Source: Blastocatellia bacterium (GTDB taxonomy: Bacteria; Acidobacteriota; Blastocatellia; HR10; J050). From it: DNA of 42,514 nucleotides. Location of the stretch: assembly GCA_026985075.1 (NCBI GenBank), contig JALSQX010000029.1:1-42514 (forward strand), read 5' to 3'. Positions 1 to 42,514 of this stretch are shown piece after piece (positions within the stretch are counted from its first letter, which is position 1; each line of letters begins with the position of its first letter). A program made the translations under genes and the position numbers. Under the pieces are notes generated by a model that was not told the origin of the DNA, made no database searches, and saw only the letters and a program-made list of their open reading frames with translations.

Positions 1-9
1 TCCCCCGGC

Positions 10-1176
10 TCATTCCTCAGATCCGATCCCATACTTCTTACACCACGCCCAGAAGGTGGTGCGACTGACCTTCAAACTCTCGGCCGCTCTCGTCTTATTC
101 CCCCCATAAATCGCCAACCGACGTTGAACCACCCACGCCAAAATCTGATCCAGACTCAGATGATCCCACACCGTCAACTGTTCCCTGCTGAGCACATCCG
201 CGGATGAGAGAACCACATCCTTCAGCACCGGCCGGAAATCGTCCACCTCTAACATTCTCCGTGTGGGGTCGGCGTACACCACAGCGACTTCCAACACATT
301 GAGCAATTGCCGCACATTGCCCGGCCACGGCTGCCGCTCCAAATAACTCACCGCCTCAGCCGAAACCGACACGAGATTCTTCTCGTGCTTGCGATTGTAT
401 ATCGGCAAGAAATAGTCGACCAACGCCCGAATGTCAGCCCGCCGCTGTCTCAGCGGGGGGATCTCAAGCCGAGCCGGGAACCGGAAAAGAAGCGACTCCA
501 GGAAGGTACCCGCCTCGACCATCTCGGAGAGATCCTGATCCGTGGCGGCAATGACCCGCACATCGGCCCGAATCAGTCTCGCCCCGCCCAGCCGATGGAA
601 GGCCTTCTCCTGCAGGACGCGAAGCAACTTGGATTGCTGCGACCGCGGTAAATGGCCGATTTCATCGAGAAAAAGCGTGCCGCCCTGAGCCTGCTCGAAC
701 CGTCCACGATACCGCTCAGTAGCCCCGGTGAACGCCCCCCTCTCATGCCCGAAGAGTTCCGACTCGAACAACGTCTCGGGAAACGCCATCACATTCATGG
801 CGATAAAGGGTCCGGTGGCCCGCGCACTCAACCGGTGCATCTCCCGCGCCAGCAATTCCTTCCCCACGCCCGACTCCCCAATGATGAGCACATCCATTTC
901 GGCTCTCGCCAACTTGGCCGCTTGCCGGAGCACCAGGAGCATCGCTGGATCTTCAACGACGACATGGGGGAATCGCTCTCTGATGTCCGAAGCGGAGCTC
1001 TTCTGCCTCATCATCCTCTCCCCTATCACTACTGTGACCTCGATGTGACCCTCTGTTGGATGGGCAATCAGATCGCACGCGTTCTCTTCACCTTCTTTCT
1101 TTACGGTGACCTTGAGGCGAGGCACCGTGGAAGATACACGAACCCCTCCCGACGACGTTGCCCATTGCTCACCCAT
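10..1176 (-). CDS. sigma-54 dependent transcriptional activator (AAA+ / Fis HTH)
   Basis: This 388-aa protein would bind enhancer DNA and use ATP to remodel sigma-54 RNA polymerase. The AAA+ domain shows Walker A GESGVGKE (residues 100-107), the sigma-54 contact loop GAFTGA (147-152), Walker B GGTLFLDEIG (165-174) and WPGNVRQL near 284. A Fis-type helix-turn-helix ends the protein (about 358-385). The first 54 residues match no sensor domain that I know. The upstream ATG at 1176 has a Shine-Dalgarno-like AGGA directly against it, whereas paired ATGs at 1014 and 1011 follow GGGGAGAGG, so the true protein may begin there and be nearly all AAA+ plus HTH. It stands alone, ends almost at the window edge, and its target is unknown; candidates include the sigma-54 promoter at 13727-13742. 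Family assignment is secure, start is not. Confidence 0.93.
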   Translation of the reverse strand: MGEQWATSSGGVRVSSTVPRLKVTVKKEGEENACDLIAHPTEGHIEVTVVIGERMMRQKSSASDIRERFPHVVVEDPAMLLVLRQAAKLARAEMDVLIIGESGVGKELLAREMHRLSARATGPFIAMNVMAFPETLFESELFGHERGAFTGATERYRGRFEQAQGGTLFLDEIGHLPRSQQSKLLRVLQEKAFHRLGGARLIRADVRVIAATDQDLSEMVEAGTFLESLLFRFPARLEIPPLRQRRADIRALVDYFLPIYNRKHEKNLVSVSAEAVSYLERQPWPGNVRQLLNVLEVAVVYADPTRRMLEVDDFRPVLKDVVLSSADVLSREQLTVWDHLSLDQILAWVVQRRLAIYGGNKTRAAESLKVSRTTFWAWCKKYGIGSEE

Positions 1177-1455
1177 TCCTCACAAATTGGCCACGGTGAC
1201 CCTCCTCAGGCTCAACGAACTACACACGCCATGGGCGAGTTTGGGAGTCCCACCCATCAAATGCGCTAGGCTCATGTTGACTCAGCCGCCACATTAGTAG
1301 ACTCCAACCGGGAGTATAGTCCTGCGGCTAAAGGATGTCAATGCACCGCAAGGTGCCCTGGTGAGGGGAAAGAGGCCGTTCCTTCAGATAGACGGTGCCA
1401 GGCTGAAAGAGATCAGAGACATGCCTGACATGCGTCAGAAGGATGCCCATCTGGA

Positions 1456-1611
1456 ATGGGCGTGAGCCTCATAATGGGCGGCACAGGCGAAGAGGTGAAG
1501 GGATTCGACTCCAAGCTGAAGCATTGAAAACTCGAGTCGATCAAGGCGTTGACCGAAGAGGAATATAAGCGAGAGCGGGTCGCGTCGTGGTGTCTCCCTT
1601 CAACGCCCTAA
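1456..1611 (+). pseudogene. possible remnant of a small SHOCT-like protein
   Basis: The stretch 1177-1859 holds no convincing intact gene. On the plus strand one frame reads MGVSLIMGG... from 1456, meets a TGA at 1525-1527, then continues in the same frame with LESIKALTEEEYKRERVA and stops at 1609. The LTEEEYKRER pattern resembles the C-terminal short SHOCT module found at the end of many bacterial proteins. A single in-frame stop would explain the break. This is a weak call based on about 20 residues; chance is a real alternative. Nothing else, including RNA genes, was recognised in this gap. Confidence 0.22.
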
Positions 1612-1859
1612 CTCAGCCCGACCTGCCAGCACTGTCTCGATGACCGGGTGATCAGCGGCCACAACGTGACTCACTACTCGCCGAACATCCCCGATAGACA
1701 GTATGCGCGCACGACCAGCCGGGCTACTCACCTCCGGAGACATCACCGCCGGAAAATCCGTCAAGGTGTCCCATGACGTCGACGACCATGGGATAATCAC
1801 CCGGCCTTTCGCCGGCTCAATTCGAGCCTGACGTTCTCCCTTCGGTGAAAACTCATCCC

Positions 1860-3905
1860 CTAACCGAAGAGGCCCTGGCCCAGCACCGGCGCAATGACCA
1901 GGCTGACCACCGACATGAGCTTGATGAGGATGTTCATCGATGGACCGGAGGTGTCCTTGAACGGGTCGCCCACCGTGTCGCCAACCACGGCGGCCTTATG
2001 AGCATCGCTGCCCTTGCCACCCAGGTGTCCCTCCTCGATGTACTTCTTGGCATTATCCCAGGCCCCACCGGCATTGGCCATCAACAACGCCAACAGCACG
2101 CCCGTGGTCAACGCGCCAGCCAGCATGCCCCCAAGCGCCTCCTTCCCAAAGATGAAACCCACCAACAAGGGCATGAGGACGGCAAAGACGCCAGGCAAAA
2201 TCATCTCCTTGAGCGCCGCCGTCGCCGAAATGTCCACGCAGCGCGCCGTATCGGGCTTGGCCGTCCCTTCCATCAACCCTTTGATCTCGCGGAACTGCCG
2301 CCGCACCTCTTCTACCATCTTGAACGCCGCCCGCCCCACTGACGACATCGTCGCCGCGGCAATGAAGAAGGGCACGATGCCTCCGATGAACAAGCCCACC
2401 ACCACATGCGCATTCGTCAGATCAATGGCCTCCAACCCCGCCGAACTCCGAAAGGCCGAGAACAGAGCCAACGCCGTCAAGGCCGCCGAACCAATGGCAA
2501 ACCCCTTCCCCACGGCCGCCGTCGTATTCCCCAACGCATCGAGACCGTCGGTGATCTTGCGCGTCTCGGGACCGAGTTGACTCATCTCGGAGATGCCTCC
2601 GGCATTATCGGCGATCGGTCCATAGGCATCAACAGACATCACCAATCCGGTCGTGGCCAACATGCCTACAGCGGCCAGACCGATGCCGTAAAGTCCGGAT
2701 ACGGCATGAGCCACTAACACAGCGGCACAGATCCCCAGCACCGGCAGAATCGTCGATTGCATCCCCACGGCCAATCCGGTGATGATATTGGTCGCCGATC
2801 CGGTGATCGAAGCTTGGGCAATGCGCAGGATGGGCTTGCTCGCCGTGTAATAGTAGGTGATGTAGCCAATGAGTAACCCGGCTGCCGAACCGCCCAGCAG
2901 GGCCCAGAACGGTCCATAAGGAACCGGTCCCCCAGGATACCCCAGCCCCATGGCGGCGATGGCCACAAACGAACCGGCGAGCATGAGAATCGTCGCCAGC
3001 ACCGTCGCCGCATTGAGAACGGCCGCCGGATTCATGTTCTTGAACAGGCGCACAGCCAGTACACTCAAGAGAGAACTGGCCGTGCCAATGGTCACTACGA
3101 CCAGGGGCAAGGCCATCCAGGCCAGACGACCATCGGCCAGCTCGGTCGACGTGGCCGCGATGGCGATCGTTGCCACGATCGAGCCCACATATGATTCGAA
3201 TAAGTCCGCTCCCATGCCCGCCACATCACCGACGTTATCCCCGACGTTATCGGCGATGGTGGCCGGATTGCGGGGATCATCCTCGGGGATGCCCGCCTCG
3301 ACCTTGCCCACCAGATCAGCGCCGACGTCGGCCGTCTTGGTGTAAATGCCACCACCGACGCGAGCGAACAAGGCGATGGAACTCGCTCCCATGGCGAAGC
3401 CATTGATGACGGCAGAAGCATCCGGCGGAGAAAGCTGTAGCCACTGCGTGTATACGTAAAGTAACACGCCGACACCCACCAATCCCAGACTGGCCACCGA
3501 CATGCCCATGACAGCGCCTCCACTGAAGGCTACTCGGAGCGCCTCATTTTGTCCGTGACTGCGCGCCGCTTCGGCCGTCCGGACGTTGGCCCGCGTCGCC
3601 GCATTCATCCCGAAGAATCCCGCTAACATGGAGCAGGTAGCGCCCAATACGAATGATAGGGCCGTCAAATGCCCGCGCGGCAAGCCGAAGAAAATGGCCG
3701 CGGCGACGACGATGATGAAGATGAGCAAGATGGAATATTCCCGCCGCAAGAAGACCATCGCGCCTTCATGGATGGCGCCGGAGATCTCCACCATCACGCC
3801 ATCGCCGGCCGGTTGGCGAAGCACTTGCAGGTAGGTCAACGCCGCAAACCCCAACCCAATCACTCCCAGAATGGGAGCGACGATCATCAACGTGGTCGAA
3901 TCCAT
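1860..3905 (-). CDS. hppA: membrane-bound ion-translocating pyrophosphatase, K+-dependent type
   Basis: Integral membrane enzyme that hydrolyses pyrophosphate and pumps H+ or Na+ out of the cytoplasm. The 681-aa length and about 16 hydrophobic segments fit the family. The catalytic block is complete: [18 protein letters not shown] (184-201), [19 protein letters not shown] (209-227) and a second DNAGG motif near 433. The segment [10 protein letters not shown] (459-468) carries Ala where K+-independent enzymes carry Lys, placing it in the K+-dependent class; the pumped ion cannot be read with confidence. The start at 3905 follows GAGGGAATAAGCC, a good ribosome site. It is preceded by MazG on the same strand, 164 nt away with a likely promoter between, so it is probably its own transcription unit. 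A pyrophosphate economy would fit an energy-limited anaerobic lifestyle. Confidence 0.97.
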
Positions 3906-3948
3906 GGCTTATTCCCTCGATATCTTTAGTTTGATATGGAAAGGCACA

Positions 3949-3977
3949 CTTATAGCACAAGCGTCGACCGTCAGCAA
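3949..3977 (-). promoter_or_regulatory. putative sigma-70 promoter of hppA
   Basis: On the minus strand TTGCTG and TATAAG are separated by 17 nt. The -10 box is one base from consensus and the -35 box matches three of six. It lies 44 nt upstream of the hppA start codon. Seen by eye only. Confidence 0.4.
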
Positions 3978-4069
3978 GACTCTCCAATAAAGCCGGTGCG
4001 TCAACCGGAACTCGAGCGTCAAGACTCGGCGAACCGAGACCTCCTTGCGGAGAGAGGAGGTCGGATGAG

Positions 4070-4888
4070 TCACTCGTCCTGGTCAGAGGATGGCCTCTCG
4101 CCGCGCTTGGCCTCCTCCCAGAGCGCATCCATCTCAGCTAACGTCGCCTCCTCGAGCGTGCGCCCGCGTTTATGGAGCTCGACCTCGATATGGCGAAATC
4201 GCCGTTTGAACTTTCGATTGGCGGCGCGCAGGGCCAATTCTGGATCAATATCGAGCAACCGGGCCAGATTGGCGACGGCGAACAAGAGATCGCCGATCTC
4301 CTCTTTGATCTTTTCTTTCTCGGCCAGGCGCGCTTCGATGATGCTTTTCAACTCCCGCAACTCTTCTTCGATTTTATCCATCACCTGGACGGGACCGTCC
4401 CAATCGAAGCCCACTCGTCCGGCGCGTGCGGTGAGCTGATAGGTCTCGATGAGAGCGGGAATTTTGGTCGATACACCTTCCAACAACGAAGGGGGCTCCT
4501 CGGGCGATGCTTCGGCCCGCTCGGCGGCCTTGATCGCTTCCCAGTTCTGCAACACCTCAGCCGATGTCGAGGCTTTGGCGTCACCAAACACGTGCGGATG
4601 GCGCCGGACCATCTTGTGATAAATGTGACTGATGACGTCGGCGATAGTGAAGTCGCCGCGCTCGCTGGCCATTTGCGCATAGAAGACGATGTGAAAGAGC
4701 AGATCGCCGAGCTCGTGGCAGAGCGCGCGAGGATCTCCCTTCTCGATGGCCTCCAGAACCTCATAGGCTTCCTCAATCGTCATGGGACCGACCGTCTCAT
4801 ATGTCTGCTCCCGATCCCAAGGACATCCATCCGGGCCACGAAGCCTGGCCGCCAATTGAACCAATGACTCGAATGTGATGTCGGACAT
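4070..4888 (-). CDS. mazG: MazG nucleoside triphosphate pyrophosphohydrolase
   Basis: Cytoplasmic enzyme that hydrolyses nucleoside triphosphates to monophosphate and pyrophosphate, cleaning damaged nucleotides or tuning stress levels. The 272-aa protein has two MazG domains, the usual layout of the long form. The N-terminal one shows GCPWDREQT (21-29), EEAYEVLEAIE (39-49) and ELGDLLFHIVFYAQMA (59-74). The C-terminal one shows EEELRELKS and EEIGDLLFAVANLARLL with the expected Glu/Asp metal ligands. The start at 4888 (MSDITF) is preferred to an in-frame ATG 39 nt further up because homologous proteins begin shortly before this point. Its product pyrophosphate is the substrate of the downstream pyrophosphatase, a plausible but unproven link. 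Confidence 0.95.
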   Translation of the reverse strand: MSDITFESLVQLAARLRGPDGCPWDREQTYETVGPMTIEEAYEVLEAIEKGDPRALCHELGDLLFHIVFYAQMASERGDFTIADVISHIYHKMVRRHPHVFGDAKASTSAEVLQNWEAIKAAERAEASPEEPPSLLEGVSTKIPALIETYQLTARAGRVGFDWDGPVQVMDKIEEELRELKSIIEARLAEKEKIKEEIGDLLFAVANLARLLDIDPELALRAANRKFKRRFRHIEVELHKRGRTLEEATLAEMDALWEEAKRGERPSSDQDE

Positions 4889-5461
4889 AAGGCATCGATT
4901 ATACGCAGGCGGATGGAAGGGCAGCAAGCGGGAGGGCGAGCCGGGGTCGGTCGGCGAGGAACAGCTCCGGAGTGCACATTCAAATTCCCTTCATCGCAAG
5001 GAGCGTGTTCGAGCTCTTATTGGCTCATGTGAGCACAATGCGGCTCGGATTCCCGCTGGTAACTCGCTAAATGAGGTAAACATCTCCTTGGAGAATCACA
5101 TAGACGTGGCGATTCCAATGACGGGTCCCCCAGCGTTCACATGCTGGCGAACAGATGATACTCACAGTGGACTTAACTTGCTTGAATTTGCCATGTAGAG
5201 GAAACGGCGGCCGGCGACGACCATCCCGTACACGACTGTCCGCTCCCATATATTCCTCAACGCATTTCCCCTTGTGTCTCTGCCTGGCAGAATGGTGATA
5301 CGCAGCAGCAATCATGAATGAAAGGGTGGAGTGGGAGGTGAGCCATTCGGCGAGACGCTCTTGGAGGTGCAAACCTCTACTATGCATAGATCCCTCACTC
5401 GACTCTCACGGCCGGTGATGCCGTTATCCACGAAGGTCAATTTTGGTGGAAAACGGCCGCG
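4889..5461. other. 573-bp stretch without a supported gene
   Basis: Open frames here (for example minus strand 5067-5387) lack recognisable domains, have unusual composition for the neighbourhood and no clear ribosome site. No RNA gene or strong repeat was recognised. Confidence 0.4.
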
Positions 5462-6130
5462 TCACTCTTTCACACACCTACCCGAGGTCATGGGTAGTAC
5501 ACAATTGCAGCACGCGTAGTAACCCTCCCTGCAATCCACTTCGCACGCCGACGAGACGGGCTCAAAGCCGCAATCTATGCTGCAACCACTCGCCCCTCTC
5601 CCGCCCGCTTGACAGGTCCCTAGGGGTACATCCACACCGGACCCAATAGCAGCGATACCGAGCCCTTCCGTCGAGACCTCCTCGATATCCACTCCGAAGT
5701 CACGACGATGATGAATGAGTTCGATCCCCTTGCTCAGACGAATCGCAGCCCGCGACGCCCGTTCGGAACCTGCTCCCACCGACAGATCCAGAAGAACACC
5801 ACCATCAGGCGACGTCACAACTAATCGGCCACGTTGATGGCGGATATGGGCGGAATTCATCCTGATCCACAGTCCCGCGTACTCATCGGATTTCACCTCT
5901 GGAGTGAACAAAAACAGGTCGTCAGCAGACCCATCAGGAGGAGCATCTGCCTTTTTCCTGTCGATGACGACGGCGATTCTTCCATATGCGTCCGTCTTAA
6001 TGAGCGTTTCACCGGTCAGGACCACCTCATCGAAACGACGTAAGCGACCGCCAGAAAGGGCATCAGAAGGTGGCCCCGCGAGCGGGAGAACGATCACCAT
6101 CAGGAAGAAAGCGAAAAATGTGCGCCTCAT
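5462..6130 (-). CDS. secreted Cys-rich hypothetical protein
   Basis: I do not recognise the family. The 222-aa product starts with a clear signal peptide (MRRTFFAFFLMVIVLPLAGP) and should be exported. The middle looks beta-rich and contains phrases such as DAYGRIAVVIDRKKADAP and RGRLVVTSPDGGVLLDL. The last 55 residues hold ten cysteines in short clusters (CSIDCGF, CEVDC, CCNC), suggesting a disulfide-bonded or metal-binding knob. The start at 6130 follows AAGGGGGGATCGAGTC, a usable ribosome site. It lies in a decaying accessory region next to a duplicated 310-bp segment that begins 66 nt upstream of its start codon. Confidence 0.72.
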   Translation of the reverse strand: MRRTFFAFFLMVIVLPLAGPPSDALSGGRLRRFDEVVLTGETLIKTDAYGRIAVVIDRKKADAPPDGSADDLFLFTPEVKSDEYAGLWIRMNSAHIRHQRGRLVVTSPDGGVLLDLSVGAGSERASRAAIRLSKGIELIHHRRDFGVDIEEVSTEGLGIAAIGSGVDVPLGTCQAGGRGASGCSIDCGFEPVSSACEVDCREGYYACCNCVLPMTSGRCVKE

Positions 6131-6195
6131 GACTCGATCCCCCCCTTCCTCACACGATCACTCAACCTGCTTTTACATTTCCATCATACGGAAAT

Positions 6196-6505
6196 CCTTG
6201 TTCGAGTTCAACGATCCAAATTTCCCCAAAGGTGGCCAAACATCCCACAATGTCACATGATTTCGCATACCATTTCATCGCCATTCGCCGCGATGCCCGC
6301 ACCCACCGACCAACGACCGTGCGCTGACGGACCGGATTCCCCGCTTCGGTAGATTCTCAATCGCCGCCTGCCTCGCCGGTCAGTCCACCCTCTCTGCCCC
6401 CCCCGGATTCCGCCCCAGGACCGCGCGGAATGAGCAAACAGCGACTGCAGAGCATCACCCGACCGCTCGGTAACTCCTGATAGGCCACCCACTCATTCTT
6501 CACCC
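6196..6505. repeat. 310-bp dispersed repeat, copy 1
   Basis: This segment recurs at 10253-10559 in the same orientation with about ten differences by eye, including a C8 tract here against C6 there. It covers the 3' half of the small zinc-ribbon/HTH gene and its downstream flank. In both places it sits just upstream of a minus-strand secreted-protein gene. No terminal inverted repeats or transposase were seen. Confidence 0.9.
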
Positions 6506-6608
6506 AAATGGAGAGCGTCTTCCGATTCCTCCCTATGCGCCGCGCGGCTTCCCGAATGGAGACATGTTCGGTCTTTTGCCGACAACGATGACAGAAATAT
6601 TCCGGCAT
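6357..6608 (-). CDS. small zinc-ribbon / helix-turn-helix protein
   Basis: The 83-aa protein begins MPEYFCHRCRQKTEHV with a CxxC pair, continues with IREAARRIGRNRKTLSIWVK, which resembles a MerR/excisionase-type DNA-binding helix-turn-helix, and has a second CxxC in LCSRCLLIPRG. Two CxxC knuckles flanking a helix-turn-helix suggest a zinc-stabilised DNA-binding protein of about one domain. The Gly-rich tail (ESGGGREGGLTGEAGGD) follows a C8 homopolymer; in the second copy the tract is C6, which shifts the frame. The start at 6608 is chosen because the Cys motif begins immediately after it. A related truncated copy lies at 10253-10559. Target unknown. Confidence 0.6.
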   Translation of the reverse strand: MPEYFCHRCRQKTEHVSIREAARRIGRNRKTLSIWVKNEWVAYQELPSGRVMLCSRCLLIPRGPGAESGGGREGGLTGEAGGD

Positions 6609-7533
6609 AGTCCCTCCCCGTTCGCACATTCAACCCCATCGCAGGTGAGTTCCGCTACGCTCGCGCCCCGTACAAGACTCGCACCTCGGGCAGAACGCTC
6701 ACGACCCACCTCGTAGAAAAGCTCACACGGTCAACTCATTGCTGACATCAACCTTCCATCACACTCCTGCTATGAACCCCGAACCAATATATCACACGCC
6801 TGGGAAATCGCTCAACATCACCAAGTCAATGATGACCAGTGAGTATCCATGGCCCGTCAGAGCGCTATGTGCATCGCGCGGGATTGACGATGAGCACTTC
6901 ACGCCCCTTGTTGAAGGAATTGCTGATGATTGCAGAGGCAATAGGAGAGTGACGAGCACGGCCTCGACGCGCGACAGGATGAACTGAGCCTTCGACCAGA
7001 ATGGGTGCAGACCATAGTCAGGTCTCCGTTCCGCCGGAGGCTCCGCCGTTCACCCGGCAAGGAAGCGGTATGCTCCTCGGATCCGGACGCGTAACAATCC
7101 CCGGAGACCCGCTCCGGAGCTTTCTCTCCATGCGCCAATTTCCCGATCACTAGCTGATGAACGTCAAGAACTCTGGAGACCAGCTCCAGGGCCCGCGTTC
7201 AGACGCCTCTTCAATTTTAAACTCCCACTCTTTCATGAACTTGTTTTCATCTTCCCTTTGCACGATTGAAAGCCCTATCGATGAGGGTCGTTTTTTTCAT
7301 CGACGATCCTGTAAAATTATGATAACCTCCTCCCTGCCATCACCATCCACATCTTCCTGAAAGATAGCCTTTTTCGCTCATGACCGAACTCCGCGATTTC
7401 CGCGCTATGCGGAAGGACCTGAAGAAGCGTGTCCTGAGGCATGGAATAGGCTCGCAACAAAAATAAAGACAAGAACCCGAAGGCTGCTCGCTTGAGTTTT
7501 TCCCACATAGCTTTCCCCAAAATTGTTTGATCC
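6609..7533. other. 925-bp stretch without a supported gene; hairpin repeats
   Basis: No open frame here has a domain, a ribosome site or the codon pattern of the neighbours. It contains two short hairpins of a dispersed family (7101-7118 and 7173-7189). The 3' part (7190-7533) is more AT-rich than the surroundings. It separates the zinc-ribbon gene from the 3' end of the broken secreted-protein gene. Confidence 0.4.
7099..7190. repeat. two copies of a GGAGACC hairpin repeat
   Basis: CCGGAGACCCGCTCCGG at 7101-7117 and CTGGAGACCAGCTCCAG at 7173-7189 share the plan YGGAG-ACC-N-GCTCC, each able to fold into a short stem. A third relative lies at 10613-10636. They look like small extragenic palindromes. 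Confidence 0.5.
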
Positions 7534-8652
7534 TCAGTTAAACCTCCAGAACACGGTCGTGCGCCCAGTTCCCGCATTACAATCGAAGGGTAAGTTTAAA
7601 GCTTGGAATAATCCATCTGAGAGACACATGCTTGTAGTCGTATTTGGTGAGGAAACATTCCCGGTATTCCAATATGGATTATTCGACTGAGATCCTCTAT
7701 CCTCGAATCTTGCTACCTTACTTTTTCCAGTGTTGGTAACCACTCGAACATTTATCGCTCTGCAAGTTAGGGGGGCGGGCAATGCCACAAAAGCTTCCAA
7801 AGAACTTGTGTCACTACAGGACCTCTGCGGATTGTTCGGAGCGCGATTCGGGAAGCCATCCGATGTGCAGAAGGTTTGATAAAAGTAAGAACCAAACCTT
7901 CTACGATCACTTGGCGGCAAATTGCAGGGAACTCCTGGATTCAAGCAACATTCAAGATCAGCTCTCACCCGAAACCACACATTGATCTTTTGCGTTGATT
8001 GTATATTCGCGGCATCATCTCTCACCGTGAGGTCCCTCGTGGCCGACGTCCCCGCCACTGTCTTCAGGGTGACGTTGAAACTATGCACGCCGTTGTCACT
8101 GGAAGTGTATGTATAGTTACTGGGCAATACGGCTTTCGCATCTCCGGAACTGAACCTCACCGTCCCCCGGTACTCCGTGAATGTCTGCCCAAAATTGTCT
8201 ATCGCCCTCACGCGAATCGTCCCTGGCTGCCCCGAAACCAAACTGTTGGTCTGCCCCGGCACCGGCCTCGACGTCACCGTAATTTCGAAACGTTCTAAGG
8301 TCTTCACCTCCACCTCCAGCGAGGCCGAGAAGGTGGTGGGGATGCTCTGACAAATCTCACACCCACCCGGCGAGCGGAGCCCCAGCCCACCCCCATCATC
8401 TCCCCTCTCCTCCCCCACCCCTATGAACCCCACCACCCCACAATAGGCCTCACACACCTGCTCCACCCCATCATACTCGACAATGATCTCACACTGACCC
8501 GGCCCCACCAACGTCACTCGCCCCTTGCTGAACGGAGTATTACTCACCGTCGCCACCGCCGAATTCGTGCTCCTAGTAGTATACCCCACTGCTGGTCGTA
8601 ATGTCCCGATCCCGCAAAAACTCCCCCGTACAACATGACATCCGCTTCTCAT
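7534..8652 (-). CDS. C-terminal fragment of broken secreted protein (Ig-like, Cys-rich)
   Basis: This piece supplies the C-terminus, about 355 aa after the frameshift near 8573-8600. The first part (SNTPFSKGRVTLVGPGQCEIIV) looks like a bacterial Ig-like fold; then LERFEITVTSRPVPGQ to LTVRDDAAN resembles a filamin or invasin-type beta domain with the signature VRFSSGDAKAVLP. The tail is Cys-rich (ECCLNPGVPC, YQTFCTSDGF, MCLSDGLF, FDCNAG), suggesting an extracellular disulfide-bonded end. The first 20 residues written from 8652 are out of the ancestral frame. Whether it is translated on its own is doubtful. Family not recognised. Confidence 0.6.
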   Translation of the reverse strand: MRSGCHVVRGSFCGIGTLRPAVGYTTRSTNSAVATVSNTPFSKGRVTLVGPGQCEIIVEYDGVEQVCEAYCGVVGFIGVGEERGDDGGGLGLRSPGGCEICQSIPTTFSASLEVEVKTLERFEITVTSRPVPGQTNSLVSGQPGTIRVRAIDNFGQTFTEYRGTVRFSSGDAKAVLPSNYTYTSSDNGVHSFNVTLKTVAGTSATRDLTVRDDAANIQSTQKINVWFRVRADLECCLNPGVPCNLPPSDRRRFGSYFYQTFCTSDGFPNRAPNNPQRSCSDTSSLEAFVALPAPLTCRAINVRVVTNTGKSKVARFEDRGSQSNNPYWNTGNVSSPNTTTSMCLSDGLFQALNLPFDCNAGTGRTTVFWRFN

Positions 8653-9598
8653 ACACCGTCACCTGCCTCGTCTCCCCCACCACGCCGACCAACGACGGCT
8701 TCGGCCAGGGATCACAAACATCCCCGCTCACAAACCCAATGCAGCTTGTCGCCTCTGGCTCCGCCCCACAACTGTAACTGCTGCTGACCCCTTCCCCCGA
8801 ATGATACACAATCGCCCGCCCCACCACACGCCCCAACCCGCCTTCCCCTCCCCACTCCACCTGCCCCCGCTCTACCCACTGCGGCAACACCTGCCCGTTG
8901 ATGTCTTCCATCAACCGCTCCTTCAACTCCTGCAGGTCAATCGTCACCGTCTGTCCCGGCGCTAACTCCCGCTCCCCCAGCTCATACACACCCCCCTCAT
9001 AGATCAGTCGCATCCAGTACCGACTCTCTTCCCGTCGCGCGTTCTTCAACACCACAATGGTCCGATTCCCTCCATCCAGCCGAAATGGATAGTTGAATAC
9101 GTTGCTGGCCAAATCCACCGGATCCACCATCGGCATATCGAACACATGATCCCCGCTGGCATCCACGCTGGTCAACTGCGCCACCAACTCCCCCGGCGCC
9201 CCATCATGCTCGATCTCCAGCCCCGCCGCGTGAATTCGTTCCGGGATCTCTACCACTGACTCCAGCGACGCTCTCAGGTTGATCCGCCGCACCTCCTGTG
9301 GCTCCAGCGTGAAGGGAGGCACTTTCGCCCGACTGGCCATCCCCGCATTGGCCCGGCGGCTATACCTCACCGTAATCTTCACCGGCAGCGGACGATCGGT
9401 AGTATTCCGCAGCAGCAACCAGGGAGTGAAGCTGATTCCCGCAGGCAGCCCCGGCAGCGCCTCCGTCTGTCCCATGAACAGTTGTGCTCCCTGCAACGTC
9501 TCCGTCTGCGACATTCGTGGGTCAAAAAATAGAAGAGAAGCCCCGGGCGGGATCCACCACAAACCCACGGGCCAGCAAGCTCCCCGGTTCTCCCTCAT
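8573..9598 (-). CDS. third fragment of broken secreted protein
   Basis: True homology begins at about FDPRMSQTETLQGAQ; an internal ATG at 9514 could start it. The sequence has an Ig-like or adhesin-type beta pattern: FTPWLLLRNTTDRPLPVKIT, VPPFTLEPQEVRRINL and ELAPGQTVTIDLQELKER. The same plan, a line about values or tropes with neutral beta strands and a phrase on position-independent prefactors, also occurs in the two fragments upstream, so the protein is built of diverged repeats. The end contains a Cys-bearing segment (SYSCGAEPEATSCIGF, SCCTGEF). It stops at TAG 8573-8575 close to where the next frame takes over. Confidence 0.6.
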   Translation of the reverse strand: MRENRGACWPVGLWWIPPGASLLFFDPRMSQTETLQGAQLFMGQTEALPGLPAGISFTPWLLLRNTTDRPLPVKITVRYSRRANAGMASRAKVPPFTLEPQEVRRINLRASLESVVEIPERIHAAGLEIEHDGAPGELVAQLTSVDASGDHVFDMPMVDPVDLASNVFNYPFRLDGGNRTIVVLKNARREESRYWMRLIYEGGVYELGERELAPGQTVTIDLQELKERLMEDINGQVLPQWVERGQVEWGGEGGLGRVVGRAIVYHSGEGVSSSYSCGAEPEATSCIGFVSGDVCDPWPKPSLVGVVGETRQVTVYEKRMSCCTGEFLRDRDITTSSGVYY

Positions 9599-9995
9599 AC
9601 GTCAGTGTTATCCCTCCTTGCCCAACCGACCCGGCCACGGCTCCCAGGACCTCATCCACATCCAACACCTGACACGCATGCGGACCTAGCCTCCATTCAC
9701 CGCTCATCACTGCCTCACCGGCGATATAAAATGTGGACCTCACAGCCAGCGGCCGCGCGTCCACATTGGTGAATATGAGATACACCCGATCAGCAGGGTC
9801 TAACCGCCACCATAGCCCCTCTAATCGCGAAGAGCGAGCCTGATTAACCGTCACGGGGATGTCAAACTGGAGATGATGCCCCGTATCGGTCATCGTCACC
9901 TGAGCGGCTAACGCCCATATCGTTTGACCATTGTGCTCCAGTTGCAGACTCCCCGATGTGAAAGGCGCATCCGGCCCGTGCTCCTGCCCGGCCAC
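9522..9995 (-). CDS. second fragment of broken secreted protein
   Basis: This piece directly follows the in-frame TAG at 9996-9998; its first codon is the GTG next to the stop, so it is almost certainly the continuation of the upstream piece and not a separate gene. It holds one repeat of the beta-rich unit (DPADRVYLIFTNVDARPLAV, then LGPHACQVLDVDEVLG) and ends at the T6 frameshift with GFSSIF. Length 157 aa. No ribosome site of note precedes the GTG. Confidence 0.55.
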   Translation of the reverse strand: MAGQEHGPDAPFTSGSLQLEHNGQTIWALAAQVTMTDTGHHLQFDIPVTVNQARSSRLEGLWWRLDPADRVYLIFTNVDARPLAVRSTFYIAGEAVMSGEWRLGPHACQVLDVDEVLGAVAGSVGQGGITLTYEGEPGSLLARGFVVDPARGFSSIF

Positions 9996-10358
9996 CTATG
10001 AGCCTATATCGACGACGATGTACTCATGAGGACCAAGCTCCACGGCGTCCAAGGCCAGTGGCGTTCCCATTATGTCGTAAAGCGTAGGCCAGACGGTGAG
10101 CGCTTCATCAGTGGTATTGCTCAATGTGAGTTGAGCCTCATATCCATCCTCAATGGTCCAGTAGGCCCCATAGAGCACCGGCAATTCCATATCGTCCTTC
10201 TGTGATGTCTGGACCGCTGCCCCTTTCGTCGCCCTTGACGCCCTGGCCAGCACCTTGTTCGAGTTCAATGATCCAAATTTCCCCAAAGGTGGCCAAACAT
10301 CCCACAATGTCACATGATTTCGCATAAATTTTGTCGCCATTCGCCGCGATGCCCGCAC
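9996..10358 (-). CDS. N-terminal fragment of broken secreted protein fused to repeat
   Basis: Genuine homology to the rest of the broken protein starts around MELPVLYGAYWTIEDGYEA and continues with LTLSNTTDEALTVWPTLYD and LGPHEYIVVDIGS before the TAG. The residues before KVLARASRATK are encoded inside the dispersed repeat (10253 onward), so the native signal peptide is missing. The recurring phrase NTTDxxLxVxPTLYD followed by LGPHExxVVDI is the same unit seen in the later fragments. As it stands, the product would probably not be exported. Confidence 0.5.
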   Translation of the reverse strand: MRASRRMATKFMRNHVTLWDVWPPLGKFGSLNSNKVLARASRATKGAAVQTSQKDDMELPVLYGAYWTIEDGYEAQLTLSNTTDEALTVWPTLYDIMGTPLALDAVELGPHEYIVVDIGS

Positions 10359-10559
10359 CCACCGACCAATGACCGTGCGCTGACGGACCGGATTCCCCGC
10401 TTCGGTAGATTCTCAATCGCCGCCTGCCTCGCCGGTCAGTCCACCCTCTCTGCCCCCCGGATTCCGCCCCAGGACCGCGCGGAATGAGCAAACAGCGACT
10501 GCAGAGCATCACCCGACCGCTCGGTAACTCCTGATAGGCCACCCACTCATTCTTCACCC
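10253..10559. repeat. 310-bp dispersed repeat, copy 2 (truncated zinc-ribbon/HTH gene)
   Basis: Near copy of 6196-6505. It carries only the 3' half of the zinc-ribbon/helix-turn-helix gene, with a two-base loss in the C tract that opens the frame into GGQRGWTDRRGRRRL and beyond. Its left edge coincides with the point where the large secreted-protein reading frame loses homology, so the insertion or exchange of this copy probably removed that gene's 5' end. Confidence 0.88.
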
Positions 10560-10612
10560 CAATAGCGGGGAGCCGTCACGCTTCATCCCAATTAGCCAAG
10601 AGCGCAACTATC

Positions 10613-10636
10613 TCTGGAGACCGGCTCTGGAGCCGG
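10613..10636. repeat. GGAGACC hairpin repeat, third copy
   Basis: TCTGGAGACCGGCTCTGG followed by AGCCGG; the arms CCGGCTC and GAGCCGG form a 7-bp stem. It is related to the two copies at 7101-7117 and 7173-7189. Confidence 0.45.
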
Positions 10637-10858
10637 GCATGCGGTCCAGTTGAGGAAGTGCGAGATGAAGATTCACAGAAGCAAATCGGAACACCGGACC
10701 CGCTCATGAGCGTGTACGCGCCACGAACCGTGAGAGTGGAGCCGCCGAGATCACCGAAACCACAGGACATCTTTCACGGCGGTAATTTTCACAGGAGTTG
10801 GTCATGGCGCGCGCCGAGCCGTACCGAGGGGATGAAAATGGACTCGTTGAGGGATGGA

Positions 10859-10879
10859 GCGCAAGAGGCTATCCTGCGC
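10859..10879. repeat. REP-like palindrome, GCGCAAGATG family
   Basis: Arms GCGCAAGAGG and ATCCTGCGC around one base form an imperfect stem. One of five copies in the window. Confidence 0.55.
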
Positions 10880-10970
10880 CACTTTCCCGAAGGGGTCGCC
10901 CAGGACCTCACCAACCACACACGAATGAATGAAGATGAGCGAGTCATCGAAGGATGACCAAAGCAACAGA

Positions 10971-10991
10971 GCGCAGGATGCCATCTTGTGC
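10971..10991. repeat. REP-like palindrome, GCGCAAGATG family
   Basis: Arms GCGCAGGATG and CATCTTGTGC around a single C. One of five copies in the window. Confidence 0.6.
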
Positions 10992-11074
10992 CGCCGATTT
11001 TCGTGGGAAAGATCGACATCAAAATGCTCGCTCAGAGGAGCGCAATCTCTCATGAGGATCAGCCTGCCGCCGGT

Positions 11075-11224
11075 TCACTTTTTCCCCTTCCGGCCACTGG
11101 TCACCGAGCGCCGTGGCGGATTGGGCTGACGAAACTGCGTGGCCAGTCGTTGAAGAGTGTCCACTCCCGGTTTCGATCGATCCGGTTTCACCGGATGCTT
11201 GAGGCGACGCTTCTTGCTCTTCAT
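11075..11224 (-). CDS. 49-aa highly basic small protein
   Basis: A short frame reads MKSKKRRLKHPVKPDRSKPG and continues to TSGRKGKK before a TGA at 11075. The ATG is preceded by GGGGAGGTTTGAGTG, a strong ribosome site at normal spacing. The product is rich in Lys, Arg and Pro, has no acidic patch, no signal peptide and no Cys, and could bind nucleic acid or ribosomes; that is inference from composition only. It lies 65 nt downstream of the peptide-binding protein gene on the same strand and may share its transcript. The family is unknown to me. Confidence 0.55.
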   Translation of the reverse strand: MKSKKRRLKHPVKPDRSKPGVDTLQRLATQFRQPNPPRRSVTSGRKGKK

Positions 11225-11288
11225 TCACTCAAACCTCCCCTGTCAAACTCGAGGATCGAAAGCCTCTCCATAGAGTATACCATGACGC

Positions 11289-12977
11289 TCAGGGTGCGAG
11301 CGTCAAATCTTTGATGAAGGTGAAATCGGCCGAAGTGGGAATATGCGCATTCTTCACCCGCGGACTCATGACCGCCACATTGGCCGGATACCAGAGATAG
11401 ATCCAGGGCACATCATCAGCCAAGATCTCCTGAATGCGCGCATAGAGACGGAGTTGCTCCTGGCGATCGCTCGTCGCCTCGGCAGCAGCAATGAGCTCGT
11501 CCAGCGCCGGATTCCGATAGCGGGCTCGATTGAGAAAGCCGGTGCGCTCACGCTCGCTGACGCTGGGATCGAAGGGAATGGAGCGCGAGCCGAAAGCGGC
11601 CTTGAAAATGTCGACGAAGCGATTCGCGCCAGGCAAACGCAGATATCCGATCTGGAATCGGCCTCGGTTCAGATCGTTGAGGTAGGTTTGCAGTTCGAAC
11701 GACTGAAGGTCCAGCGCGATGCCCACGCGCCGCAACTGCTCTTGAATGATGGTGGCCACCTGGCGCGCTTGCTCGGCCGACGACGTTTTCAATGTAAGAT
11801 GAAGCCGAGGAGCCGGTCCCGGACCATCAGGATCGGGATAGCCGGCCGCTTCGAGCAACCGCTCGGCCTGCCGGGGATCATACGCATAATGCCGCACGCC
11901 GGGATGATAAGCCCAATGCCCGGGCGGGAGCACGGTGGCCGCCTCCCTGGCCTGTCCTCGAAACAGACTCTCGATGATGGCTCGCCGATCGAGCGCGTAG
12001 GCGATGGCCTGCCGCACGCGTCGGTCCGAGAGGATGGGATCGGCGGTGTTCAACACCAGATACTCGATGCTCGCTCCATCGGCGACGATGACCTTGAGCG
12101 CGCCCGATCGTCGCTGCTCTTCGATGAAGTCGGGCGACAGTCGCGTGTTGAACGCCAATTGGACGGCGCCGCTCAGCAGTTCCAACGACAGCGTGGTGGG
12201 ATCGCGAATGATCCTGATCCTGAGGCGCTCCACGCCCGGCCCTCCACCAAACGCCTCCGGAAAGGCCCGCAAGTCGACTTCCTGACTCTCGATGTACTTC
12301 TCGAGTTGAAAAGGACCCGTCCCAATAGGGTGCTCGGCGATCGTCTCGCCGGAGCCCTCGGGGATGATGCCCACGGCCAATAGATCCACCAGAAGGCCCG
12401 GATACCTCTCCCGGCAATGAAACACGACGGTGTGAGCGTCGACGGCCTCCACGCGGTCGAGCTTGCTGAACGCGGCTCGCTTGGGAGAATCGAAGTGGGG
12501 AGCGATCAGGCTGTTGAACGTATAAGCCACATCGCGGGCGGTGAGTCGGCGCCCATCATGAAAAGTGACGCCGGACCGCAAATGAAACGTATACCTCCGC
12601 TGGGCCTGATCGACCTCCCATCGCTCGGCCAGCTCGGGCACGATCTCGAATCGCTCATTGGTGCGCACCAGGGTGTGAAAGATGAGCTGTTGAATATGTG
12701 CCGTTTCGGAGTTGGTCGGTCCCCGAGGATCGAAGGTGATGGGCGGCGTTTCCACGGCCATGACCAGCGTTCGCGCGGCATCGTCGTCCACTCTCTGACA
12801 AGCCGCGCCGAACAGCAACCAGCCGCCGAGCAAGAGAGCGAGCGCAGGCCACGCACAACAGGCACCGACACGCTTCATCCGAACCCGGTCGCTCACTGTT
12901 GACCGTCTCATCGCTCGCGATCGTTGCTCGGCGCATTCCTCCGAATGAACGAGCCAGACGCGACAGCGATGCGTCAT
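11289..12977 (-). CDS. ABC transporter substrate-binding protein, family 5 (oligopeptide type)
   Basis: Exported solute receptor of the DppA/OppA family that hands peptides or related compounds to an ABC permease. After an N-terminal hydrophobic stretch and FGAACQ, a lipobox-like end with Gly at -3, come the family features: RTLVMAVETPPITFDPRG, FHLRSGVTFHDGRRLTARDVAYTFNS, PIGTGPFQLEKY, RRVRQAIAYALDRRAIIES and YDPRQAERLLEAAGYPDPDG. The mature part is about 510 aa, as expected. The ATG at 12977 follows ACGAGGAGTTCG, a strong ribosome site, but gives a long 33-residue lead before the hydrophobic core; ATG 12878 would give a normal signal length without a ribosome site. No permease or ATPase genes are adjacent, so it is an orphan receptor here. 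Confidence 0.92.
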   Translation of the reverse strand: MTHRCRVWLVHSEECAEQRSRAMRRSTVSDRVRMKRVGACCAWPALALLLGGWLLFGAACQRVDDDAARTLVMAVETPPITFDPRGPTNSETAHIQQLIFHTLVRTNERFEIVPELAERWEVDQAQRRYTFHLRSGVTFHDGRRLTARDVAYTFNSLIAPHFDSPKRAAFSKLDRVEAVDAHTVVFHCRERYPGLLVDLLAVGIIPEGSGETIAEHPIGTGPFQLEKYIESQEVDLRAFPEAFGGGPGVERLRIRIIRDPTTLSLELLSGAVQLAFNTRLSPDFIEEQRRSGALKVIVADGASIEYLVLNTADPILSDRRVRQAIAYALDRRAIIESLFRGQAREAATVLPPGHWAYHPGVRHYAYDPRQAERLLEAAGYPDPDGPGPAPRLHLTLKTSSAEQARQVATIIQEQLRRVGIALDLQSFELQTYLNDLNRGRFQIGYLRLPGANRFVDIFKAAFGSRSIPFDPSVSERERTGFLNRARYRNPALDELIAAAEATSDRQEQLRLYARIQEILADDVPWIYLWYPANVAVMSPRVKNAHIPTSADFTFIKDLTLAP

Positions 12978-13028
12978 CGAACTCCTCGTTTCTCGCCTCG
13001 GATATCGACCATCCGTCACTTCGCCAAA

Positions 13029-13034
13029 CTTATA
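13029..13034 (-). promoter_or_regulatory. putative extended -10 promoter of the peptide-binding gene
   Basis: On the minus strand TGTTATAAG gives an extended -10 (TG-N-TATAAG), 52 nt upstream of ATG 12977. No good -35 box is seen. Confidence 0.3.
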
Positions 13035-13113
13035 ACATACGTCCTCAGGAGCGTCCAGTCGAGCTCATCGAAACGAAAGCCCCTCTGCCTCACATCCCTT
13101 CGGAGAATAAATG

Positions 13114-13134
13114 GCGCATGATGACGTCCTGCGC
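13114..13134. repeat. REP-like palindrome, diverged copy
   Basis: Arms GCGCATGATG and CGTCCTGCGC around one base, a diverged member of the GCGCAAGATG family. It lies in the divergent spacer between the peptide-binding gene and the phosphorelay set. Confidence 0.45.
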
Positions 13135-13506
13135 TCCTTCGTTCCTGGTGGCGAACTCAGACTCCATGAGCGATTCCCCCGAGAGCACCCGCAGAGGGCG
13201 CCGCAGATGCGGAGAAGACCTCTCCTTGTCGGTCGCTCAGATCTCCACGGTCTCACCCCTCCTCGCCCGTGGTCAGCGCGCCTCCAGGGGCGATTTCTCG
13301 GAAAGGGACTCCATCGTCGAGCACCCCCTCGTCGTCCGCGCACGTCATGACTCATGCCCGGTCATCGATGCTCATCCGCCGTCGTGAAGTCACAACTGGC
13401 GGCCGGTTCTCTCCTTCTCACTGGCCGTCGACCCGGATTGCACAAAATTTATGCAAAATGCTAAAGGTGATTGATTCTGCACAACTTAGGTAATGCAACC
13501 GGCCAC

Positions 13507-13541
13507 TTTTCCACAGACTTTTCCACAGTTTCTGTGGAAAA
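13507..13541. promoter_or_regulatory. cluster of three TTTTCCACA boxes with a perfect palindrome
   Basis: TTTTCCACA occurs at 13507-13515 and 13519-13527 on the plus strand and at 13533-13541 on the minus strand. The last two form a perfect 9-bp inverted repeat around GTTTC. The 9-mer equals the DnaA-box variant known from cyanobacteria (TTTTCCACA). The cluster is about 200 nt upstream of the sigma-54 promoter at 13727, so it could instead be an activator binding site. A further small inverted repeat, TTGAAAA with TTTTCAA, lies at 13570-13587. The whole spacer 12978-13781 holds no supported gene. Confidence 0.5.
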
Positions 13542-13726
13542 TTTCCAGCCTTCCCGAGCGTGTCTCACATTGAAAAAGCATTTTCAACACTGAAAGTGTG
13601 AACCGGCGATTTGCGACGGAATGAGCCTCGGGGAAACGTCCGGGCGCCATCCCGGTGACAGCGTATCTCGCTGATTGTACGAGAGTTAAAATTTTAAGCC
13701 AGAGACAGTGGCGAATCACATCAGAG

Positions 13727-13742
13727 TGGCACGCCACTTGCT
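13727..13742 (+). promoter_or_regulatory. sigma-54 (-24/-12) promoter of the phosphorelay set
   Basis: TGGCACGCCACTTGCT matches the sigma-54 consensus TGGCACG-N4-TTGCW at every position, with GG at -24 and GC at -12. Transcription would begin near 13753, about 30 nt before the start codon at 13782. Confidence 0.85.
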
Positions 13743-13781
13743 CTTGACTCCGGGGGCAAACATTGATGGGTGTGAACGGAG

Positions 13782-15080
13782 ATGAGAGCGATACATGGAT
13801 TGACCATTGAGCGAGCACCTCGACACGTGATGGTCCTCTGCCAGGATGTCGATGTGGCGAGAACCATCGAAGCCACTCTCCACAATGAAGACTACCAGAT
13901 GACGCTCACCAGGAATCCCCACCAGGCTGCACTGATGATCACGAACCGGAATGACATTGACGCCATCCTCGGCGACGCCCAGATGTGCTTGGGGCGGGAA
14001 CAAGAGAAAGTCCTTCAGAGGATGCGCCTCGATCTGGAGGGTTTCAGCGTCCCACTGCTCATCCTCGTCGATCCTGACGATGACCGGCAGTGGCATCTCA
14101 TCGATCGCCTGGCCAGCGATGAGTTTGTGCTGAAGCCGGTCCGGGAAGAAGAACTGCTCTGCCGGCTGAAAGGGATGCTCTGGCGGAAAGATCTCGGCCT
14201 CAGCTCGATGGACGATGATCAATGTCAGATGCGTCGTCAAGCATTCGCCCATTATGTGCGGACGGACCTGGAGACGAGGCGAGAGGCGGGAGAGGCGTCA
14301 AGTCTGGGGTTGATCGAAGTGGTCGAGGCCTGGGATCGCGTGGTCAGTGGAGACGAAACAGGCGACCAATGGACCGAGCAATTGATGGCCTACATGACCA
14401 CCAGTCTGCGGCGCATCGATCGTGTCGTCCGCTCCGGCCGGGTGACGTTGATGGTGTACCTGCCGGGACGCCCCGGTCCCCTAGCCGGTCAAGCACTTCA
14501 ATTCATGCAGGCGGAGTTCGCTCAACGAACGGGATTGCCATTCTGCGCCGGTCTGGCGACCTATCCAGAAGACGGAGAGTGCTTCAGCGAGCTGGTCTTG
14601 ATGGCTGATCAAACGCTGATGAAAGCGCGGGCGACAAGGAAGCCACTCATTCTGACGCCTCAGGACACCGTCCATGTGCGTGAGGGACATAAGATCGTCA
14701 TTCTCGACGGCGATCGGTTCATCACCACCCCCCTCAAGGCGGTGTTCGATGCCTGGGGATATCAGACGATGATCGTCGAGAACGCCCATCAGGCTATGGA
14801 AATGATGCACCGGGAGCACCCTCATCTCCTCATCCTGGATCAACGCATGCCCGAACTGACGGGATTTCAATTTCTGGAGCAATGGCGCGCTCACAGCGAC
14901 GGACAGCGGTCGGTGCCCGTGATCATGCTCACTACGATGACGACTCCGAGCGATCTGCTTCGCGGGTTTGAGCTCGGGGTGACCGACTATGTGGGGAAGC
15001 CCTTCAATCCCCGTGAATTGATTGTGCGCGTCGAGCGAATTCTGGCCAACCGCCCGTCGTTTCTACGGGTCCCAACCTGA
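13782..15080 (+). CDS. response regulator with two receivers and a degenerate GGDEF domain
   Basis: Cytoplasmic signalling protein of 432 aa with no DNA-binding end. The N-terminal receiver-like domain has D22, the possible phospho-acceptor D65 (ILGDAQM) and K119 (LKPV). The middle (about 145-295) follows the GGDEF fold, but the signature is gone: where RxGGDEF should stand it reads RSGRVTLMVYLPG, so no cyclic-di-GMP synthesis is expected. The C-terminal receiver is canonical, with acidic residues at ILDGD, D353 in LLILDQRMPE, T384/T385 and K406 in GKPF. It is the first gene of a set with a hybrid kinase-like protein and an HPt protein and lies directly behind a sigma-54 promoter. The ribosome site GGAG abuts the ATG, so translation may be weak or start a little further in. 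Confidence 0.9.
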   Translation: MRAIHGLTIERAPRHVMVLCQDVDVARTIEATLHNEDYQMTLTRNPHQAALMITNRNDIDAILGDAQMCLGREQEKVLQRMRLDLEGFSVPLLILVDPDDDRQWHLIDRLASDEFVLKPVREEELLCRLKGMLWRKDLGLSSMDDDQCQMRRQAFAHYVRTDLETRREAGEASSLGLIEVVEAWDRVVSGDETGDQWTEQLMAYMTTSLRRIDRVVRSGRVTLMVYLPGRPGPLAGQALQFMQAEFAQRTGLPFCAGLATYPEDGECFSELVLMADQTLMKARATRKPLILTPQDTVHVREGHKIVILDGDRFITTPLKAVFDAWGYQTMIVENAHQAMEMMHREHPHLLILDQRMPELTGFQFLEQWRAHSDGQRSVPVIMLTTMTTPSDLLRGFELGVTDYVGKPFNPRELIVRVERILANRPSFLRVPT

Positions 15081-15340
15081 TGGAGGAGAGGGGTGAATCC
15101 GATATCATGGTTCCGGAGATGGCAGCGACCGGGACGCCGACGCGCAGGGGGAGGAGGGATGCCGACGAGTTACCGGGGGGAGACGCCTCACCGCCAGGTG
15201 CCCGGGAATGATGACGGCGGCGTCATCTGATGAGGCGCAGCATCCGGGATGAACGTGCTCAGATGGAAGTGGAATCGACGTTCATCCCGCCTTGATCGCG
15301 CGGACCCTGGTGAGTGAGATGACGTTCGACGGAGGATCTC

Positions 15341-16612
15341 ATGGAGAATCGCCAATCTATACAGCCCACTGAGCAACAGAGCGACGTGATGAAACACCGC
15401 TTTCCATCGAGTCCCGATCGACGGCGACTTCACAGCGAGTTCATCTCTCTGGTCTCAGGTGAATTGCGGTCATCGCTCGCCTCGATCAAAGGATCGCTCG
15501 GCCTCATTCTGGGAGGCGCTTGTGGAGAGATTGACCACCGGGTGACAGACGTACTCACCGCGGCATACGCGCACAGCGAGCGCGCCACCCGGTTGATCGG
15601 CGATGTCCTGGAACTCTCCGAGATCGAGGCAGGACGGATTAACATGAAGCGGGAACCGGTCGATCTGCGACTGGTCATCGAGCAGAGCGTCGCCAAGATG
15701 TCGGATTTTGCCGGTCAACGTGGCGTTCTGATGGTCACTACGCTGGCCGATGCGCTTCCCCTGGTGGAAGGAGATCGGGATTACCTTCAACGCGTTGTGA
15801 TGACCCTCCTCTCTCATGCACTGATGGAGAGCCCCCCGGAAGAGCCGGTCATCATCACCGCCGAGCATCAGGATGGATGGGTGACGGTGAGCGTCAAAGA
15901 TGGCAGCCCCGGCACGGCTGGCGAAGAGTCACGTCGCCTGTTCGATGCACTCTATCACTTGAGCGCCGCCTCTCATCGTTCCACCGGAGCCAAAGGGCTC
16001 GGGCTTCCCATCTGCAGAGCGATCGTCGAGCAGCACGCTGGAGAAATTGGCGCAGAGAGTACGCCCGATGGGAGGCGACGGCTCTTTTTCGCGTTGCCGA
16101 CGATCGAGGCCCACGCTTCCTCGAAGGCGCCTTCCCCACCGTCCGAACCACGAGCCGTAGCCACCGCCACCCGCGGCGCTCTGTGGACCGCTCCCGCCGT
16201 AGCCGAGCGACCGCCAACGCCATTCATTCTGATGGTGGATGATGATTCGGGACTGCGAAAAGTGGTCGCCCGCATCGTCCAGCACTCGGGCTACACCGTG
16301 GAGACGGCGTCCAACGGCGAGGAAGCCATCGAGAAAGTCAATCTCCTCCATCCTGACCTCCTCATCCTGGATATTCTCATGCCGGTACTCAGCGGATTCG
16401 GCGTCGTACAGGCGCTCAAACGACAACCGGCCACCCGAGATATCCCCCTGCTGGTCCTGACCACCAAGGAATTGAGCGAGGCGGAGAAGAAGGCGCTTCG
16501 TCTCGGCCCGACCAAATTCCTCACCAAATCGCTGGTCACTGTGGAGTCGCTCACTGCCGCCGTGAACGAGCTTCTGGAGCGACGACACTCCGGATGTGAG
16601 GTCGTGGCATGA
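15341..16612 (+). CDS. hybrid histidine-kinase-like protein lacking the phospho-accepting His
   Basis: The 423-aa protein has the layout HisKA, HATPase, receiver, with no transmembrane segment. The dimerisation box normally reads SHELRTPL; here it is SGELRSSLASIK, with Gly at residue 40 (codon GGT) instead of His. The ATP-binding part is also altered: the N box reads TLLSHALMES with H159 in place of Asn, while the G box KGLGLPICRAIVEQH (218-232) is kept. The C-terminal receiver looks active: DDD at 300-302, D344 in LILDILMP, T375 and K396. So this is probably a pseudokinase that can only receive phosphate. The start at 15341 follows GGAGGATCTC. Its stop overlaps the HPt gene by four bases, implying coupled translation. 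Confidence 0.92.
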   Translation: MENRQSIQPTEQQSDVMKHRFPSSPDRRRLHSEFISLVSGELRSSLASIKGSLGLILGGACGEIDHRVTDVLTAAYAHSERATRLIGDVLELSEIEAGRINMKREPVDLRLVIEQSVAKMSDFAGQRGVLMVTTLADALPLVEGDRDYLQRVVMTLLSHALMESPPEEPVIITAEHQDGWVTVSVKDGSPGTAGEESRRLFDALYHLSAASHRSTGAKGLGLPICRAIVEQHAGEIGAESTPDGRRRLFFALPTIEAHASSKAPSPPSEPRAVATATRGALWTAPAVAERPPTPFILMVDDDSGLRKVVARIVQHSGYTVETASNGEEAIEKVNLLHPDLLILDILMPVLSGFGVVQALKRQPATRDIPLLVLTTKELSEAEKKALRLGPTKFLTKSLVTVESLTAAVNELLERRHSGCEVVA

Positions 16613-17124
16613 AAGGCTGCTCACAGGGCAAGGAGATCCTCCACTCCCTGAAGAGAGAAGACGCCCCCGAGCGCCCAACGCGATCGATCCAGAGAGCGCG
16701 CCGGATGATAGCCGAAGACATCTTTCGGCGAGAGATCCTCAATCTCCGCAGCGAGTATATCGCCCATGGCCTCGCCGAAGTGGAGCGAATGCGCTCCTGG
16801 TTGGAACGGCAAACCACTCCCCGATTGGTCCCGTCCGAATTGATGACCTTCGTCACCCTCGCCCATCGACTGCGCGGATCGGGGCAGGTGTACGATCTTC
16901 CCCAGGTCACGGAATGGGCGAGCATTCTGGAGAGCAATCTGAGGACGGTCGCGGAGGAGAACGATGCGCGCATCACCGCCGAACACCTACGATCGCTGCT
17001 CACCATCGTCGATCGACTCTATGCTGCTTTGAAGGAGACAGAAGATCGACACGACTCCCGATCATATAACGAATGCCGACGCCCGGCGCGCCGAATTCAG
17101 GGACCGGGACGGCACTCAGAGTGA
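16609..17124 (+). CDS. HPt domain phosphotransfer protein
   Basis: The 171-aa product contains the histidine phosphotransfer signature AHRLRGSGQVYDLPQV with the acceptor H86, then a helical C-terminal half (HLRSLLTIVDRLYAALKE). HPt proteins carry phosphate between receiver domains. The ATG overlaps the stop of the hybrid kinase-like gene (ATGA), with GAGGTC just upstream. Residues 30-65 form an amphipathic helix typical of the four-helix bundle. It is the third gene of the set; together with three receivers but without a histidine-bearing kinase nearby it needs a kinase from elsewhere in the genome. Confidence 0.82.
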   Translation: MKGCSQGKEILHSLKREDAPERPTRSIQRARRMIAEDIFRREILNLRSEYIAHGLAEVERMRSWLERQTTPRLVPSELMTFVTLAHRLRGSGQVYDLPQVTEWASILESNLRTVAEENDARITAEHLRSLLTIVDRLYAALKETEDRHDSRSYNECRRPARRIQGPGRHSE

Positions 17125-17338
17125 TGTCCTGGTGGAGCGTTCACCAGCTCGCCTCACCAGCGGGTACGTCCCGAGCATCCCCATCGGCGCGTTCGACGAA
17201 CGCCAGCGCCATCTTCACCACCCCACTTCAGCCAAGCCCCGGCTGAGCAACCGGTTCGACGAGAAGTCTCGACGAGACGCAGAAGACAGAGGGTGATCTC
17301 GTCTCTGCTGAGCAATGAGTTCGACCGGAAGTCGCCCC

Positions 17339-17836
17339 TCACTGTCTCCGGACACTCTCCAGGGCCTGAGCATACGTCAGCACCTGTCCACCGTGTTGCC
17401 GTTGAAAGTGCTCCGCTTCTTCTCGCGTTTTGAAGGCGATGAGCGTCGGCAAGCATCGATCCCACACCAGTTGAGCGGCGCTCTCCGGACCGCGCTTCAA
17501 TGGCCGCGTGGAACAACAGGTCATCACATCACTCCCTTCGACATAGACGGCTTCGGTGGGATCAATTCTCTCGCCGGTCAGATAATCAGTGGCCCAGGCG
17601 GCACGGACGTGCGGGCCGTTGTGAATCTGAAAGTGCATGCCGCAGCGCGGACAACAAGCGTGCTCCCGGCCCCCCTCGGTCAATGCGATGATGTACTCCT
17701 GTCCGGGATGAATGGGTCGCTCGCATATCTGACAGAGGAGCGATTCCCGTCGAACCAGGGTTGAAGCCCCCCAGTACCCGAGCCCGACCAGGGCGAGGAT
17801 GACGGCGCCCACAATGAATGATTTCTTCACAAGCAT
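17339..17836 (-). CDS. membrane-anchored NosL-like protein
   Basis: The 165-aa protein starts with an N-terminal membrane anchor (SFIVGAVILALVGLGYW) and continues outside the membrane. Cysteine pairs CQIC (35-38) and CCPRC (61-65) plus CC at 107-108 suggest metal binding. The C-terminal half follows the NosL family: ATDYLTGERIDPTEAVYVEGS and LPTLIAFKTREEAEHFQRQHGGQVLTY (positions about 81-155), as in copper-delivery proteins of the nitrous oxide reductase system. No nos genes are seen nearby. The start at 17836 follows AAGGGGGGCACCG. It follows the antiporter gene by 27 nt and is probably in its operon. The exact metal and client are unknown. Confidence 0.75.
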   Translation of the reverse strand: MLVKKSFIVGAVILALVGLGYWGASTLVRRESLLCQICERPIHPGQEYIIALTEGGREHACCPRCGMHFQIHNGPHVRAAWATDYLTGERIDPTEAVYVEGSDVMTCCSTRPLKRGPESAAQLVWDRCLPTLIAFKTREEAEHFQRQHGGQVLTYAQALESVRRQ

Positions 17837-17863
17837 CGGTGCCCCCCTTGTCACGCTTCGTTC

Positions 17864-19273
17864 TCAATTGAGACTCGTCTCGCTGGTCTGTGCCTCTTCG
17901 ACGCGCCCGGACGTCGTTGATCGTTTGGCCAATGACCAGCTCAGGAGCGGTGGCGTGATGAGAGTGGTGAGGATGACCATGATCACCACTGCCGAATAAG
18001 TGGACGGACTGATGACGCGCTCGCCGGCCACGTGCAGCGTCGCTCCGATCCCGGCGAAGATGAGTCCTACTTCGCCGCGAGGAATCATGCCAATGCCCAC
18101 GGCGATGCGATTGATCCCTCGTTGAACCACACCCAGCGAACAGGCTTGCTTTCCGATGATGGCGACGATGGTCAAAGCAGCAGCGAATCCGATGATCTCC
18201 ACCTGGCCGAACGTGCGCAGATCAACTTTTACGCCCATCAATACGAAGAAAATAGGCACCAACAGATGAGAGACCGGTTCGATGAGCTCTTCGATCGTAT
18301 GTTCTCCTCGACTGAGGAAATCTCGATAATGGACTTCTTCCAGAATGAGTCCGGCGCAGAATGCGCCCACAATGGGAGCCAACCCCACGGTCGCCGCCAG
18401 GTAGGCGAGGAAAAAGCAAAGGGTGACGCTGGTGGCCAGCAGCATACCGCTCCCTTGCAGCCTGGAGGCCAACCAGAATAATTTCGGCGATACGAAGAGC
18501 CCCACGCCGATCGCTCCGAGGAAAAACAGGACGGCCTTACCCACAATCATCACGATAGAGAGACCAGAAATCTCCCCGCCGGTGTTCGCCGCCGAGATAG
18601 CTCCGGTCACAATGGCCAGGATGATCAATCCCATCACATCATCGATGACCGCCGCTCCCAGGATGATGCGCGATTCATCGGTATCGATTTTGCCCAGGTC
18701 TCTCAGCACCCGAGCGGTGATGCCGACGCTGGTCGCGCACAGCGTCGCTCCGATGAACACATGAACCAGCATCGGCTCGTGAGGGAGGAACCATGCTGAG
18801 ATGCCTGCTCCCAACAAAAAAGGAGTAATGACTCCTAATGTGGCCACCAGAAAAGAAGAGAGCCCCACACGCAGGAGGTCACGGATCTTAGACTCCAGGC
18901 CCACTTGAAATAAGAGGAAGATGACGCCGATTTCGGCCAGCACATCGATGACGTCCTCATGCTTGAGAAATTCCAGCCCCGAGAATCCGATGAGCGTCAC
19001 GTTCCCCAGGACGATGCCCCCGACGAGTTCCCCCAACACGGCGGGCAACCGGAAGCGCTCGAAGAGATGGCCGCCCAGCTTCGCCGCCATCAACATGATG
19101 ACCAGAGAGATGAGCACAGCGGCGACGACTTGTTCGTGCGACAGCGGCGTCTCAGTGGGAGATATCGTCGACTCCGATGTAGCGTGCTGGAGTGCGGCCA
19201 CTGGCGCCCCGTCCAGCGCGACCATCCACCCTGCTACCCCAAGCAATCCCACAATCACCCCAATCCGTCTCAT
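17864..19273 (-). CDS. CPA2 family cation:proton antiporter (NapA-like)
   Basis: A 469-aa integral membrane exchanger with about 12-13 hydrophobic segments. The paired aspartates D211-D212 in AAVIDDVMGLI mark the electrogenic Na+/H+ (NapA/NhaA-like) branch; K+-efflux KefC proteins carry Gln-Asp instead. RLPAVLGELVGGIVLGN (75-91) and GMIPRGEVGLIFAGIG are further family signatures. There is no C-terminal TrkA domain, so it is not a gated Kef protein. The ATG at 19273 is preferred over one 120 nt upstream, because the longer lead is not family-like and GGAGAGG precedes this ATG at 9 nt. It is followed by the NosL-like gene. Confidence 0.93.
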   Translation of the reverse strand: MRRIGVIVGLLGVAGWMVALDGAPVAALQHATSESTISPTETPLSHEQVVAAVLISLVIMLMAAKLGGHLFERFRLPAVLGELVGGIVLGNVTLIGFSGLEFLKHEDVIDVLAEIGVIFLLFQVGLESKIRDLLRVGLSSFLVATLGVITPFLLGAGISAWFLPHEPMLVHVFIGATLCATSVGITARVLRDLGKIDTDESRIILGAAVIDDVMGLIILAIVTGAISAANTGGEISGLSIVMIVGKAVLFFLGAIGVGLFVSPKLFWLASRLQGSGMLLATSVTLCFFLAYLAATVGLAPIVGAFCAGLILEEVHYRDFLSRGEHTIEELIEPVSHLLVPIFFVLMGVKVDLRTFGQVEIIGFAAALTIVAIIGKQACSLGVVQRGINRIAVGIGMIPRGEVGLIFAGIGATLHVAGERVISPSTYSAVVIMVILTTLITPPLLSWSLAKRSTTSGRVEEAQTSETSLN

Positions 19274-19520
19274 CCTCGCGCGACCTCTCCTGATGCTCGC
19301 CCGAAGGACATATCCCTCCGGCACGGCGACACCGTATGGTAACACAATCCTCCTCATTTCGTCAGTCACCGGCAGGTGCTCACCGAGGTTCACGCTCCTG
19401 AGGAATCGGCAATTCCGATCGCTGAAGGCATCGTTCAGTAGCTATATGCCCACCGAGCATCGATGGGTGATCGAACACCATGATGGTTGCACGAGGACAT
19501 GAATCGCCTCGCATGGAGTA

Positions 19521-19541
19521 GCGCAGGATGCCATCTGGCGC
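19521..19541. repeat. REP-like palindrome, GCGCAAGATG family
   Basis: Arms GCGCAGGATG and CATCTGGCGC around one C. It lies in the divergent spacer 19274-19716, which otherwise holds no supported gene. Confidence 0.5.
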
Positions 19542-19665
19542 GACCGCGCTTCCCCGTGAGGAACACGAGTCCGCGAACGATTCTCTCGGCTTCGGATGAG
19601 GCGAAGAGATGATCCCGACGGATGCTGTCGTGGAGCGAGTTTTCATGCCGACGAACCCTCATTCG

Positions 19666-19674
19666 TGATATAAT
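19666..19674 (+). promoter_or_regulatory. extended -10 promoter of the YbjQ-family gene
   Basis: TGATATAAT is a perfect -10 hexamer with the TG extension, 42 nt upstream of the ATG at 19717. The -35 region is poor, as is common for extended -10 promoters. Confidence 0.55.
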
Positions 19675-19716
19675 GCCCCTCGTCTGTGGATTCAGGGAGA
19701 GTCGAGGAGATCGCCC

Positions 19717-20199
19717 ATGAATGACTACCTGGACAAATCCGAATCGAGCCTGGCGGAGAAGGTCCCTTACCGCATCGCGCCCCAGTACAAGGTCCCCCAC
19801 CATATGACGACCACGGCATTCGCGCTGGAGGGCTTCCGCATCATCAGGACGCTGGGTGTGGTCAGAGGCATCACCGTCCGCTCCCGGTCGTTATTTGGAA
19901 CCCTGGGAGCCACGCTACAAACCATCGTGGGTGGTAATATCACCATGTTCACCAAACTCTGCGAGAAGACCCGCGCCGAAGCTTTCGAGATCATGCTCCA
20001 ACATGCCTCCGAACTCGGCGCCAATGCCGTCATCGGCGTGCGCTACGATGCCACCGAAATCATGTCCGGGGTGAGCGAAGTGTTGTGTTACGGGACGGCG
20101 GTGATCGTCCAACCACTGGAGACGTTCGCTCAATTGGAGACCGCCAAGGGAGCGATCGATAATCCGAACCCTGCGCCGGGAGACGCTCGGCAACGATGA
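19717..20199 (+). CDS. YbjQ (UPF0145) family protein
   Basis: The 160-aa protein contains the family core: [31 protein letters not shown], then ARAEAF-like [33 protein letters not shown] and [13 protein letters not shown]. YbjQ proteins form pentameric rings and are described as heavy-metal-binding-like; their job is not established. Length is above the usual 105-110 aa because of a 29-residue lead and a short tail. The start at 19717 follows GAGGAGATCGCCC, a good ribosome site. It appears to be a single-gene unit. Confidence 0.88.
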
Positions 20200-20402
20200 G
20201 GCACAGGTGGCTCGCCGTTCAGCACCGGACATCTCACCCCACCCAATCGTCATCTCATCGGAAATGACCCCAACGCTCGGATAGATTTCCTCGATCCCCG
20301 GCGATCATCCTGGAAATCCCCAGTAGCTGGAATGCGTCCCCGCCAGCCCGAACGGAGAGGGAACGACGTTTTTCACTTTTCATGCGACGCGGCTCGGCCC
20401 AT

Positions 20403-22076
20403 TCAGCGTGATGATCTTTCCAGCCTGGCGAGGCCATCCATACGAGCCCGGAAACCTGGATTCTCATAGAGGAATAACCCCTGGGTCGTGACGATGGCCA
20501 GATCGGGATCGCCATCCCCATCGAAATCAGCCCAGGCCACCGCTTGGGAGGCTGTCGCGCTCATGATCCCCAAGGCAGTAGTGACCTCTTCGAACCTCCC
20601 TTCACCGGTGTTGCGATAGAGAGCGTCTGGACCGTCAGCATGAGCGACGCAGAGATCCACGTTCCCATCCCCATCGAAATCCCGCCAGGCTGCGTCGCGA
20701 CTCATGGCTTCGCCAGTGATACCGACCTGCTCGGCGACGTTCTCGAACGTCCCGTCGCCCCGATTGCGATAGAGGGCATCAGGTCCGTCGTTGGCCACGA
20801 ACACATCCAGATGCCCGTCCCCATCGAAATCAGCCCAGGCTACCGCCCAGCCATCAGCTTCATCGGCCACCCCGGCGCTGGCCGCCACGTCGGCGAATCC
20901 CAATCCCGGGTCATCCGGGTTCCGACGATAAAGGGCGTCGGGTCCGAGATGAACGACGAACAAGTCCAGCGTCCCATCGCCGTCGAAATCGCCCCAGGCG
21001 GCGGCCCGACCCGGTCGATCATCGGCCAGATTGAGCAAATCGGCGATATCGGTGAACGTGCCATCGCTGTTGTTACAATAGAGCACATCGGGCCCGTCAT
21101 TGGCCAGAAAGACGTCCAGATCGCCATCCTCGTCATAATCGGCCACGGCGATGGCGTGACTGGCGAACTCGCCTTCCAACTCCGCCATCGCTGTCACCTC
21201 GGTGAATCCCGCCGGGCCGTCGTTTCGATACAATCGACTCTGTCCCACATTGACGACGAACAGATCCAGATCTCCATCACCATCGTAATCGAACCAGGCG
21301 GCGTCTTGGCCTGAATCGGTTTCCACGATTCCCAACGGGACGGCCATCTCGGTGAACGTGCCATCCCCGTTGTTATGGAACAACAGATCCTGCCCATCCC
21401 GCACCACATACAAATCGGGGAATCCATCGGCGTCATAATCGCCCCAGGCGAGGCCACGCCCTTCGCCGATCACACCGGCCATGGCCGCCACATTCTGAAA
21501 GACGAGCGGGGAGCCAGAGACGACCGCCGTGGTGTAGATTTTGTCACCGGTATTCCGTCCATCATTATTGGCGGCATTACCGGCAGCGTAAAAAATGATG
21601 GGTCCCACATCAGCACTCGGCGCCACCCAATCGAACGGCCAGCTCATCCCGCCGGTCATCCCCCGGCCAGTCCCCCGGGATGTATGTTCGACGTACTGGC
21701 GATTCCCGCCGGGTCCGCCGACGAGGAGACGGGTCGTCTGAGGATCGGTGATGATCATCTCTCCGGCCGGTTGAGCGTCATTCCCGGTGAGAGCGGTGAG
21801 CTGAAAGCCCCACCGCTGACGATCCGATGCCGAGTGCATCACGGTGACGGTGAGGCTATACCGCTGGCCGGGGATGTAATTGGCGGGTACGCCGCTGAGC
21901 GTAATCCCCCCTTCTTGATCAGGGTTCAATGTGCCCCGATGGCATCGCGTACAGGCTCGGGGATCTTCCCCCGGAGCGCCGGTCACTCCGGGTGGAGGGC
22001 CACCGGAAAATGCATAGACGATGGTCGCGCCCATGATGAGGATGACGATTGTCTTGATCTGCTTCATAGACCCCAT
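20403..22076 (-). CDS. secreted FG-GAP/VCBS repeat protein with choice-of-anchor V domain
   Basis: The 557-aa protein has a signal peptide (KQIKTIVILIMGATIVYAFS) and is exported. Residues 23-185 match the choice-of-anchor V/reelin-like type: GPPPGVTGAPGE, a CTRCH haem-like motif (42-46), YIPGQRYSLTVTV, GFQLTAL, and FYAAGNAANNDGRNTGDKIY. From about 190 there are eight FG-GAP/VCBS repeats of the form WADFDGDGxxDLFVANDGPDALYRNRGDGTF, a beta-propeller with calcium-binding DxDxDG loops. It ends without an obvious sorting tail. Such proteins are common in Acidobacteriota and Planctomycetes. Start 22076 follows CAGGGTGA; ATG 22067 is also possible. Function beyond surface binding is unknown. Confidence 0.85.
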   Translation of the reverse strand: MGSMKQIKTIVILIMGATIVYAFSGGPPPGVTGAPGEDPRACTRCHRGTLNPDQEGGITLSGVPANYIPGQRYSLTVTVMHSASDRQRWGFQLTALTGNDAQPAGEMIITDPQTTRLLVGGPGGNRQYVEHTSRGTGRGMTGGMSWPFDWVAPSADVGPIIFYAAGNAANNDGRNTGDKIYTTAVVSGSPLVFQNVAAMAGVIGEGRGLAWGDYDADGFPDLYVVRDGQDLLFHNNGDGTFTEMAVPLGIVETDSGQDAAWFDYDGDGDLDLFVVNVGQSRLYRNDGPAGFTEVTAMAELEGEFASHAIAVADYDEDGDLDVFLANDGPDVLYCNNSDGTFTDIADLLNLADDRPGRAAAWGDFDGDGTLDLFVVHLGPDALYRRNPDDPGLGFADVAASAGVADEADGWAVAWADFDGDGHLDVFVANDGPDALYRNRGDGTFENVAEQVGITGEAMSRDAAWRDFDGDGNVDLCVAHADGPDALYRNTGEGRFEEVTTALGIMSATASQAVAWADFDGDGDPDLAIVTTQGLFLYENPGFRARMDGLARLERSSR

Positions 22077-22113
22077 TCACCCTGCCCAGATTTCGATGAC
22101 CTCTTCACATCCC

Positions 22114-22140
22114 TTGATTCTGGCGATGCCAGACGATCAA
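22114..22140. promoter_or_regulatory. hairpin with TTGAT/ATCAA ends
   Basis: TTGATTCTGGC, GAT, then GCCAGACGATCAA: the inner TCTGGC/GCCAGA pairs perfectly and the outer TTGAT/ATCAA pairs after a two-base bulge. It lies between the divergent FG-GAP gene and the NnrS-like operon. Role (operator or attenuator) unknown. Confidence 0.35.
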
Positions 22141-22417
22141 CCGCCGAGCGCCCATTCACGACTCTTCGGGTCGGAATAGCCAGGCATCGCCATGCACGTT
22201 ATGACGTTATCGACATCGTTTTTTTCTGAAAAAAACCGGGCTCGCCACGGGCTCATATTCACCGGCCAAGACCATGTAGAATATACAGAAGCACGGCTCG
22301 GATGTAAACTGCCTCCGGCTCAGCGGCGCGCCCAACGGACATGCCGATTCGCCCCGATCCCACCCATGATGGACCACGGCATCGCTCGTCGCTCAAAGTG
22401 AAGGGCTGTGACTAAAG

Positions 22418-22461
22418 TCATCGCCTCTCCCCCACGCACCGGTTATGGTGAGAGGCGATGA
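22418..22461. promoter_or_regulatory. perfect 12-bp inverted repeat upstream of the NnrS/hemerythrin operon
   Basis: TCATCGCCTCTC at 22418-22429 is the exact reverse complement of GAGAGGCGATGA at 22450-22461, with a 20-base loop. It is 175 nt before the first gene's start. The spacer 22077-22636 has no supported gene; it also holds GTTTTTTT paired with AAAAAAAC at 22218-22236. Confidence 0.5.
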
Positions 22462-22636
22462 GACATGGAGAGCATCATAAATGGTCAGAGGGGATCATGG
22501 TGGAGTCGTCGATTTATCGCCACCCAGAGGCCATATTCAGTTCGAATGTGCATTGCCTGGAGACGGTGAGAGGAGGAGACGGCCCGTTTCCCTGGACAAC
22601 GGCACTGCTTCCAACAATGAATGGGAGGGCGGAACG

Positions 22637-24478
22637 ATGAGAGAGCAACTGATCACCGGCGACATGTCGATACCCGACATCGTCAAACGCTATCCGGGGA
22701 CGCGAGCGGTGCTGGACCGGTACGGATTGAAAGGCTGCGGTGGTCCCGAGGGACCGCGGGAATCGCTGACCTGGTTCGCGCGGCTTCATGGCGTCCCGTT
22801 GGATCAGCTTTTGCGGGAATTGAATGATGCTGCCAGCCAACCACAACCAGCGTCGTCCGAGATTCGCCCCTCGCTCGCCGACACGATCTATCGCCCCTTC
22901 TTCCTCGCCGGTCTGATGACCGTGCTCACATTGGGCTGTCTGTGGGGCGCGATCAATCTATTTTTCATTGGACAGCACCACGACTTCGGCGGCGTCGACT
23001 ATTCGTGGACGCTGGCGCACGGGCATGCCATGGTGTTCGGATTCGTCGGCCTGTTCATCATGGGCTTCGCCTATCAGGCGTTCCCGCGCTTCAAGCATAC
23101 GACGCTCTGGCGTCCCGAACTGGCGCTCTTCTCGCTCCCGCTCATGATCGGCGGCATCGGCCTTCAGGCAGTAGCGCACCTGCTCGCTCCACGATCACCC
23201 TATCTCACCCTTGGCCTGACCGCCGGGGTCCTTCAACTCATCGCCGTCATCATCTTCGCCATCGTCATTCGGCGAACCACCCAACAGGCGCGCAAACCGG
23301 AACCACATGACCGGTTCATCGCGGCCGCGCTCGGCTGGTTCGTGCTGGCGGCGATGGCCAATCCTCTCATCTTCTGGCTGTTCGAATCGGCAACGACCAG
23401 AGAGCAATTTCTCTTCCGCGTGGCCACGTTCAATATCCCCTACCGCGACGTCCAACTTCTGGGCATCGCTGTGGTCATGGTTCTCGGCGTCTCGCTCCGC
23501 TATCTGCCTCACGCCTATGGGCTCAGGGAACCATCGCCCGGGTGGCGCGCTTTCCTGTTTTGGGGTGTGAACGGCGCCATCCTCGTCGGCATCGCCGCCT
23601 TCCTCACCGGCATGCTCACCGGATGGCGGGAAGCGATGATGATGCAGGAACTGGCCGCCGTCGTTTTATTCGCCGTGGCCCTGGGGATACCTCGGCAGTT
23701 TCACCTGTTCCGTCCCGTGCCCGAGAGTGAGTGCGATCGCGGCTTGAAATTCATCCGCGCTGCCTATGGGTGGTTTATCGTGGCCATGGCCATGCTCGTC
23801 CTGGTGCCAGTGTATAATTTCGGCATCTACCAGCCGCTCACCGGCGCTAGCGTGCCGTTCTCGCACGCCTTCTTCGGCGCTTACCGACACGCGCTCACCG
23901 TGGGATTCATCATGATGATGATCGTGGGCGTCTCCAGCAAGGTCGTTCCTACATTGGCCGGCGTGGAGGTGCGTCGCGCCGCCTCGCTGTGGCCCACTTT
24001 CTGGTTGCTCAATCTCGGTAATGCCCTTCGCGTCTCGACCGAGATTGCCACCGATTTCACGCCGGCGGCCTACGCGATCATGGGCGTGTCAGGATTCATC
24101 GAGGTCACCGGTCTGGGACTGTGGGCTTATGACCTCGCTCGCCATATGCGAGCCGGATGGCGCCTGGAACGCGCCTCGCCACCGGTGGCCGTAATCGCCG
24201 AACAGCCCTTTCAGCTCACGCTCCAGACGAAAGTGGCCGAGGTCATCGAGCGGTATCCGCAAACGCTGGACGTCTTCTTGCGGCATGGATTCACCGCTCT
24301 CGGCAATCCCGTCTTGCGTCGAACCATGGCTCGAGCGGTGACGCTGGAACAAGCCTGCCGGCGCGAAGGCGTCGATGCCACGGCGTTGCTCGCCGAGCTG
24401 CGTCAGGTCATCGATGCGAAGTCATCCCCGGCATCGGCGACCACTCGACCGCCTCGATCACAAGCGCGGCCCGTATGA
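22637..24478 (+). CDS. NnrS-like membrane protein with DUF1858 domains at both ends
   Basis: The 613-aa protein starts with a soluble DUF1858/ScdA-type domain (residues 8-60, DIVKRYPGTRAVLDRYGLKG and CGG) as in nitric-oxide-response proteins. A long membrane part (about 75-535) has around 12 helices, with LAHGHAMVFGFVGLFIMGFA and SHAFFGAYRHALTVGFIMMM, where spaced His residues are typical of haem-copper NnrS proteins. The C-terminal 60 residues repeat the DUF1858 plan (KVAEVIERYPQTLDVFLRHG). NnrS proteins protect against nitric oxide. The ATG at 22637 follows GGGAGGGCGG; an open extension upstream is not family-like. It heads an operon with three hemerythrin proteins. Confidence 0.88.
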   Translation: MREQLITGDMSIPDIVKRYPGTRAVLDRYGLKGCGGPEGPRESLTWFARLHGVPLDQLLRELNDAASQPQPASSEIRPSLADTIYRPFFLAGLMTVLTLGCLWGAINLFFIGQHHDFGGVDYSWTLAHGHAMVFGFVGLFIMGFAYQAFPRFKHTTLWRPELALFSLPLMIGGIGLQAVAHLLAPRSPYLTLGLTAGVLQLIAVIIFAIVIRRTTQQARKPEPHDRFIAAALGWFVLAAMANPLIFWLFESATTREQFLFRVATFNIPYRDVQLLGIAVVMVLGVSLRYLPHAYGLREPSPGWRAFLFWGVNGAILVGIAAFLTGMLTGWREAMMMQELAAVVLFAVALGIPRQFHLFRPVPESECDRGLKFIRAAYGWFIVAMAMLVLVPVYNFGIYQPLTGASVPFSHAFFGAYRHALTVGFIMMMIVGVSSKVVPTLAGVEVRRAASLWPTFWLLNLGNALRVSTEIATDFTPAAYAIMGVSGFIEVTGLGLWAYDLARHMRAGWRLERASPPVAVIAEQPFQLTLQTKVAEVIERYPQTLDVFLRHGFTALGNPVLRRTMARAVTLEQACRREGVDATALLAELRQVIDAKSSPASATTRPPRSQARPV

Positions 24479-24494
24479 GTTGGAGATGAACGCC

Positions 24495-24998
24495 ATGAAA
24501 AAAGAATCGCCTCACCAGTCTGCCCCGACCGTCCCGCCGAGCTTTCTCTCGTTGCTCGACGTTCATGCGCGATTGAACGAGCTCTTCCTCCTTCATCAGG
24601 AGACCTTGTTGATGCAGGATATCCATCTGGCTCGTGAGCGATTGCTCCAGTTCGAGCGGGAGCTTCTGGCGCATATGATATTCGAGGAGGAACGGTTGTT
24701 CCCCATCTATGAGCGCGCCGGTCGCATCCCCGGTGGTCCACTGGAACTGTTCGCCGGCGAACACCGGAAGATGCGACTGTTTCTGGATCGATTCAAACAG
24801 AAGCTGGATGAGTGGCTCTCTCATCCGCCGGATTTGAAGCGGCGGATCATCGCCCTGTTCGACGAGCAGGCCATGTTCAAACATCTGGTGGAACACCACG
24901 ATTTGCGCGAGCAAAACATTCTCTATCCGACGCTCGACCGGATGACCGATGAACGCGAACGCCAGGAACTCCTTCACTCCAAAGGGAGGTCTCGTTGA
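24495..24998 (+). CDS. hemerythrin-domain protein 1
   Basis: The 167-aa protein is a four-helix bundle expected to bind a di-iron centre. Likely ligands: H24 or H34, H60 with E64 (HMIFEEERLFP), H90 (GEHRKMRLF), and H130/H134-E139 in KHLVEHHDLREQNILYP. Related proteins act in nitric-oxide or oxygen sensing and repair of iron-sulfur clusters (RIC/YtfE-like). It starts 16 nt after the NnrS-like gene; ATG 24495 is preferred over 24486 because GGAG is 9 nt before it. The three hemerythrins of this operon share little sequence beyond the metal motifs, so they are not recent duplicates. Confidence 0.88.
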   Translation: MKKESPHQSAPTVPPSFLSLLDVHARLNELFLLHQETLLMQDIHLARERLLQFERELLAHMIFEEERLFPIYERAGRIPGGPLELFAGEHRKMRLFLDRFKQKLDEWLSHPPDLKRRIIALFDEQAMFKHLVEHHDLREQNILYPTLDRMTDERERQELLHSKGRSR

Positions 24999-25089
24999 TG
25001 ATCGTCGAACATCGGTTCATTCCACGGCGCGCCATACTATGGCGATGGCCAAGACACCTTGACTCGCTCATCGAAAAGGAGGATGCACT

Positions 25090-25644
25090 ATGCCTACACC
25101 GGTAGAAATTCTCAAACACGAACACCGCATCATCGAGCGCGTGTTGGGCGCGCTCAGTGGCGTATCCCAGCGATTGGAGAGCGGAGAGCACGTCCCGCCG
25201 GAAGCGCTCTCGTCGTTTCTCGATTTCATTCGCACCTTCGCCGACCGTTGTCACCACGGGAAAGAAGAGACGCATCTCTTCCCCGCGCTGGAACAACGCG
25301 GCATTCCTCGCGAAGGAGGGCCCATTGGCGTGATGCTGCACGAACACGAACTCGGGCGCGGACTAGTGGCCGAGCTGGCGCGGACGGCTGACGCCTATCG
25401 CCAGGGGGAGCCATCGGCCGGACCGCGGTTTGCTGAAATCGCCCGACAATATATCGAGCTGCTCGCTCAGCATATTCAAAAAGAAGACAACATCCTGTTC
25501 CAGATGGCCGAGCAGGTCCTCGATGAGGAGACGAAGGCCCGGCTCGAGCGCGCTTTCCAGCAAGCGGAGGAAGAACTGGGCGCGGGCACGCACGAGCATT
25601 TCGAGCGCGTGGCCGCCTCTCTGGAACAAGCGTGGGCCACGTGA
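25090..25644 (+). CDS. hemerythrin-domain protein 2
   Basis: 184 aa; di-iron ligands include H10/H12 (KHEHRIIERV), H55/H56 with E60 (CHHGKEETHLFP), H84/H86 (LHEHELGRG) and H128 with E132 (HIQKEDNILF). This is the classic HHE pattern, close to proteins found with NnrS and RIC. A textbook ribosome site AAGGAGGATGCACT precedes the ATG. It follows hemerythrin 1 by 91 nt. The C-terminal 30 residues are an acidic helix. Role by context: nitric oxide or oxygen defence of iron-sulfur enzymes. Confidence 0.93.
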   Translation: MPTPVEILKHEHRIIERVLGALSGVSQRLESGEHVPPEALSSFLDFIRTFADRCHHGKEETHLFPALEQRGIPREGGPIGVMLHEHELGRGLVAELARTADAYRQGEPSAGPRFAEIARQYIELLAQHIQKEDNILFQMAEQVLDEETKARLERAFQQAEEELGAGTHEHFERVAASLEQAWAT

Positions 25645-25716
25645 GCGAACACATGCGTCCACACAAAAGGGCGGTGAGTCAACGAGGCGCCCGATGACCA
25701 GGGAGTCAAAGGTCCC

Positions 25717-26181
25717 ATGCGCAAGAAACGGCACCAGAGCTTGATCCCCCTGTCGCACCAGCATCATCACGGGCTGGTGATGAGCCACCGCCTGAAGCAA
25801 TCCCTGGACCCATCGAATGCTCAGGCGGTGGCCGCGCTGGCCGATGAGGTGGTGACGTTTTTTCGCGATCACCTCATCCCGCATTTCGACGCCGAGGAGA
25901 AGGCGCTCTTCCCCATTATCGAAGAACACGGCGGTCGACTCCCTCTCATCGATGAATTGCGGGAAGAGCACGATCGATTCGCTGCGCTCGTCGACCAACT
26001 CGGCTCATCCACTTTGGAGAGCCAACAACGCGCCCGCCTCCTTCGCCTATTTGGTCAAACGCTGGAAGCGCATATTCGAAAAGAAGAGCGCGTTCTCTTC
26101 CCCCTCTATGAAGAACGGGTTCCCGAGTCCGTGGCCCGCCAGGTCGGCGCGCACATTGAACGGATACTGAAGCGCCGATGA
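25717..26181 (+). CDS. hemerythrin-domain protein 3
   Basis: 154 aa; HQHHHGLVMSHRLKQSL (14-30), HFDAEEKALFP with H56/E60, EEHDRFAALV with H85 and HIRKEERVLFPLYE with H119/E123 give a complete metal set. AAAGGTCCC precedes the ATG. It is the last gene of the NnrS-hemerythrin operon, 72 nt after the second. Its N-terminal opening (PLSHQHHHGL) is typical of a separate hemerythrin subfamily seen as single proteins in many bacteria, so the three likely have distinct clients or affinities. Confidence 0.92.
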   Translation: MRKKRHQSLIPLSHQHHHGLVMSHRLKQSLDPSNAQAVAALADEVVTFFRDHLIPHFDAEEKALFPIIEEHGGRLPLIDELREEHDRFAALVDQLGSSTLESQQRARLLRLFGQTLEAHIRKEERVLFPLYEERVPESVARQVGAHIERILKRR

Positions 26182-26355
26182 CCGACACCCGCCCCGTTCA
26201 CTGCTCCTCGACAATGCTCTGATTTCATTGAAATGAGCGCCGACACCTGGTATCGTATAGCCTTCACGAGCGAAGGCGTCAAATGAGATCCCTACGGCGA
26301 GGGTCGATCTCAACGCCAAGCCAATGCTCGGATAATATCATTTGGAGAAGGCGAC

Positions 26356-28104
26356 ATGAAAACGACAAAGAGATTGCGAGTAGGATTGATCGAACTCCCG
26401 GCCACCGTTGATGGGCGGCTCGGGGGAAAACTGGCCAGAGATGTGTATTCCCTCTTCCGCTTCCCGGCTCGTGGCATTCCGCTGCTGACCGGTATCCTGC
26501 GGCGTGAGGGATACGATCCGGTGGCGATCAATCCCAAGTACAATCGACATAAAGGCCGATTCAGTCAGGAAGAGTTTCGCGCCTTAGCGTCCTGTGACGT
26601 CGTAGGGATCTCGGTGATCACCCGCACCGCTTTTCAGTCTTACGAACTGGCCGCCCTTCTGAAGGAGGCCAATCCGCAGATCACCATCATCTTCGGCGGG
26701 CCGCATACGACCACGTTACCCGAGGAGGCGCTCCAATATGGCGACATCGTCGTCCTCCACGAAGGCGATCTCACCATCGGCGAAGTCATGGAGCGATTAG
26801 AGGATCATACCACGCAACCCCATCTGGACGACGTTCCGGGCATCGTCTTCAAACGACCGGATGGCGAAATCGTGTATACGGCCAAGCGCCCTTTTCTCAC
26901 CACCGAACAACTCTCGGCGCTCCCCTTCCCCGAGTTCACGCCCGAAGAACTCAAAGGCATCAGCCACAACGTCATCACCACGGCCCGTGGCTGCCCCTAC
27001 CGCTGCGATTTCTGCGATGTCATCGTGAACTTCGGTGGCCAATTCCGGTTCATGGATGATGACAGCACCATCGAGCTCATCAAGTATGTCACGCGGCTCA
27101 AGCGCATCCCCATTTTCTTCGGCGATGACATTTTCACGGCCAACAAGCGACGCACCAAGCGCATCCTGGAGCGCATCTTGTCCGAAGGGATCAACATGCC
27201 TCGCTGGGCTCATCAAGATCGCGTGGAATCGGCTCGCGACCCCGAACTGCTGGCATTGAAGAAGCGAGCCAATTGTCATTACGTCATGTTAGGGTTGGAG
27301 TCGATCAATCCCGCCACGCTCAAACTCTATAACAAACACGCCACTCTGGAGAGAAATATCGAAGCCGTAGAAGCCTACCACCGAGCCGGGATCAAGGTTC
27401 ACGGCATGTTCGTGCTGGGATCAGACGCCGACACCCGAGAGACGATTCGCGAAACGGTTCGATGGGCCAAGAAGATGAAGCTGGAATCGGCTCAGTTCTT
27501 CGCCCTGACGGCGGTCCCCGGCCCGCCGCTGTCACAACGATTGGAACGCGAGGGGCGCATCCTCTCCACGCAGTGGCATCTGTTCGATGCCCAGCACGCC
27601 GTCGTCCGCCCGGCCCGAATGACGCCATGGGAACTCCAGGAGGGCATCTTCAGCGCCTCGCTCGACTTCTACTCTTACAAGGAAGCCTTCCGGTTGCTGC
27701 TGAACAGTCGCCACCGCTGGTTCAACTTCCTCATTCGCATTCAGGGTCGCATGCTCTCGAAGCAGATCATCAAAGACAGCCGCGAGTACCAGGCGGCGCT
27801 TCAGCAACTGGACGCCTGGCACTCGGCGGTTCAACATAGCCTCGAGCAATGGCGCAAACGACTCGACCATCTGATGAACGATGTGACGGTGAGCGTCGAG
27901 GAGAAGCGCGCCCAGCTGGAGCAACACATGAGCGACATGATGCAAAAACTCAGAGAGAGTCACACGATGATCAACGAGCAGTTCCGACCTTACTGCAAGC
28001 GAGTGATCGATGATCTGCTCACCAAGATTCACGACTCTTTCCATCAGGCCACGGCCAGTGGCTCGCTCATGGACGCCAGAGAACCCCAGACAGAGGCGTT
28101 GTGA
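26356..28104 (+). CDS. B12-binding radical SAM enzyme
   Basis: The 582-aa protein carries an N-terminal cobalamin-binding Rossmann part (about 8-150: GGPHTTTLPEEALQ, VVLHEGD) and a radical SAM barrel with the [4Fe-4S] motif C213-x3-C217-x2-C220 (RGCPYRCDFCDV). ADMET-like relatives are methyltransferases and BchE/HpnJ-type enzymes. MLGLESINPATLKLYNKHAT and GMFVLGSDADTRETI are family features. A C-terminal extension of about 110 residues (from 470) is helical and probably coiled coil (HSLEQWRKRLDHLMND, EQHMSDMMQKLRESH), unusual for the class. GGAGAAGGCGAC precedes the ATG. It stands between the hemerythrin operon and two convergent genes. Substrate unknown. Confidence 0.92.
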   Translation: MKTTKRLRVGLIELPATVDGRLGGKLARDVYSLFRFPARGIPLLTGILRREGYDPVAINPKYNRHKGRFSQEEFRALASCDVVGISVITRTAFQSYELAALLKEANPQITIIFGGPHTTTLPEEALQYGDIVVLHEGDLTIGEVMERLEDHTTQPHLDDVPGIVFKRPDGEIVYTAKRPFLTTEQLSALPFPEFTPEELKGISHNVITTARGCPYRCDFCDVIVNFGGQFRFMDDDSTIELIKYVTRLKRIPIFFGDDIFTANKRRTKRILERILSEGINMPRWAHQDRVESARDPELLALKKRANCHYVMLGLESINPATLKLYNKHATLERNIEAVEAYHRAGIKVHGMFVLGSDADTRETIRETVRWAKKMKLESAQFFALTAVPGPPLSQRLEREGRILSTQWHLFDAQHAVVRPARMTPWELQEGIFSASLDFYSYKEAFRLLLNSRHRWFNFLIRIQGRMLSKQIIKDSREYQAALQQLDAWHSAVQHSLEQWRKRLDHLMNDVTVSVEEKRAQLEQHMSDMMQKLRESHTMINEQFRPYCKRVIDDLLTKIHDSFHQATASGSLMDAREPQTEAL

Positions 28105-28204
28105 GGCGGAGTGCGCACCATCTGTTTTGATCGAAGGATCGTCCGCCGGCGCAGATTCCCCACGATGGCGTCTCGTCCTGGATTGAGACGAGCAAAAGCG
28201 GCAC

Positions 28205-29179
28205 TCAGATGAGCGATTCGGTCCGCGCTCCGAAGTACACGGGCGTGATGGTGGGATCGAATCCCATGGCGTAATGCGTCAGGCTGGAGCGTCGATACTC
28301 CCCGATGAGCACCTCCAGTCGCCCGATATCGATCTCTTTCATGGAATCTCGATCGGTGAGGTATTGTACGGCCAGGAGAACCATCTCATAACGCTCGCTC
28401 CGCAGCGTTTTGATCAATGCTTCGCGATTATCGTGCAGGAATCGGGAGAGCCTCTCGAAATCGATGGTGATGCTGGCGAACCCGAAGTCAATGCGTTTCC
28501 AGAGGGAACTCATCTCCGAGCCATCGCCGATGGGTTTGGGATACTGATGAATGATGTTTTGCGAGATGCGCGCATCTTCGGACGTTGTGCAATCCCGGCC
28601 CAGGTAAATCCCCGTCTGATCGAAGTTGGCCACGAACTTGTCCCAATCGCGAAGTCGCACCACGATGGCATTGCCATACCGATCCACGCGATACCAGGGG
28701 AATCCTTCCGTCCCGAACGCCCATTCGTAGATGTAGGCTTCGTAGGGATGCTCGCCGGTCCGGCTGATCGATCCCAACGGTCGGGGAATGTGGGCGAACT
28801 TGTATACGCCGGTGCGGTAAAAGTGATCCTCGAGTTTTTTGATGATCGTATGGCGGAGAAACATACAGTGTCCGGCTTTGGGAAAGCGATTGAATTCCTC
28901 GCGCAAGGCACTGGCTACGCCTTCGCGGGTGATGATCGTTCCTCCGATACCCGGGAACTCCGTCCTCAACTCCAGTCGGATGTTTGCTTCGCTCCCGAAT
29001 CCCCCCTCGGAGATGAACTCGATGACGCCACCATTCGTTCCCATGGCTCGTTCTCTCGCCATACGCGACGACGTGCCCATCACTCCCAGAGAGCCTTTGG
29101 ACATGTAATGGCCCTCCGGCTCCGGGTGATGAGCGACGCTCCTCTCAGACCGTTCGGGCGCGTCCGGAACGGCATTCAT
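28205..29179 (-). CDS. conserved-looking protein of unknown function
   Basis: I do not recognise this 324-aa protein. It looks globular, without signal peptide or membrane helices. Distinctive stretches are GGVIEFISEGGFGSEANIRL, FLRHTIIKKLEDHFYRTGVY, EAYIYEWAFGTEGFPWYRVD and a helical end EYRRSSLTHYAMGFDPTITP. EAYIYEWAFG weakly recalls the hinge of kinase-like folds but no catalytic motif is visible. Its ATG overlaps the stop of the GAPDH-like gene by four bases, suggesting coupled translation and joint function; a second ATG at 29104 has GGAGGGCC before it and may be the true start. The convergent radical SAM gene ends 100 nt away. Confidence 0.75.
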   Translation of the reverse strand: MNAVPDAPERSERSVAHHPEPEGHYMSKGSLGVMGTSSRMARERAMGTNGGVIEFISEGGFGSEANIRLELRTEFPGIGGTIITREGVASALREEFNRFPKAGHCMFLRHTIIKKLEDHFYRTGVYKFAHIPRPLGSISRTGEHPYEAYIYEWAFGTEGFPWYRVDRYGNAIVVRLRDWDKFVANFDQTGIYLGRDCTTSEDARISQNIIHQYPKPIGDGSEMSSLWKRIDFGFASITIDFERLSRFLHDNREALIKTLRSERYEMVLLAVQYLTDRDSMKEIDIGRLEVLIGEYRRSSLTHYAMGFDPTITPVYFGARTESLI

Positions 29180-30348
29180 ATCTCTCTCGGTTCCAGCAAC
29201 GGAGCGACGAGGTTATGGAATTCCTCGGTGCTGAACGCGTTCGGATTCTTGGCCATACAGGCCATCTCCAGATTGGATAGGATGACGTTGGAGTCTTGCG
29301 GCGTGAACGTACAGTATTCGAGCACCGTCTTGCCATCCGAAACGCGCGCTCCCACCGTCGGCAGACACACGATGGTGTGAGAATAACATCGATCTCTCAA
29401 CAGCCAGGGAGCGACGTCGAAGCGTTTCACCTCTTTCGATTCCCAATAGACAATGTTGGCTTGCCGGTAGCCGGTTCGAGAGCAGAACGGATCAGCGATC
29501 ACCGCTTCCATGAAGCGCTCGCGCGCGTCGGAAATCCGCGTGGGCAGGGTCACTTTCCACAACAGGCAATGCATGAACGGATCGGCGAGTTTGGCTACCG
29601 TCACGCGCAACTTGATCCGTTCATCGCCGACCGATCGGAAAGCCGCCAATACGTTATAGGCATGATAAGACCCCTCCTCCAGATATTCCTCATCGAACCG
29701 GGAGAAGGAAAACGACGTCGTCGTCTGTTCTTTATTGGGATCGTCCGAGCGACGGAGGACGGTAGCTTCGATGCGAATCTCCTCTTGAGGGAGCGACGGA
29801 AAGGCTTTCTTGATGAGGAGAACGTTGCGGGCGATGGCGTGAGTATTGCAACTCCCCACCACGAAGAATTGTCCTCCCCGTTGGAGATTATCCAGAATAG
29901 CCCGTTCATTGACGCCGCTGACGAAAATATCGCCAAACTGCTTTTTCTTCTTGAACTCGCTCCCCTCGGCGATGAACACTCGGCCATCGCTGGCATACGT
30001 CTCGTAGAGGCGCTTGTTCTCGCCGCCAGAAGGAGTAGCATCGAAGACGACGTCCGCTCTCTCCAACGCCTCCTCAAGCGTATAGGTCGGCTCGAGCCCG
30101 ATCTGTTTGAACTCTTCGACGCGCTCCTTGCGCGTGCAGAGGCGGGGGTGAATCCCCTCTTTCATCAACTCCTGAAGCTGTTTGATCTTGGGCACATTCT
30201 TCTCGAATGGACTTCGCTTATCGAAGATGATTTCTTCCCAATCGAAGTAAGGATGGCCAGAAGCGGTGAACAGGCAGAGGCGCCGAATGAATTCGTAGCC
30301 CACCGTGCCCGTCCCTCTGATGAGAATGCGTCGTCGTTCATGAGCCAT
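29176..30348 (-). CDS. archaeal-type (type II) GAPDH-like dehydrogenase
   Basis: The 390-aa protein has an N-terminal NAD(P)-binding part (RRRILIRGTGTVGYEFIRRL), ADVVFDATPSGGENKRLY and a catalytic-cysteine block VVGSCNTHAIARNVLLI. This matches the plan of archaeal GAPDH (VSCNTT), not bacterial type I (SCTTN). The residue after the cysteine differs, so the substrate may not be glyceraldehyde 3-phosphate; it could also be another aldehyde or a semialdehyde. The ATG at 30348 follows GGAGGGGGACGCGT, better than one 57 nt upstream. It is followed, with overlap, by the unknown 324-aa protein. A perfect TATAAT lies 44 nt upstream. Confidence 0.75.
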   Translation of the reverse strand: MAHERRRILIRGTGTVGYEFIRRLCLFTASGHPYFDWEEIIFDKRSPFEKNVPKIKQLQELMKEGIHPRLCTRKERVEEFKQIGLEPTYTLEEALERADVVFDATPSGGENKRLYETYASDGRVFIAEGSEFKKKKQFGDIFVSGVNERAILDNLQRGGQFFVVGSCNTHAIARNVLLIKKAFPSLPQEEIRIEATVLRRSDDPNKEQTTTSFSFSRFDEEYLEEGSYHAYNVLAAFRSVGDERIKLRVTVAKLADPFMHCLLWKVTLPTRISDARERFMEAVIADPFCSRTGYRQANIVYWESKEVKRFDVAPWLLRDRCYSHTIVCLPTVGARVSDGKTVLEYCTFTPQDSNVILSNLEMACMAKNPNAFSTEEFHNLVAPLLEPREI

Positions 30349-30391
30349 ACGCGTCCCCCTCCTCTCTGATGGGATGTCAAATGGCTGGTTA

Positions 30392-30397
30392 ATTATA
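30392..30397 (-). promoter_or_regulatory. -10 box of the GAPDH-like gene
   Basis: TATAAT on the minus strand, 44 nt upstream of the start at 30348. The -35 region (TTGTTG) is poor. It makes a separate unit from the benzoyl-CoA operon. Confidence 0.5.
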
Positions 30398-30588
30398 CTC
30401 AACACCCCGCCCCATCAACAAACGGCGGGAGCGATTTTGCTGCGCTGACCAGAAGGTGGAAGCCCCGAAGGAACACCACGAAGCAGCCCGGGATATCCGC
30501 CTCAGGCGACGGACTCTCTCCACCACGAGCTCCGAATGGGCGATGCTGGAGCTCACGGCCACATCCGGGACGAGGTTGGGTGCACCGC

Positions 30589-31611
30589 TCACTGGAACGC
30601 GATGATGGTCCGCAATCCCTCGCCGCGGCGCAACACATCGAGCGCCTGATTGATCTCGGCCAACGGGAAGCGGTGCGTGACCACCGGTTCGACGCGAATG
30701 CGCCCCTGGGCGACCAGTTGAATGATCGCCGGATAATCCACCGGACGACAGCCGAGCGAGCCGACAATTTCCATCTCGCGAAACATGAGACGCGCCGCAT
30801 TCAATCCCGCCGTCTGATCGGTATATCCGACGACGCACAATCGCCCTCCAGTTCGCGCACAGTCGAACGCCTGTTCAATGGTCGCCGGATGACCGATGGC
30901 CTCGATGGCGATATCGGCTCCTCCATCGAACAGACGTCGTACTTCCTTCTTGACGTCGACGGTCCGGGGATTGATCGTCGCCCAGGCACCAAGTTGTTTG
31001 GCGAACTCCAGTTTCTCGTCTTTCACGTCCACGGCCACCACCAGCGCTCCGGCGGCCACGGCCATCTGCACGACATTGATGCCGACGCCGCCGCAGCCGA
31101 ACACCACCACCCGGTCGCCCGGCTGCACGCGAGCGCGGTTCTTCACCGCATGATAGGGCGTCGACAGAGCATCGGCGATGATGGAACTCTCGGCGAGAGG
31201 AACGTTCTCTGGCAGGCGAAAGATGTCTTTCGCCGGGGCGGTCACATATTCAGCGTAGGCGCCATCGCGGTGATTGCCGAACATGGCCATGCGCTCACAG
31301 ATATTCTCCCGACCGAGCCGGCACATCCGACAGGACCCGCAGGAGAGCACCGCGGGCAGCAAGACGCGATCGCCCGGCCGCCACTGCTCCACTTCGGAAC
31401 CCACTTCAGCGACGACGCCCGAACACTCGTGACCCAAAATGATCGGCGGCGGCTTGAACGTCGGCACGCCGTGATCGATGTAATGCAGGTCCGTGTGACA
31501 GACGCCACAGGCGACCACTTTGACCAGCACTTCGTCAGGCTGAACGGTCGGCTGAGGGACATCCTCGACCGACAGAGGAGCGTGAGGTTCCTTGAATATC
31601 GCGGCTTTCAT
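30589..31611 (-). CDS. had: zinc-dependent dehydrogenase, probable 6-hydroxycyclohex-1-ene-1-carboxyl-CoA dehydrogenase
   Basis: Medium-chain zinc dehydrogenase, 340 aa. Catalytic zinc ligands C38 (ACGVCHTD), H61-E62 (GHECSG) and structural zinc cysteines C91, C94, C97 and C105 are all present, with the NAD fold GCGGVGINVVQMA near 165-177. In benzoyl-CoA degradation this family oxidises 6-hydroxycyclohex-1-ene-1-carboxyl-CoA to the 6-oxo compound. The assignment to this substrate rests mainly on its place at the end of the benzoyl-CoA reductase operon; on sequence alone it is only an alcohol dehydrogenase. ATG 31611 follows GGAGGAC and is preferred over one 42 nt upstream. A 155-nt gap separates it from the hydratase. 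Confidence 0.85.
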   Translation of the reverse strand: MKAAIFKEPHAPLSVEDVPQPTVQPDEVLVKVVACGVCHTDLHYIDHGVPTFKPPPIILGHECSGVVAEVGSEVEQWRPGDRVLLPAVLSCGSCRMCRLGRENICERMAMFGNHRDGAYAEYVTAPAKDIFRLPENVPLAESSIIADALSTPYHAVKNRARVQPGDRVVVFGCGGVGINVVQMAVAAGALVVAVDVKDEKLEFAKQLGAWATINPRTVDVKKEVRRLFDGGADIAIEAIGHPATIEQAFDCARTGGRLCVVGYTDQTAGLNAARLMFREMEIVGSLGCRPVDYPAIIQLVAQGRIRVEPVVTHRFPLAEINQALDVLRRGEGLRTIIAFQ

Positions 31612-31766
31612 GTCCTCCTCCAAAATGAAGTCGCGCGCGCCAGCCGGGGGCACACCTCATCGCGGGCGAACCGGCACGCGCTGAGTGAGACCGAGGAAGA
31701 CGCCGGCCGTCCAATGCCCCCATGCCCTCTCCGGACTGCGCCACCCGAGGACGCGCCAGACGGCCC

Positions 31767-32540
31767 TCATCGGTCTTTCCACCGTGGCGCGCGCTTCTCC
31801 AGGAAGGCGCGCAATCCCTCGATGGCGTCTTCCGTCGCCATGACCTCATCCCGGTAAATGTGCTCGGCCCGCTCGAGCCCCTCAAACAGGGGGCGCCCGG
31901 CCGCCTCCCGAATGGCTCGTTTGGTGGCCACGAGCACCGGACGACTATAACTGGCCAACGTCTGAACGACCTCATCGACGCGGGCGACGAACTCATCGTC
32001 GGGAAACACGGCGGTGACCAGTCCCATCCGCTCGGCGTCCTCGGCGCTGATGGTTCGCCCGGTCAAGATCACATCATAAGCCCGCTTCCATCCGATGAGT
32101 CCGGGAAAGTACGCCGCGGCCAAGGGCGGAAAGACGGCCAGCCTGATTTCCGGCTGCCCCAGCTTCGCTCCCGCGGCGGCGAAGGTCATATCGGCGAACA
32201 CGGCCAGTTCCAGTCCACCGCCCAGCGTCGCGCCATGCACGGCGCTCACCGTGGGGATGGGCAGAGCGGCCAGATGCTCGAGCATCTGATGAAACACCGC
32301 CAGCATGCGCTCGAATGTGTCCGGCAAATGATCAGCGACGTCCATGCCCGCCGAAAAACACTTCCCTTCGCCGCGAATCAACAGCACCTTGATCGTCGAA
32401 TCCCCGCGGAGTTCGGCCAGCGCCCGAGTGATCTCTTCGATCATCGGGATGTTCAACACGTTGAGCGGTGGCCGATTCAAGCTGAGGGTCGCTCGCCCTT
32501 CGGCCCGCGCCAGGGTGATGAATTCGTACGCCTCGCTCAT
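31767..32540 (-). CDS. dch: crotonase-fold hydratase, probable cyclohexa-1,5-dienecarbonyl-CoA hydratase
   Basis: Enoyl-CoA hydratase/isomerase family, 257 aa. LNRPPLNVLNIPMIEEI and the oxyanion-hole elements GKCFSAGMDV and GATLGGGLELAVFAD fit the subfamily named for cyclohexa-1,5-dienecarbonyl-CoA hydration, the step after ring reduction. SD-like GAGGTGA precedes the ATG. It follows the amidohydrolase-fold gene by 50 nt. The alternative, 6-oxocyclohex-1-ene-carbonyl-CoA hydrolase (Oah), belongs to the same fold but is longer (about 370 aa), so Dch is the better match. Confidence 0.82.
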   Translation of the reverse strand: MSEAYEFITLARAEGRATLSLNRPPLNVLNIPMIEEITRALAELRGDSTIKVLLIRGEGKCFSAGMDVADHLPDTFERMLAVFHQMLEHLAALPIPTVSAVHGATLGGGLELAVFADMTFAAAGAKLGQPEIRLAVFPPLAAAYFPGLIGWKRAYDVILTGRTISAEDAERMGLVTAVFPDDEFVARVDEVVQTLASYSRPVLVATKRAIREAAGRPLFEGLERAEHIYRDEVMATEDAIEGLRAFLEKRAPRWKDR

Positions 32541-32590
32541 GATGTCTTCACCTCGCCTCGTCCTCGATCACTGCGGGATGGCTCCCCGAG

Positions 32591-33454
32591 TCACGAGCGG
32601 GCATTCAATTTGAACAGTTCGATAGCATTATCGCGCAGCAGCTTGCGCTTCACGTCCTCTTTCAGTCCCAGATCCTCGAGCTGTTTCAAATTCTCCTTCC
32701 AGGGCAACCCATTGGTTCCCCAGACGCACCGGTCGCGTCCTAACCGGCTGTTAATGAATTGAATGATCGAGGGCGAGAGATATTTGGGCATCCAGGCATC
32801 TACGCCGAACCAGACGTTCTCCCACTTGTAGCAGACGGAGATGAGCTCCTCCACCCAGGGCCATCCCGTATGCGCGCCCAGGATTCTCAAGTCGGGGAAA
32901 TCGCAGGCGATGCGATCCAGATAGATGGGACGCCCGCAATCGCTGGGCATGGCTTCCAATACGTGGCCGACCTGCATGGAGACGGGAATATCCAGCTCCA
33001 CGCACTTGGCATAGAGCGGGTACATCTTGCGATCGTGAAGGGGGATGTCGAATCCGTAGATGTGGACGTAGACGCCCTTGAATCCGTACTCCTTGACGGC
33101 GATTTCGATCTCTCGCAGGCTCTCCTTGATGCGGTAGGGGTTATATCCGGCCAGGCCGACGAAGCGATCGGGATACTTCTTCGTATACTGGGCGACCTCT
33201 TCCAGCGACGTGTCCATGTACATCCATTTGTTCCAATACGACCACATCTTGCACTGGGTGATGAACACTTTCTCCACGCCCGCTTCGTCCATGAGCGAGA
33301 GCATCTCTTCGATGCTCTCATAACGAGGCAGGCCGCCGATGGCCCGCTCCATGCGACAGATGAGCTCCCCCTCTTTGGCGCGATCCCACTTTTGCATGAA
33401 CTCCTTGGTGGCGACGTAATACATACAATCGATGGCTTTGATCTCTTCAGACAT
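32591..33454 (-). CDS. amidohydrolase-fold protein with altered metal site
   Basis: 287-aa protein of the amidohydrolase (ACMSD/LigJ-like) fold. It keeps the His of GFKGVYVHIYG, of QVGHVLEA and of LGAHTGWPW, but the N-terminal HxH metal pair is missing (IDCMYYVATKEF) and the late Asp that activates water is Asn or absent (VWGTNGLPW where FGSDxPW is usual). It may use a single metal, or none. No family member is known to me as a standard benzoyl-CoA enzyme, yet it lies between the 98-aa protein and dch in the same operon. ATG 33454 follows GGAGGGAACC. It may replace the missing ring-opening hydrolase, which is inference. Confidence 0.75.
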   Translation of the reverse strand: MSEEIKAIDCMYYVATKEFMQKWDRAKEGELICRMERAIGGLPRYESIEEMLSLMDEAGVEKVFITQCKMWSYWNKWMYMDTSLEEVAQYTKKYPDRFVGLAGYNPYRIKESLREIEIAVKEYGFKGVYVHIYGFDIPLHDRKMYPLYAKCVELDIPVSMQVGHVLEAMPSDCGRPIYLDRIACDFPDLRILGAHTGWPWVEELISVCYKWENVWFGVDAWMPKYLSPSIIQFINSRLGRDRCVWGTNGLPWKENLKQLEDLGLKEDVKRKLLRDNAIELFKLNARS

Positions 33455-33563
33455 GGTTCCCTCCACAATGCACGGCCCAGCCACCGACGGAGCGAGGAGG
33501 CAACGGATTCTCCATTTCGGCGACCGACCGCGTTTGGTGGTTTATGCTGGCATTCATGATGAC

Positions 33564-33860
33564 CTACTCGGCTCGAGATCTCTTGCGCGTATAGATCGTG
33601 ACGAATTGAAGCGTGGCGATGAGCTGGCATTGCTCGCACTCGTCTTCCAATTCGCTGGGGCGCACCGGCTCGGCGCGCACGTCATATCCCAACTGGCGAT
33701 AGAGTTCCATGATCTCTCCGGCCCGTTGCCGGTCGACGATGAACCGCCGTTCCCAGCCCTCGGCGACCAAAGCAGGATCGGGCTTCCAGCGCACATCCGA
33801 GAGCACGCGCCGCGCCATGGCCTCCAGTGCCGCCATGCGCTCATCGATCTCGCGTCTCAT
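33564..33860 (-). CDS. 98-aa conserved-looking CxxC protein of the benzoyl-CoA operon
   Basis: Small soluble protein with a helical N-terminus (REIDERMAALEAMARRVL), a central segment GWERRFIVDRQRAGEIMELY and a CEQC motif near residue 78-81, followed by LIATLQFVTIYTRKR. Family unknown to me. A fine ribosome site (GGGAGGGGAATC) precedes the ATG and it starts 15 nt after the activase gene, so it is very likely a real, co-translated part of the operon. The CxxC could bind zinc or a redox partner. Possible roles are assembly or regulation of the reductase. Confidence 0.68.
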   Translation of the reverse strand: MRREIDERMAALEAMARRVLSDVRWKPDPALVAEGWERRFIVDRQRAGEIMELYRQLGYDVRAEPVRPSELEDECEQCQLIATLQFVTIYTRKRSRAE

Positions 33861-33875
33861 GATTCCCCTCCCACC

Positions 33876-34709
33876 TCACTGAGGAGCGCCGACTCGCGCC
33901 TCGACGCGACCTTCTTCCTTCAACTTCTGCAACCGACGATGCCCCAGAATAGCTGCGCCCAATGCGGGAACGAACTGCACCAGTTCCCCTTCTGGCACAT
34001 TGACGTCGGCCTTCAGTTGCTGGCGCACGACTTCGGCCATCATCTGGAAGCGGAGGATGCCGCCGATGAGCGTGAATTCCGGTTCCATGCGCACCCGCTT
34101 CATCAGTTGCACCGAGCGCCCGACCAGTGATTCGATGGCCCCGCGCATGATATCGGCCGGAGCGCTGCCCAACGACAAATGATTGATGACTTCCGATTCG
34201 GCGAACACGGCGCAGACACCAGAAATGGGCACGGCCTCTTTGGCCGTGGCCACCAGCGGACCGATCTCCTCGGTGCTATACCCCATGTACCGGGCCGTCT
34301 TCTCCAGAAACGCGCCCGTGCCCGCGGCACATTTATCGTTCAACCGGAACGTCTTCACGCGGGCGTTGTCATCCAACCGCGTCGCTTTCATCGTCTGCCC
34401 GCCGACGTCCAGAATGGTGCGCGTGCGAGGAAAGAGGAATGTCGCGCCCCGGGCGCTGGCCGTGAGATCGGTCACATGAGCGTCGCTGAACGAAACCAGG
34501 TGACGACCGAATCCGGTGGCCACGACATAGGCGACGTCCGCCTCGCGCAAACCGGCCTCACTGAGCGCTCGCTCATAGGTGCGACGGGAGACCTCGGCCA
34601 GTTTGAATCCGGTCTTCTCCAGTGCCCATCCCACGATCTGATACGCATCGCTCAAAATGAGCGCCTTGGTGTAAGTTGAACCGACGTCGATGCCTGCCGT
34701 GTATGTCAT
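33876..34709 (-). CDS. bcrD: benzoyl-CoA reductase activase-type ATPase subunit (delta-like)
   Basis: 277-aa member of the BadF/BadG/BcrA/BcrD ATPase family: [14 protein letters not shown] (6-19), DVGGQTMKA (101-109), C127 in [11 protein letters not shown] and C166 in [11 protein letters not shown], the two ligands of the dimer-bridging iron-sulfur cluster. It couples ATP hydrolysis to electron transfer into the catalytic BCR core. Its ATG overlaps the preceding activase by four bases (ATGA) with GGAGGGAGC before it. Both activases are short (272 and 277 aa), as in the Azoarcus-type (BzdP/BzdQ) reductase and unlike the long BcrA of Thauera. Which is alpha and which delta is not certain. Confidence 0.9.
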
Positions 34710-35524
34710 CGTGCTCCCTCCACGGCCTCGGCCGGAAGCCGGCTGGCCAGAATGTGATCGAGGGCGAACAAGGCGGCGCCCAGTGCCCCCATGAAATGCG
34801 ATTCTTCGCTCACGTTCAACTTCACGCCCAACCCTCGCTGGAGGGCTTCGACCATCCCGACGTTGCGCGCCACCCCACCGGTGAACGTGATCTCCTCTTG
34901 GATGCCCACGCGACGCAACAACCCGATGGAGCGCGCGGCGATGGATTGGTGGACGCCGGCCAGGATATCTTCGATCTTCTTGCCCTTCCCCAGCCAGGAG
35001 AGCACCTCCGACTCGGCGAACACCGTGCAGGTGGTACTGATCCGCACCGGCCGCTCGGCCCGCAAGGCTACTTGTCCCAGTTCATCCAAGGGAATATCCA
35101 GGGCCGCCGAGGCCGCTCCCAGAAAGCGCCCGGTGCCCGCGGCACACTTATCGTTCATGCAGAAATCGATGATCTCTCCGCTCGGGCTGACGCGAATGGC
35201 CTTGGTGTCCTGCCCGCCCATATCCAGCACCGTGCGCGTCCCGGGAAACATGTGCACTGCGCCGCGCGCGTGACAACTGATCTCAGTCACCTGCGTATTG
35301 CCGAACGTGACCCGATACCGGCCATACCCGGTACCGACGACATATTCCACTTCTTCCTCCCTGAGGCCGCTCTGCTGGAGCGCCGCCATATAAGCGTTCT
35401 CGGCGGCCAACGTCACGTTCGCTCCAGTATCGATCAGCGCTCGGCCCACAATACGTCCGTCTTCATCGATGATGATGGCTTTGGTTTGCGTCGATCCCAC
35501 ATCCACACCAGCCGCGTATGCCAT
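34706..35524 (-). CDS. bcrA: benzoyl-CoA reductase activase-type ATPase subunit (alpha-like)
   Basis: 272-aa ATPase of the same family: [15 protein letters not shown] (6-20), [10 protein letters not shown] (101-110), C127 in [11 protein letters not shown] and C166 in [11 protein letters not shown], at exactly the same positions as in the neighbour. The two therefore form the heterodimeric electron activator of class I benzoyl-CoA reductase. ATG 35524 follows GGGAGGTTCT; an upstream open extension encodes the palindrome repeat at 35546-35566 and is not family-like. The stop overlaps the bcrD start. The 178-nt gap to the beta subunit upstream holds that repeat. Confidence 0.9.
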
Positions 35525-35545
35525 AGAACCTCCCTCGAAAATGTG

Positions 35546-35566
35546 GCGCAAGATGCCATCTTGCGC
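35546..35566. repeat. REP-like palindrome, best copy of the GCGCAAGATG family
   Basis: Arms GCGCAAGATG and CATCTTGCGC are exact reverse complements around one C. It lies inside the operon between bcrB and bcrA, where it may cause partial termination or mRNA processing. The flank 35567-35620 resembles 10820-10858 in reverse. Confidence 0.7.
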
Positions 35567-35702
35567 TCCGTTCCCCAACGAGTTCATGGTCATCCCTTCG
35601 GTGCGACTCGCGGGGTCATGGATGACTCCTTCATGATTGGTCATGGGGAGTGCCCCGGTCGATGCCCGAGTCATGCTCCCCGATTCTTCGATGAGCGATG
35701 GC

Positions 35703-37052
35703 TCACGCCTCCCGTTGGGCGGCCACCTTGCGCGCGGCCAACCCTTCGAAGAACGCGTCCACCCGGTTCTTGAGCTGCGCTTCGGAGACCACCCGCCGAT
35801 CCATCATGTCGGATTCGATGAACAGGCTGGGCACGTCGCGGGCGGCCATCAACGCGCGCCGATTATCGGCCAATCCGGTGGAGACGGTGCGACAACTCTT
35901 GATCGGATGGTAGACCACGCCATCCACCTGATATTCATCGATCATCTGGATGAGGGGCCGGTCCTGATAGAACATGGAGTCCATGGCGTCGCGCACGCTG
36001 ATGAGCACGCCCTCGGCGAGACTCTCCAGGGGGCGATCCAGATCGTACTCGAATCCCAGATTGGCGCCCCCGGCGGCGAACCACAGGTAGGTGGAGTTGA
36101 CGAACGTCCCTCCCCATTGGGTGAACAGCTCGCTGAAGCGACGAAAGATGGGATAACACGGCACGCCCACGAAGATCAACCGGTATTTCTCATCCACCAG
36201 GGTGCCGATGCCGTGAGCCACTTTGTATTCCATCTCCTCCACCAGGCGCTCGAAATAGCGGGCACCGGCCGCCGTCCCACGAAAGGCGTTGGAGACGCCC
36301 AGATAGATCGTACCGTCAGTCAGCGCATTGAACACCGACGGTCGGCTCCGATTGAGCGCCAGGACGCGCTTCCACCCTCGATTCATGACGTTGACGTAAC
36401 CGAGCACCTCGCGCAGCCGATCGATATTGAATTTCTTGCCGGTGATCTGCTCGCACAACCGGATGAGGTCCTTGATCTGGGCTGCCACGTAAGCGCAGTC
36501 GTTCTGGAAATCGGGATCGCCCGGCCAGGTTTGTCGACCGGCAGCGCGCGTCCCGGGAACATCCAAGACGAACACAGGGATGTGATACATCCGCTCCCAG
36601 ATCTCGCCCCACTTGATATAGGTATTGCAGGCATTGGTCAACACGGCCAACTGAGGCTTGGGAATGCGTCCCATAGGATGTTGGCCGCCGAGCAATTGCA
36701 CGGCCACATCGGCCTTCACATACCCGCAAATGTCCGGCGAGTATCCGTAATCCTCCGCCTGGTCCAGATACTCGTGGGCCACTCGTCGCACGGCCGTCTG
36801 CAGCGAGTGAATTTCCGGGAAGACGGTGGGCAGATCGAAAACCCGTAAGATCTCGGCCATGCTCCCCATCACGAAGACGTAAGCGGCGGCTCCGCCCCGC
36901 TCGGCCGTCTCGGTCAATCCCTGGAACCACTCGCGGAACAGTTGCGCGCCCTCCCGATTACCGCGCCCAACGATGTCTTCATGGGCGACTGGGGATGCCG
37001 GATGCGATTCTCGATGCCCACCCTCTGACGTCACGCGTGAGTCCGTCATCAT
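35703..37052 (-). CDS. bcrB: benzoyl-CoA reductase beta subunit (2-hydroxyacyl-CoA dehydratase family)
   Basis: 449-aa catalytic subunit of the HgdA/HgdB-like family. Cysteines likely to bind the iron-sulfur cluster are in [23 protein letters not shown] and [16 protein letters not shown]. Length fits BzdO/BcrB (about 440-450). With the gamma subunit it reduces benzoyl-CoA to cyclohexa-1,5-diene-1-carboxyl-CoA. The preceding gene's stop overlaps a GTG at 37067; ATG 37052 follows AAGGGGGACG and is taken as the start. The presence of two activases, not one, argues for benzoyl-CoA reductase over 2-hydroxyacyl-CoA dehydratase. Confidence 0.9.
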
Positions 37053-37063
37053 CGTCCCCCTTT

Positions 37064-38230
37064 TCACGTGAACAGAATGTTTTCCACAAACGTCTCCAAT
37101 TGAAGTTCGAGGTGATCCAGACTGGTCATGTTCTCCTCGAATTCGCTGACGAAATAAGGAATGCCCTCTTTATCCAGCGCGCGCGTGTAAGCGACCTGCT
37201 CGTCCAATCCCGGCTCGCACATCTTGGCCGCGGCGATGATGGCCGCCTGGGCACCGGAAGCGCGAATGCGTTCCAGCAGCATGCGCTCTTTGGGTTTCCG
37301 GTCATCGTGCTGCACGGGACTGTAAGAGGATTTCTCCAGATAGGCCTCGGCGAGATTGAACAACGGATCGCCGTCCAAGGGAACATCTTCCATGATCCAC
37401 CGCAGACCGATGAGCAGATCATCATCGACGACGTAACACGATCGGCCCACGGCGCGGATGAGATCCAGCGGCGGTTGTTCGCAGAATCCGCCTTCGAAGA
37501 CCACCCGGAGCCGATCCTGTGGACGAGCCTTCCGCTCTCGAATCAGGGGCAAGACGGTGCGCAGCAACTCATTGTGCTCCTCGCGGAAGATCAACCCGCC
37601 GACGGCGAGCAGCACGTAGGCCTCATCGGCCGAGATCAGCCAGGGCGCCTCGCGCTTGATGGCGTAAAGCTCTCTGAGCAATCCTCGATTCTCGTTGTAC
37701 ACGGCCAGCGATCGCCGGAGGTCGTCATCGGTGACCGCGCGTCCGGCAATGGCTTCCACGTCGCGCTTCAAGCGCGCGTACTCGCCGCGGAGATAGGTGG
37801 CGGCATGGGGCGAGGTGGCATTCTGTGGAAGGTAAAGGATCTGGCAGGGGTAGGAGAAGTTCCGGCCCCACACCGCCGCCAAATTGCGCGCGGCATCGCA
37901 GATGGGATGGGTGACGAACATATCGAGCTGCACCCGACCGCTCAACGCGATCTCCAACGACGTCTTGATGATCGAACAGAGGTACGAACCGAACCGAGAG
38001 TCGGCCTGCATGGGTTCCACGGGCGCGCCGCGAATCTTCAGCGGCAGCAGGCCGGCGGCATGGACGATCTCTTCTGGGAAGTACACCTGAAAGTGGCCGA
38101 CGACCTTGCCGCCGGCTTCGCGCCAGCGCCGGACGGTGGGAAACGTCATGTCATCGAGCAGTTCGCGACATTCGTAGAAGATCTCGTCCAGTGGTTTATC
38201 GCGCCAGGTGGCGAATAAGTCTGTGGCCAT
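37064..38230 (-). CDS. bcrC: benzoyl-CoA reductase gamma subunit (2-hydroxyacyl-CoA dehydratase family)
   Basis: 388-aa catalytic partner of bcrB. It carries the family start [35 protein letters not shown], and cysteines in [21 protein letters not shown] and [11 protein letters not shown] that should bind the second cluster. Length fits BzdN/BcrC (about 380-390). ATG 38230 follows GAGGTGAAT; it begins 16 nt after the GNAT gene, so the two are likely translated from one message. Overlap with bcrB suggests equal amounts of the two subunits. Confidence 0.91.
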
Positions 38231-38246
38231 ATTCACCTCATCCCCC

Positions 38247-38765
38247 TCACAGGTTCAATTTTTTTTCCAGCTCGATGAACGGCCCGCGATCGAATCCCAT
38301 GGCGGTGAAGAACGAGAGCACTTCACCATCGGACCACTCGACCATGGTGCGCACGTTCTCGATACCCTTCTCGCGAAAGTAATCCAGCACTTCGGCCAAC
38401 AACCGTCGACCGATGCCCTGGCGACGATAGTCCGGATGGACGGCCATGGCCGTAATCCATCCGGTGGGCGGCTGCCGGAATTCCCAACTCCGAATCTCAC
38501 CGATCATGAATCCCACCACGCGACCGTTGACTTCGGCGACGCGGGCCAATTGAGGATCAATGCCGCTGAGGAACTGGTTGGCGGCAGCGATCGCTTCCAG
38601 ATCCTGCTCGGCCAGATAGAGCGCCAGCTTGCGCCGCCAATAGTCAGGTTTGGCCTCGCCGATGGCTTTGGCGTCGATCTCGATGATGGCATCGATATCA
38701 TCCGCCCGCAGCCTCCGGATGGTGATGACCGGCGCCTTCTTTCGTCGTGCGTGTCGTGCGCTCAT
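38247..38765 (-). CDS. GNAT N-acetyltransferase, first gene of the benzoyl-CoA operon
   Basis: 172-aa GNAT-fold enzyme with the acetyl-CoA loop [10 protein letters not shown] (114-123), [25 protein letters not shown] and [22 protein letters not shown] 38765 follows GAGGTCGAACG. It is the promoter-proximal gene, 13 nt downstream of the predicted start of transcription. In Rhodopseudomonas palustris a GNAT protein (BadL) takes part in controlling benzoate genes by acetylating an aromatic effector; a similar signalling role, or acetylation of a pathway enzyme, is possible here but not shown. Basic residues 1-10 (SARHARRKK) are unusual. Confidence 0.88.
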
Positions 38766-38787
38766 CGTTCGACCTCGTTGTTTTTTA

Positions 38788-38803
38788 TGCAAGACCTGTG
38801 CCA
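38788..38803 (-). promoter_or_regulatory. sigma-54 (-24/-12) promoter of the benzoyl-CoA operon
   Basis: On the minus strand TGGCACAGGTCTTGCA has GG and GC at the invariant -24 and -12 positions with consensus flanks TGGCAC-N5-TTGCA. Transcription would begin near 38778, 13 nt before the GNAT start. Confidence 0.88.
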
Positions 38804-38928
38804 TCGCCGCAGAGTGTAGACGATCACCCTGCACCGAGGAGCGCTAATCCTCATCGATGCCGAGGGTTATCGCCTTTCCCCGCATCAGGGATCGCGCCCC
38901 CCGGACGCGTCATCCCAAGGCGCTGTTT

Positions 38929-39051
38929 GCCACATTTGTCACGGTCTCTCATCGGCCGGAATGGTGTGACTCGCCAAACTCCCTGAGCGAGCGTCACTTA
39001 GACGGTGACAAAAATGGCAGCGTCGAGACACCCCCCAGTGACAGAAATGGC
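38929..39051. promoter_or_regulatory. three 14-bp repeats, likely activator binding sites
   Basis: GTGACAAATGTGGC (38929-38942, minus strand), GTGACAAAAATGGC (39005-39018) and GTGACAGAAATGGC (39038-39051). The latter two are direct repeats spaced 33 bp, three helical turns. They lie about 150-270 bp upstream of the sigma-54 start, the usual distance for enhancers, and directly beside the activator gene at 39194. The gap 38766-39193 holds no supported gene. Confidence 0.7.
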
Positions 39052-39193
39052 GTTCATCGAAGCGTCTTCTCCAGGCGCGGCAGTCCGGATCGCGTGGAAT
39101 TCGTTCTCCGGAGAGGAGATGCTCGTTGAGCCTCCATGATGCGCTCGCCATGGCCCTCGCCAGAGGTTCAAGGCGTCGGGTCAGGGGCGCTCC

Positions 39194-40117
39194 TCATGAC
39201 GAGCGGCGATAAGAGATCCCGTATTTTTTCAGCTTGCGATAGAGCGTGCGCAGGCCCAGTCCCAATCGTCGGGCGGCCTCTTCGGGATCAGGATACTGGC
39301 GCATCATTTCGGCCAACAGGTGGGCCTCGAAGCAGGCCGTCTTCCGCCTGAGATCGGTGCCCATGAGGACATCGCGCTGGTGACAGCGAGCGACGATGTG
39401 CTCCGGGAGATGCGCAACCTGAATATCTCCCCCTTCAGATCGCGCCAAGGCCTGGGCGATCACATTCTTCAATTCCCGGACGTTGCCCGGCCAAGGATAA
39501 CACATGAGGAGTTCCAACGCCGTCGCCGAGATGCGGGCGCCGACTCCATCCTCAGCGATGAAATATTTGATCAGCGCCGGGATGTCCTGAAGCCGCTGAC
39601 GCAGCGGAGGAATGGAGTAGACGAAAATGGACAATCGATAGTAGAGGTCGCGGCGGAATTCGCCACGATCGACCTTGAGCTTGATATCGGAATTGGTGGC
39701 GGCAATGAAGCGTACATCAATGAGGCGATAGCGAGAACCGCCCAGGGGTCGCAATTCCTTGGTCTCGATGGTGCGGAGCAACTTGGCTTGCGCTTCCGGC
39801 GGCATCTCCACCACCTCGTCCAGGAAGACCGTGCCCCCTTGAGCCTGCTCCAGCAATCCTTTTCGGCGTTGCGTAGCTCCGGTGAACGCGCCTTTCTCGT
39901 GGCCGAACAGCTCGCTCTCCAAGAGATGCGCCGGAATGGCTGCACAGTTGATCGGCAAGAAGGGTTTGTTCCGTCGTCGAGAGTGCTCGTGAATGTAGCG
40001 GGCCAGAACTTCTTTACCCACGCCGGTCTCACCGAGAATCAATACCGCCTCATTACTGCGCGCAGCGATCTCGGCATCCCGAAATATTCTCTCCAATGAT
40101 CCAATGTAGAGGCTCAT
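39194..40117 (-). CDS. sigma-54 activator without sensory domain, likely regulator of the benzoyl-CoA operon
   Basis: 307-aa AAA+ protein: GETGVGKE (29-36), GAFTGA (76-81), GGTVFLDE (94-101), FRRDLYYRLSIFVYSIPPLR, PWPGNVREL near 210 and a Fis helix-turn-helix (EEAARRLGLGLRTLYRKL, 278-295). It begins just before the AAA+ core, so it has no receiver, PAS or GAF domain; activity must be controlled by level, by a partner, or by the AAA+ core itself. It lies next to the operon with sigma-54 promoter and repeats. The start at 40117 has GGAGAGAAC 13 nt upstream. TAGAAT and TTGATG upstream give its own sigma-70 promoter. Confidence 0.94.
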   Translation of the reverse strand: MSLYIGSLERIFRDAEIAARSNEAVLILGETGVGKEVLARYIHEHSRRRNKPFLPINCAAIPAHLLESELFGHEKGAFTGATQRRKGLLEQAQGGTVFLDEVVEMPPEAQAKLLRTIETKELRPLGGSRYRLIDVRFIAATNSDIKLKVDRGEFRRDLYYRLSIFVYSIPPLRQRLQDIPALIKYFIAEDGVGARISATALELLMCYPWPGNVRELKNVIAQALARSEGGDIQVAHLPEHIVARCHQRDVLMGTDLRRKTACFEAHLLAEMMRQYPDPEEAARRLGLGLRTLYRKLKKYGISYRRSS

Positions 40118-40184
40118 GCCCGTTCTCTCCGGCGACCGAATGACGTCGGGTGAACATCGGTTCTCCCTCTGCGGCCTATGGTTG

Positions 40185-40214
40185 ATTCTACCCGGCTGAG
40201 GCGCGAAACATCAA
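40185..40214 (-). promoter_or_regulatory. putative sigma-70 promoter of the activator gene
   Basis: TTGATG and TAGAAT on the minus strand, 18 nt apart, 68 nt upstream of the start at 40117. Four of six and five of six matches. Confidence 0.45.
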
Positions 40215-40388
40215 GGAGAAATCGAGAGCGCCGGCGAACGAGCGGCGGAGGAATGGTCAATCCACGACGATGTCACTCTCACGTAATAGCACACTGATCA
40301 GCATGGAATCGGCCGCGGGGGTGTCCCTGTTCAGGCCCCGGAGTTCGCCGCCGGGGGTTGTTACGCTCCTGTCTCCGCTACCCTTAAT

Positions 40389-40496
40389 TGACGCCTCCCC
40401 GCCGACCGAGCGGCGGGGCCTCCCGGGGAGGGGGACGGCCTCCTGAAGCTAGCTCCCCACATGACGCCTCCCCGCCGACCGAGCGGCGGGGCCTCC
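40389..40496. repeat. duplicated 35-bp hairpin, CCCCGCCG/CGGCGGGG
   Basis: A 35-bp unit beginning TGACGCCTCCCC occurs at 40389-40423 and again, identical, at 40462-40496, 73 bp apart. Each folds into an 8-bp stem (CCCCGCCG with CGGCGGGG) around ACCGAG. The region 40118-40818 holds no supported gene. Confidence 0.75.
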
Positions 40497-40587
40497 ACCC
40501 GTGTAAATCCTACCCTTGGTTGTGCCCCTCTGTGGGTCATTCAAAATAGTACACGGATGAACACAGAAACGACGGGATCTTCCAAGA

Positions 40588-40806
40588 AGAACAATCTGTG
40601 CACATCCCGCTTTTCGCTGTGTGAATCTGTGGGCTATCCCCCGCCTCTCGCTGTATGAATCTGTGGGCGATGAATGGCCTACAGATTGGCACAAAAGCGG
40701 TGGGATCAACACAGCTCAACCGAAGGGAAGATTTGTGCCCATCCCGCCGTTCGCCGTGTGAATCGGTGGGCCATTCCTCGCCTCTGGCTGTGATGATCCG
40801 CAGGCC
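40588..40806. repeat. diverged direct repeat with TGTGAATCTGTGGG motifs
   Basis: About 80 bp at 40588-40668 resembles 40724-40806 (phrases such as CGCTGTGTGAATCTGTGGGC and CGCCGTGTGAATCGGTGGGC). Each unit contains two relatives of TGTGAATCTGTGGG. It looks like an old tandem or dispersed intergenic repeat. Confidence 0.5.
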
Positions 40807-40818
40807 ATCTCTCCACGC

Positions 40819-42514
40819 TCACGGACAAGGATCATTGTCATCCACGTTTCGATCCACAATGCTACCCAAACCGCGTCCCTGTGCCGTCGTCAACCGCGCC
40901 GTCCCCGTCCGCCGCACCAGCGACACCCCGCCCTGCAACACCTCCCCACCGGAGCCTCGCCCCTGGAAGTTGAGCGCTCCGCGATCAATGCTGAGCATCA
41001 CCTGCCCTTCCACCACACTCCCATCACTCAACCGCCACTGAAACCGCCCACTGCAGGGGGAAAGGCGCAAACATTGTCCCGTGCGGTCGTCCCCCAACAC
41101 CAACACATCGTTGACACTGACATTGACCGTATCGGTGTCGGTCGCCCCACAGGGATCGGTCACCGTCAGCTCGAACACCAACACATCGCAGAGGCCGTCG
41201 CCCACCTCAGGCGCCGTGAAACTGGGCGTCGCCGACGTGGGATCGCTCAACGTCACCGCCGGCCCACCCACCTGTACCCACTGGAAGGTGAGCGGCTGCC
41301 CCGCATCGGGATCATGGCTCCCACTGCCATCCAGCGTCACCATCGCCCCCTCATCCACCTCCTGATCCACACCGGCATCGGCCACCGGCCCACTGTTGAC
41401 CACCGTCACCGTCACCGTGCAACTGGAACTGTTGCCCGCCGCATCCGTCGCCGTGAACGTGATCGTGTGGGTGACCGCTCCCGCTCCCACCGGCCCAGCC
41501 AACACCGCGGGCAACGGCGGATCACTGCTGACCACCGGACCGGGATCGCAGGTGTCGCTGGCCGTCGCCGAAGTGTTGAACACCGCCTGACAACCGGCAT
41601 CGGCCACCAGCGTCACATCCGCCGGACAACTGATCTGAGGCGGCGTCGTGTCCACGACCGTCACCGTGAACGTGCAACTGGCCGTGTTGCCACTGGCATC
41701 GGTCGCCGTGCAGCTCACCGTCGTCGTCCCCAACGCAAACGTGCTCCCCGACGCCGGATCGCACACCACACCGGGACTGGGATCACAGGTGTCGCTGGCC
41801 GTCGCCGCAAACGTCACCACCGCTCCATCCGGACCGGTGCACTCGACGGTGATGTCTGCCGGACAACTGATCTGAGGCGGCGTCGTGTCCACGACCGTCA
41901 CCGTGAACGTGCAACTGGCCGTGTTGCCACTGGCATCGGTCGCCGTGCAGCTCACCGTCGTCGTCCCCAACGCAAACGTGCTCCCCGACGCCGGATCACA
42001 CACCACCGTGGGCGTCGGATCACAATTGTCCGTGGCCGTGGGCGTGGCAAACGTCACCACCGCTCCATCCGGACCGGTGCACTCGACGGTGATGTCTGCC
42101 GGACAACTGATCTGAGGCGGACCAATGTCACTGGTGCACACCGGAGCCTCAAATGCGCCAATGTCGCAACGGGCCGTGCCATCGCCATCGCCGTCTATCG
42201 GCCGACCCACACCCCGCTGATCGGCCGCTTCGCAGGCCGGACTGCCACTGCCCGGCACCGCCGGATTCCCAGCATCGATGGCCGGACTGCCCGCCAACAA
42301 CGCCTGCGTCTGGGTGGGACCACCGTTATCCTGCAACGGCCCCAGCAACGGATCGGTGTTGTTCATGTCCCCGGTGGCGCTGAAGCTGCAGCTCCCATCG
42401 CTCGAAATGTTGTACCCCAACGAGGTGATGGTCCCACTACAGTTCCCCCCCGACGGACTGTTGGCAATGATGCTGTTGCTGACTTCCACCGCCCCCGAGT
42501 CATTCAAGATACCG
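40819..42514 (-). CDS. secreted HYR/PKD repeat protein, C-terminal part (5' end outside window)
   Basis: Runs off the right edge; at least 564 aa are visible. It starts with a right-handed beta-helix of choice-of-anchor Q type (GTITSLGYNISSDGSCSF, LLAGSPAIDAGNP, DQRGVGRPID), then three HYR domains (PPQISCPADITVECTGPDGA, TTVSCTATDASGNTASCTFT), then a PKD-like or REJ-like domain (GPVADAGVDQEVDEGAMVTLDGSGSHD). The last 100 residues lack a recognisable sorting signal but include a short beta barrel-like region. It would be exported and is probably a large surface or matrix protein. Codon use is repetitive and the HYR units are nearly identical in DNA. Confidence 0.85.
   Translation of the reverse strand, partial: GILNDSGAVEVSNSIIANSPSGGNCSGTITSLGYNISSDGSCSFSATGDMNNTDPLLGPLQDNGGPTQTQALLAGSPAIDAGNPAVPGSGSPACEAADQRGVGRPIDGDGDGTARCDIGAFEAPVCTSDIGPPQISCPADITVECTGPDGAVVTFATPTATDNCDPTPTVVCDPASGSTFALGTTTVSCTATDASGNTASCTFTVTVVDTTPPQISCPADITVECTGPDGAVVTFAATASDTCDPSPGVVCDPASGSTFALGTTTVSCTATDASGNTASCTFTVTVVDTTPPQISCPADVTLVADAGCQAVFNTSATASDTCDPGPVVSSDPPLPAVLAGPVGAGAVTHTITFTATDAAGNSSSCTVTVTVVNSGPVADAGVDQEVDEGAMVTLDGSGSHDPDAGQPLTFQWVQVGGPAVTLSDPTSATPSFTAPEVGDGLCDVLVFELTVTDPCGATDTDTVNVSVNDVLVLGDDRTGQCLRLSPCSGRFQWRLSDGSVVEGQVMLSIDRGALNFQGRGSGGEVLQGGVSLVRRTGTARLTTAQGRGLGSIVDRNVDDNDPCP
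41621..42117 (-). repeat. near-identical tandem HYR units in DNA
   Basis: Units begin at 41621, 41858 and 42098, so the periods are 237 and 240 nt. The last two differ by only a few bases over long stretches (41880-42000 against 41640-41760). Such similarity suggests recent duplication or gene conversion, or an assembly collapse. Confidence 0.8.

Follow-up and report, generated by a model that had tools for sequence, protein, structure and literature searches.

Pseudo-histidine kinases, exemplified by DivL and RcsD, are an accepted class of signaling proteins and are usually viewed as finished products. In DivL of Caulobacter, the phospho-accepting His is replaced by Tyr (Ala in Magnetospirillum), the protein acts without kinase activity, and a conserved patch is found on its receiver-recognition surface (PMC4211667). 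RcsD, a membrane protein with an ABL domain, joins a pseudo-kinase part to a fused HPt and is fed by the hybrid kinase RcsC (PMC7418988, PMC3762810). ShkA of Caulobacter is an active hybrid kinase, whose C-terminal receiver passes phosphate to the separate phosphotransferase ShpA and which carries an extra pseudo-receiver that binds c-di-GMP (PMC7010744). Across HisKA domains, 722 of 76,471 (0.9%) are without the His (PMC12632262).

The window analyzed here is the whole 42,514-nucleotide stretch of contig JALSQX010000029.1 (assembly GCA_026985075.1) from a Blastocatellia bacterium of the Acidobacteriota. One of its genes (Table 1) encodes a 423-aa protein of HisKA-HATPase_c-REC architecture, scored by Pfam at 32.2 bits for HisKA (weak, against a cut-off of 26.9 bits), 64 bits for HATPase_c, and 78 bits for Response_reg, with no sensor or membrane domain found by Pfam. 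In the AF2 model (mean pLDDT 78.5, pTM 0.57), two long DHp helices (residues 25-57 and 66-96) are followed by a CA fold and a receiver. ShkA was its top Foldseek match, and the nearest solved folds include HK853-RR468 and the pseudokinase DivL. HisKA and HATPase_c are thus recognizable and the phospho-accepting His is absent, Gly40 occupying its place within SLVSGELRSSL; likewise, His159, within TLLSHALMES, stands where the N-box Asn is expected, and the protein therefore has neither of the two residues that mark an active hybrid histidine kinase. In this species the G1 box is eroded alongside the H and N boxes. The Thr found at H+4 of HisKA kinases serves phosphatase activity; Ser replaces it here, and Ala in the sister-species protein. 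The receiver has its acidic pair, Asp344, Thr, and Lys396. The ORF and orthologue alignment bear out the initial annotation, made from the sequence alone, in its coordinates, strand, Gly40 (GGT), and N-box His, and it had also rightly described the C-terminal receiver as intact.

Table 1. Coordinates of the predicted pseudo-histidine kinase, its parts, and neighboring features in the window
Feature	Coordinates	Strand	Basis or remark
SBP_bac_5 solute-binding protein, divergent neighbor	11289..13019	-	Conserved beside operon
Partner protein, REC1 (degenerate)-GGDEF-like-REC2 (intact)	13782..15080	+	Pfam, alignment, Foldseek
260-base gap	15081..15340	+	G002 has a 161-aa stand-alone receiver gene at this place
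Predicted hybrid pseudo-histidine kinase gene	15341..16612	+	Pfam, AF2 model, orthologues
Parts of predicted pseudokinase			DHp, residues 28-100; CA, 101-255; Pro-rich linker, 256-292; REC, 293-416
Codon 40, GGT, Gly at phospho-accepting position	15458..15460	+	Orthologue alignment
DHp helix-1 receiver-docking stretch, residues 48-63	15482..15529	+	Identical to active G002 orthologue
Codon 159, CAT, His replacing N-box Asn	15815..15817	+	Orthologue alignment
Intact receiver domain of predicted pseudokinase (Asp344, Lys396)	16217..16588	+	dN/dS 0.064
Stand-alone HPt protein, His86 (AHRLRGSG)	16609..17124	+	True start may be further downstream

Two relatives bear on the origin of these losses. 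The sister species G001 (contig RFHM01000225.1, Acidobacteria MAG J050), a separate assembly, carries the same gene set, and its protein (79% identical) has Asp40 (GAT) together with His159. The corresponding protein of G002, from another genus of the same family, is canonical, reading SHELRTPL (His = CAC), NLLSNALKFSP, and DHGMGIP, and scores 69 bits for HisKA in Pfam. It is 55% identical overall and 77% in the receiver, and we regard it as the orthologue because gene positions match, both loci running H+-pyrophosphatase, SBP_bac_5, partner protein, kinase, and HPt; unlike the locus here, the G002 operon retains the canonical His, Asn, and G1 box in its kinase and contains an additional stand-alone receiver gene. 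Since the phospho-acceptor His and the Mg-binding Asn are missing from both genus members and present in the active orthologue, normal autokinase activity is not expected, and the product is almost certainly a pseudo-histidine kinase in which, as judged from its residues, autokinase activity was lost. The earlier claim that this set of proteins can pass phosphate yet cannot start it fares accordingly: the latter half is supported, while for the former the phosphorylation residues of the receiver, the HPt, and the partner's REC2 are present.

Because the syntenic G002 orthologue is canonical and both genus members are without His and Asn, the loss is, on this comparison, derived within this Acidobacteriota genus, of which two members, both metagenome assemblies, were sampled, and the predicted ancestor is an active soluble hybrid kinase. 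The codons CAC, GAT, and GGT allow a His-Asp-Gly path in few base steps; Asp may have preceded Gly and is a possible intermediate. A wider scan of genome contigs returned, besides the sister species, distant kinases only. Within this genome, no second, active copy of the kinase was found, the next best matches being ~28% identical, and the His is present in 40/40 other HisKA proteins found by Pfam (37 checked by HMM alignment, three by eye). Below the Pfam threshold used, the genome encodes a second His-less kinase (L199, G000:C105:14314-15066). With L198 and L200, it has Gly in LVGEARNALTPV in all three family members and intact N, G1, and G2 boxes, and relatives in the same order (L202, L203) read IAHELNNPLTS, with the His present.

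Selection was estimated as dN/dS by the Nei-Gojobori method between this genome and the sister species, with bootstrap CIs. For the DHp-CA core of the two genus members, dN/dS was 0.288 (CI 0.19-0.42) at a dS of ~0.5, with neither stops nor frameshifts in either species. By domain, values were 0.34 for DHp, 0.27 for CA, 0.064 for the receiver, and 0.26 for the HPt domain, a moderate constraint. In the same two genomes, 24 orthologous kinase cores ranged from 0.035 to 0.167 (median 0.078), all of them below the dead core, which is 3-4x less constrained than working kinases. Because 0.288 lies above all 24 and clearly under 1, the dead core, though under weaker constraint than working kinases, evolves non-neutrally under purifying selection. 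Neutral decay of a pseudogene was rejected on dN/dS; partial decay was kept as a rival. It would leave only the receiver and HPt useful and DHp-CA as a relict folded just well enough to carry and dimerize the receiver. The elevation of the core above every orthologous kinase pair next to a tightly held receiver, the erosion of the H and N boxes (with G1 added in this species), and the prior loss of a neighboring receiver gene all speak for such decay, but a dN/dS so far under 1 at this dS, the open reading frames of both species, and a docking stretch that is the same as in the active orthologue make it unlikely, if still worth serious consideration.

The docking stretch lies in DHp helix 1, the helix that receives receivers in HK853-RR468. 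Residues 48-63 (H+8 to H+23) are identical to the G002 orthologue at 16/16 positions versus 28/57 in the remaining DHp (Fisher p ~1e-4, for a segment chosen post hoc, after the alignment was viewed). Two active kinases compared over the equal segment had 7/16 versus 27/57 identities, that is, no excess. The positions rewired in HK853, A268, A271, and T275 (H+8, H+11, and H+15), are unchanged in the pseudokinase, and two helix-2 specificity positions vary. The dead DHp-CA is, from this pattern, likely a receiver-docking or sensing part, and its conservation suggests that selection maintains it for docking or as a scaffold, and not only as a carrier for its own receiver.

The partner, kinase, and HPt genes, the last two overlapping by 4 bases (ATGA), are presumably on one transcript, given their spacing and conserved order. 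In the partner protein, REC1 has lost part of the acidic pocket and the Thr/Ser, and SGRVT stands in place of the GGDEF signature (relatives have HGRVT and FDQTR); despite a model that matches PleD and DgcR in Foldseek, the signature of a diguanylate cyclase is absent. REC2 has its phosphorylation residues and is constrained. The initial annotation had called this a two-receiver protein, which is correct for REC2; REC1 is a pseudo-receiver, and the degenerate GGDEF domain between the two was overlooked. The HPt protein it placed next to the kinase was confirmed, and all three family members share its His86. Among 118 genomes of the class, the HPt of the operon was found in this family only. 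In family f2 the partner protein occurs by itself, no kinase or HPt gene adjoining it, and REC2 of the homologue there (L081:5322-6644, minus strand) has also lost its Asp. In families f1 and f2 alike, the SBP_bac_5 gene adjoins that of the partner, including where the kinase and HPt are missing, and a functional link between the two proteins is possible.

Another change in the operon, also missed previously, concerns the partner-kinase gap, which spans 260-268 bases in this species and G001. By comparison with G002, the stand-alone receiver gene has been lost from the operon. Translated, positions 15101-15160 match the phosphorylation-site region of the G002 receiver along 20 residues, with a score reached by 3/1000 mononucleotide shuffles; seen in this species and not in its sister, this could be a remnant of that region, a reading that is suggestive only.

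That receiver and HPt are intact, with no kinase of their own, would also suit a phosphate sink, in which the two drain another pathway and the dead core has no docking role. With Ser or Ala at H+4, little phosphatase activity is to be expected of the core itself, as a sink of this kind would have it, but the intact and constrained REC2 of the adjoining partner suggests a target for delivery, and we consider the sink improbable. Less probable still is an unconventional kinase phosphorylated on His31 or His78 of the DHp. Both residues are common to the two genus members, where the active orthologue has Lys and Asn, yet the N-box Asn needed for placing Mg-ATP is also lost, His31 is displaced upstream by nine residues, which puts it out of register by roughly half a helix turn, and His78 is in helix 2; the same points weigh against a second phosphorylated histidine in the helix, which the initial annotation had named as a way in which it could be wrong. 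The other way, a sequencing or assembly error at codon 40, might be entertained for a window from a single metagenome assembly but is excluded, as a change from CAY (His) to GGT (Gly) takes two base changes and the separately assembled sister, also His-less, has a different residue at position 40 and the same N-box change.

On balance, the locus probably encodes a pseudo-histidine kinase that has been retained as a scaffold for docking receivers, within a relay whose phosphate is supplied by a kinase from another locus. The dead DHp-CA dimer would dock or sense a receiver, which could be that of the pseudokinase or one of the partner's; phosphate would enter from the receiver of another hybrid kinase via the HPt and would be exchanged among the HPt, the pseudokinase receiver, and REC2 of the upstream partner. 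Among the clear HPts found in this genome, that of the operon alone is a separate protein; the remaining three are parts of hybrid kinases of contig C74 (L197, G000:C74:22000-41000, a cluster of three). These hybrids are candidate donors, and the first to consider because they are the closest paralogues in this genome, also rank next there in similarity to the G002 kinase (32-35% identity), and have a counterpart cluster in G002, with one HPt-bearing kinase, 10 kb from the orthologous operon. The identity of the donor kinase and the direction of phosphate flow are guesses. More speculatively, and with rather low confidence, the operon may represent a relay rewired after losing its kinase within one genus, the dead kinase having become a receiver-docking sensor, the HPt a hub for other hybrid kinases, and the non-enzymatic pseudo-GGDEF protein the target. 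For annotation, the correction would be that the operon has no working kinase and no working diguanylate cyclase.

Compared with known systems, the pseudokinase resembles DivL in the replaced His, the retained DHp-CA fold (predicted here), and a conserved receiver-recognition surface. DivL, however, has lost only the His itself from its H, N, G1, F, and G2 boxes, and PAS domains precede its C-terminal DHp-CA. Here, Gly or Asp takes the place of Tyr or Ala, the N box is lost to His, no sensor domain or PAS is present, a receiver is fused, and an HPt is co-encoded. The combination of a pseudo-kinase part and an HPt, with a proposed hybrid kinase as the source of phosphate, recalls RcsD, in contrast to which the HPt is a separate gene and the fused C-terminal domain is an intact receiver. 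With ShkA-ShpA the locus shares a hybrid kinase architecture and a separate phosphotransferase, but ShkA is active. Retained under selection and free of stops, the protein would join DivL and RcsD with an unusually clear evolutionary series, in which active (His), possible intermediate (Asp), and further (Gly) states survive in close relatives and in the same gene neighborhood. With three natural proteins at hand, the transition from kinase to non-enzymatic part becomes testable.
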